Part shown: positions 1 to 64,000 of the stretch, piece by piece
Layout of the letters: every line of letters starts with the position of its first letter
Position numbering within the stretch: position 1 is the first letter of the stretch
Assembly: GCF_005144715.1 (NCBI RefSeq)
Contig: NZ_SWKR01000002.1
Coordinates: forward strand, 1,372,146-1,436,145
Direction of reading: 5' to 3'
DNA length: 64,000 nt
Source of the DNA: Sphingomonas baiyangensis
Lineage (GTDB): Bacteria; Pseudomonadota; Alphaproteobacteria; Sphingomonadales; Sphingomonadaceae
Made by a program: the position numbers and the translations under genes
Notes under the pieces: model-generated
What the model was told of the DNA's origin: nothing
The model's input: only the letters and a program-made list of their open reading frames with translations
The model's database searches: none

Positions 1-1
1 C

Positions 2-604
2 GACGTGCTTGTCTACAACGCCACGCACGTGCCCGTGGGCGAAGACCAGAAGCAGCATCTGGAGCTGGCGCGCGACATCGCGACCAAGTTCAACACCGAT
101 TTCGGCGTCGAGCTGTTCGCGCTGCCCGAGCCGCTGATCTCGGCCGAAGCGCCGCGCATCATGAGCCTGCGCGACGGATCGGCAAAGATGTCGAAGTCCG
201 ATCCCAGCGATATGAGCCGCATCAACCTGATCGACGATGACGATGCGATCGCCGGGAAAATTCGCAAGGCGCGCACCGATGCCGAGCCGCTGCCCGATGC
301 GCTCGATGCGCTGGCCGATCGGCCCGAGGCGCGCAACCTGCTCACGATCTACGCCGTGCTCGAAGGCCGCGCGCCTGCCGACGTGCTGGGCGAATTCACC
401 GGGCAAGGCTTCGGCGCATTCAAGCCGCGGCTGGCCGATCTGGCAGTAGCGACGCTCGGCCCCATCCGCGACCGGCTGACCCGCCTGCTCGACGACCGCG
501 CCGCGGTAGCCGCCGAACTGCGCAAAGGCGCCGATCGCGCGCGGACGCTCGCCGCACCGACGCTTCGCGCGGCACAGCAGGCGCTCGGGTTGCAGATCGA
601 CTGA
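2..604 (+). CDS. trpS: Tryptophanyl-tRNA synthetase, C-terminal part (5' end outside window)
   Basis: Class I aminoacyl-tRNA synthetase that charges tRNA-Trp. About 200 C-terminal residues are present. The window opens inside the Rossmann domain (GEDQKQHLELARDIA), followed by the KMSKS signature (AKMSKSDPSDMSR), which binds ATP and the tRNA 3' end, and then the helical C-terminal domain. The frame is open from the first base, so the start codon lies upstream. It converges on dnaA with a 23-base gap. The motif order and C-terminal length match bacterial TrpS, so the identity is close to certain. Confidence 0.95.
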   Translation, partial: DVLVYNATHVPVGEDQKQHLELARDIATKFNTDFGVELFALPEPLISAEAPRIMSLRDGSAKMSKSDPSDMSRINLIDDDDAIAGKIRKARTDAEPLPDALDALADRPEARNLLTIYAVLEGRAPADVLGEFTGQGFGAFKPRLADLAVATLGPIRDRLTRLLDDRAAVAAELRKGADRARTLAAPTLRAAQQALGLQID

Positions 605-627
605 AGCCGGCAGCCGGCGGCCGGAGA

Positions 628-2055
628 TTACCCCTCCAGCTGCCGCATCAGGTTGCGGACGGCGCCGTCGATCTCGCTGTCCTTGCCGCGCAGGTCCTCG
701 ATGCGGCGGACGGCGTGGATCACTGTCGAATGATCGCGGTTGCCGAACTTGCGGCCGATCTCGGGCAGGCTGCGCGTTGTCAGCTTCTTGGCCAGATACA
801 TCGCGATCTGGCGCGGGCGCGCGATCGCCACTGCACGGCGTTCGGATACGAGGTCGAGCTGCTTGACCTCGTAATGCGCCGAGACGGCCTTCTGGATCTC
901 GTCGATCGTCACGCGCTTCTGCGCGCCGCGCAGCAGCTCGCCCAGCGTCTGGAGCGCGAAGTCCATCGTGATCGCCTCGCCGACGAGCTGGCCATAGGCA
1001 ACGAGGCGGTTGAGCGCACCTTCGAGCTCGCGGATATTGGCGGTGATGCGCATCGCCAGCAGCTCGATGACGTCGGCGGGCACGTCGAGATGCGGCATCT
1101 CGGCGAGGCGGGCGCTCAGGATCGCGTGGCGCAGCGCATAATCTGGCGCCTTGATGTCGACTACCAGCCCTGCACCCAGCCGGCTCACCAGCCGCGGCTC
1201 GACGCCGTCGAGCAGCTGCGGGCTGCGATCGGCGGCGATCACCAGCCGCTTGCCCGCGGTCATGCACTCGTTGACGGTGTGGAAGAATTCCTCCTGCGTC
1301 GTCTCCTTGCCCGCGATGAACTGGAGATCGTCGATCAAGAGCAGATCGACGCCGCGCAGCCGCTCCTTGAAACTGAACGTGTCACGCGCGCGCATCGCCT
1401 TCACGAACTCGAACATGAAGCGTTCGGCGGGCATGTAGAGCGCGGTCGCCTGCGGATGCGCGGCGTGGAAGGCGTGGCCCGTGGCGTGCAGCAGATGCGT
1501 CTTGCCCTGTCCGGTGCCGCCATGGAGGTAGAGCGGGCTGAACTGCGGCACGCCGGGCGCTGCGAGCGCACGCGCGGCATTGGCGGCGACGCGATTCGAG
1601 GCATCCGTCACGAAGCGATCAAAGGTGAAGCGCGCATCGAAGGCGAAGCGATCGCGCGCGGGCATGGCGGCCGCGGCCGGTGCGGCGAGCGGTGCTGCGA
1701 CAGGCAGCGGCGCCGCGCCGCGCGCCGATGCCGGCTTGGCATCCTCCACCAGCACGCGCTCGGGAAGCGCGGCGCCGGTGTCGATCACCAGCGTGCGGAC
1801 ACCCGGCAATGCCTGGCGGAATTCAAGCAGCAGGCGCTCGGCATAATGCGAGCGGACATAATTGGCCATGAAGCGCGACGGCAGCGTCAGGCGCACGCAT
1901 TCGCCATCGGTGCCGACGGCGAGCGCGGCGGGCTTGATCCACTGGTCGAACAGCTTGGCCCCCGCGGCGGCACGCAGGTTGCGCCGCACCTGCTCCCACG
2001 CGATCGCGACACCCGCATCGGCCATATCCTGAGAGGTGTTGCGATAGCCGTTCAC
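628..2055 (-). CDS. dnaA: Chromosomal replication initiator DnaA
   Basis: AAA+ ATPase that binds and opens the replication origin. Visible in order: the N-terminal domain I (AWEQVRRNLR...FDQWIKP), an Ala/Pro-rich linker, Walker A (GGTGQGKTHLLHATG), Walker B (LLIDDLQF), and the C-terminal DNA-binding helix-turn-helix with the DnaA signature (RDHSTVIHAVRRIE). The start is uncertain. I chose a GTG about 10 bases after a strong GGGGAGGA ribosome-binding site. An ATG at 2025 (MADAG...) and another at 2103 are in frame. rpsT lies upstream on the same strand. I see no clear DnaA-box cluster beside the gene, so oriC is probably elsewhere. Confidence 0.96.
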   Translation of the reverse strand: MNGYRNTSQDMADAGVAIAWEQVRRNLRAAAGAKLFDQWIKPAALAVGTDGECVRLTLPSRFMANYVRSHYAERLLLEFRQALPGVRTLVIDTGAALPERVLVEDAKPASARGAAPLPVAAPLAAPAAAAMPARDRFAFDARFTFDRFVTDASNRVAANAARALAAPGVPQFSPLYLHGGTGQGKTHLLHATGHAFHAAHPQATALYMPAERFMFEFVKAMRARDTFSFKERLRGVDLLLIDDLQFIAGKETTQEEFFHTVNECMTAGKRLVIAADRSPQLLDGVEPRLVSRLGAGLVVDIKAPDYALRHAILSARLAEMPHLDVPADVIELLAMRITANIRELEGALNRLVAYGQLVGEAITMDFALQTLGELLRGAQKRVTIDEIQKAVSAHYEVKQLDLVSERRAVAIARPRQIAMYLAKKLTTRSLPEIGRKFGNRDHSTVIHAVRRIEDLRGKDSEIDGAVRNLMRQLEG

Positions 2056-2466
2056 GCCGACAAAATCCTCCCCGATGCCGGACACATGCCCGACATGCTG
2101 CATCGCTGCCGTTTCAATTCCCCCAGCCGGATCGCTGCGAACCCGCCTGAACGCGGCTGCCCGCGCGCCCCCCGATCGGGGCCGACGCCCCGCTGGGAGA
2201 CGCTGTTTAGAAAGCGATTGGCGAGTCGATCAAGGCCGCGGCGTCAACAAACTGCAATATAAAATGCTTGACTCAAATCAGGCCCGGAAACGCATCGAAC
2301 TTTCTTACAAGTCTTTGTTTCTACGATGTTTTACTTCCCGCCGATCGTACGCAGCGCATCCGACTCGTGGAGTCTCCGTGCGTCGCTGCGAGCCCGTGTG
2401 CGCAAACGCCAAAAGCCCCGCCGGACGCTGCCCGGCGAGGCCTGAAACTCGAAACCGCAAAGAGGC
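2056..2466. other. Intergenic region upstream of dnaA
   Basis: About 400 bases without a convincing gene. The rpsT terminator lies at 2411-2442. A relatively AT-rich segment (about 2205-2340) contains runs such as AATATAAAATG and should hold the minus-strand dnaA promoter. One possible pair is TTGATC and TAAACA, spaced 18 bases, near 2207-2235. I looked for consensus DnaA boxes (TTATCCACA-like) here and found none. Short open frames in the region have no recognisable product. Confidence 0.5.
2411..2442 (-). terminator. Rho-independent terminator of rpsT
   Basis: Read on the minus strand, 25 bases after the rpsT stop, there is a GC-rich stem (GCCTCGCCGG paired with CCGGCGGGGC, one mismatch, loop GCAGCGT) followed directly by TTTT. 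This is a classical intrinsic terminator and separates rpsT from dnaA transcription. Confidence 0.85.
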
Positions 2467-2730
2467 TTAGGCCAGCGCGGCGAGCCGCTTGGTCAGGCGC
2501 GAGAACTTGCGCGAGGCAGTGTTGCGATGGACGACGCCCTTGGCGACGCCGCGTGCCAGCTCGGGCTGCACCTGCGCCATCGCCGCGGTCGCGGCAGCCT
2601 TGTCGCCCGATTCGAGCGCCGCTTCGGCCTTCTTCACAAAGGTGCGGATGCGGCTAACGCGCGCGCCGTTGACTTCTGCCCGACGCTCATTGCGCCGGAT
2701 ACGCTTCTTCGCCTGCGGCGTATTCGCCAT
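2467..2730 (-). CDS. rpsT: 30S ribosomal protein S20
   Basis: Small basic protein of 87 residues that binds 16S rRNA in the 30S subunit. It begins [17 protein letters not shown], the typical S20 start, and carries the conserved [17 protein letters not shown]-terminus. The length is normal for the family. It sits between mutM (upstream) and dnaA (downstream) on the minus strand and is followed by a clear terminator, so it is probably expressed independently of dnaA. Confidence 0.97.
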
Positions 2731-2812
2731 GCCGTCCTCGAAACCTGATGCTGTGGGAGGGCGCAGGCAGAGCCGGCACCCGGGAAAGCGGCGCTGTTAC
2801 CGATGCGCGGGC

Positions 2813-2828
2813 TTCGGGTCAACCCGAA
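2813..2828 (-). terminator. Short perfect hairpin after mutM
   Basis: TTCGGGT, 2-base loop, ACCCGAA: a perfect 7-bp stem starting 8 bases after the mutM stop on the minus strand. No T-run follows, so intrinsic termination is doubtful. It may be a Rho-dependent end or an mRNA 3' stabiliser between mutM and rpsT. Confidence 0.4.
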
Positions 2829-2835
2829 ACCATGC

Positions 2836-3648
2836 TCAACGCTGGCACGCGGGGCACCAGAAGGTCGAGCGACCCGATTCGGTGCGGCGGCGTATCGTCG
2901 TGCCGCAGGCGCATGCCTCGCCCTCGCGACCATAGACGCGCCACTGCTTCGAGAAATAGCCGAGCTCGCCATCGGGCCGGGCATAGTCGCGCAGCGTCGA
3001 GCCGCCCGCCTCGATCGCGGCGAGCAGCACCGCGCGCACCGATTCGGCAAGCAGCGACAGCCGCTTCGTGGCGATGCGGCCGCCGGCGCGCGACGGGGCG
3101 ATGCCGGCCATGTGCAGCGCCTCGCACACATAGATGTTGCCGAGGCCCGCGACGCTGCGCTGGTCGAGCAGCAGCGCCTTTGCCGGCGCCAGCCGGCCGG
3201 CGAACACCCTGGCCAGATGCGCAGGCGTGAAGTCGGCGCCGAGCGGCTCGGGGCCAAGTGCGGCGAACGGCCCCCAATCGGCGACGTCGTCGGTCGGCAC
3301 CAGATCGACCGAGCCGAACCGGCGCGGATCGTTGAGCGCGAGCATGCGCCCCGCCCCGGTCTCGATCGTCAGATGATCGTGCGGCAGCGGTGTCGAGGGG
3401 TCGACGCGCCAGCGCCCCGACATGCCGAGGTGGAACACCATCGTATCGCCGCGATCGGTTGCGATGAGGCCATATTTGGCGCGTCGCCCGAGCTTCGTCA
3501 CGCGTGCGCCGATGAGCCGCTGGCCAAGATCGGCGGGGAACGGCCGGCGCAGATCGGCGCGATTGAGCACGACGCGCGCGATGCGCTGCCCTTCGAGCAC
3601 CGGGCGCAGCCCACGCACGGTGGTTTCGACTTCGGGGAGTTCGGGCAT
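2836..3648 (-). CDS. mutM: Formamidopyrimidine-DNA glycosylase
   Basis: Base-excision repair glycosylase/AP lyase that removes 8-oxoguanine and Fapy lesions. The start is fixed by the invariant N-terminus MPELPEVETTVRGL, in which Pro2 is the catalytic nucleophile and Glu3 a catalytic residue; a longer upstream reading frame is not conserved. The H2TH region (GLGNIYVCEALHMAGI) and a C-terminal zinc finger (CACG ... CPAC) are present. At 270 residues it is normal length. It is divergent from ubiE, with 89 bases between the two start codons. Confidence 0.96.
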   Translation of the reverse strand: MPELPEVETTVRGLRPVLEGQRIARVVLNRADLRRPFPADLGQRLIGARVTKLGRRAKYGLIATDRGDTMVFHLGMSGRWRVDPSTPLPHDHLTIETGAGRMLALNDPRRFGSVDLVPTDDVADWGPFAALGPEPLGADFTPAHLARVFAGRLAPAKALLLDQRSVAGLGNIYVCEALHMAGIAPSRAGGRIATKRLSLLAESVRAVLLAAIEAGGSTLRDYARPDGELGYFSKQWRVYGREGEACACGTTIRRRTESGRSTFWCPACQR

Positions 3649-3737
3649 CGCCGTACGAGCTAGGTTTGGCGTTCGCGCTGCGCAAGCCTGGCCTGCGGGG
3701 CTTGGCAGCGGCCGGGGAAACGGCCATCTGCGCTTGC

Positions 3738-4469
3738 ATGACCGAAACCGTCTCCTTCGGCTACGAAGATGTGGCCCCCGACGAGAAGACCGCGCGTGTG
3801 GGCGAGGTGTTCCGCAACGTGGCGGCACGCTACGACGTGATGAACGATGCCATGTCGGGCGGGCTGCACCGCATCTGGAAGGACGTGTTCGTCCGCCGCG
3901 TGAAGCCGCGCCCCGGCGAGCAGTTCCTCGACATGGCGGGCGGCACGGGCGACGTCGCCTTCCGCCTCGCGACCGCGGGCGCGGCGGTGACGGTGGCCGA
4001 CATCAACCCCGCGATGCTCGAGGTCGGCATGGGGCGGGCCGCCGAGCGCGGGCATGACGGGTTGGTGTGGAGCGAGATGAACGCCGAGCAATTGGCGTTC
4101 CCCGACCGGTTCTTCGACGGCTACACCATCGCCTTCGGCATCCGCAACGTGACCGACATCCCCAGGGCGCTGGCCGAGGCGCATCGCGTGCTGCGGCGCG
4201 GCGGACGCTTCTTCTGCCTCGAATTCTCGACCACGCTGTGGCCGGGTTTCGCCGATGTGTACGATGCCTATTCGCATCATCTGGTGCCCAAGCTCGGCAA
4301 GTGGATCGCGCAGGACGAGGCGAGCTATCGCTATCTCGTCGAGTCGATCCGCCGCTTCCCCGACATGGCGCGCTTCGAGGCGATGATCGGCGAGGCGGGG
4401 TTCGTGCAAACGCGCGTCGAGCCGATGCTTGGCGGCCTCGTCGCGATCCACAGCGGTTGGAAGGTCTGA
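3738..4469 (+). CDS. ubiE: Demethylmenaquinone / 2-methoxy-6-polyprenyl-1,4-benzoquinol methylase
   Basis: SAM-dependent C-methyltransferase of ubiquinone biosynthesis, 243 residues. The start (MTETVSFGYEDV) was chosen because the family begins just before the conserved FGYxxV segment; an upstream extension is arginine-rich and not conserved. Motifs: RYDVMNDAMSGGLHRIWKD, the SAM-binding glycine loop LDMAGGTGDVAF, and the FGIRNVTDI block. It leads the plus-strand chain, with ubiB starting 46 bases after its stop, consistent with co-expression of ubiquinone genes. Confidence 0.96.
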   Translation: MTETVSFGYEDVAPDEKTARVGEVFRNVAARYDVMNDAMSGGLHRIWKDVFVRRVKPRPGEQFLDMAGGTGDVAFRLATAGAAVTVADINPAMLEVGMGRAAERGHDGLVWSEMNAEQLAFPDRFFDGYTIAFGIRNVTDIPRALAEAHRVLRRGGRFFCLEFSTTLWPGFADVYDAYSHHLVPKLGKWIAQDEASYRYLVESIRRFPDMARFEAMIGEAGFVQTRVEPMLGGLVAIHSGWKV

Positions 4470-4515
4470 TGGCGGCATCTGCGCCGTCGCGATCGCGCAT
4501 GGATGTCGCGCGGGC

Positions 4516-6051
4516 ATGACCGCGCCCGCCGTCCACCTGTTCCGGCTGTTGCGCTGGGGCCGCATCCTCGCGCGCCACGGCGCGCTGCGCGGCATCGAGC
4601 GCAATCCCGCCGCGCCCGCCGCGCTGCGCCGGCTGTGCCGTATCGCCCGGCTCGGCGCGCGTGTGCCGAAGGTGCCGGCCTATGCCGACGCGTTTCAGGC
4701 GATCGGGCCAGCGGCGATCAAGCTCGGCCAGACGCTCGCGACGCGCCCCGATCTGGTCGGCGAGGTAGCAGCGCGCGACCTGCTGCGCCTGCAGGACGCG
4801 CTGCCGCCGGTGCCCTATGGCGATATCTGCGCGGTGATGGAGGCGAGCTTCGGCGGCAAGCCGCTCGACAGCCTGTTCGCCAGCATCGATCCCGAGCCGA
4901 TCGGCGCCGCATCGATCGCGCAGGTGCATCGCGCCGTCACCACCGATGGGCGGCAGGTGGCGATCAAGGTCATCCGCCCCGGCGTCGAGGCCGAGTTCAC
5001 GCGCGCGATCGACACCTATGAATGGGCCGCCGCGCAGGCCGAGCAGATGGGCGGCGAGGTCGCGCGGCTGCGCCCGCGGCTGGTGATCGACACCTTCAAG
5101 CGCTGGACGCTGCGCGAGCTCGACCTGCGGCGCGAGGCGGCATCGGCATCCGAGCTGGCGCAATCGATGCGCGCCGAGCCCGACTTCGTCGTTCCCGAGA
5201 TCGACTGGCAGCGCACCACCGGCCGCGTGCTGACGCTCGAATGGATCGACGGCATCAAGCTTTCGAACCGCGCGGGGCTAATCGCGGCGGGGCACGACCT
5301 GCCCGCGCTTTCGCAGAAGCTGGTGCGCGCTTTCCTGCGGCAGGCGATCGCCGAGGGATTCTTCCATGCCGACATGCACCAAGGCAATCTGTTCGCGCTC
5401 GCCGACGGGCGCGTGGCGGCGATCGACTTCGGCATCATGGGGCGGATCGACCGGCGCGCGCGCGTATGGCTCGCGGAAATCCTGTACGGCCTAATTACGG
5501 GCAATTACGCGCGCGTTGCCGAGATTCATTTCGAGGCGGGCTATGTGCCGCCGCATCACAGCGTCGCCGAGTTCGCGACGGCGCTGCGTGCGGTCGGCGA
5601 GCCGGTACGCGGCGTGCCGGTGAAGGACATGTCGGTGGGCACGATGCTCGACAGCCTGTTCAACATCACCCGCGACTTCGACATGCAGACGCAGCCGCAC
5701 CTGTTGCTGCTCCAGAAGACGATGGTGATGGTCGAGGGCGTCGCCACCGGCCTCGATCCCGACGTCAATCTGTGGGAAGTCGGCGCGCCGTTCATCGGCG
5801 AATGGATTCGAACCGAGCTTGGCCCCGAAGCTGCGATCGCCGACCGGCTGGTGAACGATCTGCGCACCTTCGCTCGGCTGCCGCAGCTCATCCGCAACAT
5901 CGAACGCCGCTATCCCGATCCCGGCGGCGCGCCGCCCACGCCGCCGCTGCGCGAGATCGAGGTGATCCGCGTCGGCGGGGGCTGGCGCTATGCGCTGGTC
6001 GCGCTCGCCAGTGCCGCCGCGGCAGTAGCGGGCACGCTCGCGCTGGCATGA
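4516..6051 (+). CDS. ubiB: UbiB, ABC1/ADCK-family atypical kinase for ubiquinone synthesis
   Basis: Atypical protein-kinase-like ATPase supporting the membrane-associated ubiquinone biosynthesis complex. Family motifs present: the KxGQ segment (AAIKLGQTLATRPDL), the Ala-rich loop region (EPIGAASIAQVHRA), the invariant lysine (VAIKVIRPG), the catalytic HADMHQGNLF and the metal-binding DFGIMG. A hydrophobic C-terminal segment (about residues 488-510) looks like one transmembrane anchor. It is 511 residues long. Its stop overlaps the next start as ATGA, so translation is probably coupled. Confidence 0.95.
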   Translation: MTAPAVHLFRLLRWGRILARHGALRGIERNPAAPAALRRLCRIARLGARVPKVPAYADAFQAIGPAAIKLGQTLATRPDLVGEVAARDLLRLQDALPPVPYGDICAVMEASFGGKPLDSLFASIDPEPIGAASIAQVHRAVTTDGRQVAIKVIRPGVEAEFTRAIDTYEWAAAQAEQMGGEVARLRPRLVIDTFKRWTLRELDLRREAASASELAQSMRAEPDFVVPEIDWQRTTGRVLTLEWIDGIKLSNRAGLIAAGHDLPALSQKLVRAFLRQAIAEGFFHADMHQGNLFALADGRVAAIDFGIMGRIDRRARVWLAEILYGLITGNYARVAEIHFEAGYVPPHHSVAEFATALRAVGEPVRGVPVKDMSVGTMLDSLFNITRDFDMQTQPHLLLLQKTMVMVEGVATGLDPDVNLWEVGAPFIGEWIRTELGPEAAIADRLVNDLRTFARLPQLIRNIERRYPDPGGAPPTPPLREIEVIRVGGGWRYALVALASAAAAVAGTLALA

Positions 6052-7148
6052 GGTGGCCGGCACCGCTGTGGCTGCGCCAGCCGAGCCGCTTCGCCGCGAT
6101 CGGCGCGGCGCGCGCGCGCATGATCTGGTTCGCCTTGTCCTGTGCCCTGGCGATCTCGTTGCAGGCCCTGTTTCTGCCTTCGCCCGAGGCGGCGGGCGGC
6201 GATGGTCAGGGCGATCTGATCCTCTACCAGGATATCGTCGCGGGCATCGTCGCGGGCGGCGGCTATTACGAGGTGACCGCCGATCTGCTGCGTGCGGGCG
6301 GCTATCCGCTGCGGCCGTTCCTCACGTTCCGCCTGCCGACGCTGGCGATGGTGCAGGCGTTGCTGCCGCAGGCACTTGTCGCGGCGCTGATGATCGCGCT
6401 GGCATCGGTCACCGGCTGGGTCTGGCTCGAACGGCTGCGGCGCGATGGCGTGCAGCGACTGGCGCCGCTTGCGATCACGGCGATGCTGCTGGCCGCCGGA
6501 CTGATCGGCTTCGTACAGACGGGGCTTGCCGCCTTCCACGAATTCTGGGCGGCGCCGCTGATCGCGCTCTCGCTCGCGCTGTGGCACCGCGATCGCTGGG
6601 TGACGGCCGTGGCGATCGGGCTGTGCGCCGCGCTGATCCGCGAGACGGCCGCGCTGTATCTGCTCGTGATGGGCGGTATCGCGTTGCTCGAAGGCGCGCG
6701 GCGCGAGGCGTTGGGCTGGGGCATCGCGCTTGCCGTGTTCGCGCTGGTAGTCGTGGCGCATGCGTTCGCGGTGGCGGGCGTCGTGTCGCCGATCGACGCG
6801 CAGTCGCCCGGCTGGGCGGGGCTCAACGGCCCCGGCCTGTTCGTCCGCTCGGTGACGCTGGCGACGGCGCTGCAACTGGCGCCGCTTTGGCTTGCCGCGC
6901 CGGTCGTCGCGCTTGCGATGTTCGGCTGGGCGGCGTGGCGCGATCCGCTGGGGCTGCGCGTGTTCGCGGTCATCGGCGCCTATGCCGTTGTGATCGCTGC
7001 CTTCGGTCGGCTCGACACCTTCTACTGGGGCGTAATGGCGGCGCCGCTGCTGCTGGCGGGCCTGGTTTTCGTGCCCGATGCGCTGCGTGATCTGGCGCGT
7101 TCGGCGCTCGACAGGCGGCGCGTGCGGGTGCACAGGACGACGCGATGA
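6048..7148 (+). CDS. Polytopic inner-membrane protein of unknown function
   Basis: A 366-residue protein with about eight to ten hydrophobic segments and short Arg-rich loops. The start overlaps the ubiB stop (ATGA) and the stop overlaps the coaBC start (ATGA), so it is embedded in the operon. The first periplasmic loop contains an acidic stretch and GGYYEVTADLLRAGGYPLRP. That pattern (signal anchor, acidic loop, many membrane helices) resembles GT-C or DUF2029-type glycosyltransferases, but I see no decisive DD/DE motif. Function is left open. The antisense strand is also open across most of it; I regard that as a composition effect. Confidence 0.85.
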   Translation: MRWPAPLWLRQPSRFAAIGAARARMIWFALSCALAISLQALFLPSPEAAGGDGQGDLILYQDIVAGIVAGGGYYEVTADLLRAGGYPLRPFLTFRLPTLAMVQALLPQALVAALMIALASVTGWVWLERLRRDGVQRLAPLAITAMLLAAGLIGFVQTGLAAFHEFWAAPLIALSLALWHRDRWVTAVAIGLCAALIRETAALYLLVMGGIALLEGARREALGWGIALAVFALVVVAHAFAVAGVVSPIDAQSPGWAGLNGPGLFVRSVTLATALQLAPLWLAAPVVALAMFGWAAWRDPLGLRVFAVIGAYAVVIAAFGRLDTFYWGVMAAPLLLAGLVFVPDALRDLARSALDRRRVRVHRTTR

Positions 7149-8326
7149 AGCGCATCCTGCTGATCGTCGGCGGCGGCATCGCCGCCTACAAGGCGTGCGA
7201 GCTGATCCGGCTGGCGCGCGGCGCCGGTATTGCCGTGCGCTGCGTGCTCACCGATGGCGGCGCGCAGTTCGTCACGCCGATGACGCTTGCGGCGCTGAGC
7301 GAAGCGCCGGTGCATACCAGCCTGTGGGATCTCAAGGACGAGGCCGAGATGGGCCATATCCAGCTCAGCCGCGAGGCCGATCTGGTGGTGGTCGCCCCCG
7401 CCACCGCCGACCTGCTGGCGCGGATGGCGGCAGGCATCGCCGACGACTTGGCCACCACGCTGCTGCTCGCCACCGACAAGCGCGTGCTGGTGGCGCCCGC
7501 GATGAACGTGCGCATGTGGCAGCATCCCGCCACGCAGCGCAATGTCGAACGGTTGCGTGCCGATGGCGTGGAGGTGCTCGACCCCGGCGAGGGCGCGATG
7601 GCGTGCGGCGAATATGGCCCCGGCCGCCTGCCCGAGCCCCCCGCGATCCTCGCTGCGATCGAGGCGATGCTGGCTAGTAAGCCTGCACCGCAGCGGCTGG
7701 CCGGGCGCCATGTGGTCGTCACCGCGGGGCCGACGCACGAGCCGATCGATCCGGTGAGGTACATCGCCAATCGATCGTCGGGCAAACAGGGATTCGCGAT
7801 CGCGCAGGCGCTGACCGATCTGGGCGCGCGCGTCACGCTGGTGGCGGGACCGGTCGCACTCGCGACACCGCGCGGCGTAACGCGCGTCGATGTCGAGACG
7901 GCGCGACAGATGGCCGATGCGGTCGACGCCGCGTTGCCCGCCGATGCCGCGGTGATGGTCGCTGCCGTGGCGGACTGGCGTGTCGCGCAGGTGGCCGATC
8001 AGAAGCTCAAGAAGGGCGCAGGCCAGCCCGAGCTCGAACTCGTCGCCAATCCCGACATTCTGGCGAGCCTGGCCGCGCATACGCACCGTCCCAAGCTCGT
8101 CGTGGGCTTTGCCGCCGAGACCGAGCGCGTCGTCGAGCACGCAACCGCCAAGCGCGCCGCCAAGCAGGCCGACTGGATCGTCGCCAACGACGTGTCGGGC
8201 GACGTGATGGGCGGTGATGCCAATGCCGTCCAGCTCGTCACCGCCGACGGCGCCGAGCGTTGGGAGCACGCGCCGAAGGCCGTCATCGCCCGCCGTCTTG
8301 CCGAAAGGATCGCCGATGCGCTTTGA
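7145..8326 (+). CDS. coaBC: Bifunctional phosphopantothenoylcysteine decarboxylase / phosphopantothenate-cysteine ligase
   Basis: Two consecutive steps of coenzyme A synthesis in one 393-residue protein. The N-terminal CoaC flavoprotein domain shows GGGIAAYKA, the PAMNVRMWQHPATQRN motif and the substrate-clamp cysteine in ACGEYGPGRL. The C-terminal CoaB domain begins near residue 190 (VVTAGPTHEPIDPVR, NRSSGKQGFAIA) and has the lysine motif DQKLKKG. It is coupled to its neighbours by a 4-base overlap upstream and an 11-base overlap with the next gene. Confidence 0.96.
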   Translation: MKRILLIVGGGIAAYKACELIRLARGAGIAVRCVLTDGGAQFVTPMTLAALSEAPVHTSLWDLKDEAEMGHIQLSREADLVVVAPATADLLARMAAGIADDLATTLLLATDKRVLVAPAMNVRMWQHPATQRNVERLRADGVEVLDPGEGAMACGEYGPGRLPEPPAILAAIEAMLASKPAPQRLAGRHVVVTAGPTHEPIDPVRYIANRSSGKQGFAIAQALTDLGARVTLVAGPVALATPRGVTRVDVETARQMADAVDAALPADAAVMVAAVADWRVAQVADQKLKKGAGQPELELVANPDILASLAAHTHRPKLVVGFAAETERVVEHATAKRAAKQADWIVANDVSGDVMGGDANAVQLVTADGAERWEHAPKAVIARRLAERIADAL

Positions 8327-9131
8327 CCGCAATGCAGGCCTGCTCGGCCTGACCGCGCTCGCGATGCTGGCGGGTTGCGCCACGACACGCGAGGGCGGCG
8401 CCACCGAACCGCCGCTGGTGGTCGAGCGATATGGCGGCGCGCCGTCGCGCAGCGTCCGCACGCTGATGGTGCTCGTGCACGACGACGATCGAAGCGGCGT
8501 GGCGCCCGACTATGCCGCCTTCGCACGCGCGGCGGTCGCACGCGTGCCCGGCAGCGCGTTCGTGACGGTGCTTCGGCCCGGCTATGGCGACAAGGCGGGT
8601 CGCAGGTCGGCCGGCGAAACCGCCGGCGCGCATGGCAACGGCTATACGCGCGACCGTATCGAGCAGGTCGCTGCATCGATCGAGGTGTTGCGGCGACGCT
8701 ATCCGAACGCGCGCACGGTGCTGATCGGCGATGGCGGTGGCGCAGCGATCGTCGCCAATCTGGCCGGCCTGCGACCGATGCTGGCCGATGCGATGCTGCT
8801 TGCCGCCTGCCCGTGCGCATTGCCCGAATGGCGCACGATGATGGCGAAGACCGACCCCGCCTTTGCGCAACCGGTCCAGAGCCTCGATCCGCTGCAGACG
8901 GTTGGTGGCGTCGCGCCGGGACTGCGTGCGGCGATCGTCGTCGGTGAGGACGACAAGGTCACGCCACCCGCGCTGTCGCGCACCTATGCCGAAGCGCTCG
9001 CGCTGCGCGGCATCGCGACGGAGTTCACGCGGCTGCCGGGTCAGGATCATGAGATCCTCGACGATCCCGTTCTGTTACAGATACTTGCCGAACTGGCTGA
9101 AGCCGTGGCAATGCCTGCCGGGAACATATGA
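8316..9131 (+). CDS. Predicted lipoprotein with alpha/beta-hydrolase fold, nucleophile missing
   Basis: 271 residues. The start ([10 protein letters not shown]) follows an AAGG ribosome-binding site and gives a lipoprotein signal with lipobox LAGC at Cys21, so the protein should be membrane-anchored. The rest reads as a small alpha/beta hydrolase: strand plus oxyanion region (LMVLVHDDD), elbow at residues 138-142, acid site [10 protein letters not shown] (about 210-218) and a histidine at 245 (GQDHEIL). The elbow is GDGGG where active enzymes have GxSxG, so the serine is replaced by glycine. It may be a non-catalytic binding protein. It overlaps coaBC by 11 bases and dut by 4. Confidence 0.85.
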
Positions 9132-9577
9132 GCACCGCCCCGCTTCCCCTCGCGCTCAAGCGCCTGCCGCATGGCGAAGGCCTGCCGCTGCCTGCCTATG
9201 CGAGCGCGGGCGCCGCCGGCATGGACGTGGTGGCTGCCGAGGACGTGACGCTCGCACCCGGCGCGCGTCATGCCGTCGCCACGGGCTTCGCGATCGCGAT
9301 TCCTGAGGGCCATGAGGTGCAGGTGCGCCCGCGTTCGGGGCTGGCGCTCAAGCATGGCATTACCTGCCTCAACACGCCGGGTACGATCGACAGTGATTAT
9401 CGCGGCGAAGTGAAGGTCATCCTCGCCAATCTCGGCAGCGAGCCGTTCACCGTGGCGCGCGGCGACCGGATCGCGCAGCTGGTGCCAGCACCCGTGCTGC
9501 GTGCCGCGATCGCCGAAGTCGATGCGCTCGACGACACCGCGCGTGGCGCTGGCGGCTTCGGGTCGACCGGGCGGTGA
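9128..9577 (+). CDS. dut: dUTP diphosphatase (trimeric dUTPase)
   Basis: Hydrolyses dUTP to dUMP and pyrophosphate, keeping uracil out of DNA and feeding dTMP synthesis. At 149 residues it has the normal homotrimeric length. The five family motifs are visible: [35 protein letters not shown] (catalytic Asp), GDRIAQLV and the C-terminal [10 protein letters not shown] arm that closes over the substrate. The ATG overlaps the preceding stop (ATGA). coaBC followed by dut is a common proteobacterial neighbourhood. Confidence 0.97.
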
Positions 9578-10005
9578 CGGGCATGCTGCTGGCGCTGCTG
9601 ATGCAGGCCACCGCCCCGGCCGTGGCGCCCCCGCCCGTCGTCCCGACGACGCCGCCGATGCGGCGCGGTCAGCAGATCGAATGGCAGGTGCTGCCGCCGA
9701 TGCCCTATCGCGAGCCACCGCAATTGACCGAGGCGATGACGCAGTTCGTCGCCGCCGAAGTGGCATCGGGCCGGTGCCGCCCGCACGCCTCGCGCGGCAC
9801 CCGTCATCGCATCCAGGCCGATGTCGCGGTGCTCGTCACTCCCGAGGGCGGCGCGCGCGTGACGATTCCTCGCGCCATCGCCTGCCCCACCGTCGAGCAA
9901 TATGCCGCCGGCCTGGTGCTCGGTTTCGCGCGCAACAACCTCTCGACGCGATCGAGCGTGTCGCAATGGTTTCGCGCGACGCTGACGTTCGAATGGACGG
10001 CGTGA
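9574..10005 (+). CDS. Small secreted protein of unknown function
   Basis: 143 residues from a GTG overlapping the dut stop (GTGA); an ATG three codons later (9583) is an equally good start. The N-terminus ([15 protein letters not shown]) looks like a short signal peptide, followed by a proline-rich segment and a globular C-terminal half with two cysteines (GRCRPH, IACPTV) that could form a disulfide. The C-terminal half ([15 protein letters not shown], then [16 protein letters not shown]) has a TonB-C-like pattern. I cannot assign a function. It overlaps the following E1-like gene by 13 bases. Confidence 0.75.
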
Positions 10006-10754
10006 CGCTCAGCGACGCACAGCTCGGACGCTATGCCCGCCATATCGTGCTGCGCGAAGTTGGCGGCTCAGGGCAGGCCCGCATCGTCGCCGGCCATGTC
10101 GCGGTGATCGGCGCGGGCGGCATCGGATCGCCCGCCATCCAGTATCTGGCGGCCGCCGGCGTGGGGCGGCTGACGCTGATCGACGACGATCGCGTCGACC
10201 AGTCGAATCTCCAGCGCCAGATCCTGTTCGGCACCGATGATGTCGGCACTCCCAAGGTAGCCGGCGCACGCACAGCCGTAACTCGCATCAACCCCGACGT
10301 GGCGGTCGAGGCGATCGATCGCCGGATCGATGCGCACAATGCCGCCGAGCTGCTCGCCGATGCCGATGTGGTGATCGACGGATCGGACAGTTTCGCGACG
10401 CGCCTTGCGGTTGCCGACGCGGCACTGGAGCTGCGCATTCCGCTGGTTTCGGCGTCGGTCGCGCAGTTCGAGGGGCAGCTAGCCGTCTATCGCGGCTGGC
10501 GGGCGGGGTCGCCCTGCTATCGCTGCTTCGTCGGCAATCCGCTCGATGCGCCCGAGGCGACCTGCGCCGAAGCCGGCGTGCTGGGCGCCGCCGCCGGCGT
10601 CGTCGGCAGTCTCGCGGCGGTCGAAGCACTGCGCGCCCTCGCGCCGTTCGGCGACGATCCTGATGGACGATTGCTGCTGATCGACCTGCTGGCGATGCGC
10701 TTTCGCAGCGTCGCGCTGCCGCAGGATCCCGGATGCACGGCATGCGCGGCCTGA
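9993..10754 (+). CDS. moeB: HesA/MoeB/ThiF-family E1-like adenylyltransferase
   Basis: Adenylates the C-terminal Gly-Gly of a ubiquitin-like sulfur carrier (MoaD or ThiS) for molybdopterin or thiamine synthesis. 253 residues with the family start RYARHIVLREVGG, the nucleotide-binding loop VIGAGGIGSP, the RVDQSNLQRQILF segment with its catalytic Arg, DGSDSFATR, and two CxxC zinc pairs (CYRC and CTAC). It is shorter than MoeB proteins that carry a rhodanese domain. MoeB and ThiF cannot be separated by sequence alone. mobA and moaA in this window favour MoeB. Confidence 0.85.
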   Translation: MDGVTLSDAQLGRYARHIVLREVGGSGQARIVAGHVAVIGAGGIGSPAIQYLAAAGVGRLTLIDDDRVDQSNLQRQILFGTDDVGTPKVAGARTAVTRINPDVAVEAIDRRIDAHNAAELLADADVVIDGSDSFATRLAVADAALELRIPLVSASVAQFEGQLAVYRGWRAGSPCYRCFVGNPLDAPEATCAEAGVLGAAAGVVGSLAAVEALRALAPFGDDPDGRLLLIDLLAMRFRSVALPQDPGCTACAA

Positions 10755-11059
10755 CGCTGATCGTCGCTTCGGCCGATGCGGCGCGTTATCGCAGCGCGCT
10801 GACGCTCGCCTGCGCGCAGGCGGCGCTTGGCGGGCGCGCGCGGCTGTTCCACGACGACGCGGCGGTCACGCTGCTTGCCACCGGACCGCTCGATGCCACG
10901 CTGGCGCAAGCGCGCGCGATGGACGTGAAGCTCATCGTGTGCCAGACCGCGCTCGACGCGCATGGCCTGACGATCGGCGATCTGCACGAAGGCTCCGAGG
11001 GTGGCGGGATGATAAGCCTGCTCGCCACGATCGAGGACGACCGGCTCGTGTTCGTCTAG
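10733..11059 (+). CDS. DsrE/DsrF-like small protein
   Basis: 108 residues overlapping the end of the E1-like gene by 22 bases; a second ATG at 10742 is also possible. The pattern LTLIVASADAARYRSALTLACAQAALGG, RARLFHDDAAV and VKLIVCQTALDAHGL matches the DsrE/F-like fold (sulfur relay or peroxiredoxin-like proteins). The cysteine in the IVCQTA segment is where related sulfurtransferases keep their active cysteine. Placement after a sulfur-carrier-activating enzyme supports a role in sulfur transfer, but this is inference. Confidence 0.7.
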   Translation: MHGMRGLTLIVASADAARYRSALTLACAQAALGGRARLFHDDAAVTLLATGPLDATLAQARAMDVKLIVCQTALDAHGLTIGDLHEGSEGGGMISLLATIEDDRLVFV

Positions 11060-11064
11060 AGACG

Positions 11065-11083
11065 GTTTCAGCAGAGCTGAAAC
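11065..11083 (+). repeat. Short perfect hairpin abutting a large inverted repeat
   Basis: GTTTCAGC, loop AGA, GCTGAAAC: a perfect 8-bp stem just after the DsrE-like stop codon at 11057-11059. Its right arm GCTGAA can also pair with TTCAGC at 11170-11175, on the far side of the next hairpin, so two structures compete. Confidence 0.8.
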
Positions 11084-11086
11084 AGC

Positions 11087-11169
11087 GCGGCACCGGCCCG
11101 CTCCCCCACCCGGCCACCCATGAGGATAGCCTGGCTGGGTGGCCGGGTGGGGGAGCGGGCCGGTGCCGC
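11087..11169 (+). repeat. Large perfect inverted repeat (34-bp arms, 15-base loop)
   Basis: The arm at 11087-11120 (GCGGCACCGGCCC...CCACCCA) is exactly reverse-complementary to 11136-11169. The loop is the 15 bases at 11121-11135. It lies in the gap between the DsrE-like and metallophosphoesterase genes and has no T-run. It resembles the palindromic intergenic repeats (REP/BIME-like) common in sphingomonad genomes. I see no second copy in the window, so family membership is not shown. Confidence 0.85.
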
Positions 11170-11263
11170 TTCAGCGTAGGCTGCAAACGACTCTCGCCGC
11201 GTGGTTGCCGTCGCGCGTGCCCTGTGGCACAGGCGCGCGCTGGTCTTCATCCCCGGAGCTCGC

Positions 11264-12022
11264 GTGTTCGATTTTCTCCGCAAGGCGCGCAAGACCGTCG
11301 CGCCGCGCGTCCCCGATGGCGAGCGTATCTACGCCATCGGCGACATTCATGGCCGCGCCGATCTGCTCGACCGCCTGGTCGCCGCGATCGAGCGCGACAG
11401 CGCCGCGCGCGGCCCGGCGCGCGTGCGCACCATCTTCCTCGGTGATCTGGTCGATCGCGGCCCCGATTCGGCAGGCGTCGTCGATCGCGTGATGCGCCGC
11501 TGCGCTGCCGATCCCGACAGCGAATGGATTGCGGGCAATCACGAGGAAGTGTTCGCGCTGGCGATGACGGGTGACCGCGAGGCGATGCGCTTCTTCGTGC
11601 GGATCGGCGGGCGCGAGACGATCCAGAGCTACGGCGTGAGCGACGCGGAGTTCGACCGGTTCGACCTGACCGAGCTGATCGAGCGCGCCGAGCAGGTGGT
11701 GCCGCCCGAGCATGTAGCCTTTCTCGCCACGCACCGCGACATGATCGAGGCAGGCGACTATGTGTTCGTCCATGCGGGCATCCGCCCCGGTGTGCCGCTC
11801 GACAAGCAGCGGCGCGAGGATCTGCGCTGGATCCGCAAGGACTTCCTCGATCATCGCGGCAATCTGGGCAAGATCGTGATTCACGGCCATACCGTGACCG
11901 ACATGGTCGACGAGCAGCCCAATCGCATCGGCATCGATACCGGCGCTTATGCCAGCGGCCGGCTGACCGCGATCGCGCTCGAAGGCGAAGAGCGCTGGTA
12001 TCTGGATACCGGGGAGGCGTGA
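11264..12022 (+). CDS. PPP-type metallophosphoesterase (serine/threonine phosphatase family)
   Basis: 252 residues from a GTG preceded by GGAG at 6-base spacing; a longer in-frame start at 11201 is less likely. All dimetal motifs are present: GDIHG, GDLVDRG, GNHE and HGHT, with a second histidine in VFVHAGI. This matches bacterial PPP phosphatases (PrpA/ApaH-like), which dephosphorylate phosphoproteins or nucleotides. The size is closer to bacterial Ser/Thr phosphatases than to symmetrical Ap4A hydrolase. It overlaps the AmpG-like gene by 4 bases (GTGA). Confidence 0.88.
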   Translation: MFDFLRKARKTVAPRVPDGERIYAIGDIHGRADLLDRLVAAIERDSAARGPARVRTIFLGDLVDRGPDSAGVVDRVMRRCAADPDSEWIAGNHEEVFALAMTGDREAMRFFVRIGGRETIQSYGVSDAEFDRFDLTELIERAEQVVPPEHVAFLATHRDMIEAGDYVFVHAGIRPGVPLDKQRREDLRWIRKDFLDHRGNLGKIVIHGHTVTDMVDEQPNRIGIDTGAYASGRLTAIALEGEERWYLDTGEA

Positions 12023-13491
12023 GCGAGGCAGCCGCCCCGCCGGCGCGCTGGCGGTTGGCGCTGCTGTTCGGATTGCTGGGCTTCGCCGCGGGCCTGCCCT
12101 TCTACCTGTTCTCTACGGTGCTGGCGCTGCGGCTGGCGCGCAACGGCATCGACCTTGCGACGATCGGCTTCTTCGCGTGGGTGACGCTGCTGCCGACGTT
12201 CAAGTTCCTGTGGGCGCCGCTTGTCGACCGCTATGCCATCCCCGGCTTCGCGCGCTTCTGGGGACGCCGGCGCAGCTGGATCCTCGCGGCGCAACTCGGC
12301 ATCGCCACGAGCATGGCGGGGCTTGGCATCACGCATCCCGATACCAGCCTAGGACTGACCGCGTTCTGGGCGGTGCTGCTTGCTTTCTGGACGACGACGC
12401 TCGAGATCGCCGCCGATGCCTGGCGGATCGAGGTGGCGCCGACCGCCGAGGCGCAGGGGCCGCTGGTATCGGCGACTTTGTGGGGTTATCGCAGCGCGAT
12501 GGTGGCGGCGGGATCGGGCGCGCTGATCCTTGCCGACAGCGCCGGCTGGATCGCGGCCTATCTGGCGATCGCGCTCGTGGCGCTGGCACCCTTCCCCCTG
12601 CTGGTTGCGACACGGCCCGAAGCGGGACTCGGGGGCGGGCGCTGGGTCGCGCTCACAACGGGTCTCGCGGCTACGGCGGTGCTCCTCGCCGCCATGGCCG
12701 CGCTGGTGTTCGCGCTGGGATGGCTGGTGCTGGGGGCAGCCTCGCAGATTGGAGTGAGCGCTGGCAGCAACGTCACGCCGTTCGTGCTTATCGTCGCGAT
12801 GGCGCCGTTCGTGGCGATGGCGATCGCCACGCCGCGGATCGCGAAGCTGGGACCGGCCGCACCGCTGCGCACGTCGCCGATGCTCGGGCCCTATGTCGAC
12901 ATCTTTTGGCGCTACGGGCTGGTCACGCTGGCGCTGATGGCGTTCGTGTCACTGTATCGGATGGGCGACGTGCTGGCGCTGACGCTCTCGAAGCCGCTGG
13001 TCAACGCGCTCGGCTATACGCTGACGCAGATCGGCGTGGCCGATGGCGCCGTGGCGCTTGCGTCGAGCATGGTGGGTGTGGGTCTTGGCGGATGGGTCGC
13101 GGCGCGTTGGCGGCGCGGCGCCGCGCTGGCATCGGGCGCAGCACTCGCGGCCCTCGGCAATTTCGCGCTGGTGTGGCTGGCATGGCAGCCCCCTTCCCCA
13201 CTGGCACTGTATGTCGCGACGGGGCTCGATCAGTTCGGCAACGGCTTCGCGGGCACGGTGTTCGTCGTCTATCTGTCGCTGCTGGTGAACCCGCGTTTTG
13301 CCGGCGCGCAATATGCCTTCCTCTCGGGGTTCGCATTCCTGCTGCCGCGGCTCGTCGCGGGATCTTCAGGCGTCATCGCGCAGGATATCGGCTATGCAGG
13401 CTTCTTCGCGCTGTCGGGCGCGCTCAGCCTTGCGGCGATCCTGCTGCTGCCCTGGGTGCATCGCCCCGTCGCACGGAGCGACGACGCATGA
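12019..13491 (+). CDS. AmpG-like MFS permease (muropeptide or related solute)
   Basis: 490 residues with about 12 to 14 hydrophobic helices. The N-terminal part closely follows the AmpG pattern: LGFAAGLPFYLF, DLATIGFF, FKFLWAPLVDRY, GRRRSWILAAQL and a short DAWRIEV helix. AmpG imports anhydromuropeptides from the periplasm during peptidoglycan recycling. The start is a GTG overlapping the phosphatase stop, and the stop overlaps the next gene (ATGA), so three genes are translationally linked. The following serine hydrolase supports a cell-wall connection, but substrate specificity is inferred. Confidence 0.8.
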   Translation: MSEAAAPPARWRLALLFGLLGFAAGLPFYLFSTVLALRLARNGIDLATIGFFAWVTLLPTFKFLWAPLVDRYAIPGFARFWGRRRSWILAAQLGIATSMAGLGITHPDTSLGLTAFWAVLLAFWTTTLEIAADAWRIEVAPTAEAQGPLVSATLWGYRSAMVAAGSGALILADSAGWIAAYLAIALVALAPFPLLVATRPEAGLGGGRWVALTTGLAATAVLLAAMAALVFALGWLVLGAASQIGVSAGSNVTPFVLIVAMAPFVAMAIATPRIAKLGPAAPLRTSPMLGPYVDIFWRYGLVTLALMAFVSLYRMGDVLALTLSKPLVNALGYTLTQIGVADGAVALASSMVGVGLGGWVAARWRRGAALASGAALAALGNFALVWLAWQPPSPLALYVATGLDQFGNGFAGTVFVVYLSLLVNPRFAGAQYAFLSGFAFLLPRLVAGSSGVIAQDIGYAGFFALSGALSLAAILLLPWVHRPVARSDDA

Positions 13492-14534
13492 CGATCGCGG
13501 CGATCGCGCGTGCTGCCTTCGTGCCGGCGCTTTCGGCGGTCGAGGCGGGGCGCATTCCCGGCGCCACGCTGGGTGTCGTGACCGCCGGTGGCCACCGCCA
13601 TGTCGAAACGTCGGGTCTCGCGCAACGCATCCCGACGCCCGAGCCGCTCACGCGCGGCCACTGGTTCGACCTCGCCTCGCTCACCAAGGTGATCGCCACG
13701 GCGCCGACGATCCTTCGCCTGGCCGATGCGGGCGCGCTCGATCTCGATCGGCCCATCGCCGATGTGATCCCCGATCTGCGCCAATATGATCCCGCCGGTG
13801 CCGCCGAGCGACGCATCACGGTGCGCGAGTGCCTGATGCACGACACGCATCTGCCCGCGGTCGAGCCGATCTACACCTATGGCGACGATCCGTGGCGGCT
13901 GCGGCATTTCGTGCTCCAGCGCGAATGGCGCGCGGGGCCGCCGGTCTATTCGGACATCAACTACATCCTGCTCAGCATCGCGATCGAGCGGCTGACGGGC
14001 GGTACGATGGCCGAGCTCCCGATGCCCCCCGGCCTCGGCTGGGCGTCCGATGCCGCGATCAGCGTCGCCACCGAATATTGCCAGTGGCGCCGCCGCATCT
14101 TGAAGGGCGAGGTGCATGACGAGAATGCGTTCGCGCTCGGCGGCGCCGCGGGCCATGCCGGGCTGTTCGGCACCGTCGATGGTGTGCTCGATTTCGCGCA
14201 AGCCCTGCTCGACGGCAGCGGCGCGTCGACCGCGGCGCTCGGCGCGATGCGCAGCGCCAACGCGCGCGGACGAAGCTGCGGGTGGGAAGTGCGCATTCCC
14301 GGCTGGCCGGGCGGCGATGCGTGCTCGTCGGCGACGATCGGCCATACGGGCTTCACCGGCACCGGGCTCTGGCTCGACTTCGATCGCGGCATCGGCTGGA
14401 CGCTCTTGACCAACCGCGTGCATCCGACACGCCATTTCGACAGCGGCATCTTCGCGCTGCGTCCCGCGACGGGCGACGCGCTGATCGCGGCATGGGACGC
14501 TGCTACAGCGCGCTCAGATCGCCGGGGCGGTTGA
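13488..14534 (+). CDS. Serine hydrolase of the beta-lactamase/penicillin-binding (class C-like) family
   Basis: 348 residues. The active-site motifs are SLTK (SxxK nucleophile, about residue 64), YSDINY (at the YxN position, with Asp for Asn as in many non-beta-lactamase members) and HTGFTGTG (KTG-like). No signal peptide is evident, so a cytoplasmic location is likely, unlike true AmpC. It could cleave D-amino-acid-containing peptides or esters. It follows the AmpG-like permease with ATGA overlap. Its 3' end overlaps the convergent mobA by 32 bases. Confidence 0.85.
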   Translation: MTIAAIARAAFVPALSAVEAGRIPGATLGVVTAGGHRHVETSGLAQRIPTPEPLTRGHWFDLASLTKVIATAPTILRLADAGALDLDRPIADVIPDLRQYDPAGAAERRITVRECLMHDTHLPAVEPIYTYGDDPWRLRHFVLQREWRAGPPVYSDINYILLSIAIERLTGGTMAELPMPPGLGWASDAAISVATEYCQWRRRILKGEVHDENAFALGGAAGHAGLFGTVDGVLDFAQALLDGSGASTAALGAMRSANARGRSCGWEVRIPGWPGGDACSSATIGHTGFTGTGLWLDFDRGIGWTLLTNRVHPTRHFDSGIFALRPATGDALIAAWDAATARSDRRGG

Positions 14535-15027
14535 CGTTAGGCAGATCGCCGTCGGCCTCGACTGTGGCGGCACCGATACTATGCGCCCAGCCGACGACCG
14601 AGCGGTCGTCGCCGTGTTCGAGCCAGCGTTCGAGCGACGCAAATGCGGCAACGGGCCAGCGCCCCATGACGGGCGACTGGCGGACATAGGCCGCGCCCGG
14701 CATTGCCGTAAGGCTGGCGACAAGAGCTTCGGGCACGCGAGGCATGTCGCAGGCGATGGTGAGGACGCCCGTATGCCCTTCGGCCGCTGCGACCTTCAGC
14801 GCGCCGCAGATGCCGCCGAGCGGTCCGAGGCCTTCGCGTGGCCAGTCGTGTACGGTGCGGCCGACAGGCGCTTCCGATCGTCCCACCACGAGCAAGTCGG
14901 CCACCCAGGGCGCGAGGATGGCGGCGGCATGCGCGATCAGCGGACGATCACCGAGCAGCGCCAGCGCCTTGTCGCTGCCGAAGCGGCGCGCCTCGCCGCC
15001 GGCGAGCACAACGCCGAGCAGCGTCAT
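14503..15027 (-). CDS. mobA: Molybdenum cofactor guanylyltransferase
   Basis: Attaches GMP to molybdopterin to form the MGD cofactor used by DMSO-reductase-family enzymes such as the YdeP protein next door. 174 residues. N-terminal signature VVLAGGEARRFGSDKAL, with a conserved lysine in ALALLGDRPLIAHA, GPLGGICGAL and the catalytic Asp region ACDMPRVP. The ATG overlaps the fdhD stop, so mobA is probably translated after fdhD. Confidence 0.93.
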   Translation of the reverse strand: MTLLGVVLAGGEARRFGSDKALALLGDRPLIAHAAAILAPWVADLLVVGRSEAPVGRTVHDWPREGLGPLGGICGALKVAAAEGHTGVLTIACDMPRVPEALVASLTAMPGAAYVRQSPVMGRWPVAAFASLERWLEHGDDRSVVGWAHSIGAATVEADGDLPNVNRPGDLSAL

Positions 15028-15818
15028 TGCGCGTCGAGCCACAGCATCGCGTCGGCGCGCGCGAGCATCACCAAAGGCAGGCCCGCCTCGGCCGCGCGCG
15101 CGATGGCGAGGTCGCTCGCCGCCGAGATCGTGACCAGCATCGGGCAGCCGGCAAGCGCCGCCTTCTCGACCAGCTCGTACGAACAGCGCGAACTGAGCAG
15201 CGCGAAACCCTGCTCCCAACCGATGCCCTGCCGCGTCATCGCGCCGATGAGTTTGTCGAAGGCATTGTGCCGGCCGACATCCTCGCGAACGAGCCGGATC
15301 GCACCGTCGCTGGCGCACAGCGCCGCGGCGTGCACCGCTCCCGTCTCGCGGTTGAGCGGCTGATGATCGCGCAACGCGGCGAGCGCTGTGAACAGTGCCT
15401 CGGGCTGTGCGATGCTGTCGGCGGTCACGCGCGGCAGCGGGCGCAGCGCCTGTTCGAGATTTTCTATGCCGCACAGGCCGCAGGATGCATCGGATATGCG
15501 GTGGCGGACGCGTGCCTGAACACGCTCGGCGGCGGCGGCCTGCAGCGTGATGCGCAGCAGATGCCCCGCATCGAGCAGCAACGGCTCGATCTCGATCACC
15601 TCGTCGCGGCGTTCGATGAGCCGCTCGCTCTGGAGGAAGCCATGCGCGAAATCGTCGAGGTCGCACGGGGTCGCCATCATCACGGCATAACCGATGCCGT
15701 TGATCTCGATCGCGATCGGCCGCTCTACGGCAACGCGGCGATCAACGGACGAGCTGACGCCGTCGGCCCCCATCCGAATGCATGCCGCCGTCGCGACGTT
15801 CGGAGACGGGGCTGCCAT
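15024..15818 (-). CDS. fdhD: Formate dehydrogenase accessory sulfurtransferase FdhD
   Basis: Transfers sulfur from a cysteine desulfurase to the Mo-bisMGD cofactor of formate-dehydrogenase-type enzymes. 264 residues from the ATG at 15818; ATG 15842 is an alternative, and longer frames would run into the divergent gene. Family blocks: YAVMMATPCDLDDFAHGF, the essential CGLCG pair (SCGLCGIENL), REDVGRHNAFDKLIG and SSRCSYELVEKA. It is divergently arranged with the molybdoenzyme it presumably matures (77-base gap) and overlaps mobA. Confidence 0.94.
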   Translation of the reverse strand: MAAPSPNVATAACIRMGADGVSSSVDRRVAVERPIAIEINGIGYAVMMATPCDLDDFAHGFLQSERLIERRDEVIEIEPLLLDAGHLLRITLQAAAAERVQARVRHRISDASCGLCGIENLEQALRPLPRVTADSIAQPEALFTALAALRDHQPLNRETGAVHAAALCASDGAIRLVREDVGRHNAFDKLIGAMTRQGIGWEQGFALLSSRCSYELVEKAALAGCPMLVTISAASDLAIARAAEAGLPLVMLARADAMLWLDAQ

Positions 15819-15895
15819 GGCCTTTGTACTGCCACGCAACATCGCCGTGCGCCAGCCGTTGACTTCGCGCGCCCCCAGCCAACCGAGGTACCAGC

Positions 15896-18187
15896 ATGGC
15901 CGAACAGCACGCCGACCAGCCCGAGATCGAAGCCTATGACGGGCCTGCCGGCGGCTGGGGATCGGTCCGCTCACTTGCCGACATTCTGCCGCGCGAGCGG
16001 CTTGGGCCTTCGGCGCTCGCCGAGCTGGCGCGGCAGAACAAGCCCGAAGGCTTTGCCTGCGTGAGCTGCGCCTGGCCCAAGCCCGCCGAGCCGCACGCTG
16101 CAGAGTTTTGCGAGAACGGTGCCAAGGCTACGGCATGGGAACTGGCGAGCCGGCGCACCACGCCCGACTTCTTTCGCGAGCACAGCCTCACCGAGCTTCG
16201 CGGCTGGAGCGACTATCGGCTCGAGGAAGCCGGGCGGCTGACGCACCCAATGCGCTACGATGCGGCGACCGATCGCTACGTGGCGGTCGAATGGGACGAG
16301 GCATTCGACGCGATCGGGGCAGCATTGCGCGCCTGCGATCCGAAATCGGCGGTATTCTATACCTCGGGTCGCGCGAGCCTTGAGACGTCGTTCCTCTACG
16401 GGCTCGCAGCGCGCGCTTATGGCCACCAGAACCTGCCCGACAGCTCGAACATGTGCCACGAATCGACGTCGGTGGGGCTGAAGGCGGCAATCGGCGTACC
16501 GGTCGGCACGACAAGGCCGCATGACTTCGATCACACCGACCTGATCCTGTTCTTCGGCCAGAACCCCGGATCGAACGCGCCGCGCATGCTGCGCGACCTG
16601 CGCGCTTGCCGCAAGCGCGGGGTGGAGATCATCACCTTCAATCCGCTGCGCGAACGCGGGCTCGAGCGCTTCACCGATCCGCAGAACCCGCTCGAGATGG
16701 CGACGGGCAGCGAAACCAGCATCTCGACGCAATATCACCAGGTGAAGACCGGTGGCGACCTGGCGGTGATGACGGGCATCGCGCGCTGCCTGCTCGAATG
16801 GCACGATGCGGCGCTGGCGAACGGCGAGCCGGGCGTGCTCGATACCGACTTCATCGAACGCCATACGCACGGGTTCGACGCGTTCGAAGCGGCGATCCGC
16901 GCGGCCGACTGGACGGCGATCGTCGACGAAGCGGGACTTACGCGCGATGCGATCGAGGCGGCGGCGCGGGTCTATGCGCGATCCTCCGCGGTCATGGCGA
17001 TCTATGGCATGGGGCTGACGCAGCATGTGAAGGGCGTCGCCAATGTGCGCATGCTGGTGAACCTGCTGCTGATGCGCGGCAACATCGGCAAGCCCGGTGC
17101 CGGCCCAACGCCGGTGCGCGGCCATTCGAACGTGCAGGGCCAGCGCACCGTCGGCATCACCGAAAAGACCGAACTCGTGCCCGTCGAACGGATCGAGGCG
17201 CTGTACGGCTTCACCGCGCCGCGCGAGAAGGGACTCGACACGATCGGCGCGTGCCGCGGCATCGTCGACGGGCCGGTGCGCGCCTTTATCGGCCTGGGCG
17301 GCAATTTCCTGCGGGCGGTGCCCGACAGCGACGCGATCGAGGCGGCGTGGGGCAAGCTCGACCTGTCGGTGCAGATCGCGACCAAGCTCAACCGTAATCA
17401 CCTGTTCCCCGCGCGCGATACCTATCTGCTGCCATGCCTCGGCCGCATCGAGCGCGACGTGCAGGCAGGGCGCGCGCAGGCGGTATCGGTCGAGGATTCG
17501 ATGAGCGCGATTCACGGCTCGCGCGGCCGCGTCGAGCCGGCCAGTCCGCACCTCAAATCCGAGACGCGGATCGTCGCCGAGATCGCGCGCCGCATCGTGC
17601 CCGCGAATCCGCGCCTGCCCTGGGAAGCATGGACTAATAACTATGGCCTGATCCGCGACGCGATCGAAGCGACGTGGCCTGAGCAGTTTGCCGACTTCAA
17701 CGCGCGGATGTTCACCCCGGGCGGCTTCTGGCGCGGCAACAAGGCGGCCGAGCGGATTTGGGAGACGCCGAGCGGCAGGGCCGAGTTCGACGTCCCCGAC
17801 ACGCTCAACGCGACGGGGTTCGACGACGCGCCGGGCCGCTTCCGGCTGATGACGCTGCGCTCGAACGACCAGTTCAACACCACCGTCTACGGCTATCATG
17901 ATCGCTTTCGCGGCGTGAAAGGCACGCGCGACATATTGTTCATGCACCCGGCAGACATTGCCGAGGCGGGGCTGGCCGAGGGCGCGACAGTGACGCTCGA
18001 AACCGACGCGGGCGACGGCGTGACGCGCCGGCGCACCGGCCTGATCGTCACGCCATATGCGATTCCGCGAGGTTGTCTGGGCGCTTATTATCCCGAGGCG
18101 AACGTGCTGATTCCGCTCGAGCATCATGCCGAGCAAAGCCACGTCCTCGCTGCCAAATCGGTGCCGGTGCGGATCGTAACCGACTAA
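15896..18187 (+). CDS. FdhF/YdeP-family molybdopterin oxidoreductase
   Basis: 763-residue Mo-bisMGD enzyme of the DMSO-reductase superfamily. Near the N-terminus it has CVSCAWPKP and EFCENGAKA, the cysteine pattern of the YdeP subgroup. The cofactor-binding segment reads SSNMCHESTSVGL, followed by FFGQNPGSNAPR and a C-terminal molydopterin-dinucleotide-binding domain (LMTLRSNDQFNTTVYG). In E. coli YdeP is linked to acid resistance; its electron partners are not established, and no iron-sulfur or quinone-linked subunits are encoded beside it here. fdhD and mobA on the opposite strand supply cofactor maturation. Confidence 0.92.
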   Translation: MAEQHADQPEIEAYDGPAGGWGSVRSLADILPRERLGPSALAELARQNKPEGFACVSCAWPKPAEPHAAEFCENGAKATAWELASRRTTPDFFREHSLTELRGWSDYRLEEAGRLTHPMRYDAATDRYVAVEWDEAFDAIGAALRACDPKSAVFYTSGRASLETSFLYGLAARAYGHQNLPDSSNMCHESTSVGLKAAIGVPVGTTRPHDFDHTDLILFFGQNPGSNAPRMLRDLRACRKRGVEIITFNPLRERGLERFTDPQNPLEMATGSETSISTQYHQVKTGGDLAVMTGIARCLLEWHDAALANGEPGVLDTDFIERHTHGFDAFEAAIRAADWTAIVDEAGLTRDAIEAAARVYARSSAVMAIYGMGLTQHVKGVANVRMLVNLLLMRGNIGKPGAGPTPVRGHSNVQGQRTVGITEKTELVPVERIEALYGFTAPREKGLDTIGACRGIVDGPVRAFIGLGGNFLRAVPDSDAIEAAWGKLDLSVQIATKLNRNHLFPARDTYLLPCLGRIERDVQAGRAQAVSVEDSMSAIHGSRGRVEPASPHLKSETRIVAEIARRIVPANPRLPWEAWTNNYGLIRDAIEATWPEQFADFNARMFTPGGFWRGNKAAERIWETPSGRAEFDVPDTLNATGFDDAPGRFRLMTLRSNDQFNTTVYGYHDRFRGVKGTRDILFMHPADIAEAGLAEGATVTLETDAGDGVTRRRTGLIVTPYAIPRGCLGAYYPEANVLIPLEHHAEQSHVLAAKSVPVRIVTD

Positions 18188-18199
18188 ATCGCTGACTTC

Positions 18200-18223
18200 G
18201 AACGCTCATGTACGACAGCGTTC
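18200..18223. promoter_or_regulatory. Operator-like dyad upstream of the RND operon
   Basis: GAACGCT, 10-base spacer, AGCGTTC: a perfect 7-bp inverted repeat followed by an AT-rich stretch (AAAAAATATTTT), about 95 bases before the pump start. It lies between the molybdoenzyme stop and the efflux operon, where a repressor site would be expected. No regulator gene is adjacent. Confidence 0.5.
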
Positions 18224-18318
18224 AAAAAATATTTTCCCGGCTCTTGCAATGTTGCGGGTGCGAACGCACCTGAGCGAAAACAACGACAATCAAAGTCTCG
18301 TTCGCAAGGGGTCTGGCA

Positions 18319-19521
18319 ATGCGTATTCAGTCCGCAGCGCGCACCGGCGTGCTTCTCGCGTTGGCGGCGCTTGCCGGCTGTTCGGGCGAGACCGCCCCGC
18401 CCGCGCCCCCACCAATGCCCGTCACCGTCGCCACGCCGGTCGCTCGCGAGGTGCGCGACTGGGACGAATATGTCGGCCGTTTCGAAGCGATCCAGGATGC
18501 CGAGGTTCGTCCGCGCGCGACCGGGCAGATCGAGCGCGTTCTGTTCACCGACGGCCAGCGCGTGGGCCAGGGCGAGCCGCTGTTCATCATCGATCCGCGC
18601 CCCTACCGCGCCGCGCTGGCCAATGCCCGCGCGCAGGCGCAACGCGCCCAGGCGACGCTCGCAAACGCGCGCAGCGTGGCCCAGCGTACCGAAAAGCTGC
18701 TCGCCGTGAATGCCGTGAGCCGCGAGGAATATGAGCAGCAGGTCGCCGATGTGCGCACCGCCGAGGCCGATCTTGCAGCCGCACGTGCAGGCATCGAAAC
18801 CGCCGAGCTCAACTTGAGCTTCACGACCGTGCGTTCGCCGATCGCGGGACGGGTATCGAACCGGCGCGTCAGCCGCGGCAATTTCGTCGCCGAGGGTGAG
18901 ACCGTGCTGACGCGCGTCGTCTCGGTCGATCCGATCTGGTTCACCTTCGACGGTGCCGAGAGCTTCTACCTCAAATATCGGCGGCAGGATCAGGCGGGCG
19001 TGCGCGGTTCGTCGCGCGATACCGCCAACCCCATCGAAATCCAGCTCGCCGACGAGAGTGGCTTCAACTGGCGTGGCCGCATGGATTTCGTCGACAATGC
19101 GATCGATCCCAATTCGGGGACGATCCGCGCACACGCGGTGATCCAGAACCCCGACGGTTTCCTGACGCCCGGCATGTTCGGACGCGCACGCCTCGTCGGG
19201 TCGGGCAGCTATCGTGCGCTGCTGATCCCTGACGCGGCGATCGTGACCGATCAGACGCGCAAGTTCGTGTGGGTGGTGGGCGCCGACAACAAGGTGGCGC
19301 AGCGCCCGATCGAGACCGGTCCGCCTGCCGACGGGCTGCGCGTGGTACGCGAGGGCCTGACGCCGCGCGACCGTGTCGTCATCGAGGGCATCACAGCGTT
19401 GCAGCCCGGCGCACCAGTGCAGCCCAAGCCCGGCCGCATCCAGTTGAAGCCCGGCAGCGGATCGCCGGCATCGAACCCCATCGCGGTACCGCCGGCGGCC
19501 GAAGCCGAAGCGGCGAACTGA
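18319..19521 (+). CDS. RND efflux periplasmic adaptor (membrane fusion lipoprotein)
   Basis: 400-residue HlyD/AcrA-type adaptor linking the inner-membrane pump to the outer-membrane channel. The signal peptide ends in a lipobox (LAGC, Cys about 21). A barrel-sandwich lipoyl segment (EVRPRATGQIERVLFTDGQRVGQGEP, in two halves) brackets an alpha-helical hairpin (residues about 100-165, heptad-rich), then comes the beta-barrel. It is the first gene of the operon, 1 base before the pump gene. The sequence resembles MexE/AcrA types. Confidence 0.94.
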   Translation: MRIQSAARTGVLLALAALAGCSGETAPPAPPPMPVTVATPVAREVRDWDEYVGRFEAIQDAEVRPRATGQIERVLFTDGQRVGQGEPLFIIDPRPYRAALANARAQAQRAQATLANARSVAQRTEKLLAVNAVSREEYEQQVADVRTAEADLAAARAGIETAELNLSFTTVRSPIAGRVSNRRVSRGNFVAEGETVLTRVVSVDPIWFTFDGAESFYLKYRRQDQAGVRGSSRDTANPIEIQLADESGFNWRGRMDFVDNAIDPNSGTIRAHAVIQNPDGFLTPGMFGRARLVGSGSYRALLIPDAAIVTDQTRKFVWVVGADNKVAQRPIETGPPADGLRVVREGLTPRDRVVIEGITALQPGAPVQPKPGRIQLKPGSGSPASNPIAVPPAAEAEAAN

Positions 19522-19522
19522 C

Positions 19523-22500
19523 ATGAAGTTCCCGCACTTCTTCATCGACCGCCCGATCTTCGCGGCGGTGCTGTCGATCCTCATCCTCGTGTTCGGCCTG
19601 GTCGCGCTGCCCACGCTGCCGGTGCAGCAATATCCCGAGATCGCGCCGCCCACGGTGGTGATCGCCGCGCAATATCCCGGCGCATCGGCCGAGACGCTCG
19701 CCGAGACGGTGGCCGCGCCGATCGAGGAAGCGGTCAACGGCGTGGAGAACATGATCTACATGTCGTCGTCGAACACCGGCGACGGACAGGTGCAGATCAC
19801 CATCACCTTCGCGCAGGGTACCGACGCCGATCAGGCGCAGGTGCTGGTGCAGAACCGCGTCGCCTCCGCCGAGCCGCGCCTGCCCGAGCAGGTGCGGCAG
19901 ATCGGCGTGACGGTGCTGAAACAGTCGCCCGACTTCCTGCTGATCGCGCAGTTCTTCTCGCCCGACGGCTCGCTCAGCCAGGAATATGTGTCGAACTATA
20001 TCGGCACGCAGGTGCTCGACCAGATCTCGCGCGTCAACGGCGTGGGCAATGCGCAAGCGTTCGGCAGCCGCGACTATTCGATGCGGATCTGGATCGATCC
20101 CGATCTGGCGGCCGCGCGCAACATGACCGTCGACGAGATCACCAATGCCGTGCGCGCGCAGAACGTGCAGGCGGCGGTGGGCACGATCGGCCAGCCGCCG
20201 TTCAACACCGGCCAGACCGCGTTCCAGCTCGGCCTCCAGGCCGAAGGACGGCTGACGACGCCCGAGCAATTCGGCGCGATCGTGCTCAAGCGCAGCGAGG
20301 GCGGCGCGCTGACACGGCTACGCGACGTTGCGCGCATCGAGCTCGGTGCCGAGAATTACGCGATCAACGTGTTCCTGAACGGCAAGGCATCGACCGCGAT
20401 CGCGGTAAGCCAGCTGCCCGGATCGAACGCACTCGACACCGCCGATGCGGTCATCGCCGAGTTCGACCGCATGGCCGAGAGCTTTCCGCCGGGCATGTCG
20501 TATGCCATCGCCTACAACCCCACTGAATATATCTCGGCATCGATCGACGCGGTGTTCGCGACGCTGATCGAGGCGGTGATCCTCGTCAGCATCGTGGTGC
20601 TCGTCTTCCTCCAGAGCTGGCGCGCGGCGATCATCCCGATCCTCGCGATCCCGATCTCGCTCGTCGGCAGCCTCGCGGTGCTGCTCGCCTTCGGCTATTC
20701 GCTCAATTCGCTGTCGCTGTTCGGTATGGTGCTGGCGATCGGCATCGTCGTCGACGACGCGATCGTGGTGGTCGAGAATGTCGAGCGGCTGATGGAGGAG
20801 AAGGGCCTGAGCCCGCTCCAGGCTGCGCACGAGACGATGGACGAGGTGTCGGGCGCGCTGATCGCGATCGCGCTGGTGCTGTGCGGCGTGTTCATCCCGA
20901 CGAGCTTCATCCCCGGAATTTCGGGCACTTTCTACCAGCAGTTCGCGCTGACAATCGCCTCGGCGACGGCGATCTCGGCGTTCGTGTCGCTCACGCTGTC
21001 GCCTGCCATGGCGGCGCTTGTCCTCAAGCCCAAGGCGCATGACGCCGAGCCGCGTGCCGGCTGGCGCGGCCTGCCCGGCCGCTTCGCGCGCGGCTTCAAT
21101 CGCGGGTTCGACTGGCTCGCCGACCGCTACGGGCGGCTGACCGCCAGGACGATCCGCAAGCTCGGCATCGTCGCCGTCGTGTATCTGCTGCTCATCGCGA
21201 TGACCGGCTGGCGCTTCTATGCGACGCCCACCGGCTTCATCCCGCCGCAGGACCAGGGCTTCGTCATCGCCGCTGCCCAGCTGCCGCCGGGCGCCTCGCT
21301 CGAGCGCACGACCGAGCTGGTGCGCCAAGCCAATGCGCTCGCCAAGCAGAACCCGGCGGTCAAGGACACGATCATGCTCGCCGGCCTCGACGGCACGAGC
21401 TTCTCGGCGGCGCCCAATGCGGCGACGATGTTCATCACGCTCAAGCCGCAGGGCGAGCGTGCGCATTCGGACGTGATCGCCAACGAGCTGCGCGGCGCCT
21501 TCGGCCAGCTGAGCCAAGGCATGGTGCTCGTCATTCCCCCGCCCCCCGTGCCCGGCATCGGCACCGGCGGCGGCTGGAAGATGATGATCGAGGATCGCCA
21601 GAACCGCGGCTATGCGGCCCTCGAAGGCGCGGCGATGCAGATGATGATGAAGGCCAACCAAGCCGAGGGCATCGTCGGCGCGTTCAGCCTGTTCAACACG
21701 CGCACGCCACGCCTCTACGCCGACATCGACCGCGAGCGCGCCGAGCAGCTGGGCGTGCCCGTGGGCAGCGTGTTCGCAACGCTCGGCACCTATCTGGGAT
21801 CGGCTTATATCAACGATTTCAATTTCTTGGGCCGCACCTTTCGCGTAACGGCGCAGGCCGATGCGCCCTATCGCGACCAGGCGTCCGACGTGGGCCGGCT
21901 GCGAGCCCGCTCGGCGAGCGGGCAGATGGTGCCGCTCAACGCGGTGATGACGCTGCGCGACGACAGCGGGCCGTATCGCGTGGTGCGCTACAACCTCTAC
22001 CCCTCGGCCGAGTTGCAGGGCGATACCGTTCCCGGCTTTTCGACGGGCCAGAGCCTTGCGACGATGGAACGCATCGCCAACGAGACGCTCCCTGACGGCA
22101 TGGCCTTCGAATGGACCGACCTCGCCTTCCAGCAGAAGCAGGCGGGCAATACCGGCGTGATCGCCTTCGGGCTCGCGGTGCTGTTCGTGTTCCTGCTGCT
22201 CGCGGCGAACTACGAGAGCCTGACGCTGCCCTTCGCCGTCATCCTCATCGTGCCGATGTGCCTGCTGGCGGCGATGCTGGGCGTCAACCTGATGGGTATG
22301 GACAACAATATCCTGACGCAGATCGGGCTTGTCGTACTCATCGGGCTGGCCGCGAAGAACGCCATCCTGATTGTCGAGTTCGCCAAGCATAACGAGGATG
22401 GCGGCGAGGATATGTACAAGGCGGCGCAGCATGCCGCGGCCCAGCGCCTGCGCCCGATCCTCATGACCTCGATCGCGTTCATCCTCGGCGTGCTGCCGCT

Positions 22501-22702
22501 GGTGATCGGCTCGGGGCCGGGATCGGAGCTGCGTGCCGCCCTGGGCGTCGCGGTGTTCTTCGGGATGATCGGCGTGACGCTGTTCGGCCTGCTGTTCACC
22601 CCCGCCTTCTACGTCATCAGCCGCCGCTTGGGCGATTGGGCGGGCAGCCTGCGCCGCCGCCGTACCACGCACGCCGCGACGCCGCAGGGAGAAGCCGCAT
22701 GA
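19523..22702 (+). CDS. RND multidrug efflux permease, HAE1 family
   Basis: 1059-residue AcrB/MexF-type proton-driven pump of the inner membrane. It begins FPHFFIDRPIFAAVLSI. The proton-relay helix shows GIVVDDAIVVVENVER with the paired aspartates, and a conserved Lys lies in the later helix (GLAAKNAILIVEFAK). The porter repeats and 12 hydrophobic helices fit the family length. Substrates are likely hydrophobic or amphiphilic drugs or solvents but cannot be specified. It overlaps the outer-membrane channel gene by 4 bases. Confidence 0.96.
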   Translation: MKFPHFFIDRPIFAAVLSILILVFGLVALPTLPVQQYPEIAPPTVVIAAQYPGASAETLAETVAAPIEEAVNGVENMIYMSSSNTGDGQVQITITFAQGTDADQAQVLVQNRVASAEPRLPEQVRQIGVTVLKQSPDFLLIAQFFSPDGSLSQEYVSNYIGTQVLDQISRVNGVGNAQAFGSRDYSMRIWIDPDLAAARNMTVDEITNAVRAQNVQAAVGTIGQPPFNTGQTAFQLGLQAEGRLTTPEQFGAIVLKRSEGGALTRLRDVARIELGAENYAINVFLNGKASTAIAVSQLPGSNALDTADAVIAEFDRMAESFPPGMSYAIAYNPTEYISASIDAVFATLIEAVILVSIVVLVFLQSWRAAIIPILAIPISLVGSLAVLLAFGYSLNSLSLFGMVLAIGIVVDDAIVVVENVERLMEEKGLSPLQAAHETMDEVSGALIAIALVLCGVFIPTSFIPGISGTFYQQFALTIASATAISAFVSLTLSPAMAALVLKPKAHDAEPRAGWRGLPGRFARGFNRGFDWLADRYGRLTARTIRKLGIVAVVYLLLIAMTGWRFYATPTGFIPPQDQGFVIAAAQLPPGASLERTTELVRQANALAKQNPAVKDTIMLAGLDGTSFSAAPNAATMFITLKPQGERAHSDVIANELRGAFGQLSQGMVLVIPPPPVPGIGTGGGWKMMIEDRQNRGYAALEGAAMQMMMKANQAEGIVGAFSLFNTRTPRLYADIDRERAEQLGVPVGSVFATLGTYLGSAYINDFNFLGRTFRVTAQADAPYRDQASDVGRLRARSASGQMVPLNAVMTLRDDSGPYRVVRYNLYPSAELQGDTVPGFSTGQSLATMERIANETLPDGMAFEWTDLAFQQKQAGNTGVIAFGLAVLFVFLLLAANYESLTLPFAVILIVPMCLLAAMLGVNLMGMDNNILTQIGLVVLIGLAAKNAILIVEFAKHNEDGGEDMYKAAQHAAAQRLRPILMTSIAFILGVLPLVIGSGPGSELRAALGVAVFFGMIGVTLFGLLFTPAFYVISRRLGDWAGSLRRRRTTHAATPQGEAA

Positions 22703-24168
22703 AGCGGATCGCCGCACTCACCGCCGCGCTGATGCTGTCGGCCTGCGCCGTCGGCCCCGATTATGCGCGCCCCGCCCCGCCGGGTGGCATCACCGCCGAG
22801 GCGACCTTCGCCGAGGCGCAGCGGCTGTCGGCAGTTTCAGCCGCGCAATTGCCCGAAAAATGGTGGCAGCTCTACGACGATCCCGCGATCGACCGGCTGG
22901 TCGCCGAGGCGCTGACGCACAATACCGACATCCGCGTCGCCGCTGCGAACCTTCAGCGTGCTCGCGCATTGCTGAGCGAGGCGCGCGGCCGGCGGCTGCC
23001 CAGCACCGACGTGGCGGCGCAATATACGCGCCAGCGCACCGGATCGAACCAGTTCGGCGCACAGTTCGGCGAGGGGCAGCAGATTCCCTCGTTCGAGACC
23101 GACTTCTTCACGCTCGGGCTCGACGTCGGTTACGAGCTCGACCTGTTCGGCGGGGTCAGCCGCGCTGTCGAGGCTGCACGCGGCGATGTCGCAGCTGCCG
23201 CCGCGCAGGTCGATGCCGCACGCGTGTCGGTCGCGGGCGAGACGGCACGCGCCTATGCGCAGGCATGCAGCAACGCCAGCCAGCTCGCCGTCGCGCGCGA
23301 GACGGTGAAGCTCCAGCAGCAGACGCTCGACCTCACGCGCCGGCTGTTCGAAGCCGGGCGCGGCCAGCAGCGCGATGTCGAGCGCGCCGACGTGCTGCTC
23401 CAGCAGACGCAGGCGCAGCTCCCCGCGCTCGAGGCCGAGCGGCGCGCATCGCTCTATGCGCTGGCGACACTCACCGGCCGCCCGCCCGCCGAGATCGACG
23501 CCACTGCCAACGCCTGCGCCCGCCCGCCGCGCGTGGCGCAGGTCATCCCCGTGGGCGACGGCCGCGCGCTGCTCGCGCGCAGGCCCGATGTACGCCAGGC
23601 CGAACGCCAGCTCGCCGCCGATACCGCGCGTGTCGGCGTGGCGACGGCGGCGCTCTATCCCTCGATCCAGCTGCTCGGATCGGTGAGCTTGGGCTCGACG
23701 CAGCTGAACAACCTGATCGACGACGACAGCTTCAACTTCTCGCTCGGGCCGCTCATCTCGTGGAGCTTCCCCAACCAGACTGCCGCGCGCAGCCGGTTGC
23801 GCCAGGCCGAGGCGGTGGCCGAGGGCAGTCTGGCGAGTTTCGACGGCGTGGTGCTGACGGCGCTGCGCGAAGTCGAGCAGGCGCTTGCCCGCTATGCCGG
23901 CGAACTCGATCGCAACCGCAGCCTGCAACGCGCCGAGCGTGCGGCAGGCGAAGCCGCACGCCTCTCGCGGCTGCGCTTCGATTACGGCGCCGAGAGTTTC
24001 CTGCAGCTGATCGACGCCGAGAGCGAGCGCGCAAACGCCCGCGCCGCGCGCGCGCAATCGGACGCGGCGCTCGCCGACGCACAGGTCAATCTGTTCAAGG
24101 CGCTGGGCGGCGGCTGGGAGAACGCGCCCGAGGTCACGCGGCGCGAGACAGCGGCAGTAGAGCGGTAG
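22699..24168 (+). CDS. Outer-membrane efflux lipoprotein, NodT/OprM family
   Basis: TolC-like channel that completes the tripartite pump. 489 residues; the ATG overlaps the permease stop (ATGA). Lipobox LMLSAC is followed by the CAVGPDYARP start typical of NodT/OprM. Two homologous helical repeats contain the conserved WWQLYDDP and, in the second, RRPDVRQAERQLAA. A long coiled-coil pattern (LQQQTLDLTRRLFEAGRGQ) forms the periplasmic tunnel. Confidence 0.95.
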   Translation: MKRIAALTAALMLSACAVGPDYARPAPPGGITAEATFAEAQRLSAVSAAQLPEKWWQLYDDPAIDRLVAEALTHNTDIRVAAANLQRARALLSEARGRRLPSTDVAAQYTRQRTGSNQFGAQFGEGQQIPSFETDFFTLGLDVGYELDLFGGVSRAVEAARGDVAAAAAQVDAARVSVAGETARAYAQACSNASQLAVARETVKLQQQTLDLTRRLFEAGRGQQRDVERADVLLQQTQAQLPALEAERRASLYALATLTGRPPAEIDATANACARPPRVAQVIPVGDGRALLARRPDVRQAERQLAADTARVGVATAALYPSIQLLGSVSLGSTQLNNLIDDDSFNFSLGPLISWSFPNQTAARSRLRQAEAVAEGSLASFDGVVLTALREVEQALARYAGELDRNRSLQRAERAAGEAARLSRLRFDYGAESFLQLIDAESERANARAARAQSDAALADAQVNLFKALGGGWENAPEVTRRETAAVER

Positions 24169-24175
24169 GACGGGG

Positions 24176-24262
24176 ATTAACCCACACTTCCGTCTTCCCG
24201 AGTGATGTCGAGGCATTCGACGGCGCAGCTTCGGCTTCGCTCCACACGAACGGGTTAGGGTG
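24176..24262. repeat. Possible degenerate sphingomonad intergenic repeat
   Basis: The gap between two convergent genes carries, on the minus strand, CCCGTTCGTGTGGAGCGAAG and further on GCCTCGACATCACTCGGGAA. From memory this resembles a palindromic element scattered in sphingomonad intergenic regions (CCGTTCGTG...GAGCGAAG...). The outer AACCC and GGGTT ends are mutually complementary. Only one copy is in the window. Confidence 0.35.
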
Positions 24263-24265
24263 AGG

Positions 24266-24754
24266 TCACTCGCGTTTGCCGACCGCGATATCGAAATGCA
24301 GCACGTCCTCGCGCATACCCAGCTTGGTGTAGAGCGCGATCGCCGGATCGTCGCCATGATCGGCCTGTACAAAGATGACCCATGCGCCGCGGCGTGCCGC
24401 TTCCGCGCGCAGCCTTTCGATCAGCGCGGTGGCGATGCCGCGGCGGCGCCATGGCGCGGCGACCGCGAGATCGTAGATGTAGATCTCGCTGCGCGGCTGC
24501 TCGAACTTGCGCAGTTCATAGCTGGCCAGCGCGCCCACCACCGCGCCGCTCGCATCGATCGCCGCGACCGCGATGAAATCGCGCCCAGCCAGCAGATCGG
24601 CCAGATACGCATCGTCGGGCTGGTTGCCGCAATAGCTGTCACGATCCTCGAACGCCTCGGCGAACAGAGCCAGCATCGCGCGCAACAGCGGCGCGTCGGC
24701 GGCGCCCAGCAGGCGAATGGCGGGCGCGGCCGGATCGGCTGCGCCCACCGTCAT
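24266..24754 (-). CDS. GNAT acetyltransferase resembling AAC(3)-I aminoglycoside acetyltransferases
   Basis: 162-residue GNAT protein. Residues about 84-98 ([15 protein letters not shown]), the acetyl-CoA loop [10 protein letters not shown] (about 103-112) and [20 protein letters not shown] (130-149) match the core of AAC(3)-I family enzymes, which acetylate the 3-amino group of gentamicin-type aminoglycosides, nearly residue by residue. The start ATG at 24754 lies 1 base after the fbaB stop, placing the gene last in a central-carbon operon. Whether it acts on antibiotics or on a native amine is unknown. A longer upstream frame overlaps fbaB and is rejected. Confidence 0.88.
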
Positions 24755-24755
24755 C

Positions 24756-25664
24756 TCATTCGGCGCCCTGATAAATGTCGACGAGCTTGTCGAGCATCGC
24801 CAGCGCCTCGTCGCGCGGCCGCTGGAAGGTGTTGCGGCCGATGATCGAGCCGTTGCCGCCGCCATCGCGAATGTCGCGCGCGTCCTGATAGACGGCATCG
24901 GCGCCCTTGGCCGCTCCACCCGAGAACACCACGATACGGCGCCCGTCGAAGCATGCCTTCACGACATGCGCGACGCGCTTCGCCTGCGTCGAGCCGTCGA
25001 ACTCGGCATAGGCCTTCTTGGCGTCCTTCTGCTCGATATGGTCGCTCGGCAGCTTCACCTTGATGATGTGCGCGCCGAGCAGCGCCGCCATGTGCGCGGC
25101 ATAGGCACCGACATCGAGCGCCAGCTCGCCGTCCTTCGAAAGCTTGCCGCCGCGCGGATACGACCAGATGACGGTGGCGATGCCGACCGACTTGGCCTCG
25201 GCGGCAAGTTCGCGGATTTCCTCCATCATGTCGAACACGTCGTCGGCGCCGGGATAGATGGTGAAGCCGATGGCGGCGCAGCCGAGCCGCAACGCATCGT
25301 CGACGCCGCCGGTCACTGCCTGGTTGATGCCCGTCGCCCACGAATTCGAGCTGTTGACCTTGAGGATCGTGGGGATCTGGCCCGCGAAGCTGTCGGCGCC
25401 TGCCTCGAGCATCCCGAGCGGGGCTGCATAGGCGCTGAGGCCGGCGTCGATCGCGAGCTGGTAGTGATAGTGCGGGTCATAGGCAGCAGGGTTGATCGCG
25501 AAGCTGCGCGCCGGCCCATGCTCGAACCCCTGATCGACGGGCAGGATAATCATCTTGCCGGTGCCGCCAAGACGGCCCTGCATCAGCATGCGATAGAGAT
25601 TGGCCTTTACGCCGGGATTGTCCGACTCATAATTGGCGAGAATGGCCTTCACCGTCGGCGTCAT
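24756..25664 (-). CDS. fbaB: Fructose-bisphosphate aldolase, class I (DhnA/FbaB type)
   Basis: Schiff-base aldolase interconverting fructose-1,6-bisphosphate with DHAP and glyceraldehyde-3-phosphate. 302 residues. The start ([18 protein letters not shown]) is supported by AGGGGA about 6 bases upstream. The DhnA-family pattern includes [21 protein letters not shown], the Schiff-base lysine region IIKVKLPS and [11 protein letters not shown]. It lies 76 bases after pgk in the minus-strand glycolytic operon. A CATACGTATG palindrome sits just upstream of its start. Confidence 0.94.
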
Positions 25665-25682
25665 GCGGTTCCCCTGTCGCTG

Positions 25683-25692
25683 CATACGTATG
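25683..25692. promoter_or_regulatory. 10-bp perfect palindrome upstream of fbaB
   Basis: CATACGTATG lies 18 bases before the fbaB start codon, in the longest intercistronic gap of the operon. It could be a regulator site or an internal promoter element. No supporting second copy was seen. Confidence 0.3.
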
Positions 25693-25740
25693 TTGCTGGC
25701 CGCTTAGCCGCGCGCGGACGGCGGGGCAACAGCGCGCCGT

Positions 25741-26931
25741 TCAGCGCGCCAGCGCGGCGACCCCCGGCAGCTCGCGCCCTTCCATCCATTCGAGAAACGC
25801 GCCGCCTGCGGTCGACACGAAACTCATCTCCTCGGCCACGCCGGCTTGGTTGAGCGCCGCCACGGTATCGCCGCCGCCCGCGACCGACACCAGCGATCCT
25901 TCGCGCGTGAGCGCCGCGGCGGTGCGCGCCAGCGCCATCGTCGCGGCGTCGAAGGGCGGCGTCTCGAACGCGCCCAGCGGACCGTTCCACACCAGCGTGC
26001 GGCAGGTCTTGAGCACGTCGCCAAGGGCCTCGGTCGCGGCGGGGCCGATATCGAGGATCATCTCGTCGGCGGCGACCTCATGCACGTTGCAGGTGCGCAG
26101 CGAAGGCGGGTTGGGCGCGAACTCCTTCGCGACAACGACATCATAGGGCAGATGGATGGTGCAGTTGGCGCGATCGGCCGAATCGAAGATCGCCTCGGCC
26201 ACGGGCACCAGATCATGCTCGCACAGGCTCTTGCCGACATCGACTCCGCGCGCGGCGAGGAAGGTGTTGGCCATGCCGCCGCCGATGATGAGATGATCGA
26301 CGCGCCCTACCAGATGCTTGAGCACATCGAGCTTGGTCGAGACCTTGGCGCCGCCGACCACCGCGGCAACGGGATGCTCGGGCGCACCCAGTGCCTTGTC
26401 GAGCGCATCGAGCTCGGCTTCCATCTGCCGCCCAGCGAACGCCGGCAGACGGCGCGCCAGACCCTCGGTCGAGGCGTGTGCGCGGTGCGCGGCGGAAAAG
26501 GCGTCGTTGACGTAGAGATCGCCGAGCGCGGCGAAGCGATCGACCGTCTCGGGCGCGTTCTTCTCCTCGCCACCGAAGAAGCGCGTATTCTCGAGCAGCG
26601 CGATGTCGCCGGGCTGGAGCATCGCGGTCGATTCGGCGTCACCCTCCCAGTCGACATAGCGCACGTCACGGCCCAGCACGTCGCTGAAGGGTCGCGTCAG
26701 CTGCGCGGTGCTGTGCTCGGGCGCGGGCACCTTCGGCCGGCCGAAATGCGTGAGCACGAGGACGATCGCCCCGCGATCGGAGAGTTCGCTGACGGTGGGC
26801 ACCGCGGCACGCAAGCGCGTGTCGTCGCCGGGCTTGCCATCGGCCATGGGTACGTTGAGATCGGCGCGCACCAGCACGCGCTTTCCCGTCACGTCGCCCA
26901 TATCGTCGAGCGTCTTGAATGCGCGTGCCAT
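25741..26931 (-). CDS. pgk: Phosphoglycerate kinase
   Basis: Glycolytic/gluconeogenic kinase converting 1,3-bisphosphoglycerate and ADP to 3-phosphoglycerate and ATP. 396 residues, the usual bacterial length. Visible: the N-terminal signature [13 protein letters not shown], the substrate histidine region [33 protein letters not shown] and the nucleotide-binding GGGDTVAAL near the C-terminus. The ATG start at 26931 lies 9 bases after the MOSC gene stop. Confidence 0.97.
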
Positions 26932-26940
26932 CAATCGTTC

Positions 26941-27399
26941 CTATCCGTCTGATATCGTTATCGCATCGCCGATGACGACGCGGCCGCCCGAGATGACCTT
27001 GGCAAGCACGCCGCCACGCCAATCAGGCGTCAGCGCGGCCTTCAGCCCGTCGGCGATCTCCTCCATGCGACTGCACGGATCGCACTCCTGCGTGACCTCG
27101 AGCACCACGTCGCCGATCCGCAGCCGCGCGCCCGGCAGCTGCGGCAGATCGAACTCCTCGACGAGCAGATTGGCGCGGCGGTGCCACCAGTCGAGCGAAT
27201 GCCCCGTCTCGGCCATCGCGGCCGCCCAGTCGCCCGCCTCGATCAGCGACACCTGCCGCCGCCCCTTGCCGCCGGGGCGGATCGCACCGCGGAAATCGCC
27301 CGCCAGCCCGCCGTCGACGCTTACCATCACCTGGTCGAGCGTCTCCATCGGGCCGCGCGCGCGCGCGTGGCGGGCAATACCCGCGATGCGCCCGCCCAT
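26941..27399 (-). CDS. MOSC-domain protein
   Basis: 152 residues covering a MOSC (molybdenum cofactor sulfurase C-terminal) domain: GGLAGDFRG, VSLIEAGDW, ANLLVEEFDLPQLPGARLRIG, then the conserved cysteine region TQECDPCSRMEE. MOSC proteins bind or transfer sulfur or the molybdenum cofactor, and some give resistance to base analogues such as 6-N-hydroxylaminopurine (YiiM, YcbX). It sits between gap and pgk with gaps of only 1 and 9 bases, so it is co-transcribed with glycolytic genes although functionally unrelated. Its substrate cannot be read from the sequence. Confidence 0.85.
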   Translation of the reverse strand: MGGRIAGIARHARARGPMETLDQVMVSVDGGLAGDFRGAIRPGGKGRRQVSLIEAGDWAAAMAETGHSLDWWHRRANLLVEEFDLPQLPGARLRIGDVVLEVTQECDPCSRMEEIADGLKAALTPDWRGGVLAKVISGGRVVIGDAITISDG

Positions 27400-27400
27400 C

Positions 27401-28408
27401 TCAGATCAGCTTAGCCATGGCGCTGGCGGTATCGACCATGCGGTTCGAGAAGCCCCATTCATTGTCGTACCAGCTGACGACGCGCACCAGCTTGCCGTCG
27501 ATCACCGCGGTTTCGAGGCTATCGACGGTCGAGCTGGCGGGCGTATGAACGATGTCGATCGAGACCAGCGGCTCGTCGCTATAGGCGAGCACGCCCTTGA
27601 GCGGACCGTTCTCCGACGCATCCTTGAGCAGCTTGTTGACTTCCTCGACGCTGGTGTCGCGCGCCGGGGTGAAGGTGAGATCGACCAGGCTGCCGTCGGG
27701 CACCGGCACGCGCACCGCCGAGCCATCGAGCTTGCCCTTGAGTTCGGGCAGCACCTCGCCCACCGCGCGCGCCGCGCCGGTGGTGGTGGGGATCATCGAC
27801 ATGCCGGCAGCGCGTGCGCGGCGCAGATCGGGATGGATCTGGTCGAGGATTTTCTGGTCGTTGGTATAGGCGTGGATGGTGGTCATCAGCCCGCGCTCGA
27901 TGCCGATCGCGTCGTTGAGCACCTTGGCGACGGGCGCGAGGCAATTGGTGGTGCAGCTTGCGTTCGAGACGATGGTGTGGCCCGCTTCGAGCTTGTCGTG
28001 GTTGACGCCGTACACCACCGTGAGGTCGACACCCTTGCCGGGGGCCGAGATGAGCACCTTCTTCGCACCCGCTGCGAGGTGTTTCTCGCAAGCCGCCTTG
28101 TCGGTGAAGAAACCCGTGCATTCGAGCACCAGATCGATGCCGTGCTCGGCGTGCGGCAGGTTGGCGGGGTCGCGCTCGGCAGTCACCTTGATGCGCTTGC
28201 CGTCGATGACGAGATCGTCGCCCTCGGCAGCGACGTTGCCGGAATAGCGGCCATGCACCGAATCGCGCGAAAACAGCCATGCGTTCGACTTCGCATCGGC
28301 GAGGTCGTTGATCGTGACCAGTTCGAGACCGCTTTCGGGACGCTCGAGGATGGCACGCGCCACCAGCCGGCCGATACGCCCGAAACCGTTGATCGCAACC
28401 TTGGTCAT
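27401..28408 (-). CDS. gap: Glyceraldehyde-3-phosphate dehydrogenase, type I
   Basis: NAD(P)-dependent oxidation of glyceraldehyde-3-phosphate to 1,3-bisphosphoglycerate. 335 residues with the Rossmann start [15 protein letters not shown], the catalytic cysteine motif [12 protein letters not shown], and the C-terminal [15 protein letters not shown]. The upstream tkt stop is only 4 bases away and the MOSC gene starts 1 base downstream, indicating one operon. Confidence 0.97.
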
Positions 28409-28412
28409 GCGC

Positions 28413-30401
28413 TTACTTCTCCTGCACTTGCAGCCGTTCCCTCACGGCGCGGGTGATGTTCTCGGGCGTCAGGCCGAACTTGGCGTAAAGATCCTTCGCC
28501 GGTCCCGACGCGCCGTAGCGATCGATGCCGAAGCGCAGGCCGTTGACCATCGTATAGCGCTCCCAGCCAAGCGTCGCGCCCGCCTCGATCGAGACGCGCA
28601 GCAGCGCCGCGGGGTCGATATCGGGCAGGATGTCGGCGCGATAGGTGGCGGGCTGCGCGTCGAACCGCTCCCAGCACGGCATCGACACGACATCGGCACC
28701 GATGCCCTCGGCCTCGAGCCGCGCACGGACCTTGACTGCGATCTCGACCTCCGAGCCCGTAGCGATCAGGATCACGCGGCGCGGCGCTTCGGCGGCAAGC
28801 AGGCGATAGCCGCCGCGTGCGGCTTCCATTCCGGCGGCGGTGCGCAGTTGCGGCAGGTTCTGACGGCTTAGCGCCAGTACCGAGGGACCGTCGCTCCGCT
28901 CGAGCGCCGCGATCCAGGCCTCCGCCGTCTCGACGGTGTCGCAGGGGCGCCACACATCGCAATTGGGGATGAGCCGAAGGCTGGTAAGGTGCTCGATCGG
29001 CTGATGCGTCGGCCCGTCCTCGCCCAGCCCGATCGAATCATGCGTCATGACGTAGACGACGCGCGCGTTCTGGAGCGCCGACAGGCGAATGGCGGGGCGG
29101 CAATAGTCGCTGAACACCAGGAAGGTGCCGCCATAGGGCACGATGCCGCCGTGCAGCGCCATCCCGTTCATCGCCGCCGCCATGCCGAACTCGCGGATGC
29201 CGTAGTAGATGTAGCGGCCGCCATAATTCTCGGCGGTAAGTGCCTGCGTCGCCTTGGTCTTGGTGTTGTTCGATCCAGTGAGATCGGCCGAGCCGCCGAC
29301 CAGATCGGGGATCGCGGCGGTGAGCGCCTCGAGCGCCATCTCGCTCGCCTTGCGCGTGGCGACGGTCTTGGGGTCGGCCAGCAACCCGGCGATATAGGCC
29401 TCGCCCACACCCGCTACATCGGGAAGATCGCCGCGCATGCGACGCTCGAACGTCTCGCGATCCGAGTGATTTGCGAGCCGATCCGCCCATGCGGCGTGAA
29501 CGTCGGCGCCACGCTTGCCGGCGCGCAGCCACGCCTCGCGCACATCGTCGGGCACCACGAACGGCGCATGGCTCCAGCCAAGCGCGGCACGCGCGCCTTC
29601 GATCTCGCTCGCACCGAGCGGCGATCCGTGGCTGCCCGAGGTGCCGGCCTTGGTCGGCGCACCCTTGCCGATGATCGTGCGGCAGCGGATGAGGCTCGGC
29701 AGGTCGCTCGCGAGCGCCTCGTCGATCGCGCGCGCGATATCCGCCATGTCGTGCCCGTCGCATTCGGCGACGTGCCAGCCCGATGCGCGGTAGCGTGCCG
29801 GGATATCCTCGCTCGACGAAAGATCGACCGCACCGTCGATGGTGATGCGGTTGTCGTCCCACAGCACGTTGAGGCGACCGAGCTTAAGGTGGCCGGCAAG
29901 GCCGACGGCCTCGTGGTTGATGCCTTCCATCAGGCATCCGTCGCCGGCGATCACCCAGGTGCGATGGTCGACCAGGTCGTCGCCGAAATGCGCGTTGAGA
30001 TGCCGCTCGGCGATCGCCATGCCCACCGCCATCGCGAAGCCCTGCCCCAGCGGACCGGTGGTGGCCTCGATGCCGGGAAGCTCGAAATTCTCGGGATGGC
30101 CCGCACACGGGCTGCCGACCTGGCGGAACGCCTCGATATCGTCGATCGTGGGGCGCGCATGGCCGGTGAGGTGCAGCAGCGCATAGATTAGCATCGATCC
30201 ATGGCCCGCCGATAGCACGAACCGATCGCGATCGGCCCAGTGCGGGTCGGCGGCGTCGAACTTCAGATAGCGCTGCCACAGCACCGTCGCGACGTCGGCC
30301 ATGCCCATCGGCATGCCCGGATGCCCCGAATTGGCGGCCTCGACCGCGTCCATCGCCAGCGCGCGGATCGCGTTCGCGCAATCGCCTTCGATACCCTGCA
30401 T
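28413..30401 (-). CDS. tkt: Transketolase
   Basis: Thiamine-diphosphate enzyme of the pentose phosphate and Calvin-type rearrangements. 662 residues. The start ([21 protein letters not shown]) follows AGGGGG on the minus strand; a longer frame upstream is rejected. Motifs: [27 protein letters not shown], the TPP/Mg site [13 protein letters not shown], and the catalytic Glu in [15 protein letters not shown]. It is the first gene of the tkt-gap-MOSC-pgk-fbaB-GNAT operon. The 201-base gap to the divergent coiled-coil/zapA genes should hold both promoters. Confidence 0.96.
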
Positions 30402-30602
30402 CGCACCCCCTGGGAGCCGGCGCGCTGGACGCATCGAGCGAATCCGCACGCCATGAAAAAGCCGCCACGCCTTTGCGGACACTGCGCCGCCGCGTCAACC
30501 GCAGCCACTGCGCACCAGCGCTCGCCGGACTGCCCCGAACGTCCGATCGGATCGCGGCGGGCAAGGCTTGTCCGACGCTGACGTCATGCTATCCCCTGGC
30601 GC

Positions 30603-30794
30603 ATGAACGCTCCATCGCCGCCCGCCGCCGTCGATCGTATCGAGCGCGCCGTCGCCCGCATCGAGAAGGCCGCCGCCGCGCGCGCCCATTCGGCCGATGC
30701 GCTCGCGCGTCGTCATGCGGCGCTGCGAGCGCGCATGGAAGAAGCCGTCACCGCGCTCGACGATCTGATCGCGCGCGAGGATCGGCGCGGCTGA
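30603..30794 (+). CDS. Small coiled-coil protein preceding zapA
   Basis: 63 residues, almost entirely predicted helix with heptad spacing (VDRIERAVARIEKAAAARA, then LARRHAALRARMEEAVTALDDLI) and many Ala, Arg and Glu. No known enzyme motif. Its place 31 bases before zapA suggests a small cell-division accessory or ZapA partner, an inference from context. Confidence 0.7.
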   Translation: MNAPSPPAAVDRIERAVARIEKAAAARAHSADALARRHAALRARMEEAVTALDDLIAREDRRG

Positions 30795-30825
30795 TTCGCG
30801 TGACGCAGGCAGGGGGGCCGCACTG

Positions 30826-31128
30826 ATGGGCGAAGTTTCGATCTCGATCGCCGGGCGCGTGCACAAGGTGCAGTGCCGCGATGGCGAGGAGGCGCATCTC
30901 GAACGGCTGGGCGCGCGGCTCGCAGCGCATGGCGAGGCCGCTACGCGCGCATCGGGCGGCATGTCGGCCGAACGGACGATGCTGTTCATCGCGCTAATGC
31001 TGGCCGACGATCTGGTTGAAACCGAAGCGCGCCCCGCCGAGGCGGTGCCGGCGATGCTGCTCGATCGCGTGGCCGATCGGCTCGAAGCCGTCGCCGCCGC
31101 TCTTGAGGAAGCGCCCGCGAACGCCTAG
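30826..31128 (+). CDS. zapA: Cell division protein ZapA
   Basis: FtsZ-associated protein that bundles and stabilises the Z-ring. 100 residues: the N-terminal beta segment (VSISIAGRVHKVQC) with an Arg-rich helix after it (LERLGARLAAH), MLFIALMLADDL, then a C-terminal coiled coil (LLDRVADRLEAVAAAL). The start follows a G-rich ribosome-binding site. The 6S RNA gene follows directly, the conserved zapA-ssrS-fau order of proteobacteria. Confidence 0.92.
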   Translation: MGEVSISIAGRVHKVQCRDGEEAHLERLGARLAAHGEAATRASGGMSAERTMLFIALMLADDLVETEARPAEAVPAMLLDRVADRLEAVAAALEEAPANA

Positions 31129-31138
31129 ATTGGATAGC

Positions 31139-31298
31139 GGCGGGTACTGCCCGGCACGAGCCGTTGCGATTATCCCTGAGGCGATAGAACCATCCATGGG
31201 AGCCGTCCCTGCCCGGGCCCTGGTCCGACGTATATGGCGCCCACCTGACGTTACTGGCGTCAGAGGATTTTCAGGTAAACGACCATGGCGGTCCCGCC
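31139..31298 (+). ncRNA. ssrS: 6S RNA
   Basis: About 160 bases between zapA and the 5-formyl-THF cyclo-ligase gene, the canonical ssrS position. The 5' end GGCGGG...GCC pairs with the 3' end GGC...CCCGCC to close the molecule. Blocks typical of alphaproteobacterial 6S RNA are present: ATCCCTGAGGCGATAGAACC, the GTCCCTGCCCGGGCCCTGG region and the ACCTGACGTTACTGGCGTCA hairpin. 6S RNA binds sigma70-RNA polymerase and mimics an open promoter. Exact ends are estimated from the closing stem. Confidence 0.85.
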
Positions 31299-31308
31299 AC
31301 CTTCCGAC

Positions 31309-31881
31309 ATGATCGATACCGATGCCATCGCCGCGCGAAAGCGCGCGATCCGCAGCGACATGCGCGCCGCACGCGCCGCGTTCGCGCATTCGGTTGATGC
31401 CCGCGCGATCGTGCCGCCGCCAGCCTATCTCGAACGGCTGGCCGCACGGCCCATCGTCGCGACCTATCTTCCCATAGGAGGCGAGGCCGATCCTGCCCTG
31501 CTGGTCGATTCCGCGCGCGCGGCCGGCTGCACCTTGGCGCTGCCGTTCGTGACAAGTCGCGCCGAGCCCATTCGCTTCGTCATCTGGGACGAAGGCGTTC
31601 CACTTGAATCCGGACCGTTCGGGCTTCGCCAGCCGCCGGCCGATGCGTGCACGATCGACCCCGCGATCGTGCTCGTGCCGCTCGTGGCGTTCGACGCGCG
31701 ATGCCACCGGCTCGGCCAGGGGGCCGGGCATTATGATCGCGCGCTCGCCGCCCGCTCGCGCGCCTGGCGACTGGGCGTGGCGTGGAGCATGCAGCAGGTC
31801 GAAAGCGTGCCAGTCGACGCATTCGACGTGCCGCTCGACGCCATCGTTACCGAGCGCGATTATCTGGAAGGCCGAAGCTGA
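31309..31881 (+). CDS. 5-formyltetrahydrofolate cyclo-ligase
   Basis: Converts 5-formyl-THF to 5,10-methenyl-THF (YgfA/Fau family). 190 residues from the ATG at 31309. The ATG at 31285 lies inside the 3' closing stem of 6S RNA, so I prefer the later start. Motifs: IRSDMRAARAAFA, ATYLPIGGEADP, and the C-terminal nucleotide-binding signature VPLVAFDARCHRLGQGAGHYDR. The TGA overlaps the ATG of the next gene by one base. Confidence 0.92.
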   Translation: MIDTDAIAARKRAIRSDMRAARAAFAHSVDARAIVPPPAYLERLAARPIVATYLPIGGEADPALLVDSARAAGCTLALPFVTSRAEPIRFVIWDEGVPLESGPFGLRQPPADACTIDPAIVLVPLVAFDARCHRLGQGAGHYDRALAARSRAWRLGVAWSMQQVESVPVDAFDVPLDAIVTERDYLEGRS

Positions 31882-32090
31882 TGCAGCCCAACTGGCGCAA
31901 ACCCGCCGGCATGTTCGCGATCCTTGCGCTGATTCTCGTATGGTCGGTGCTCGTGGCGAGCTTCTCGGGCGTGATCGGGCAGCTTCCGGGCATCGTGCAG
32001 GCGCTGGTCTATCTGGCGGCGGGTATCGTGTGGATCCTGCCGCTCAAGCCGCTGCTGCGCTGGATGGAAAGCGGCGGCGATCACATATAG
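31881..32090 (+). CDS. DUF2842 small membrane protein
   Basis: 69 residues with two hydrophobic helices (MFAILALILVWSVLVASF and VQALVYLAAGIVWILPL). The N-terminus QPNWRKPAG and the C-terminal LKPLLRWME are typical of the alphaproteobacterial DUF2842 family, of unknown function. Its start overlaps the cyclo-ligase stop. Its last 10 bases overlap the convergent PRC-barrel gene. Confidence 0.85.
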   Translation: MQPNWRKPAGMFAILALILVWSVLVASFSGVIGQLPGIVQALVYLAAGIVWILPLKPLLRWMESGGDHI

Positions 32091-32437
32091 GCGAGGCCGT
32101 AATAGGCGTGGAGCTGCTGCGCATAGGGCAGATCGTAGCGCGGTTCCTCGTCCTCGTAGCTCGGAGCGCCCTCGATCTGCTCGCGCGTGAGGTCCACGAC
32201 ATAGGCGCCTTGCGCGCGATCATAGTGCAGCGCCTGCCAGGGCAAGGGGAAATGGCGGTGGCCGATGCCGAGAATGCCGCCAAAGGCGAGCACGGCATAT
32301 TCGACCTGTCCCGACGCGCGATCGATCAGCAGCCGTTCGACATGGCCCAGCTTCTCGCCGTCGCGGTTGTGCACTGCGGTGTCCTCGACACGATCGGATG
32401 CGATCAGCCGCTCGCCCGGGCGGGACGGTTCTGCCAT
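32081..32437 (-). CDS. PRC-barrel domain protein
   Basis: 118 residues with a PRC-barrel domain (about residues 10-85): RLIASDRVEDTAVHNRDGEK, LGHVERLLIDRASGQVEYAV and LPWQALHYD. PRC barrels occur in photosynthetic reaction-centre H subunits, RimM and many small stress-associated proteins. No photosynthesis genes are near, so a stand-alone stress or scaffold role is likelier. The C-terminus is Tyr-rich (EEPRYDLPYAQQLHAYYG). Confidence 0.85.
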   Translation of the reverse strand: MAEPSRPGERLIASDRVEDTAVHNRDGEKLGHVERLLIDRASGQVEYAVLAFGGILGIGHRHFPLPWQALHYDRAQGAYVVDLTREQIEGAPSYEDEEPRYDLPYAQQLHAYYGLAYM

Positions 32438-32567
32438 GGCGACGCTCTCCTGCTCGACCGGCGCGTCCCTGCGACCACCGTTGACAGATCAACGCATCAG
32501 GACGCCGAGGTTTCGACAAAACGCGACGAGCCGAGCACGAATGTCCGTATGCGCGCTGCCCGGATGC

Positions 32568-32603
32568 AAAACGCGCCCGCATGCCGGTCGGCATCGGGCG
32601 CGT
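32568..32603 (-). terminator. Strong intrinsic terminator after tRNA-Asp
   Basis: On the minus strand, 12 bases after the tRNA 3' end: ACGCGCCCG-ATGCC, 4-base loop, GGCAT-(G)-CGGGCGCGT, then TTT. A 14-bp GC-rich stem with one bulge plus a T-run is a textbook Rho-independent terminator for the tRNA transcript. Confidence 0.88.
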
Positions 32604-32615
32604 CTGGTTTCACGA

Positions 32616-32692
<77 letters not shown>

Positions 32693-32738
32693 TTGGCCTT
32701 CGTGAGGAGGCGGCCTCTAACCGTGCCCCCAAGGGCTG

Positions 32739-33986
32739 TCAACTCGCCTCGGGCGGCTTTTTGAGCAAAGCATCGATGCCGCGCGGCGGCTCCTTCACCA
32801 GCGTGCCGTGCTCGAACAGGAAACCGGCGATATCGGGCTTGCCGGCAGCGCCGAGCACCGTCTGGATGATGATGAGCAGCGGCACCGCCAGCAGCGCGCC
32901 GGGCGTGCCCCACACCCAGCCCCAGAAGCTCAGCGAGACGAGGATGAGGATCGGGTTGATCGTCAGCCGGTGGCCGACGATCAGCGGCGTGATGACATTG
33001 GCTTCGATTAGGTGCGCGCCGGTCATGATCGCCGCTGGCAGCAGCGCCAGCCAGACATCGCTGAAGGTCATCAGGCCGCCGAGCGCCAGCAGGAGTGCTG
33101 CGATGACCGGGCCGAAATACGGAATGTAGTTGAGCAGGGCGACGATGCCGCCCCACATCAGCGGCGTCGGCATCCCCACCACCCAGAGCGCACCCGCGAC
33201 GGTAAGCCCGAGCAGGATGTTGATGAGCGTGATGGTGCCGAGATAGGCCGAGGTATCGTCGACCACGTCCTGGATGACGCGCGCCGTCGCCATCGCGCCG
33301 CCGAAGCTCTGGCGGCTGGTGATCGCCGCCTTGCGCAGCCGCGTCCAGCCGCTCAGGAAGAAGTAGATGACGAGGATCGCGAAGAAGAATTCGATGATCG
33401 CCGAGGGCGCCGAGGTGCCCACCCAGTCGATCAGCCCGGTAGGCGGCGGCGCGGCGGTGACGGTCGCCGCCTCGCGCGCCGGCGCGGTGGCGAAATTCTC
33501 AATCGTGCGGTTCACGAAGCGCTCGGCCGACGAATAGAAATCGATGAGCGGCGCGATGTTCGACTGGATGCGCTCGATACGTTCGGGGAGGATGCGCACC
33601 CATTGCCACGCCGGCAGCACGATCGATGCGAGCGCGGCATTGGCAACCGCGAGGAACAGCACGACGCAGGTGAATGCTGCCAGCGGCGCGGGCACGCGCC
33701 GCCGCTCGAGCCACTCGAGCGCCGGCACCAGCGCGATGGCGATGACGAAGGCTGCGGTGAGCGGCAGGAAGAAGGGCGATCCGGCCTGGAGCGCGAAGGG
33801 CATTGCGAGCAGCAAGCCCACGCCCGCCATCAGGGTGAGCGCGGCGAGCAGGCGATCGCGGCGCAGCTCCTCGCTTGCAGACGGCTCGGGCAATTCGGCG
33901 GCATGCGCGGTGCCGGGCACCAGCGATGCGGCGGCGGGGGCCGGACCGGCAGCGCCGGGCTCGATCAATTCGGGATTGTCGCTCAC
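32739..33986 (-). CDS. AI-2E-family transporter (PF01594 type permease)
   Basis: 415 residues with a short disordered N-terminus, seven to eight hydrophobic helices and a periplasmic loop of about 100 residues between the early and late helices. The C-terminal block (LWVVGMPTPLMWGGIVALLNYIPYFGPVI, in two parts, then HLIEANVITPLIVGHRLTINPILIL and FWGWVWGTPGALLAVPLL) is the family hallmark. Members export autoinducer-2 or act as Na+(Li+)/H+ antiporters, so the substrate is uncertain. Confidence 0.93.
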   Translation of the reverse strand: MSDNPELIEPGAAGPAPAAASLVPGTAHAAELPEPSASEELRRDRLLAALTLMAGVGLLLAMPFALQAGSPFFLPLTAAFVIAIALVPALEWLERRRVPAPLAAFTCVVLFLAVANAALASIVLPAWQWVRILPERIERIQSNIAPLIDFYSSAERFVNRTIENFATAPAREAATVTAAPPPTGLIDWVGTSAPSAIIEFFFAILVIYFFLSGWTRLRKAAITSRQSFGGAMATARVIQDVVDDTSAYLGTITLINILLGLTVAGALWVVGMPTPLMWGGIVALLNYIPYFGPVIAALLLALGGLMTFSDVWLALLPAAIMTGAHLIEANVITPLIVGHRLTINPILILVSLSFWGWVWGTPGALLAVPLLIIIQTVLGAAGKPDIAGFLFEHGTLVKEPPRGIDALLKKPPEAS

Positions 33987-34050
33987 GCGCCGATGCTAGC
34001 CGTTCGCACGGGTTGTGGAAATGGGCACCGCGCTCGCCTAGCCTTTGGCG

Positions 34051-35520
34051 ATGAAACATCTGCTCGTCCTCGATGCCGGCACCACCTCCACCCGCGCGAT
34101 GCTGTTCGCGCGCGACGGTTCGTGCAGCGCCACGCACGCGGCCGACATCCCGCAGCATTATCCCCGCCCCGGCTGGGTCGAGCAGGATGCCGACGATCTG
34201 TGGCAGCTGACCGAGCGCGTCGCGCGCGCGGCGATCGCCGATGCCGGCGGCGCCGAGCGGATCGCGGCGATCGGCATCGCCAACCAGCGCGAGACGATCT
34301 GCTTCTGGTCGCGCCGAACGGGCAGGCCGCTTGCCCCCGCGATCGTCTGGCAGGACCGGCGCACCGCCGCGATCTGCCGCGACCTGCGCGAGGCGGGTGA
34401 GGAAAGCGGCGTGCAGGCGCGCACCGGGCTGCTGCTCGATCCCTATTTCTCGGGCACCAAGATCGGCTGGGCGCTGGAACATTGGCCGCAACTGCGCGCG
34501 GCGGGCGACGATCTGGCGATCGGCACCGTCGAGAGCTGGCTGGTGTGGAAGCTGACCGGCGGCGCACACGTCACCGATGCCGCCAACGCCTCTCGAACGT
34601 TGCTGATGGGCCTTGGCAGCGGGCAATGGGACGACGGACTGGTCGAGCTGTTCGGCGCGCCGCGCGCCGCACTCCCGACGATCGTCGACAATGCCGGCGA
34701 GCTTGCGGAAACCACGTTGTTCGGCGGCCGCATCGCGATCACCGGGCTGGCGGGCGACCAGCAGGCCGCGACGATCGGCCAGGGCTGCCTGTCGCGCGGC
34801 GAGGCGAAGGCGACGTTCGGCACCGGCGCGTTCGTTCTGGCCAATGCGGGAAGCGCGCCGCCGACATCTCGCCACCGCCTGCTGGGCACGGTGCTGACGC
34901 AGATCGGCGGGCGGCGCAGCTACGCGATCGAGGGTTCGATATTCGTGGCGGGCAGCCTCATCCAGTGGCTGCGCGACGGGCTGGGGCTGATCGCGCGGGC
35001 CGACGAAAGCGAAGCACTCGCGCGATCGGTCGACGACAATGCCGGAGTCTATCTCGTGCCCGCGCTTGCCGGCATCGGCGCGCCCTGGTGGGAGCCCGGC
35101 GCGCGCGCGGCGATCACCGGGCTCAGCTTCGCCAGCGGGCGCGCGCATATCGTGCGCGCCGCGCTCGAGGCGATGGCGCACCAGTGCCACGACCTGAAGA
35201 CCGCGTTCGCCGCCGACGGCGCCGACTGGGCGCGGCTGCGCATCGACGGGGGAATGGTCGCCAATGACTGGATGGCGCAGGACCTGGCCGACATGCTGGC
35301 GATCGCCGTTGACCGGCCGCACTTCACCGAAACGACGGCATTGGGCGCGGCGATGCTGGCGGGGCTTGGCTGCGGGTGGTTCGCGACGCTCGACGATGCA
35401 GTGGCGGCGATGCGCGGCCCGGTCGAGAGCTTCACGCCCGCTGCCGATCCGGCGCACCGGGCCGCCCGGCTGGCCGGCTGGCAACGCGCCGTCGAGGGTG
35501 TGCTGGCGAGCGCCCGGTAA
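34051..35520 (+). CDS. glpK: Glycerol kinase
   Basis: FGGY-family kinase making glycerol-3-phosphate. 489 residues from the ATG at 34051. Motifs: LDAGTTSTRAMLF (phosphate loop), GWVEQDADDLW, GIANQRETICFW, IVWQDRRTA, the FGGY signature region APWWEPGARAAITGLSF and LRIDGGMVANDWMAQ. It stands alone: no glpF, glpD or glpR is beside it. Other FGGY sugar kinases are excluded by the QRET and WQDRR blocks. Confidence 0.93.
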   Translation: MKHLLVLDAGTTSTRAMLFARDGSCSATHAADIPQHYPRPGWVEQDADDLWQLTERVARAAIADAGGAERIAAIGIANQRETICFWSRRTGRPLAPAIVWQDRRTAAICRDLREAGEESGVQARTGLLLDPYFSGTKIGWALEHWPQLRAAGDDLAIGTVESWLVWKLTGGAHVTDAANASRTLLMGLGSGQWDDGLVELFGAPRAALPTIVDNAGELAETTLFGGRIAITGLAGDQQAATIGQGCLSRGEAKATFGTGAFVLANAGSAPPTSRHRLLGTVLTQIGGRRSYAIEGSIFVAGSLIQWLRDGLGLIARADESEALARSVDDNAGVYLVPALAGIGAPWWEPGARAAITGLSFASGRAHIVRAALEAMAHQCHDLKTAFAADGADWARLRIDGGMVANDWMAQDLADMLAIAVDRPHFTETTALGAAMLAGLGCGWFATLDDAVAAMRGPVESFTPAADPAHRAARLAGWQRAVEGVLASAR

Positions 35521-35587
35521 GCTTTTGGTTACCGATCAGGCGTAGTTTTCGGCCCGAGTATTCGCGTATTTGCTACAGGAGGTCCTC

Positions 35588-35905
35588 GTGCGATCGAGTG
35601 CGCAGGCATTGCAGGATCAACGGGCCAGCTGTCGCGTGTCGCTGTCGGCACAGGGCAAGATTTCCGAACCCTATCTGGGCCAGCATCCCGTCGAGTTGCT
35701 CGACATATCGTCCACCGGCGCGCGCATCGCGACGTTCCGGCAATTCCAGGTCGGCCAGTCGATCTATCTGACGATCGACAAGCTGCAATCGATCAAGTGC
35801 GACGTACGCTGGGTGAAACCCGGCGAGATCGGCGTCAGCTTCGACCGCAAGCTGCATGTCGCAGTCGTCGATCACGTTGCCGCGGCGAATCGCGGCGCCC
35901 GCTAA
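35588..35905 (+). CDS. PilZ-domain protein
   Basis: 105 residues; the GTG start is chosen because a perfect AGGAGG lies 5 bases upstream. A single PilZ domain fills the protein: the RASCRVSLSAQG region holds the first c-di-GMP-binding arginine(s), and LLDISSTGARIAT matches the (D/N)xSxxG motif. Single PilZ proteins act as c-di-GMP receptors. Its stop is 2 bases from the convergent dacB. Confidence 0.88.
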   Translation: MRSSAQALQDQRASCRVSLSAQGKISEPYLGQHPVELLDISSTGARIATFRQFQVGQSIYLTIDKLQSIKCDVRWVKPGEIGVSFDRKLHVAVVDHVAAANRGAR

Positions 35906-35907
35906 CA

Positions 35908-37302
35908 TCATAGCTGTGCGGCAAGCGCGACGAGTTCGGCGTCCATCCGCGCGGTTACAGACGGCACGTTAGCCGGCACGTCGTTCGCGAAGAAGGCGAA
36001 GGTGTAGCGGCGCCCACTCGCACCCTCGAAATAGCCCGACAGCGCCGAGGTCGCGTTGAGCGATCCGGTCTTGGCCCACAGCCGGCCGGCGAGTGGTGTG
36101 CCGATGAAGCGCCGGGCCAGCGTGCCGTCGGTCGCGGCGACGGGCAACGTCGCGCGCCAATTTTTCGCCCAGGGCTGACGATCGGCCCAGCGCAGCAGCG
36201 CCACCACCGCGCGCGGCGACAGCCGGTTGTAGGTAGACATGCCCGACCCGTCGGACAGATCCCAGCCCGCGCGCGGCGCGCCGGCAGCGCTGAACATCGC
36301 CGCGACACGATCGAGACCGGCGGCAGCGCTCCCCTGCCCCAGGCGCCGCAGCGCCATCTCGGCGAACAGGTTCTGGCTGTCCTTCATGAGGCGCGTCCGC
36401 GCCGTCTCGTCGGCCGACGGTTCGAGCGTTGCGAGCGCCGCAGGGGGATTGGGCGCAACGCTCTCGATCCGATGCCTTGCGCGTGCGCTCCCCGTAACCG
36501 CGACGCCGCGCGCGCCCAGCAGTACGGCGAAGCGGTGCGCCGTCCACGCGGCGGGATCGTCGATACCCAGCGGAAAGCGTTGCTCGGAAGCGTCGGCGGC
36601 GATCGTGCCCGATAGCCGCACCACACGCGAATCGGGCTGGCGATCGAGCGAGAGCGCGGTTTCGCTGCCCGTCACGGCGCGATTATCGAGCGTGAACCAG
36701 TCGTCCTCGATCCGCGCCACGGCGGGTGCACCTGATACGCCCGGACGGACGACAAGCCATGTGGTGTTCGCGTTGAGCGTCAGCGCCGAGGTGGCGGTGC
36801 CCGAGCGCGTCCACAGGTTGTTCCACGCCATCCCCCCGCCCCAGCGATCATGCTGCCAGAGCCGGTCGTCGCCGACGACGTCGCGCACGCGGCGATGGCG
36901 GGCGGCGACGGCATCGGCGAGCGTCGCGACGCAGGTGCTGGCGCAATCGGCCGCGTCGGAGAGCAGCGGATCGCCGGCACCCCAGAGCACGACGTCGCCA
37001 TTCTCGAAGGCGACCCGCGTACCGCCTCGCGGCGGCAGCGGCGCGTGGAAGCTGGCGGCCACGGTTGCGAGCTTGGTGTTCGATGCCGGCAGGAAGCGGC
37101 CATCGGGTTCGATCGCCACGACGTCGCGCCCCTCGGCATCGACGACCAGCAGGCCCCAGCGCGTACCGGCAAAGGGGGGATCGCGTCCGGGATCGGCAAG
37201 CGGTGCGGTGGCTGTGACGGCGGCGGGGCGCGGCACGGCCTGATCGGCAGCGGCGCACGCAGGCAGCACGAGGAGAGCGATAAGGGCGGCACGATGCGGC
37301 AT
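35908..37302 (-). CDS. dacB: D-alanyl-D-alanine carboxypeptidase/endopeptidase (PBP4, peptidase S13)
   Basis: Periplasmic penicillin-binding protein trimming peptidoglycan cross-links and terminal D-Ala. 464 residues with a signal peptide ending near LPACAAADQA, which may also be a lipobox (LPAC). Active-site motifs: SNTK (SxxK), SDGSGMSTYN (SxN) and AKTGSLNATSA (KTG). The length and a large insert between the first two motifs match PBP4. It is divergent from the amidohydrolase gene with a 151-base gap. Confidence 0.94.
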   Translation of the reverse strand: MPHRAALIALLVLPACAAADQAVPRPAAVTATAPLADPGRDPPFAGTRWGLLVVDAEGRDVVAIEPDGRFLPASNTKLATVAASFHAPLPPRGGTRVAFENGDVVLWGAGDPLLSDAADCASTCVATLADAVAARHRRVRDVVGDDRLWQHDRWGGGMAWNNLWTRSGTATSALTLNANTTWLVVRPGVSGAPAVARIEDDWFTLDNRAVTGSETALSLDRQPDSRVVRLSGTIAADASEQRFPLGIDDPAAWTAHRFAVLLGARGVAVTGSARARHRIESVAPNPPAALATLEPSADETARTRLMKDSQNLFAEMALRRLGQGSAAAGLDRVAAMFSAAGAPRAGWDLSDGSGMSTYNRLSPRAVVALLRWADRQPWAKNWRATLPVAATDGTLARRFIGTPLAGRLWAKTGSLNATSALSGYFEGASGRRYTFAFFANDVPANVPSVTARMDAELVALAAQL

Positions 37303-37453
37303 CGGGGCACCCTATCGCGACTGCCGTGCGCGGCAAGCACAGCCATAGGATTGCGCGGCCAACGCATAACCGCGCGGCATAATAGCCTGTGTGCGGGTTG
37401 CACCCCTGCCGCCTCGCCCTAGGGTCCGTGGCGATGCAACCGGGCCATAAACC

Positions 37454-39292
37454 TTGAAACCGCTGGCGATCCTTGCCGCGCTTACGCTGCCGCTGACGGC
37501 GGGCGGTGCCGCGCCGCCAATGGTCGAGGCGCTGCTGATCCGCGGGGCGCATGTGTTCGACGGCAGCGGCAGCGCCGCGCAACCCGGCGACGTGCTGATC
37601 GAAGGCGAGCGCATCGTGCGCGTCGCGCCACGCATCGCAGCGCCGCCGGGCGCGACGGTGATCGAGGGTGCAGGACACACGCTGCTGCCCGGCCTGCACG
37701 ATCTGCATACGCACATGCGCTCGCCAGGATTTGGCGGCCCCGACGATCCGGGCAAGGCCTATGCCGCCTATCTGGCGGCAGGTGTCACCACCGCGTCCGA
37801 TTTCTCGGTCTACCACGAGATGCTCGCTCCCATCCGCGCGATGACGGCATCGGGCGCGGTGCCCGCCCCGCACCTGAAGCTCGCGATCCGGCTGAGCACG
37901 CCGGGCGGGCACGGCGCCGAATATGGCTGGGGCAAGGACTTCACGCTTGAGGTCAACACCCCGCGCGCCGCGCGCCTGGCGATGGGCAAGGCGCTGGCCT
38001 ACAGGCCCGACGTCATCAAAGTGTTCACCGATGGCTGGCGCTATGGCCGCAGCCCCGACCTCACCAGCATGGACGTGCCGACGCTTGCCGCGATCGTCGA
38101 TGCCGCACATGCGGCGGGCGTGCCCGTCGTCACGCATACGGTGACGCTCGCCGGCGCCAAGCTCGCGGCGCGCGCCGGTGTCGATGCGCTGGGTCACGGC
38201 ATCGGCGACGCGCCCGTAGATGACGAGGTCGTCGCGCTGATGCGCGCGCGCGGCACTGCCTATGTCCCGACGCTCGCGGTGTACGAACCACTCCAGACGC
38301 GCCGGTTCACCCCGCGTGCCGCCGCCGCACTGCGCGCGCCCGAAGCGGCGGCCGAGGCGCGGCGTGACACCGAAACCGCGATCCCCGAGCTGGAGACGAG
38401 GCGCTGGGCGATCATGCGCGCCAATGTGAAGGCGCTCGCCGACGCGGGCATCGCGATCGGCGTCGGCACCGATGCGGGGATCGGCGGGGTCTATCACGGA
38501 TCGGCGACGCTGCACGAGATCCGCCTGCTCACCGAAGCGGGGCTTACACCGGCGCGTGCGCTCGCCGCTGCGACATCGGCGAGCGCCGCGATCCTCAACG
38601 ACACGCCCCGCCATGGCCGCATCGCACCCGGCCAGCGTGCCGACCTGTTGCTGGTGGCAGGCCGCCCCGATCGCCGGATCGACGACCTATTCGCCGTGCG
38701 CGAAGTGGTGCTGGCGGGCCGCCGAGTGAATCGCGCACGGCTGGCGGAGCTGCTCGGCTCGACCGCGATGTCGCCGCTCCCGCGCACCGCGATGCCGGGG
38801 CCGATCTACAGCGGCAATGGCCCCGAGGGGCGCACCGATCTTGGCACGCTGATCGTCGACAATTCGGATGCGGGGGTCGATCACAGCGAGCTTGAGCATG
38901 TCCGCCTGCCCGATCCCCGGCGGCTGTTCGCGCTGGCGCGTTTCGGCGCGGCGCCGCGTCCCTATGCGCGGCTTTCGCTGCCGTTGACGCCCGGCGGCGT
39001 GCAGCTTGCCGATGCCAGCGGCTTTGCCGGCGTGATGCTCACGGTGCGCGGTGCGGGCGCGTACCGGCTGATGTTCGATCAATATGGCCTGCGCCAGTCG
39101 CAATGGTTCGCCGCCGGGTTCGACGCCGGCGCGCGGCGTACGCGCATCCGCCTGCCTTTCGAGCGTTTCGCCAGCCGCGACGCCGCAGCGCGCTTCGATG
39201 CCGCGAGCCTGCGCAAGATCGAGATCGAGCTGAGCGGCGCGCCGGGCGGCAAGCAGTGGATCGAGATCGATAACCTGCGCTTCTACCGGTGA
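37454..39292 (+). CDS. Secreted amidohydrolase with C-terminal CIA30-like domain
   Basis: 612 residues. A signal peptide ([20 protein letters not shown]) precedes a metal-dependent amidohydrolase domain (about 25-430): HDLHTHM metal pair, a lysine in VIKVFTDGW that could be carboxylated, histidines in VVTHTVT and LGHGIGD, and the GTDAGIGG aspartate. From about residue 445 a second domain ([35 protein letters not shown]) resembles the CIA30/galactose-binding-like fold. The substrate is unknown; related proteins are annotated as prolidase- or imidazolonepropionase-like. Confidence 0.88.
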
Positions 39293-39299
39293 CGCGCAG

Positions 39300-39467
39300 C
39301 CGCCCGGCCGCACTTGCCTTTGCCGCGCCGGTTCGCCTATGGGGCCGCCATTCGCAAGGACCCGGTGCAATTCCGGGTGGCTATTCCGGCCGCCGATCCG
39401 CCGGACAACAACATGCACGCCTCCCCGATGCGCCGTCCGGCGCGCTGTGCCCTGTTGTGGATTTTCA
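39300..39467 (+). promoter_or_regulatory. Structured leader upstream of the SulP gene (candidate sul1-type RNA)
   Basis: Three perfect hairpins in series before the SulP start: ACCCGG/CCGGGT with a 7-base loop (39360-39378), TCCGGC/GCCGGA with a 9-base loop (39385-39405) and GCGCC/GGCGC with a 4-base loop (39430-39443). No gene fits here. Cis-acting RNA motifs upstream of alphaproteobacterial SulP genes have been described (sul1 motif), but I cannot confirm a match to its consensus. Confidence 0.4.
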
Positions 39468-40964
39468 ATGACCTTCAATCTCGCAGCCTATCGCCGTCAG
39501 TGGTTCACCGACGGCGCTTCCGCCCGCCGCGACGTGCTGGCGGGTATCGTCGTCGCGCTCGCGCTGATTCCCGAGGCGATCGGCTTTTCGATCATCGCCG
39601 GCGTCGATCCGCGCGTCGGCCTCTACGCCTCGGTCGCGATCGCGATCACCATTTCCTTGATCGGCGGCCGGCCCGGCATGATCTCTGCGGCAACCGCTGC
39701 CGTCGCCGTGCTGGTGGTGCCGCTGGTGCGCGAGCATGGTGTGGAATATCTGTTCGCCGCGACGATCCTGATGGGCATCATCCAGATCGCCGCCGGGCTG
39801 CTGCGGCTCGATCTGGTGATGCAGTTCGTGTCGCGATCGGTCATCACCGGCTTCGTCAACGCGCTCGCCATCCTCATCTTCCTGGCGCAGCTCCCGCAGC
39901 TCACCAATGTCGGCTGGGAAACCTATGCGATGGTGCTGGCCGGGCTGGCGATCATCTACGGGCTGCCGCGGCTGACCACCGCCATCCCCTCGCCGCTCGT
40001 GGCGATCCTCGTGCTAAGCATCGTCAGCATCGCGCTTGGGCTGCCAGTGAACACCGTCGGCGATATGGGCCGGCTGCCCGAAGGGTTGCCGAGCCTTGCA
40101 TGGCCGCAGGTGCCGCTCACGCTGGAGACGCTGCGCATCATCCTGCCCTATTCGCTGACGATGGCGGCGGTGGGGCTGCTCGAATCGCTGCTGACCGCGC
40201 AGATCGTCGACGACATGACCGATACCGACAGCGACAAGCGGCAGGAATGCGCGGGCCAGGGCGGATCGAACATCGTCGCGGCCTTGTTCGGCGGCATGGG
40301 CGGGTGTGCGATGATCGGCCAGTCGGTCATCAACGTCACCTCGGGCGGACGCGGCCGGCTTTCGACCTTCGTGGCAGGCGCCTTCCTGCTGTTCCTGCTC
40401 GCGGTGCTGGGGCCGTTCGTCGGGCGCGTGCCGATGCCGGCGCTGGTGGCGGTGATGATCATGGTGTCGATCGGCACGTTCAGCTGGAACTCGATTCTCA
40501 ATCTGCGGCGGCATCCGCCCACCTCGTCGGTCGTGATGCTGACGACGGTGGCGGTGGTGGTGCTGACGCACGATCTGTCGCTCGGCGTGCTGGCAGGCGT
40601 GCTGCTGTCGGGCATCTTCTTCGCGGGCAAGGTGCAGCGCATGTTCGCGGTCGAGCGCGCGCTGTCCGACGACGCGGCCGAGGCGACGTATCGCGTCACC
40701 GGCGAGATCTTCTTCGCGTCGGTCGAGCGCTTCACGCGGGCCTTCCAGGCCGAGGACCGCGCGCGGCGCGTGCTGATCGACGTGACAGGCGCGCATTTCT
40801 GGGACATCTCGGGCGTCGGCGCGCTCGACAAGATCGTCGCCCGGCTGCGGCGCGACGGCCGTGAAGTCGAGGTGATCGGCTATAACCGCGCCAGCGCCGA
40901 CATCGTCGATCGCTTCGCGCTGCATGACAAGACGGGGGTCGAGCTGGGGCTCGCGCCGCACTGA
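39468..40964 (+). CDS. SulP-family inorganic anion transporter with STAS domain
   Basis: 498 residues; the start [13 protein letters not shown] follows the structured leader. The membrane domain (about 25-380) has the SulP signature [35 protein letters not shown] (here cited by its parts ALIPEAIGF and GVDPRVGLY), and [21 protein letters not shown]-terminal STAS domain (about 400-490) contains [14 protein letters not shown]. Substrates in the family are sulfate, bicarbonate or other anions. The gene ends 4 bases from the convergent symporter. Confidence 0.93.
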
Positions 40965-40968
40965 GCGA

Positions 40969-42204
40969 TCAGGCGGGCGGCCGGGTTAGTCGCGTGTCGA
41001 GCGCGCCCTCCGCCCGCGCCACTACCGTCGCCACGGTGAGATTGGCCGAGGCGCTGGGCACGGTGCGCGTCATGTCGAGCAGGCGATCGAAAGGGAGCAC
41101 GAGGCCGACGATGAGCGCGGTCTGCTCGGGCGAGATGCCGACGGCCGCCAGCACCGCGGCGAGCATGAACAGCGAGGCCGAAGGAACGGGCGCGGTGCCG
41201 AAGGCGGCGAGCGCGCCCGTCAGCAGCACCACCAGCCAGTCGGCCGGCGCCATCGCATGGCCCAGCGCCTGAAGGCTGAAGATGCTGAGCAGCCCGACAT
41301 ACATCGCGGTCCCGTCCTTGCCGATGCTGGCCCCCAGCGGCAGCACGGTGGCGGCGACGGGGCGCGCGATGCCGATATTGTCCTCGGCGCGGCGGATCGC
41401 GACCGGCAGCACCGCCGAGCTCGAGGCGGTGGAAAAGGCGATGGCCAGCGCATCGGCGATCGCGCGGTAGAAGCGGCCGATGGGCACGCGCGCGGCTAGC
41501 CGCAGCAGCGGCAGGTGGACGAGCAGCATCTGCGCCGCCGATCCGATCAGGACGCACAGGGCGAGCCAGCCGATATTGGCGAACACCGCGACGCCGTTGG
41601 CCGCCACCGCATTGGCGATGAGGCCGAACACGCCGAAGGGTGCGGCTTCCATCACCAGCCGAACGATGGTGAGCAGCACGTTCGATGCCGAGGCGAGCAG
41701 CATGGCGAACGGCTTGCCCGCTTCCCCCGCCACCATGGTGCCGATGCCCAGCAAGATCGCCACGAAGATCAGCGCCAGCATGTCGCCCTTCGCCAGCGCG
41801 TCGACGATGTTGAGCGGCACGATGCCGATCAGCGTGTCGTACAGCGAGCCGGGCTCGCCGAGCGCCTGCGCCTCGACCGCACCGAGCGCGGCGCCCGCGC
41901 CCGGTTGCACCAGCGCGCCGACGCCCATGCCGATCGCGACGGCGGCGAGCGTCGTGGCGGCGAACAGCGCGAGCGTCCTGCCGCCAAGCGGCCCGAGACG
42001 CGCGGGGTCGGCCATGCCCGCTATGCCCGCCGCGATCGTGACGAGCACGATGGGCGCGACCAGCATGCGGATGAGGCGCACGAACAGATCGCCGAGAAAC
42101 GCCACCCAGGGCGCCGCCTGCGGTGCCAACAGCCCGAGTGCGATACCGAGCAGCAGCGCGCCTAGCACGCGCTTCCACAAGGCGATGGCGAACCAGCGCT
42201 TCAT
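40969..42204 (-). CDS. Dicarboxylate/amino acid:cation symporter (DAACS/GltP-DctA type)
   Basis: 411 residues, eight helices plus two re-entrant loops. Family landmarks: RLIRMLVAPIVLVTIAAGIAG, the serine-rich re-entrant loop AFSTASSSAVLPVAIRRAED, PLGASIGKDGTAMY, and a TM8 region MTRTVPSASANLTVATVVA where glutamate carriers bind substrate. Members import glutamate, aspartate or C4-dicarboxylates with H+ or Na+. It is last in the minus-strand DgcN/DgcA locus, 16 bases after the D-aminoacylase stop, so D- or L-glutamate is a sensible substrate. Confidence 0.93.
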   Translation of the reverse strand: MKRWFAIALWKRVLGALLLGIALGLLAPQAAPWVAFLGDLFVRLIRMLVAPIVLVTIAAGIAGMADPARLGPLGGRTLALFAATTLAAVAIGMGVGALVQPGAGAALGAVEAQALGEPGSLYDTLIGIVPLNIVDALAKGDMLALIFVAILLGIGTMVAGEAGKPFAMLLASASNVLLTIVRLVMEAAPFGVFGLIANAVAANGVAVFANIGWLALCVLIGSAAQMLLVHLPLLRLAARVPIGRFYRAIADALAIAFSTASSSAVLPVAIRRAEDNIGIARPVAATVLPLGASIGKDGTAMYVGLLSIFSLQALGHAMAPADWLVVLLTGALAAFGTAPVPSASLFMLAAVLAAVGISPEQTALIVGLVLPFDRLLDMTRTVPSASANLTVATVVARAEGALDTRLTRPPA

Positions 42205-42220
42205 GCGTGTCGCATCCGCG

Positions 42221-43777
42221 TCATGCGCAACCACCGGTCGGCTTCGCCGGCAACGCGCGGCCTGCCGCCACACCCGTCAGCTTTGCGCGCGCGACGGCGA
42301 TACGGCCGTTAACCAACACCCATTCGACACCTTCGGACAACCGCCGCGGCTGCGCATAGTCGGCGCGTTCGCGATAGCGGCGCGGATCGAGCACGACGAT
42401 ATCGGCATAATGCCCCGGCACCAGCCGGCCGCGTCCTTCGATGCGCAGCGTGTCGGCGGCAAGCGCCGCGCTGGCGCGGACGAAGCTGGCGGTATCGATC
42501 AGCCGGCGCTCGCGGACATAGAGCCGCCATTTGCGTGCGAAGCTGCCGAAGGTGCGCGGATGGCCGGTCGAAGCATCGGAGCCGGTCATCACCCAGGGGC
42601 GCACCATGAATGCCGCGATATCGGCCTCGCTCTGATTGAACGACGCGACCGCCGGGTCGTCGCGGCGGATGACGGCGATCGCGGCGTCTACCGGATGGCT
42701 GCGCATCGCCGCCGCGATCTGCGCCAGCGTGCGGCCCGTCGTGCCTTCGGGCCCGGCAGTGACGAGCAGCTTCGCCGCGCCGCCGCGCCGGCGGAGATTC
42801 TCGATCATCTCGGGCCGCATCCGCGCCATCGCGGCGGCGTCGTCGAAACGCGCGAGCATCGCGCCGCGCCCGCCGTCCTGCGCCCAGCGCGGCACCAGCG
42901 CGGCGACGAGGCTGGTGCCCGATGCGTCCCACGGATATTGATCGGCGGTCACGCGCTGACTGGCGGCCTGCGCGGCCTCGACCTGCGCGATCACCGCGCC
43001 CGCCTGCCCCTCGACATCGACGCCGAGCGCCTTGATGTGCGCGATGTTGACGGGCGTGCTGGCGCGACGCCCGATCTCGATCGCCTCGGCAATCGCCGCC
43101 TGCAGCCCGATCGAATAGCTCGATTCGTCGCGGATGTGACTGTCGTAGATGCCGCCGCGCCGCCCCGCCTCGGCGGCGACGCTTACCACCTCGCCAATCG
43201 TTGCGAAGCTCTGGGGTGCGTAGAACAGTCCCGTCGAAAGCCCGCGCGCGCCGGCACACATCGCATCGGCGACGAGCGAGCGCATCCGCGCCAGTTCGGC
43301 CGGTGACGGGGCGCGATCGGCATCGCGCAGCACCGCGCGGCGTACCGCCCCGAAGCCGACATGCGCGCCATAATTGACGCCGACGGGTCGCGTGGCGGCA
43401 CTCGCCAGCGTTGCCCCGACATCGACCGCGCCGCCGCCGTCATTGCCGATCATTACCGTCGTCACGCCCTGCATCAGGAACTGCGGCACCAGACGCGCCG
43501 CCGCGTCGGTGGCAAGAAGGTCGCCCTCGGCATGCGTGTGCGGATCGATGAATCCCGGCGCCACCAGCATTCCCTTTGCCTCGATCACGCGCGCGGCGGG
43601 CAGGTCGAGGCGCGGACCGATGGCGAGGATGCGATCCCCTCGAATCGCCACGTCGCCGGTGAACGGCGCGGCGTCGCCCGTCGCCACGGTGCCGCCACGG
43701 ATGAGGATGTCGGCGCGCGGCACCTCCTGTGCGCCGCTGAGCAACATCGCCGTGACGGCGACGGCGAGGCGCCTCAT
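42221..43777 (-). CDS. Secreted N-acyl-D-amino-acid deacylase (D-aminoacylase family)
   Basis: 518 residues; the start MRRLAVAVTAMLLSGAQE gives a signal peptide, so the enzyme is probably periplasmic. The amidohydrolase fold shows the metal pair DPHTHAEGD (His80, His82), GLSTGLFY, the HIRDE and HIKALG histidines, and TGSDAST near the C-terminus. The family hydrolyses N-acyl-D-amino acids to free D-amino acids. Its start overlaps the dgcA stop (ATGA), which ties it to D-glutamate metabolism. N-acyl-D-glutamate or a related D-peptide is the expected substrate. Confidence 0.9.
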   Translation of the reverse strand: MRRLAVAVTAMLLSGAQEVPRADILIRGGTVATGDAAPFTGDVAIRGDRILAIGPRLDLPAARVIEAKGMLVAPGFIDPHTHAEGDLLATDAAARLVPQFLMQGVTTVMIGNDGGGAVDVGATLASAATRPVGVNYGAHVGFGAVRRAVLRDADRAPSPAELARMRSLVADAMCAGARGLSTGLFYAPQSFATIGEVVSVAAEAGRRGGIYDSHIRDESSYSIGLQAAIAEAIEIGRRASTPVNIAHIKALGVDVEGQAGAVIAQVEAAQAASQRVTADQYPWDASGTSLVAALVPRWAQDGGRGAMLARFDDAAAMARMRPEMIENLRRRGGAAKLLVTAGPEGTTGRTLAQIAAAMRSHPVDAAIAVIRRDDPAVASFNQSEADIAAFMVRPWVMTGSDASTGHPRTFGSFARKWRLYVRERRLIDTASFVRASAALAADTLRIEGRGRLVPGHYADIVVLDPRRYRERADYAQPRRLSEGVEWVLVNGRIAVARAKLTGVAAGRALPAKPTGGCA

Positions 43778-44748
43778 GCCCCGCCCCAGAAGCCCGGCGC
43801 CGGCGGATGGAGATACCCCCCCTCGATCCGCACGCCCCCTTCGCGATCGTCGCGCAACCACCATGGTCCATCGCAATCGACGAAGGCGGCGCGCGGCGCA
43901 AGCGCGAGCGCCGGCGCGATGCCCAGCGAGGAACAGACCATGCAGCCGAGCATCAGGCCGAAGCCCTGTGCTTCGGCGGCATCGGCGAGCGCGGTGGCCG
44001 CCGTCAGCCCGCCGGTCTTGTCGAGCTTGATGTTGATGTGGCTGTAGCTTCCCTTCAGGCGCGGCAGGTCGGCGATGCCGTGCCCCGCCTCGTCGGCAGC
44101 GATGGCGATGCGGCCGGCGAAACGCGCGAGCGCGGCGTCGTCATCGGCGGGCAGCGGCTGTTCGAGCAGATCGACGCGCGCCTCGATCAGCACCGGCAGC
44201 GCGACTTCGAGGATCGCGGCGTTCCAGCTTTCGTTTGGGTCGACGATCATGCGCGCATCGGGCAGCGCGGCGCGGACGGCGCGGATGCGATCGGCGACCT
44301 GCTCGCCATCGACCTTTACCTTGACGAGCGGCACGCCCGCCACCGCGTGGGCAGCGCGCGCCATGGCGCTTGGCGTGTCGATGACGATCGTGACGGCGGT
44401 TTCGATGAGCGTGGTCGGCATGGCAACGACCGCGCCGTCAAGCCGCGCCTCCAAGTCGTGCAGCGCGGCATCGACTGCATTGCGCGCCGCGCCCGCCGGC
44501 ATGAGCTCGAGCACTTCGCGGCGCCCCGCCCCGCCTTCGATCGCGCTGCGCGCGCTTTCGATCACTGCGAGCGCGCCGTCGATCGTTTCGCCGTAGCGCG
44601 GATAGGGCACGCCTTCGCCGCGTCCGACCGCATCGCCCTGTCGGATGTGCACCGTCACCACATCGGCGACGGTCTTGGTACCGCGCGCGATGCGGAACGG
44701 GCGGCTCAGGCCGAAACGGTCGTGATGGGCGTCGAGGATGCGAAGCAC
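43774..44748 (-). CDS. dgcA: N-acetyl-D-glutamate racemase / dipeptide epimerase (enolase superfamily)
   Basis: 324 residues from a GTG inside the 3' end of dgcN (43-base overlap). Enolase-superfamily residues: KVK (143-145, KxK acid/base), DPNESW (170-175), Glu196 in DLLEQPLP, Asp219 in AADEA and Lys241 in NIKLDKTGGLT. The fold family includes L-Ala-D/L-Glu epimerases (YcjG). In marine D-glutamate users, the member next to dgcN is N-acetyl-D-Glu racemase (DgcA). The neighbour here supports that assignment, although muropeptide dipeptide epimerase remains possible. Confidence 0.9.
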   Translation of the reverse strand: MLRILDAHHDRFGLSRPFRIARGTKTVADVVTVHIRQGDAVGRGEGVPYPRYGETIDGALAVIESARSAIEGGAGRREVLELMPAGAARNAVDAALHDLEARLDGAVVAMPTTLIETAVTIVIDTPSAMARAAHAVAGVPLVKVKVDGEQVADRIRAVRAALPDARMIVDPNESWNAAILEVALPVLIEARVDLLEQPLPADDDAALARFAGRIAIAADEAGHGIADLPRLKGSYSHINIKLDKTGGLTAATALADAAEAQGFGLMLGCMVCSSLGIAPALALAPRAAFVDCDGPWWLRDDREGGVRIEGGYLHPPAPGFWGGA

Positions 44749-45743
44749 CGTTCGATCTCCTCGACGATGGGCGCGACGCCGAAGCGCACCGGATCGGTAG
44801 TGGGCAGGCCGAGTTGGGCGGCGATCTCGGCGCAATGCCGCCCGGCCGCTCCCTCGGGCAGCCGGCTGGTGTTGAGGCAAACGCCCACGAAGCGCGCATC
44901 GGGGCTGGTAAGCCGCGCGATGCGAAGATTGGCGTCGATGCACTCGGCAAGCTCGGGCACGCGCGCATGTGGCAGGCCGCGCAGATGCGGGCGATCGATT
45001 TCGTGGCACAGCACCAGCGCGTGCGGTTGCGCGCCGTGCAGCAGGCCGGTCGACACGCCGGCGAACGAGGGGTGGAACAGCGATCCCTGACCCTCGATCA
45101 CATCCCAGCCATCGTCGTGCCGCGCGGGCGCCAGCACCTCGACCGCGCCCGAGATGAAATCGGCGACCACGGCGTCGACGGCGATCCCTTCGCCTGCGAT
45201 CAGGATACCCGTCTGCCCGGTCGCGCGGAAATCGGCGGCGTGGCCGCGTGCGCGCAACCCGCGTTCGATCGCGATCGCGGCGTACATCTTGCCGACCGAA
45301 CAATCGGTGCCGACGGTGAGCAGACGGCGCCCCGCGCGCGGCAGGCCGTTCCCCACGGGCAGCGACGGCGGCGGATCGCGCACGTCGAACAGCCGCACGC
45401 CGGCCTCGGCTGCGGCGCGCACCAACTCGGGCTCGTCGCGCAGACGGTGGTGCAGGCCGGCAGCGACATGCATACCCAGCCTGATCGCGGCCAGCGCATC
45501 GGCCACCAGCGACGCACCCATGCTGCCGCCGGGATTGGCGATACCCAGCACCAGTGTCTGCGCGCCTGCGGCCTTGCCCTCGGCCAGCGTCATGCGCGGC
45601 ATGCCGACGGTGAGCGGACAATCGTCATGTCGGAACTCGCCGACGCAGCTTGCGGGCACGAAATGCGCCAGCCCGCGCGAGGTCTTGATGCCGAGCGGAT
45701 CGTCCGAATGGCCGAGATAGAGCAGATAGGGCGCGGGGATCAT
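44706..45743 (-). CDS. dgcN: D-glutamate N-acetyltransferase, DUF1611 family
   Basis: 345 residues matching the DUF1611 family: YLLYLGHSDDPLGIKTSRGLAHF (parts), ANPGGSMG, a phosphate-loop-like VGTDCSVGKMYAAIA at about 140-155, IEGQGSLFHPSF and VCLNTSRL. Members paired with DgcA were shown to be D-glutamate N-acetyltransferases, acetylating D-Glu before racemisation to N-acetyl-L-Glu. It lies 68 bases after the LysR gene and overlaps dgcA. Confidence 0.88.
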   Translation of the reverse strand: MIPAPYLLYLGHSDDPLGIKTSRGLAHFVPASCVGEFRHDDCPLTVGMPRMTLAEGKAAGAQTLVLGIANPGGSMGASLVADALAAIRLGMHVAAGLHHRLRDEPELVRAAAEAGVRLFDVRDPPPSLPVGNGLPRAGRRLLTVGTDCSVGKMYAAIAIERGLRARGHAADFRATGQTGILIAGEGIAVDAVVADFISGAVEVLAPARHDDGWDVIEGQGSLFHPSFAGVSTGLLHGAQPHALVLCHEIDRPHLRGLPHARVPELAECIDANLRIARLTSPDARFVGVCLNTSRLPEGAAGRHCAEIAAQLGLPTTDPVRFGVAPIVEEIERCFASSTPITTVSA

Positions 45744-45811
45744 GGCCGGACCCTATGCGCGCCTCTCGAGCCCGGCGCATAGGAAGGATCGGGGCGGGTC
45801 ATAACGGCGGG

Positions 45812-46693
45812 CTATAGCGCGTCGATCGTAGCGCGCAGGTCGTCGAGAAACGCAGCTCCCGCCTGCGACAATGGCCTGTCCTCCAGGTGCATCGCGCGCA
45901 CGTCGAACTGGATCGACGGTTTGAGCGGTCGCCACGAAAGCTCGTCGGAAAGCGAGGCGGCGGCGGTGAAGCTGTCGACCACCGCCACGCCCACACCGGC
46001 GCGCACCAGCGTGGCGGCGATGTAGAAGGTGCGTGTCGACACGATCTCGGCAAGCTCGATGCCGCGCCGCTCGGCCTCGCCCGAAAAAAGCTGCCCCAAC
46101 GGGCCGCTGTGCGCGAGGCTGATGAAGGGAAAGGCGGCGATGTCGCCCAGGTCGAGCCGGCGCGGCGCGGCAGGCAGGTCGGCTTCGCGATACAGCACCA
46201 CCAGCTCGCCCTCGCCAAGCCAGTGATCGGCGACGGCGATGCCCGCAGGCGGCTCGAACGCGATCGCAATATCGCATTCGCGCTCGTAGAGCTTGGCGGC
46301 AAGGTCGTCGTGATGCACCGTCTGGAGATCAAGCGCGGTGCCCGGATGGCGCTTGAGGAAGCGCGCGACGGCCGCTGGCAGCACGCCGAGCGCGAGCGAG
46401 GGCAATGCCGAGATGCGCAGCGTCCCGCCGCCGCGCCGGATGTTGCGGCTCGTCTCGCGCAGCGCGCGGACGCGATCCTGCACCAGCGACGCCTCGGCGA
46501 ACAGGCTGTCGGCGGCGTCGGTCGGCACCAGCTTGCCCTTTGTGCGCACGAACAGATCGAAGCCCAGGAGGCTTTCGGCGTGGCGCAGCACCTTGGTGAC
46601 CGAGGGTTGCGAGACGTTGAGCGCGCGCGCGGCGCCGCTTACCGACTTGTGCAGATAGACCGCGTGAAAGACCTCGATATGGCGAAGGTTCAT
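45812..46693 (-). CDS. LysR-family regulator of the D-glutamate locus
   Basis: 293 residues. An N-terminal winged helix-turn-helix ([39 protein letters not shown], cited by its parts [19 protein letters not shown]) and a periplasmic-binding-like effector domain. The start MNLRHIE overlaps the stop of the upstream serine hydrolase (ATGA). Genes of the dgcN/dgcA type are known to be controlled by a LysR regulator (DgcR) responding to D-Glu; this is the likely counterpart. It is read in the same direction as its presumed targets, unlike the usual divergent layout. Confidence 0.92.
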
Positions 46694-47871
46694 CGGCCCG
46701 CCGCCAGCCTTTCCTCGATCTGCGAGAAGGCCGAACGCCCTTTTGGCGCATCGAGCGGCACGCCGGTGGCGAAATAGGCGACGCCCTGCCCGGCCTCGAC
46801 ATCGGCCCACAGACCCGATCGCAGGCGATAGGCGTCGCCGGCATGGCCGATGCGCCGCCGCCCATCGCCGAACGGATCGTCAGCGCATCCCTGCACTGGT
46901 GTCGCGGTGAAGGTGATGCCGAGGCCGTAGCTGCAATAGAAGCCGTTCAGCGTATCGCCGTTCGATCCGTCGAACGTCCAGAGCGGTGTCGCCAGCATCG
47001 CGAAGGATGCCGGCGACAGCAGCCGCACGCCATCGACCGCGCCGCGCCCGAGCAGCAGCCGGCCGAGCCTTGCCAGCCCCTCGGCCGAGATGCGCATGCC
47101 ACCCTGCGGCGAGAAGATCGCGCCGTTGCGGCCGGCCACCCAGCGCGCGAGGTCGCAGCCGCCGTCGCTCGCGGGCGTCACGCCGTTGCACGCCGGGCGC
47201 GCACCGCGATGATCGTCACGCAGCGGCGTCGTGCCGCTTGGTTCGTATAGCACCACCGCGCGCGCAGTAGCGGCATCGCTGCACGTCGCCCAGTTGAAGC
47301 ACGCGTCGATGCCCAGCGGCTCGAAGACGAGGCGACGCGCGACGCGATCGAACCGCTCGCCGGTCGCGCGTTCGATAACCGAGGCGACGATCGGGAAGTT
47401 GAGGTTGGTGTAACGGAAATAGATGCCGGGCGCTTCGGCACCCCATGCCTTGGGTTCGGCGAGCGCGGCGCGCAGATCGGCATCGAGCGGTAGCACGTAA
47501 TCGATGCCGTCGGTCAGCCCCGAGCGATGCGACAGCAGCAGCTCGAGCGTGATCGGGGTGTCAGGATGCGCCGGATGCCGTAATCCCCAGCCCAGCGCCT
47601 GCGACACGTCGGCGTCGAGATCGAGGTCGCCCGTCTCGACCAGCCGCAATACGGTGATCGCGACCACCAGCTTCGAGATCGAGGCGACGCGTACCGGATC
47701 GTCGGGCGTCAGTTTGCGCTGCGCGGCGACCTCGGCGAGCCCCGCCGCCTGGCGGCGCGTGACACCCGATGCATCGAACGCGATGCGCGCGCCCGCAACG
47801 GGCTCGGGCGGAGGCACGGCGGAAGACGGCGCCGCAATCTGCGCGGCAACAACAAGCAGCAAGGGCGACAT
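46690..47871 (-). CDS. Secreted serine hydrolase, beta-lactamase/DD-peptidase family
   Basis: 393 residues with an N-terminal signal ([18 protein letters not shown]). Motifs: SISK (SxxK), RYTNLNF (YxN) and [12 protein letters not shown] (HxG in place of KTG). A cysteine-rich insert (CFNWATC, PACNG, DGGCD, FYCSYG, VQGCAD) suggests disulfides and export. It overlaps the LysR start and heads the D-glutamate locus, so a D-aminopeptidase or D,D-peptidase releasing D-amino acids is plausible. Esterase or beta-lactamase activity cannot be excluded. Confidence 0.88.
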
Positions 47872-47910
47872 GGCCGAAGGCTAGGGTTCAAAGCGGGGCA
47901 GGACAATCGC

Positions 47911-48465
47911 CTATTCGCGCTGACCCAGCAATCGTTCGGCGGTGCGGATATCATGCGCGACGACGGCCTGCGTCACCCGCCCGAACAATTGCAGCGCAGT
48001 GCCCCAGCCCGCCCTGGGACGATGCGCGTGTCGTGGCGGCGGCATCAGCCTTGCGCCCCATTCGGCGGCGAGCCGCGCAGCGTCGTCGGCTTCGTCGATG
48101 ACGATCGTCGGGAACGGTAGCCCGATGGCGGGCGAGGCAAACCCGGCTCGCGCATCGGCCGGCGCGAACAGTAGCGCACCGCGCACCCGCGCGACATAGT
48201 CGGCGGGCGTCAGCCGCGCCCACCACGCGGCGGCCAGACACGCCGCTCCCTCGGCCACCAGCAGCACACGCCGATCGGCAGCGCGCACCGCCTCATCGAT
48301 TCGCGCGCCGAGCAGGTTGCGCTGCTGGACGGTATCGCCCGCGAAATGGACATGTCGCGTGCCGGTCGCGGGGAAGCCTAGCAGCCGTGTCCAGCCGGGG
48401 ATCGCGGACGAATCGCCGATGGTGACGGTCTGCCACGAGTCGCCGGCAAGTATCGCGTGTCGCAT
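47911..48465 (-). CDS. RBBP9/YdeN-like alpha/beta-hydrolase-fold protein without nucleophile serine
   Basis: 184 residues with the small RBBP9/YdeN layout: IPGWTRLLGF near the N-terminus, an elbow following VLLV at residues 67-70, ACLAAAWWARL after it, and late FPTIVIDEADD acid and HRPRAGWG histidine regions. The elbow reads AEGAA (71-75) where active relatives have GHSLG, so the nucleophile Ser is Gly. Catalysis by the usual mechanism is unlikely. It lies 39 bases upstream of the serine hydrolase on the same strand, so it may be the first gene of that transcript. Confidence 0.72.
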   Translation of the reverse strand: MRHAILAGDSWQTVTIGDSSAIPGWTRLLGFPATGTRHVHFAGDTVQQRNLLGARIDEAVRAADRRVLLVAEGAACLAAAWWARLTPADYVARVRGALLFAPADARAGFASPAIGLPFPTIVIDEADDAARLAAEWGARLMPPPRHAHRPRAGWGTALQLFGRVTQAVVAHDIRTAERLLGQRE

Positions 48466-48588
48466 GATTCTTTCCCGAGCTCGAATATCATAGCCTGCTA
48501 GTAGGAGAATCTGCGCGCACTACGCTCTTGCGTCAAGCGACGGGTGGGGATGACGCGCCGGGCCGCCTTCGCTATGCGCCGCATCGCC

Positions 48589-49818
48589 ATGACCGCATAC
48601 ACTTCCGATCTGCTTCGCACGCTCGAGGCGCGCGGCTATATCCATCAGGCGACCGATGCCGCCGCGCTCGACGCGCTGGCCGTGCGGCAGGTGGTGCCGG
48701 GCTATATCGGCTTCGATCCCACCGCCCCTTCGCTGCACGTCGGCAGCCTGGTGCAGATCATGATGCTGCGCCGGCTCCAGCAGACGGGCCACAAGCCGGT
48801 GGTGCTGATGGGCGGCGGTACGGGCAAGGTAGGCGATCCGAGCTTCAAGGACGAAGCGCGCCGGCTGATGACCGACGAGACGATCGCCGCCAATGTCGCC
48901 TCGATCAAGACGGTGTTCGAGCGGTTCCTGACCTTTGGCGACGGACCGAGCGATGCGGTGATGGTCGACAATGCCGACTGGCTCGACAAGCTCGAATACA
49001 TCCCCTTCCTGCGCGACATCGGGCAGCATTTCTCGGTCAACCGGATGCTGGCGTTCGATTCGGTGAAGCTGCGGCTCGATCGCGAGCAGTCGCTCAGCTT
49101 CCTCGAATTCAACTATATGATCCTCCAGGCGTACGACTTCCGCGAATTGTCGCGGCGCATGGGCGTGGCGCTCCAGATGGGCGGATCGGACCAGTGGGGC
49201 AATATCGTCAACGGTATCGAGCTGACGCGCCGCGTCGACGGACGCGAGGTGTACGGGCTGACGACGCCGCTCATCACTACCGCCGATGGCGGCAAGATGG
49301 GCAAGACGATGGCAGGCGCGGTGTGGCTCAACGAGGATGCGCTGCCCGCCTATGATTACTGGCAGTTCTGGCGCAACACGCACGATGCCGATGTCGGGCG
49401 CTTCCTGCGTCTGTTCACGGACCTGCCGCTCGACGAGATCGCGCGGCTCGAGGCGCTGGGCGGCGCTGAGATCAACGAGGCGAAGAAGCGGCTGGCCGAC
49501 GAAGCGACGGCGCTGTGCCGTGGCGCCGATGCCGCCGCACGCGCGGCCGAGACGGCGCGTCGCACCTTCGAGGAAGGCGCCGCGGGCGAGGCGTTGCCTA
49601 CCCATCGCGTCGAAGCCTGGACGATCGGCGTGGTCGACGCGCTGGTGGCGCTCGGACTCGTCGCCTCGAAAGGCGAAGCACGGCGGCTGGTGAAGGGCGG
49701 CGGCGCGCGCGTGAACGGCGAGAAGGTCGATGACGATGCGCTGGTCGTCACGGTGCCGGCAGAGGGCGTGCGGGTATCCGCCGGGCGCAAGCACCACGGC
49801 CTGCTGACGCGCGGCTGA
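48589..49818 (+). CDS. tyrS: Tyrosyl-tRNA synthetase
   Basis: Class I synthetase charging tRNA-Tyr; 409 residues from ATG 48589 ([20 protein letters not shown]). ATG 48574 is an alternative; no start has a clear ribosome-binding site. Motifs: [13 protein letters not shown] (HIGH-type), the tyrosine-specific [22 protein letters not shown] (KMSKS variant with Gly and Thr) and a C-terminal S4 RNA-binding domain ([16 protein letters not shown]). The variant KMGKT is normal for this TyrS subgroup. Confidence 0.95.
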
Positions 49819-49916
49819 ACCGCAACCATCTGTTAACCCGCTTCCTTTCGCTGCCGTTCACACGCGCCATCTAGATTGTATGCCGGTACACCAGCCAAGG
49901 GGGAGTACGGCCCGAC

Positions 49917-50237
49917 ATGGCCTATGCGGGGGGCAGTCTTGCCTTTGTCGAACAGCGCGAAAGCAACCGCGATCTCGTCCATTTCCGTGCGCGCGGCTTT
50001 GGCGGCGATGCGCGTTCGCTGTCGCTGCTGATCGTCAATATCTCGCCGCACGGGCTGATGGCGCGTTGCGAGGGCGAGCACGAGGCGGGCGAGCGGCTGC
50101 GCATCACGCTGCCGGTAGTCGGCGTGGCTGCTGCCGAGATACGCTGGGCACTCGGGGGCCGGCTGGGATGCAGCTTCGACGTGCCGATCGATCGCGCCTC
50201 CTATTACGAGCTGCTCGCCACGATGATCCAGCGCTAG
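49917..50237 (+). CDS. PilZ-domain protein
   Basis: 106 residues. A PilZ domain covers most of it: the arginine-containing start QRESNRDLVHFRARG, then LLIVNISPHGLMARC (NxSxxG motif) and AAEIRWALGGRLGCSF. It follows tyrS by 98 bases, converges on a c-di-GMP-related operon with an 8-base gap, and is a likely c-di-GMP receptor. It is a paralogue in type of the PilZ protein at 35588, though the sequences differ widely. Confidence 0.85.
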   Translation: MAYAGGSLAFVEQRESNRDLVHFRARGFGGDARSLSLLIVNISPHGLMARCEGEHEAGERLRITLPVVGVAAAEIRWALGGRLGCSFDVPIDRASYYELLATMIQR

Positions 50238-50244
50238 CGCTAGC

Positions 50245-50640
50245 TCAGGCCGATACTTCGAGCTCCTCGGTATCCTCGATCGCGAGATCAGTGAAGATCT
50301 CGCGCGTCATCACGAAACTTCCGCCATAGCTGCCGAGCGTCCAGCTGCCGGCGACCTCGGTGCCCGCATCGTTCACCGCGCCCTGATACAGCACGGTATG
50401 CGTCATCCCGCCCGACCCGTCATAGGTCTTGGCAAAACGTACCGAAGCACCGTTGCGCACGCCGGCCACATCTGCGCGCACGATGCCGCTGCCCCGCCAG
50501 ATATCGCGCTCGGTAATCGCGCCGCCAACGCCGCCGGCGGTTTCTGTGAGATGCGCGATGAAGGCGTTGCCGATCACCGCGCGGCTCTGGGCGGCATAGG
50601 ACCCGTACCAGACGCCGCTCAGATCGCGCGCGTCGGTCAT
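50245..50640 (-). CDS. Hypothetical protein coupled to the EAL gene
   Basis: 131 residues, beta-rich, with repeated Gly/Trp/Tyr motifs (LSGVWYGSYAA, WRGSGIVRADV, SWTLGSYGGSFVMTRE), like a small beta-barrel or lipocalin-type fold. No signal peptide or catalytic motif. Its ATG overlaps the stop of the EAL-domain gene, so it is translated from the same message. I do not recognise the family. Confidence 0.72.
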   Translation of the reverse strand: MTDARDLSGVWYGSYAAQSRAVIGNAFIAHLTETAGGVGGAITERDIWRGSGIVRADVAGVRNGASVRFAKTYDGSGGMTHTVLYQGAVNDAGTEVAGSWTLGSYGGSFVMTREIFTDLAIEDTEELEVSA

Positions 50641-52601
50641 GCCCGTTGCTCGATAAGCGCCGCCAGTGCGGTCACGTCGAGCGGGCGGGCGCACAGGAAG
50701 CCTTGATAATATTGGCAACCCTCCTTCGCCAGCAGTTCGAGCTGCTCGTCGGTCTCCACTCCCTCGGCGATCACCGCGAGGCCGAGCGAGCGCGCCATGT
50801 CGATCACGCCGCGCACGACGATGCGGTCGCGCGGCGTGCCGGCGATGTCCTGGCTCAGCTGCCGGTCGATCTTGAGATAATCGAGCGGCAGCGCCTTCAG
50901 ATAGGCAAGGCTCGAATAGCCCGTGCCGAAATCGTCGATCGCCACGCGGCAGCCCGCGCGGCGCAGATCGGCGAGTAGCCCGGCGGCGCGCCCCAGCTCG
51001 GCGATCAGCCCGCTCTCGGTAATCTCGATCGTCAGCCGCGCGCGCGGAAAGCCGCTGGCGTCGATGCGATCGAGCAGCATGTCGGCGAAGCCCGTCCGCG
51101 CGACATCGTGCGCGGTGACGTTGATCGAGAGGCGCAGGTGCGAGAGCGCGGTCGGCCAGGTCGCGGCAGCCTCGAGCGCGATGCGCTGTACGTGATCCGA
51201 CAGCGCAGTTCCGAGGCCGGCGCGCTCGGCCGAGGCGAACAGCGCTTCGGCACCCAGTTCGCCGAGCCGCGGGTGCTGCCAGCGCGCCAGCGCCTCGACC
51301 CCAGCGATGCTGCCGCTGGCGATCGCGACCTGCGGCTGGAACAGCGTCTCGATCTGCCCGCCCTCGATGGCGGCGCGCAGCTCGATCGCAAGCCGGTCGA
51401 GCCGGTCGCCATCGACCTGCTCGCTTGCGAGCGGTTCGGCGGCGCGGCGCAGCAGGCGGGCGGCATCGTCGCCCTCTCGGCTCGTCGCCACGCTGATGCG
51501 CGCGCCGAGCGGCACGAGCTCGCCAACGACCACGAACGGCCGCGCCAGCGCCGCCTCGATCGCGACGGTCGCGCGCGCCAGCGCGTCGGCGGGCTCGCGC
51601 GTGGCGATCGCATAGGTCGCGCCGCTCAACCGCGCCACGATCGCCCGGCGGCCGAGGCTGTGCGCGACGGCATCCTCGATCCGTCGGCTGGCGGCGCGCA
51701 GCAGCTGGTCGCCGGCGCCGCGCCCATAGGCCATGTTGACGACATCGAAGCGCGCGAGCGCGACATGCGCGACGGCGAGCGACGATCCGGCATCGAGCGC
51801 ATGTGCGATCCACTGGCGCGCGCCCTGCTCGTCGCGGACCGGCGGCATCGCATCGCGCAGGACGGCGCCGATGTCGGGCGGATCGCCTAGGGGCTCGATC
51901 AGCGCATGGATACGCCCCGTTTCGGGATCGCGCTGCAGATGCTGGACGACACGCCCGACCGGCGCCAGCGCGTGCGCGAACGCGGTGCCGGGTTCGCGCG
52001 CGAGCCGGCGCAGCGCGGTCTTGAGCAGGTGACGTTCGTCGCGCGCGACATGGCGCCAGCCCGCGCGCACGGTCATGCGGTCGCCGCTGTCGAGCAGCGC
52101 GGCGAGCGCGGGCGTGGGTTGCACGCTGCCGCGCGCAGGGTCGTAGCGCCAGCCGAGCATGCCGCGTCCGCCGCGTCGCGTGTCCCCCTCGCCGTCGCCC
52201 GTGCCACGCGCCGCGAAGCGCAACGCCTGCTGAAACTCGTGTTCGCCGAAGGGGCTGACGAGGAAATGCGTGGCGCCGGCATCGTAAAAGCCGCCGAGCA
52301 GCGCGGCGTCGTTGCGCGACACGCAGACGAGGATTGCCTGCGCGGCGAGCGCATCGGCCTCGGCGATCGCGCGCACCGCGTCGAGGCCAAGCGAGGCCGA
52401 TCCGCGCGCGTCGACCACGGCAATCCGTGCACCGCTCGCGCGAAAGCGGCGGTCGGCCGCCTCGCCGCGCCGCGCCGCGACCACGTGCCAGCCACCGCGC
52501 GCCGCGAGCGCGGCAAGCTCGTCGCGCTGCCGGAACGAGAGCAGGAACAGGGCGGGCTGATCGCCGGGCGCGGGATCGTGGTTCGGCGCTTCTTTGTCCA
52601 T
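50637..52601 (-). CDS. EAL-domain c-di-GMP phosphodiesterase with degenerate REC and GGDEF domains
   Basis: 654 residues from ATG 52601. Residues about 15-130 have a receiver-like pattern (ALFLLSF, AVVDARGS, GATHFLVSPF) but lack the acidic pair. A GGDEF-like domain follows, with SGATY at the catalytic site, so cyclase activity should be lost. The C-terminal EAL domain is intact: LFQPQV, VEALARWQHP, EITESGL, DDFGTGYSSLAYLK, LKIDR and AEGVETDEQ. Probably a c-di-GMP phosphodiesterase regulated through its degenerate domains. It is divergent from moaA (119 bases). Confidence 0.9.
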   Translation of the reverse strand: MDKEAPNHDPAPGDQPALFLLSFRQRDELAALAARGGWHVVAARRGEAADRRFRASGARIAVVDARGSASLGLDAVRAIAEADALAAQAILVCVSRNDAALLGGFYDAGATHFLVSPFGEHEFQQALRFAARGTGDGEGDTRRGGRGMLGWRYDPARGSVQPTPALAALLDSGDRMTVRAGWRHVARDERHLLKTALRRLAREPGTAFAHALAPVGRVVQHLQRDPETGRIHALIEPLGDPPDIGAVLRDAMPPVRDEQGARQWIAHALDAGSSLAVAHVALARFDVVNMAYGRGAGDQLLRAASRRIEDAVAHSLGRRAIVARLSGATYAIATREPADALARATVAIEAALARPFVVVGELVPLGARISVATSREGDDAARLLRRAAEPLASEQVDGDRLDRLAIELRAAIEGGQIETLFQPQVAIASGSIAGVEALARWQHPRLGELGAEALFASAERAGLGTALSDHVQRIALEAAATWPTALSHLRLSINVTAHDVARTGFADMLLDRIDASGFPRARLTIEITESGLIAELGRAAGLLADLRRAGCRVAIDDFGTGYSSLAYLKALPLDYLKIDRQLSQDIAGTPRDRIVVRGVIDMARSLGLAVIAEGVETDEQLELLAKEGCQYYQGFLCARPLDVTALAALIEQRA

Positions 52602-52720
52602 CGTCTCGCCGAAAGTCCCCCCGGCGATGCGCCGTGGCGTGAATGGTAGCGCGGGGACGGCGTGCCGCCAATGCCGGACCTTGTGCCCGCAAGCCGTAGT
52701 GCCTAGCTTCGGCGCTCGCG

Positions 52721-53737
52721 ATGTCCAGCCCGCACCCGCCCGCAAGCGACGCATCGCTGGTCGATCGCCATGGCCGCGCGATCCGCTATCTGCGCGTGTC
52801 GGTCACCGACCGCTGCGATCTGCGCTGTCGCTACTGCATGGCCGAGAAGATGACCTTCCTGCCGAAGTCGGCGCTGCTGACGCTCGACGAGATGGCACTG
52901 ATCGTCGAGCGCTTCATCGCACGCGGCGTATCCAAGGTGCGGCTGACGGGCGGCGAACCGCTGGTACGGCGCGACGCGATCGATCTGGTGCGCCGGCTCG
53001 GCCGCCATGTCGGCGCGGGGCTCGACGAACTGGTGATGACGACCAACGGCACGCGGCTGACGCAGCACGCCGGCACGCTGGCCGAAGCGGGCATCCGGCG
53101 CCTCAACGTCAGCCTCGACAGCATCGATCCGGCGACCTTCCGCCATATCACGCGCCATGGCGATCTGGCGCAGGTGCTCGAAGGCATCGCCGCGGCGCGG
53201 GCCGCGGGGATCGCGGTGAAGATCAATGCCGTCGCGCTCAAGGGGTTGAACGACCACCAACTCGCCGATCTGCTGGCATGGTGCGTGGCCGAGGGTCATG
53301 ACCTCACCCTGATCGAGACGATGCCACTTGGCGCGGTCGACGAGGATCGCGCCGATCGCTTCGTGCCGCTTACCGAGGTCCATGCCCGGCTGGCGGCGCG
53401 CTTCGATCTGGCCCTCGATGCGCACGACAGCGGGGGCCCTGCGCGATACTGGCGCGTTGCCGGCACATCGGTGCGGCTGGGCCTGATCTCGCCACTGACG
53501 CGCAATTTCTGCGAGGGCTGCAACCGCGTGCGGCTGACCACCGAGGGCATGCTCTACACCTGTCTCGGCCACGACGATTCGGTCGACCTGAAGGCCGCGA
53601 TCCGTGATGGCGGCCTCGCCGGCGTCGATGCCGCGATCGATGCCGCGATCGCCGCAAAGCCCGCGCGGCACGATTTCAGCGTCGCCGCCGGTGCCGCCCC
53701 CGCCGTTGCGCGCCACATGAGCGTGACCGGCGGATGA
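52721..53737 (+). CDS. moaA: GTP 3',8-cyclase MoaA
   Basis: Radical-SAM enzyme for the first step of molybdopterin synthesis. 338 residues. N-terminal cluster motif CDLRCRYCM (CxxxCxxC), the TGGEPLVRRD segment, NGTRLTQHA and LNVSLDSID, and the C-terminal second cluster (CEGCNRVRLTTEGMLYTC). It ends in Gly-Gly, needed for activity in the family. Overlap ATGA with nadK. Together with moeB, mobA and fdhD it supplies the cofactor for the YdeP-type enzyme in this window. Confidence 0.96.
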   Translation: MSSPHPPASDASLVDRHGRAIRYLRVSVTDRCDLRCRYCMAEKMTFLPKSALLTLDEMALIVERFIARGVSKVRLTGGEPLVRRDAIDLVRRLGRHVGAGLDELVMTTNGTRLTQHAGTLAEAGIRRLNVSLDSIDPATFRHITRHGDLAQVLEGIAAARAAGIAVKINAVALKGLNDHQLADLLAWCVAEGHDLTLIETMPLGAVDEDRADRFVPLTEVHARLAARFDLALDAHDSGGPARYWRVAGTSVRLGLISPLTRNFCEGCNRVRLTTEGMLYTCLGHDDSVDLKAAIRDGGLAGVDAAIDAAIAAKPARHDFSVAAGAAPAVARHMSVTGG

Positions 53738-54510
53738 GCGAGCCGCCGCGGCGCGCCTTGATCGCCTCGCCCACGCGGCCCGCACAGGTCGGCGCCGAGG
53801 AGCTGCGCGAGCGCTATGAATGGGTGAGCGAGCCCGATGCCGAGCGCGTGGTGGTGCTGGGGGGCGACGGCTTCATGCTCCAGACGCTCCACCAGATGCT
53901 TGAGCGGCCGCTGATCGTGCCGGCATTCGGCATGAATCTGGGCACCGTAGGCTTTTTGATGAACGACTGGCGGCTCGATGGGCTCGACGAGCGGCTGCGC
54001 CGCGCCAAGCCGTTCCGCGTCACGCCGCTCGCGATGATCGCGACGACGATCGAAGGCGAGCGGGTCCAGATGCCGGCGATCAACGAAGTGTCGTTGCTGC
54101 GCGAGACGCGGCAGACCGCGAAGCTCGAAATCATGGTCAATGATCGCGTGGTGCTGCCCGAACTGGTGTGCGACGGCATTCTCGTGGCGACGCCGGCGGG
54201 CTCGACCGCCTACAATCTTTCGGCCAACGGCCCGATCCTGCCATTGGGCTCAGCACTGCTCGCGCTCACGCCGATCAGCCCGTTCCGCCCGCGTCGCTGG
54301 CGCGGCGCCATCCTGCCCGAAAAGGCACGCATCGCGATCCGCGTGCTCGAACCCGACAAGCGGCCGGTGAGTGCGGTGGCGGACCAGCGCGAGGTGCGCG
54401 ACGTGGCGATGGTCGAGATCGCGATCGACCGTTCGCGCGAGCTGACCTTGCTGTTCGATCCCGAGCACGCGCTCGACGATCGCATCACCATGGAACAGTT
54501 CATCGCGTGA
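53734..54510 (+). CDS. nadK: NAD kinase
   Basis: ATP-dependent phosphorylation of NAD to NADP. 258 residues, the short alphaproteobacterial type. Motifs: LGGDGFMLQTLHQM (GGDG), NLGTVGFLMN, and TPAGSTAYNLSANGPILP. Start overlaps the moaA stop. A tRNA-Asn gene lies 100 bases downstream. Confidence 0.95.
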   Translation: MSEPPRRALIASPTRPAQVGAEELRERYEWVSEPDAERVVVLGGDGFMLQTLHQMLERPLIVPAFGMNLGTVGFLMNDWRLDGLDERLRRAKPFRVTPLAMIATTIEGERVQMPAINEVSLLRETRQTAKLEIMVNDRVVLPELVCDGILVATPAGSTAYNLSANGPILPLGSALLALTPISPFRPRRWRGAILPEKARIAIRVLEPDKRPVSAVADQREVRDVAMVEIAIDRSRELTLLFDPEHALDDRITMEQFIA

Positions 54511-54609
54511 TGTTGAGGGCGGCAATGCCCTCCAAAACACTTGCGCCATCCGAAAAGCCGCTGCTATAGGCGCGCCTCCCGACGCGATATGGCGTTCGGG
54601 GCACCGCGT

Positions 54610-54684
54610 TCCCTGATAGCTCAGCGGTAGAGCTCTCGACTGTTAATCGAGCGGCCGTAGGTTCGAATCCTACTCAGGGAGCCA
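54610..54684 (+). tRNA. tRNA-Asn (anticodon GTT)
   Basis: 75 bases including encoded CCA. Acceptor arms TCCCTGA and TCAGGGA pair perfectly, the D-arm is AGCTCAGCGGTAGAGC, the anticodon loop CTGTTAATC carries GTT, and the T-arm is TAGGTTCGAATCCTA. The discriminator is G, correct for Asn. No integrase or repeated tRNA end follows, so no sign of island insertion. Confidence 0.96.
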
Positions 54685-54733
54685 TTTTCTTCCGCGCCCC
54701 GGTGTGCGCGTTTCCGCTCGGGGCGCTGCTCGC

Positions 54734-56797
54734 ATGAACCGATCGCCGCGCTGGCTTGCCCTGCCCCTGACGATCGCCGCCGCGCCTGCCGCCGCGCAGA
54801 CGCTGGCGCCAGCCGCGCCGCCCGAGATCGTCGTTACCGGCCGCGGCCTCGATGATCCGCCGCCGCGGTCGGATGCCGTCGCCACCATCGCGCGCGCGCG
54901 GCTGACAGCGACCGCGAGCGACCGGCTCGAGGATGTGCTGGGCGACATCGCCGGATTGCAGAGTTTCCGTCGCGCCGATTCGCGATCGGCCAATCCCACG
55001 TCGCAGGGCATCACGCTGCGCGGCATCGGCGGCAATGCCTCGAGCCGTGCGCTGCTGGTGCTCGACGGCGTGCCGCAGGCCGATCCGTTCGGCGGTTGGA
55101 TCGCGTTCCCCGCGCTCGCTCCCGGCGCGCTGGGAGAAGTACGCGTGCAGCGCGGCGGCGGCGGTGCGCGATGGGGATCGGGCGCGCTCGCCGGCGTCGT
55201 CGAGCTGGTGAGCGCCACGCCCGATCAGCTATCCCCCGCGACGCTCGATATTGCAGGCGGCGCGCGCGGATCAATCGATGCGCAGGCCAGCGCCAGCCTG
55301 GTGGGCGAGACGGGCTTCGCCACGATCCGCGTCGGCCATGCGCGCGGCGATGGCTTCGTGCCGATCGTCGCCGACGATCGCGGCGCGGTGGATCGTGCCG
55401 CGCCGTTCGCGCAGACGAGCATCGGCATGCGTGCGGTGACACGCATCGCGCCCGAGACCGAATTGCAGGGCAATGTCGCGGTATTCCGCGACCGGCGCGA
55501 CCGGGGCCTGGCCTTTACCGGGATCGAGAGCGACGGTGCCGATGCCAGCGTTCGGCTGGTGGGTCGGGGTGCGTGGCGCTGGAGCGCGCTCGGCTATGTC
55601 CAGACGCGGCGCTTCGCCAGCGGCTTTGCCAGTGTGAATGCCGATCGCACGAGCGTGTCGCCCGCGCTCGACCAGTATAATGTGCCCGGCACCGGCATTG
55701 GCGGGCGGATCGAGGTGGCGCCACCGCTGGGCGAGGCGATCACGCTGCTGATCGGCGCCGATACGCGCCGGACGAGCGGCACCACCAACGAACGCTACAG
55801 CTTCACCGATGGCGAGCCGACGCGGTTGCGGCGCGCGGGCGGCGTAACGGCGACCTATGGCGCCTTTGCCGATCTGCAACTCACCGCCGGGCTGTTGCGC
55901 CTCGACCTCAATGGCCGAATCGACGGGTGGCGCATTACCGACGGCCGCATCACCGAGCGGCCGATCGGCGGCGGGGCGGCGTTCACCGATGCGCGCTTTG
56001 CCGATCGTGCGGGCAGCGAATGGACCGGCCGGGCGGGGCTGGCGCTGGCGGCGTCGGACTCGCTCACGCTGCGCACCGCTGCCTATCGCGGCTGGCGGCT
56101 GCCCAATCCGAACGAGCTGTACCGCCCGTTCCGCGTCGGCGCCGATGCGACCGCGGCCAACGCGCTGGTCGCGCCCGAAACGCTGATGGGGGTGGAAGCC
56201 GGCGCGACGCTGGCCCCCTCGCCTGCCACGTCGCTCGGTGTCACGCTGTTCGCCAATCGCCTTGACGATGCGGTCACCAACGTCACCATCGCGCGCGGGC
56301 CGGGCAATTTCCCCGGCGTGGGGTTCGTGTCGGCGGCGGGCGTCTATCGTCGCCGCGAGAATCTCGATGCGATCGTCTCGCGCGGCGTCGAGGTCGACGG
56401 CCGCGTGACGCTCGGCGCTGTCGTCGCGTCGCTTTCCTATGCGCTGTCTGATGCGCGGGTGCGCGATTCGCGCTTCGGCCTCGATGGACTGCGCCCCGCA
56501 CAGGTGCCGATGCACCAGGCGAGTGCCACGATCGGCTGGGCACGCGCGCGCACCGCCGCATCGCTGACGCTGCGCTATCAGGCCGAGGTGTTCGAGGACG
56601 ACGAGAACCGCCGCACGCTCAGCGACGCGCTGACGCTCGACGGCGCGGCCGCGCTACCGCTCGGCAAGGGCGTGGCAGTCGAGGCGCGGATCGAAAACGC
56701 CTTCGACGCGCGCGTGGAAACGGGCTTCAGCGGCAGCGCGATCGAACGCGCACGCCCGCGCACATGGTGGCTGGGACTGAACGCACGGCTCGATTGA
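54734..56797 (+). CDS. TonB-dependent outer-membrane receptor
   Basis: 687 residues. The start MNRSPRWLALPLTIAAAPAAAQ gives a signal peptide, followed by a TonB-box-like EIVVTG, a plug domain (RLEDVLGDIAGLQ, ITLRGIGGNASSRALLVLDGVPQ, GALAGVVELVSAT) and a beta-barrel of about 22 strands ending in WWLGLNARLD with the terminal aromatic/hydrophobic pattern. Substrate not evident; plug and size fit siderophore or cobalamin-type receptors. A hairpin GCGCCCCG/CGGGGCGC (54694-54726) ends 8 bases before the start codon and could affect initiation. Confidence 0.92.
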   Translation: MNRSPRWLALPLTIAAAPAAAQTLAPAAPPEIVVTGRGLDDPPPRSDAVATIARARLTATASDRLEDVLGDIAGLQSFRRADSRSANPTSQGITLRGIGGNASSRALLVLDGVPQADPFGGWIAFPALAPGALGEVRVQRGGGGARWGSGALAGVVELVSATPDQLSPATLDIAGGARGSIDAQASASLVGETGFATIRVGHARGDGFVPIVADDRGAVDRAAPFAQTSIGMRAVTRIAPETELQGNVAVFRDRRDRGLAFTGIESDGADASVRLVGRGAWRWSALGYVQTRRFASGFASVNADRTSVSPALDQYNVPGTGIGGRIEVAPPLGEAITLLIGADTRRTSGTTNERYSFTDGEPTRLRRAGGVTATYGAFADLQLTAGLLRLDLNGRIDGWRITDGRITERPIGGGAAFTDARFADRAGSEWTGRAGLALAASDSLTLRTAAYRGWRLPNPNELYRPFRVGADATAANALVAPETLMGVEAGATLAPSPATSLGVTLFANRLDDAVTNVTIARGPGNFPGVGFVSAAGVYRRRENLDAIVSRGVEVDGRVTLGAVVASLSYALSDARVRDSRFGLDGLRPAQVPMHQASATIGWARARTAASLTLRYQAEVFEDDENRRTLSDALTLDGAAALPLGKGVAVEARIENAFDARVETGFSGSAIERARPRTWWLGLNARLD

Positions 56798-56810
56798 GCC
56801 GGGGCTTCGC

Positions 56811-58667
56811 TCAGGCGGCAAGCTCGTCCTGCGAAAGTTGCGCGGCATCGACCGTCAACACCGCGCTCGCGCCGCGCCCCTGGCCTTCGCTTTCGAGTGC
56901 CAGCGTGCCGCCCATCGCGTTCATCGCGTTGGCGCACCAGTGAAGGCCGAGGCCGCCCGATTTATGCGCGCGCGTAGAGAAGCCGCGCTGGAACAGGCGC
57001 GGCGTCTGCGCTGTCTCGAACCCCTCGCCATCGTCGGTGATGCGGATGCGCGTGCGGCCGTCGTGATCGTCAATGGTGACGGTGATGGTGCCGCCATCGC
57101 GGCCGGCAGCGGCAATCGCTTCGGCGGCGTTGGAGAACAGGTTGCCCACCACCTGGCTCAGGATCACGCGGTTGGCCATCACCCAGTGCGGTTGCGAGGG
57201 GAAGCTGAACGCGATCGAATGGCTGCCCGAATAGCGTGCGATCGTCGCGTTCTGGGCGATGATGTCGGTCACGTCGCAGGCGGCCAGTTGCGGGCGCTCG
57301 TGCGCATCCTCCTGCTGGCGGCCGATGATCTCGAGCACGTGGCGCATCGCCTCGCGGCCGATCTCGAGCTGGCGGCGACGGTCGGCGCGATCGGCGCCTT
57401 CGGCCTCGGCGGCAGCAGCGACGAAGGCGGCAAGCTTCTGGCGACGCACGGGCGGAAGATCATCGCGCGCAAGCTCGGCGACGGCACGGTCCAGCAGCGC
57501 GCGGTCAACGGGCGGCGGGAGAGCCAGCCCCTGCGACAGGATGGTGCTCACCGGATTGAGCGCGTTGCGGACATTGTGCATCACCGCGACCGCAGTTTCG
57601 GAGCGGCCGAGCTTGAACGATTGGACCTCGAGCTGTTCGCGCAGATCCTTCAATTGTCGCAACATCGCGTTGAAGCTGGCGACGAGGCTGCCGATCTCGT
57701 CGTCGCGGCGCTCGTCGGTAAGCGGGAGCATCGCGCCCGATTTGCGCACCTGCTGCATATGTCCTTCGACGCGGCCGAGCGGCTTGAGCACGAGGCTGAT
57801 GATCGTACGCCGCAGCACCACCAGCACGATCATCAGCAGCAGGGTCGATCCGCCGACCGCGAGCAGCAGCATCCGCCGCCCGAGCAGCGAGAGGTCGCGC
57901 GGCACCGCATAGGTGGCGCTCGCGACGGGGCGATCGTCAGCGCCCGATATGGGCACCGCTACGCGAATGCGCGAGGGACCGGCGGCGATCACCGGCGCCG
58001 ATACGCGGTTCGCCACGTCGAGCGCGGCGTCGAGCTGCAACAGCGTGCGCAACTGTTCGGACGTGATGAGGCGCGCCATCACCACATGGCCGCGCGGGTT
58101 GCCGGTGCCGTCGCTGCGTCGCACCTGTGCGACGCCGATCGCGGCGATCCGGTCGCCGAGGCGCGCATAGAAGCTGGCCGAACTGCCGCCTTCGAGCGCG
58201 GCGGCAAGATCGATCCGGTCGATCGCCGCCAGCATTGCGGCGCGCGCGGCGGCATCGTCGGTTTCGCGCGACAGGTCGAGCCAGCGCGCGATGACGACAT
58301 CGCCATCGTTGCGCAGATAGGCCATGCCGTTGATGCCGAGATTGACCATCGCCGAGGTGGCGAAGCTGTCCTGCTCGAACGCGGCATTGGGCGCGCCCAT
58401 ATAGTCGTAGCTCGCGCTCCAGTCGCCATAATCGCGCACCGTGGCCTCGACCTTCGAGGCATATTCGTCGAGCGCCGCGCGCGTGCGTTCGACATGCGCG
58501 TCGACGGCATCGGCTTCGAGCCGGTCGAAGCTGGGCGTGATGATGACCGCAAGCAGCAGCGTGATCGCGATCGCGCCGATCACGCCGACGCCGGTGAGGA
58601 TCAGCACCAGCTTGGCGCCGAGCGAGGCGGGCAGCCTCAGCGCGCGGCGGCGCAGCGACGCGCCCAT
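56811..58667 (-). CDS. Membrane sensor histidine kinase with CHASE4-like domain
   Basis: 618 residues: TM1 (about 18-44), a periplasmic CHASE4-like sensor (about 45-260; RDYGDWSASYDYM is the recognisable motif), TM2 (266-286), HAMP (287-340), an H-box AVMHNVRNALNPVSTIL (His364), and a C-terminal ATPase with the N-box QVVGNLFSNAAEAI, DDGEGF and GGLGLHWCANAMNAMGG. The H-box is of the atypical HNxRNxLNP type. It overlaps the upstream REC-GGDEF-EAL gene (ATGA), so the two are a likely signalling pair. Confidence 0.92.
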   Translation of the reverse strand: MGASLRRRALRLPASLGAKLVLILTGVGVIGAIAITLLLAVIITPSFDRLEADAVDAHVERTRAALDEYASKVEATVRDYGDWSASYDYMGAPNAAFEQDSFATSAMVNLGINGMAYLRNDGDVVIARWLDLSRETDDAAARAAMLAAIDRIDLAAALEGGSSASFYARLGDRIAAIGVAQVRRSDGTGNPRGHVVMARLITSEQLRTLLQLDAALDVANRVSAPVIAAGPSRIRVAVPISGADDRPVASATYAVPRDLSLLGRRMLLLAVGGSTLLLMIVLVVLRRTIISLVLKPLGRVEGHMQQVRKSGAMLPLTDERRDDEIGSLVASFNAMLRQLKDLREQLEVQSFKLGRSETAVAVMHNVRNALNPVSTILSQGLALPPPVDRALLDRAVAELARDDLPPVRRQKLAAFVAAAAEAEGADRADRRRQLEIGREAMRHVLEIIGRQQEDAHERPQLAACDVTDIIAQNATIARYSGSHSIAFSFPSQPHWVMANRVILSQVVGNLFSNAAEAIAAAGRDGGTITVTIDDHDGRTRIRITDDGEGFETAQTPRLFQRGFSTRAHKSGGLGLHWCANAMNAMGGTLALESEGQGRGASAVLTVDAAQLSQDELAA

Positions 58668-60559
58668 CAGCCCTGCGTCCCGTTCCCCGCGACGGGCGCC
58701 GTGCCTTCGTCTTCGTCGACGGCTTCGAGATAGCGTTGCGTCGCGATCACCACCGAATCCTCGGCTTCCATCGGCCGCGCGTAAAAATACCCCTGAAGAT
58801 GGCTGCACCCGGCGACGCGCAACGCCTGGACCTGCGCCTGCGTCTCGACGCCCTCGGCCACGACCTCGAGCCCAAGCGCACGACCCAGATGGATGATCGA
58901 ATGGACGATCGCCGCCGACTCGCGCTCGCGGCCCATGCCGTCGATGAAGCTCTTGTCGATCTTGAGGCAGTCGAGCGCGAACTTGCGGATGTTGTAGAGC
59001 GACGAATAGCCCGTGCCGAAATCGTCGAGTGCGATGCGGAAGCCCATCTGGCGCAGGCGATAGAGGGTGTCGGCGGCGCGCTCGGCATCGTCGAAGATCG
59101 CGGTTTCGGTAATCTCGATCTGGAGGCGCGACGGCGCGATGCCGGCGCGATCGACGCGCTCGACGACATGGCCAACGAAGTTCTGGCGGCGGAACTGGCG
59201 CGGCGAGAAATTGACCGAGACATACTGGCCCGGCCACCGCGCCAGCATCTCGAGCGCCTCGCCCAGCACCCAGTCTCCCAATTCGTGGATGAGGTTCGAT
59301 TCCTCGGCGATGGGGATGAACATGGCAGGCGAGATCGTGCCATATTCGGGACTTACCCAGCGCAGCAACGCCTCGAAGCCCACGACCTCGGCGCCATCGC
59401 GCGCGACGATCGGCTGATAGACCAGCCGCAGTTCGTTATTCGCGATCGCCTCGCTCAGGCCGCCTTCGATGCGGCGGCGGAAGCGGATCGATTCGTCCAT
59501 GCTCTCGTCGAACACGCGCACGATGCCGCGCCCGGCCTTTTTCGCTTCGTTGAGCGCGAGGTCGGCACGACGCATCACGTCGATAGGATCGCGCGGCTCG
59601 CTGCCGTCGGCGATCACCAAGCCGATCGACGCGCTGCCCTGTACCGAATGGCCGAAAACCTTGAAGCTGGTGGCGCAGGCGTGGATCAGCCGCTCGCACG
59701 CCATCACCGCGGCGTCCTCGCCCGGTGTCGGGAACAGGATCGCGAACTCGTCGCCGCCGAGCCGCGCGACCATGCCGCGCTCGGGCACGTGCTCCTGGAG
59801 CAAGGTGCACACCATGCGGATGAGTTCGTCGCCCGCCAGATGGCCGAACGTGTCGTTGACGAGCTTGAAGCGATCGAGATCGATCATCGCCATCGCAAAG
59901 CCCTCGTCGGCGCGTACCCAGCCCTGGAGCGAGCGCAGAAAGGCGAGCCGGTTCGGCGCGTCGGTAAGCGAATCATGATTGGCGAGATGGATCGCCTTCA
60001 TCTCGTTGGCGGCGAGTTCGAGCGTCTGCTCTTCGAGCAGCGCGACCTTGTCGGCGAGATCGGCGCGGGTCGCCGCCAGTTCGCGGTCGATCTGCCAGCG
60101 GTGCGACAGCGCCGAGGCGGTCTGCACCACTTCCTCGACCTCGAAGGGCTTGGCGATGTAGAAGATCTTGTCCGCCGGGCCCGCCACCTTGGCGATTTCA
60201 AGCGGCGAGAAATCGGAAAAGCCTGTGACGATGACGATGTTCACGTCGGGATCGAGCGCGCGGATGCGCTTCGCGGTTTCACGCCCGTCGATGCCGGGCG
60301 GCATCCGCACGTCGATGAAGGCAACGGCGAAGCGGTTTTCGCCGGCGCGCGCGACGATGTCGACCGCTTCGAGGCCTTGCGTGGCGTGCACCAGATCGAA
60401 ACGCGGCGCGGGCGGCGTCGCATCGGGCGGCACATCCTCGTCGCCGAAAAGTTCGGCGGCCATTGCCGAGAGGTCGCCGTCGTCGCCCGGACGGGCGGCG
60501 AAGCACTGCCGATAGGATTCGTGCATCCCCGGTTCGTCATCCACGATCAGAATGCGCAC
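58667..60559 (-). CDS. Response regulator with REC, GGDEF and EAL domains
   Basis: 630 residues from a GTG (VRILIVDDEPGMHES) preceded by AGGGGAAG. The receiver (1-150) has the acidic pair Asp7/Asp8, phospho-acceptor Asp83 (AFIDVRMPPGIDG), Thr112 and Lys137, with an unusual insert of about 30 residues (26-52) after the first helix. A coiled linker precedes a GGDEF domain with intact RLGGDEFA (268-272), then an EAL domain with FEALLRW (396-398), DDFGTGYSSL and AEGVET. Both c-di-GMP synthesis and hydrolysis motifs are intact. It is coupled to the CHASE4 kinase downstream. Confidence 0.94.
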   Translation of the reverse strand: MRILIVDDEPGMHESYRQCFAARPGDDGDLSAMAAELFGDEDVPPDATPPAPRFDLVHATQGLEAVDIVARAGENRFAVAFIDVRMPPGIDGRETAKRIRALDPDVNIVIVTGFSDFSPLEIAKVAGPADKIFYIAKPFEVEEVVQTASALSHRWQIDRELAATRADLADKVALLEEQTLELAANEMKAIHLANHDSLTDAPNRLAFLRSLQGWVRADEGFAMAMIDLDRFKLVNDTFGHLAGDELIRMVCTLLQEHVPERGMVARLGGDEFAILFPTPGEDAAVMACERLIHACATSFKVFGHSVQGSASIGLVIADGSEPRDPIDVMRRADLALNEAKKAGRGIVRVFDESMDESIRFRRRIEGGLSEAIANNELRLVYQPIVARDGAEVVGFEALLRWVSPEYGTISPAMFIPIAEESNLIHELGDWVLGEALEMLARWPGQYVSVNFSPRQFRRQNFVGHVVERVDRAGIAPSRLQIEITETAIFDDAERAADTLYRLRQMGFRIALDDFGTGYSSLYNIRKFALDCLKIDKSFIDGMGRERESAAIVHSIIHLGRALGLEVVAEGVETQAQVQALRVAGCSHLQGYFYARPMEAEDSVVIATQRYLEAVDEDEGTAPVAGNGTQG

Positions 60560-60715
60560 GCGGTCTTCCCCTTGGCTGCCGATTGCCAAGGCGTAACCGG
60601 GCAGGGTTAAAGCGGTGTAAACATGGCGACCCCCGAGAAGCTTATAGACTGCGTCCGGAACGGCGCGTTTTCTCTCCACAATCGCAGTTTCGCTGCCTAA
60701 GCCTTGCCTGGTTTG

Positions 60716-60731
60716 TTGTATCATCATGCAA
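60716..60731. promoter_or_regulatory. Putative MarR operator before marR
   Basis: TTGTATCATCATGCAA, an imperfect palindrome with TTGnAT half-sites 7 bases before the MarR-family start codon. It agrees with the site at 61258-61275 in 11 of 16 positions when their TTG ends are aligned, which suggests autoregulation by the MarR protein. Confidence 0.5.
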
Positions 60732-60738
60732 GGCCCGC

Positions 60739-61212
60739 ATGTCCAAGCGCACCGTCTACGACCCCACCGATCCGGCTTTCCGGCTGGAAAACTCGCCCTT
60801 CTACCTCATCGCGCACGCCGATTTCCGCTATCACCAGCAGATGGACGAAGCGCTTCAGCACCACGGCGTGTCGAAGCCGATCTACCGGATCATGACCGTG
60901 CTGCGCGAGCGCCAGCCGGTAAGCATCGGGACGCTTGCGGACGTCGCGCTGACCAAACGATCGACGGTGAGCCGCATCGTCGACCGCATGGTCGACCAGG
61001 GATTGGCAGCCACCGCGCCGAACGATGCCGACAGCCGCATTACCGACGTGACGCTGACCGACGCCGGGCAACGGACGCTCGACAAGCTCACGCCGGTGGT
61101 CGGCGAGCAACTCGACCGCGCCTTTGCCGGCATCGCCGAAGCGGACATGACGGCGCTGCTTTCCACGTTGCGGCGCATCAGCAGCAATCTCGCGAAGGCG
61201 GACCGAGGCTGA
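60739..61212 (+). CDS. MarR-family transcriptional regulator
   Basis: 157 residues; the start is MSKRTVYDPTDPAFRLENSP, with AAGG just upstream. A winged helix-turn-helix is in the middle (ISKP-like GVSKPIYRIMTVLRERQ, IGTLADVALTKRSTVSRIVDRMV, wing NDADSRITDVTLTDAG). MarR proteins typically repress nearby catabolic genes and are released by aromatic ligands. The gene lies 104 bases before the cyclase-family gene. A palindrome overlaps its own translation start region. Confidence 0.92.
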   Translation: MSKRTVYDPTDPAFRLENSPFYLIAHADFRYHQQMDEALQHHGVSKPIYRIMTVLRERQPVSIGTLADVALTKRSTVSRIVDRMVDQGLAATAPNDADSRITDVTLTDAGQRTLDKLTPVVGEQLDRAFAGIAEADMTALLSTLRRISSNLAKADRG

Positions 61213-61257
61213 GGCCGCACACATGATCGTGCGCCCCGGGGGCGGCGTGCGCATCAA

Positions 61258-61275
61258 TACTTGCATCTGCACGTA
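61258..61275. promoter_or_regulatory. Putative MarR operator before the cyclase-family gene
   Basis: TACTTGCATCTGCACGTA: 8-base arms (TACTTGCA and TGCACGTA) that pair with one mismatch around TC. It is 42 bases before the hydrolase start, and similar to the site in front of the MarR gene. A shared regulator is likely. Confidence 0.55.
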
Positions 61276-61316
61276 ATCGGCGTCAGGATCCTGTCTCGCT
61301 CGAAAAGGAGAGCCGC

Positions 61317-62096
61317 ATGACCGCCCAGACGCTGCACCAGCTTGCCGCCGGCATCGCCAGCGGTTCGATCCGCACGATCGACCTTACGCAGACGCTCTCG
61401 CCAGATACCCCCACGTTGATGCTGCCGCCCGAGTTCGGCCAGTGCGCCGCGTTCACGATCGAGGAGATCAGCCGCTACGACGAGCGCGGCGTAGCCTGGT
61501 ACTGGAACAATTTCTCGGTCGGCGAGCATACCGGTACGCATTTCGACGCGCCGGTACACTGGGTGACGGGCAAGGACCTGCCCAACAACACGCTCGACAC
61601 GATCGATCCTGCCGCCTTCGTGGCGCCGGCCGTGGTGATCGATGTGAGCGGCGAGTGCGCCGCCAATCCCGATTACCTCCTCACCGTTGCCGATATCGAG
61701 GCGTGGGAAGCCGAACATGGCCGCATCCCGCCACGCTCGTGGGTGCTGCTGCGCACCGACTGGTCGAAGCGGTCGGTCGAAGAGTATGTCAACCGCCGCG
61801 AGGATGGCGCGCACACGCCGGGGCCATCGGTCGAGGCCGTCCGCTTCCTCGTCGAGGATCGCGACGCGCACGGCTTCGGCGTCGAGACGATCGGTACCGA
61901 TGCCGGGCAGGCGCATCTGCTCGATCCGCCCTACCCCGCCCATGCCATGTTCCACGGCGCCGGTCGCTATGGCCTGCAATGCCTCCAGAACCTCGATCAG
62001 TTGCCGGCAACGGGCAGCGTGGTGATCGCCACCCCGCTCAAGATCGAGGGCGGATCGGGCAGCCCCTTGCGCGTGCTCGCGCTCGTCGCAGACTGA
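61317..62096 (+). CDS. Cyclase-family metal-dependent hydrolase (kynurenine formamidase/isatin hydrolase-like)
   Basis: 259 residues; ATG preceded by AAAGGAGAG. The metal-binding motif HTGTHFDAPVH (71-81) is the HxGTHxDxPxH signature of the cyclase family, which includes kynurenine formamidase and isatin hydrolase (Mn2+). ETIGTDAGQAHLL and HGAGRYGLQCLQNL occur in the second half. The neighbouring indolepyruvate oxidoreductase points to an indolic or aryl-amide substrate. This is inference. Confidence 0.9.
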   Translation: MTAQTLHQLAAGIASGSIRTIDLTQTLSPDTPTLMLPPEFGQCAAFTIEEISRYDERGVAWYWNNFSVGEHTGTHFDAPVHWVTGKDLPNNTLDTIDPAAFVAPAVVIDVSGECAANPDYLLTVADIEAWEAEHGRIPPRSWVLLRTDWSKRSVEEYVNRREDGAHTPGPSVEAVRFLVEDRDAHGFGVETIGTDAGQAHLLDPPYPAHAMFHGAGRYGLQCLQNLDQLPATGSVVIATPLKIEGGSGSPLRVLALVAD

Positions 62097-62100
62097 GCGC

Positions 62101-64000
62101 GTGGCCGAGCGATCGTTCGCGGCCGAAGTCGAGCAACTGCGCATCGGCGCGGGCGAGACGTTTCATGGCGAGGGCATCCTGGCCGTCACCAAGGCGCTGC
62201 TGCAATCGGGCGTCGCCTATGTCGGCGGCTATCAGGGATCGCCGATCAGCCACCTGATGGACGTGTTCGCCGACGCCAACGACCTGATGGCCGAGCTGGG
62301 CGTGCATTTCGAGGCGAGCGCGAGCGAGGCGACGGCGGCGGCGATGCTCGCGGCTTCGGTCAACTATCCGCTGCGCGGTGCCGTCGCATGGAAATCGGTG
62401 GTCGGCACCAATGTCGCCTCCGATGCGCTCTCCAACGTGGCCTCGGGCGGCGTGACGGGCGGCGCGCTGGTGATCCTCGGTGAGGATTATGGCGAAGGCT
62501 CGTCGATCATGCAGGAGCGCACGCACGCCTTCGCGATGAAGTCGCAGATGTGGCTGCTCGATCCGCGGCCCGATCTGGGGCTGATGGTCGACATGGTCGA
62601 GCAGGGCTTCCGCCTGTCCGAAGCCTCTGCCACGCCGGTGATGCTCGAACTGCGCGTGCGGGCATGCCACATGACGGGCAGCTTCGTCGCGCGCGACAAT
62701 CGTCGTCCGCCGATGACGGTGGGCGAGGCGGCGGCCAATCCGGTACGCGACACCGACCGCATCGTGCTGCCGCCGGCCAATTTCCTGCACGAACACGAGA
62801 AGATCGAGCAACGGTGGCCGGCTGCGATCGACTATGTACGCGACGCGAAGCTCAACGAACGCTTCGGGCCTGACGAGGATGACATCGGCATCATCGTGCA
62901 GGGCGGGCTGTTCAATACGCTCAATCGCGCGCTCGAGCTGATCGGGTTATCGAACGCATGGGGCGACACCGCACTGCCCGTGCACGTTCTCAACTGCGTC
63001 TATCCGCTCGTGCCCGACGAGATCGCAGCCTTTTGTGCGGGAAAGCACGCGGTGCTGATCGTCGAGGAAGGCCAGCCCGAATTCATCGAGCACGAGCTCA
63101 ACACGCTGGTGCGGCGCGCCGACCTTCAAACGGCGATCGTCGGCAAGGCAGTGCTGCCGCGCGCGGGCGAATATACCGGACAGGTGTTGCGCGAGGGGCT
63201 GGCGAAGTTCCTGCGCGAATGGGCGCCCGATCGCGCGCCCGTCGAAACGCCGCTTGCCGCCCCCGCCGTCACGCCGGCGATGGTCCCGCAGCGACCGGCG
63301 GGGTTCTGCACCGGCTGCCCCGAGCGACCGATCTTCTCGGCCATGAAGCTGGTGCAGCGCGAGCTGGGCGAGTTCCACGTATCGGCCGATATCGGCTGCC
63401 ATCTGTTCTCGATCCTGCCGCCGTTCCACATCGGCAACACGACGATGGGATATGGCCTGGGCAGCGCGGGAGCCTCGGCGTTCAAGCCTGCCGGCAAGCG
63501 CGCGATCGCGATGATGGGCGATGGCGGCTTCTGGCACAACGGCCTCACCTCGGGCATCGGCAACGCGGTGTTCAACAAGGACGACACGCTCACCATCATC
63601 GTCGACAATGGCTATTCGGCGGCGACCGGCGGGCAGGACATTCCGTCGTCCAAGGCGTTCAACAAGGCGCGCGTCACCAACAACCCCATCGAGCGCGCGG
63701 TGCGTGGCGTCGGCGTAGGCTGGGCGCGGACGATGACGCGCACCTATGACGTGGGCGGCATGCGCGACGCCATCCGCGACGCAGTGACCAGTCCCGAAAA
63801 GGGTCCGAAGGTGCTGATCGCGCAGTCAGAATGCCAGCTCAACCGCCAGCGACGCGTGAAGCCGGCGATGGCGAAAGCGATCAAGGCCGGCAATCGCGTG
63901 GTGCGCGAGCGCTTCGGCGTCGATCCCGATACGTGCACCGGCGATCATGCTTGCATCCGCCTTTCGGGCTGCCCCAGCCTGACGATCCGCGACAATCCCG
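62101..64000 (+). CDS. Indolepyruvate:ferredoxin oxidoreductase, alpha-type subunit (3' end outside window)
   Basis: 633 residues visible, starting from a GTG 4 bases after the cyclase stop and open to the window end. An N-terminal TPP-enzyme pyrimidine domain (VGGYQGSPISHLMDVF, FEASASEATAAAMLA), a middle domain with VIVEEGQPEF-like contact (VLIVEEGQPEFIEHEL), GFCTGCPERPIF, the TPP-binding MMGDGGFWHNG (about 470) and, at the very end, the first cysteines of a ferredoxin-type cluster (CTGDHACIRLSGCP). This matches IorA-like enzymes that oxidatively decarboxylate aryl-pyruvates. A gamma/beta subunit may be fused or follow. Confidence 0.9.
   Translation, partial: MAERSFAAEVEQLRIGAGETFHGEGILAVTKALLQSGVAYVGGYQGSPISHLMDVFADANDLMAELGVHFEASASEATAAAMLAASVNYPLRGAVAWKSVVGTNVASDALSNVASGGVTGGALVILGEDYGEGSSIMQERTHAFAMKSQMWLLDPRPDLGLMVDMVEQGFRLSEASATPVMLELRVRACHMTGSFVARDNRRPPMTVGEAAANPVRDTDRIVLPPANFLHEHEKIEQRWPAAIDYVRDAKLNERFGPDEDDIGIIVQGGLFNTLNRALELIGLSNAWGDTALPVHVLNCVYPLVPDEIAAFCAGKHAVLIVEEGQPEFIEHELNTLVRRADLQTAIVGKAVLPRAGEYTGQVLREGLAKFLREWAPDRAPVETPLAAPAVTPAMVPQRPAGFCTGCPERPIFSAMKLVQRELGEFHVSADIGCHLFSILPPFHIGNTTMGYGLGSAGASAFKPAGKRAIAMMGDGGFWHNGLTSGIGNAVFNKDDTLTIIVDNGYSAATGGQDIPSSKAFNKARVTNNPIERAVRGVGVGWARTMTRTYDVGGMRDAIRDAVTSPEKGPKVLIAQSECQLNRQRRVKPAMAKAIKAGNRVVRERFGVDPDTCTGDHACIRLSGCPSLTIRDNP

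Follow-up and report, generated by a model that had tools for sequence, protein, structure and literature searches.

A probable entry module of aerobic isatin catabolism in Sphingomonas baiyangensis, with IorAB predicted to replace anthranilate-CoA ligase

The published end product of the iad pathway of auxin degradation is free anthranilate, and the available text of the two papers describing it (PMC9613470, PMC12633357) gives no role to IadA or IadB. According to the accessible part of PMC12633357, the Variovorax iadC-K2 region restores anthranilate in a locus-deletion mutant, so there is another route from isatinate than the one proposed below. Isatin hydrolases are recognized by signatures that are given in the available portion of PMC6117287: a metal motif (HxG[T/A]HxDxPxH), an aromatic pocket motif (WxW/FxW) and a GLQC/GLAS signature, with the I(L/I)E of KynB as contrast. 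The locus described here lies at the end of a 64,000-nucleotide stretch of S. baiyangensis DNA, the whole of which is referred to as the window, and is quite probably the entry module of aerobic isatin catabolism, with IorAB replacing the anthranilate-CoA ligase. Its features are as follows.

60716..60731, strand not assigned: first palindrome, TTGTATCATCATGCAA, unsupported as an operator; overlaps the start of a divergent ORF (58667-60727)
60739..61212, + strand: MarR1, MarR-family regulator of 157 aa (PF12802/PF01047 above cut-off)
61259..61274, strand not assigned: operator-like palindrome, ACTTGCATCTGCACGT, a motif from 71 upstream regions, most likely bound by MarR2
61317..62096, + strand: isatin hydrolase, type A, by sequence, 259 aa (PF04199 E 1.3e-43; match to 5NNA; motifs)
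62101..64000, + strand: iorA, alpha subunit of a ThDP/Fe-S 2-oxoacid:acceptor oxidoreductase predicted to act on isatinate (TIGR03336 279 bits, TPP_enzyme_C)
past the window end, L003:7899 (probable start) to 8375: MarR2, likely binder of the 61259-61274 palindrome

All three genes at the window end are real and lie on the + strand, and their family matches (PF01047/PF12802, PF04199 with HTGTHFDAPVH, and an alpha-like oxidoreductase gene) bear out the first-pass annotation, which had placed a MarR regulator, an HxGTHxDxPxH cyclase and an indolepyruvate oxidoreductase side by side and had seen the third gene cut by the window end. Only 4 bases separate the cyclase gene from iorA, which starts at 62101 and is completed beyond the window at 64224 (707 aa). 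The remainder of iorA is followed by iorB and then by the gene for the second MarR protein, MarR2. After the operon, on the opposite strand, are genes for an S9 peptidase, a DAO oxidoreductase, a BASS transporter and a DUF3830 protein, which also accompany the operon in L005 from Sphingopyxis granuli, in L006 and L014 and, minus the S9 gene, in L105 and L106. Genes outside annotated records are our own ORF calls by codon-position GC; names used within clusters (SDR, RidA, FAH, thiolase and others) come from reading the sequences, with family scans for a subset of the proteins.

The cyclase-family protein is, by sequence, an isatin hydrolase and is predicted to act as one. It matches the solved isatin hydrolases over nearly their full length (phmmer: 5NNA, E 7e-114; 5NMP, E 2e-111; 4J0N, E 5e-79), with 161 of 256 residues identical to 5NNA, and its bit scores are 268-383 for these proteins, 103 for the next solved protein (8F9X, cyclase family) and 26-28 for kynurenine formamidases. 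It carries the metal motif as HTGTHFDAPVH at residues 71-81, the pocket motif as WYW at residue 61 and GLQC at residue 219, while Asp195 and His209 align with the proton-transfer residues Asp193 and His207 of LaIHA (a hand count that assumes an offset of 7 for 5NNA). GLQC stands where KynB has I(L/I)E, and TIGR03035 gives 28.5 bits against a cut-off of 223. The first-pass annotation had pointed out that isatin hydrolase belongs to the cyclase family; identity to 5NNA and the signature motifs support that assignment for this protein.

IorAB is predicted to work like a 2-oxoacid:ferredoxin oxidoreductase, with a ThDP site, Fe-S cysteines and a gamma-subunit partner all present. IorA carries TPP_enzyme_C and an invariant GDGG, and its seven C-terminal Fe-S cysteines are invariant in 22 and in 72 relatives; IorB has a POR domain and scores 663 bits against NF006179 (cut-off 348). 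The full IorA protein scores 279 bits against the indolepyruvate ferredoxin oxidoreductase alpha equivalog TIGR03336, below its cut-off of 650.9. The AlphaFold model of IorA is of modest confidence (pLDDT 66), and the Foldseek matches were mainly ThDP enzymes that superposed poorly, together with the PFOR 7PLM at 5.4 A over 373 columns, so the model was given little weight. A survey of iorA covered the 80 best-scoring relatives out of at least 585. Among these 80, iorB was present in every piece and isatin hydrolase in 64; the hydrolase is missing from 16, four of them Polaromonas pieces with a different context, which suggests that the IorAB family may also take other 2-oxo acids. A literature search found no enzyme assay of this family on isatinate.

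About 636 kb from the window, the same genome has an operon of the 2-aminobenzoyl-CoA-monooxygenase type, without the usual anthranilate-CoA ligase. Its AbmA-like gene (G000:C2:789906) scores 1277 bits against NF006101 (cut-off 1078), a model that is named for salicylyl-CoA 5-hydroxylase and does not separate salicylyl-CoA from 2-aminobenzoyl-CoA, and it is accompanied by SDR, ECH, ACAD, TE, RidA and second ACAD genes. The scans for ligases used a sequence pattern taken as the AMP-ligase signature; it was not found in the 28 kb fetched around this operon, which also contains no MarR gene, and the closest homologue of the anthranilate-CoA ligase family in this genome has just 31% identity (116 bits). 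Within the same genus, six of eight fetched pieces (L104-L109) combine genes of the AbmA set with isatin hydrolase and iorAB. The proposed pathway would span both operons: isatin hydrolase would convert isatin to isatinate (2-aminophenylglyoxylate), IorAB would use its ThDP and Fe-S centers to convert isatinate and CoA to 2-aminobenzoyl-CoA by oxidative decarboxylation, and the distant operon would degrade this CoA ester through its monooxygenase/reductase, SDR, enoyl-CoA hydratase, acyl-CoA dehydrogenases, thioesterase and RidA. Since IorAB would form 2-aminobenzoyl-CoA directly, it would take the place of the ATP-dependent anthranilate-CoA ligase. The chemistry after isatinate looks like the 2-aminobenzoyl-CoA route, not one through free anthranilate or catechol. 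In part of the loci, the CoA ester may be processed further through 5-hydroxyanthranilate, with a gentisate-type dioxygenase, then an FAH hydrolase, a nitrilase-type amidase and an enzyme resembling maleate isomerase taking over. A source of isatin is presumed; tryptophan 2,3-dioxygenase was rejected as the feeder because it is absent from the genome.

Replacement of the ligase by IorAB was examined in a survey of AbmA loci within the Alphaproteobacteria. The 32 ECH-type loci compared comprise the one in this genome and 31 from a set of 52 pieces, each about 20 kb long or shorter where its contig ends; the remaining 21 were set aside for lack of the ECH marker. One ligase family is present in 26 of the 32 (for the one member checked, the best solved relative is the anthranilate-CoA ligase 4WV3), and none of these 26 pieces matches iorA, iorB or isatin hydrolase at any reported score. 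Three of the six loci without the ligase have iorAB alongside (L122, L157, L162), one is that of this genome (L102) and two are short contigs (L123, L129). The Fisher test gives p = 0.004 for all 32 loci and 0.001 without the two short contigs; at the level of family labels the exclusion is thin (p 0.016). Four of the 26 ligase-bearing pieces (L124, L135, L146, L152) also stop at contig ends and measure less than 15 kb, which leaves room for iorAB beyond them. From the other side, the ligase family was found in 3 (L074, L075, L081, where it co-occurs with iorAB) of the 44 iorA pieces with AbmA or ECH among the 80 best-scoring relatives (out of at least 585). A genome-wide exclusion was rejected, since a strong iorA homologue turns up elsewhere in 13 of the 25 genomes whose operons carry the ligase. 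The exclusion therefore holds per operon, not per genome.

This leads to a broader proposal, which we favor on balance: that IorAB proteins of this type act as isatinate:ferredoxin oxidoreductases (CoA-acylating, decarboxylating). They would give Sphingomonadales, other Alphaproteobacteria and some Actinobacteria an ATP-free way into the aerobic degradation of 2-aminobenzoyl-CoA, and would supply the function that iadA and iadB still lack. If this is true, one reaction would explain both the aerobic fate of isatinate and the role of iorA and iorB in auxin-degrading loci, free anthranilate would be bypassed with the saving of one ATP-consuming activation, and a gene pair found in many indole- and auxin-degrading bacteria would be given a role. 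It would also bear on the removal of indole signals by plant-associated bacteria, with a candidate regulator and operator named.

The first-pass annotation had described two similar palindromes and control by the MarR protein of the window; of these, the claim on the palindromes stands in part. Scored as bare palindromes, neither is unusual: when 300 stretches of 122 bp were drawn at random from the window, 69% and 37% of them equalled or bettered the two. The one ahead of the cyclase gene (61259-61274) is a conserved operator (ACTTGCATATGCAAGT), with its motif found upstream of orthologues at a posterior above 0.9 in 43 of 71 regions. A matrix built from 36 of these sites (the 43 without the one in the window and six that were weaker) gives it 24.8 bits, compared to 11.5 for the next-best site in the 64 kb; the shuffles run with this scoring permuted dinucleotide blocks, a crude control. 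The palindrome at 60716-60731 scores below 8 bits with this matrix, has no counterpart, on visual inspection, ahead of the MarR1 relatives compared, and is matched exactly in 4 of 179 fetched loci, all four holding this same place. It was therefore rejected as a twin of the second. Presence of the operator follows relatives of MarR2, not of MarR1. Seven distinct loci (L007-L011, L031, L105) with a MarR1 relative (66-67% identity) but no MarR2 relative at 140 bits or more, a limit picked after the scores were seen, have no 16-bit site (the best in L007 is 15.5 bits), whereas the site is present in L005, L006, L012 and L014, which have relatives of both; MarR1 was thus rejected as its regulator. 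At a limit of 90 bits, a MarR2 relative is present in 35 of 38 pieces with the motif and 13 of 50 without, the 88 pieces including L106 and L108, apparent duplicates of L031 and L035. The nearest solved relative of both regulators is P. putida IacR (7KUA; E 1e-23 for MarR1). As to candidate IAA-contacting residues, MarR2 has Trp-Arg in its alignment to 7KUA, and Arg46 and the adjacent Trp45 of MarR_73 align with Arg50 and Tyr49 of MarR1 (residue offsets assumed in both cases). The palindrome is most likely bound by MarR2, judging from this co-occurrence, and MarR2 would repress isatin hydrolase-iorAB until released by an indolic acid or a CoA ester. As a separate observation, the operator is not shared with the AbmA operon of this genome, where no site exceeds 11.2 bits (L102/L103).

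The best of the alternatives, although unlikely, is that these genes form a fragment of an iad-type auxin pathway, with IAA as substrate and inducer and isatin hydrolase and IorAB as lower steps. That MarR-regulated IAA clusters use related enzyme types, as first noted, agrees with the relationship to IacR and with iorA and iorB being iad markers (PMC9613470, in its available text). In addition, isatin hydrolase and iorAB lie beside an AMP-ligase and genes interpreted as encoding thiolases in L059, L061 and L073, a ligase occurs within the genus with iorAB and isatin hydrolase (L110) or with isatin hydrolase (L111), and iad clusters of a fragmentary kind are described for Sphingomonas and Sphingopyxis in the accessible part of PMC11630574. 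However, no AMP-ligase signature is present in 35 kb around the window operon (L003/L004), and close relatives tie the operon to the 2-aminobenzoyl-CoA set instead. The iad-like oxygenases anticipated downstream are also missing: a whole-genome PF00848 search for an iadDE-type oxygenase gave two Ring_hydroxyl_A proteins, neither near the window, one without a recognized partner gene and one benA-like beside a benzoylformate decarboxylase. The idea of an indolic operon was largely right, but IAA itself is not supported here. It is less probable still that IorAB acts on a different aromatic 2-oxo acid and is only loosely associated with isatin hydrolase. In its favor, a product of estrogen ring cleavage is the substrate of EdcC, a protein with the annotation indolepyruvate ferredoxin oxidoreductase (PMC7793797, available part), and isatin hydrolase is missing from the Polaromonas iorAB pieces and gives no match in the genomes behind L157 and L162; against this are its frequency in the surveyed iorA pieces (64 of the best 80 of at least 585), its position 4 bases upstream of iorA here, and the exclusion of the ligase at 2-aminobenzoyl-CoA-type operons. 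Finally, that the cyclase is a kynurenine formamidase or other amidohydrolase and IorAB oxidizes arylpyruvates supplied through the neighboring peptidase and DAO-type oxidase is very improbable. In its favor, the S9, DAO, BASS and DUF3830 genes are adjacent and partly travel with the operon, but the GLQC signature, the low TIGR03035 and kynurenine formamidase scores, the absence of tryptophan 2,3-dioxygenase and the distance of IorA below the TIGR03336 cut-off all argue otherwise.

The preferred reading, an isatin entry module, can be set against four described systems. The window hydrolase has metal, proton-transfer and pocket motifs in common with isatin hydrolase A (5NNA, 5NNB) and the Ralstonia-type enzyme (5NMP), but its activity is a prediction, and here it is operonic with iorAB. 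The iad loci of Variovorax and Bradyrhizobium, as given in the available text of PMC9613470 and PMC12633357, share iorA and iorB, a hydrolase (IadI, under the annotation kynurenine formamidase) and a pair of MarR proteins with this locus, which has no IadDE-like oxygenase and no AMP-ligase nearby. EdcC of Novosphingobium/Caenibius tardaugens, compared here by its description in the accessible part of PMC7793797, is a case of 2-oxo acid decarboxylation by the IOR family in an aerobic sphingomonad, with CoA ligation proposed; its substrate, from estrogen degradation, differs from the isatinate predicted for IorA. The aerobic 2-aminobenzoyl-CoA pathway of Azoarcus evansii (PMC4539516, available part) has a fused monooxygenase/reductase and beta-oxidation-type genes that are also found in this genome, but no anthranilate-CoA ligase was found here and the CoA ester would come from isatinate.

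The first-pass annotation had placed a MarR gene, a cyclase-family gene and an indolepyruvate oxidoreductase-like gene next to each other, and this arrangement was borne out in the last 3.3 kb of the window (C2:1372146-1436145 of a 3.27 Mb genome in two contigs). The check it suggested, reading past 64000, gave the rest of iorA, iorB, a second MarR gene and then a group of opposite-strand genes in the fetched piece L003, which extends beyond the window end:

60739-61212, MarR1, the MarR gene of the window
61317-62096, cyclase-family gene
from 62101 (GTG start), iorA-like gene, completed in L003, 707 residues
L003, 9 bases after iorA, iorB, 491 aa, POR and DUF6537, NF006179 at 663 bits
L003, after iorB, probable GTG start at L003:7899, MarR2
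L003:8387-13348, beyond the window end, opposite strand, after MarR2: DAO-type oxidoreductase, BASS transporter, DUF3830 protein and S9 peptidase

In Sphingopyxis/Sphingomonas-type relatives this last group also includes two DUF885 proteins, an M24 peptidase, an amidohydrolase and a TPR/2OG-oxygenase protein; one guess is that it supplies the pathway from a peptide or amide conjugate. On the other side, a response regulator-GGDEF-EAL protein (58667-60727, strand -) is divergent from MarR1, and the first of two palindromes proposed earlier overlaps its ORF start.

The cyclase-family protein matched the solved isatin hydrolases 5NNA, 5NNB and 5NMP (E 2e-111 or better; 161 of 256 aligned residues identical to 5NNA) and 4J0N (E 5e-79) over nearly its whole length; kynurenine formamidases matched at only about 1e-5. 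It carries all three isatin hydrolase signatures given in the available text of PMC6117287 (HxG[T/A]HxDxPxH, WxW/FxW and GLQC/GLAS), the first of which covers the HxGTHxDxPxH motif noted in the first-pass annotation. On these structure matches and signatures the protein is, by sequence, an isatin hydrolase, with the activity predicted accordingly from them.

IorA scored 279 bits against the indolepyruvate oxidoreductase model, related yet well under the cut-off of 651. Because the ThDP-site GDGG is invariant across 22 aligned relatives, as are seven cysteines in the C-terminal Fe-S region, and the cysteines also across 72, the safe reading is a predicted ThDP/Fe-S 2-oxoacid oxidoreductase whose substrate is not given by sequence. 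Four Polaromonas pieces (L066, L068, L069 and L072) carry iorAB with isatin hydrolase absent from the piece, and the neighbours in L068 read as LysR and TRAP-transporter genes; from these pieces the family may serve other substrates.

Isatinate is 2-aminophenylglyoxylate, a 2-oxo acid. Such an oxidoreductase would convert isatinate and CoA to 2-aminobenzoyl-CoA, CO2 and reduced acceptor, which would be the same CoA ester that is otherwise made from anthranilate by a ligase. The best 80 of at least 585 IorA relatives were fetched from named genomes, mostly sphingomonads; all 80 pieces have iorB, 64 have isatin hydrolase, and 48 have one or more of AbmA (fused monooxygenase/reductase family NF006101, NCBI name salicylyl-CoA 5-hydroxylase), the enoyl-CoA hydratase ECH and a gentisate-type dioxygenase. 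The AbmA gene of S. baiyangensis (C2:789906; NF006101 1277 bits; 74% identity to that of L041) is separated from the window genes by about 636 kb and is followed by SDR, ECH, acyl-CoA dehydrogenase, thioesterase, RidA and a second acyl-CoA dehydrogenase. Isatin hydrolase relatives (at least 63% identity) occurred in 9 of 61 same-genus genomes, S. baiyangensis included. Eight pieces came from seven of these genomes, and six of the pieces (L104-L109) combine AbmA-set genes with isatin hydrolase-iorAB. In L105 and L106 the piece begins partway through the AbmA operon, so that no more than its later genes are visible. L110 and L111, the remaining two pieces, are iad-like.

A gentisate-type gene was found in 17 of the pieces around the best 80 of at least 585 IorA relatives. 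At L018:1000-8431 and similar loci, a gentisate-type dioxygenase, FAH hydrolase, nitrilase and maleate-isomerase-like protein stand beside AbmA, thioesterase and iorAB, a set that would suit the cleavage of the 5-hydroxyanthranilate ring, with maleamylpyruvate, maleamate and maleate as intermediates. Elsewhere in the S. baiyangensis genome, at L113:6756-9661 (C2 about 931755-934660), a benzoylformate decarboxylase (779 bits, cut-off 493) adjoins a benA-like Rieske alpha subunit scoring under the benA cut-off.

In the aerobic pathway, according to the available part of PMC4539516, an AMP-forming ligase first activates 2-aminobenzoate. A search with NF006101 covered 289 genomes of the class; 52 pieces were fetched, and with the S. 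baiyangensis locus added there were 32 ECH-marked loci. A ligase on the same strand and within 6 kb of ECH was present at 26, all of one family, for which the best solved relative of the one tested member was anthranilate-CoA ligase 4WV3. None of these 26 pieces matched iorA, iorB or isatin hydrolase. The six loci without a ligase comprised three with iorAB alongside, that of S. baiyangensis, whose genome lacks a close ligase homologue, and two short contigs (Fisher p for exclusion 0.004 over all 32 loci, 0.001 without the short contigs, 0.016 by family label). Conversely, AbmA or ECH occurred in 44 of the pieces around the best 80 of at least 585 IorA relatives, and the ligase family in 3 of those 44 (L074, L075 and L081); L018 and L062 have AMP-ligases of other kinds. 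Weighing against this, strong iorA homologues occurred elsewhere in 13 of 25 ligase-operon genomes and isatin hydrolase relatives (at least 62% identity) in 3 of the 25, and no isatin hydrolase was seen in the source genomes of L157 and L162, two of the three loci with iorAB alongside.

Expectation-maximisation over 71 isatin hydrolase upstream regions yielded the motif ACTTGCATATGCAAGT, found in 43 of them, mostly some 45-90 bases ahead of the start codon. The site at 61259-61274 scored 24.8 bits with a matrix built without it, and each of five shuffled versions of the window contained 1-2 sites of at least 10 bits. MarR2 relatives of at least 140 bits, a limit set after the scores were seen, accompanied 34 of 38 loci with the motif vs 1 of 50 without (88 loci, two duplicates included), and many loci have such a MarR gene pointing away from isatin hydrolase, with the motif in between. 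MarR2 is therefore the likely binder of 61259-61274. Of the two similar palindromes proposed earlier, this one matches a conserved motif, which tracks MarR2 beyond the window and not the window MarR. For MarR1 and MarR2 alike, P. putida IacR is the nearest solved relative and other auxin-locus MarRs from the same paper come next, so an indolic acid is a plausible ligand.

No published report of isatinate conversion to anthraniloyl-CoA, or of isatin hydrolase paired with a ferredoxin oxidoreductase, was found among the matches listed in the open-licence literature. The accessible portion of PMC9613470 mentions that Aromatoleum has an anaerobic route from IAA to 2-aminobenzoyl-CoA; it also gives genes 77-53 as the deletion background and iadA as gene 72. 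For Variovorax, the sections of PMC12633357 at hand report that iadC-K2 also restores anthranilate, so a second route exists. They also report that C8H7NO3, the isatinic-acid formula, builds up only in strains overexpressing iadC-K2. These strains should lack iadA because the deletion spans gene 72, and in our interpretation the build-up fits consumption of isatinate by IadAB.
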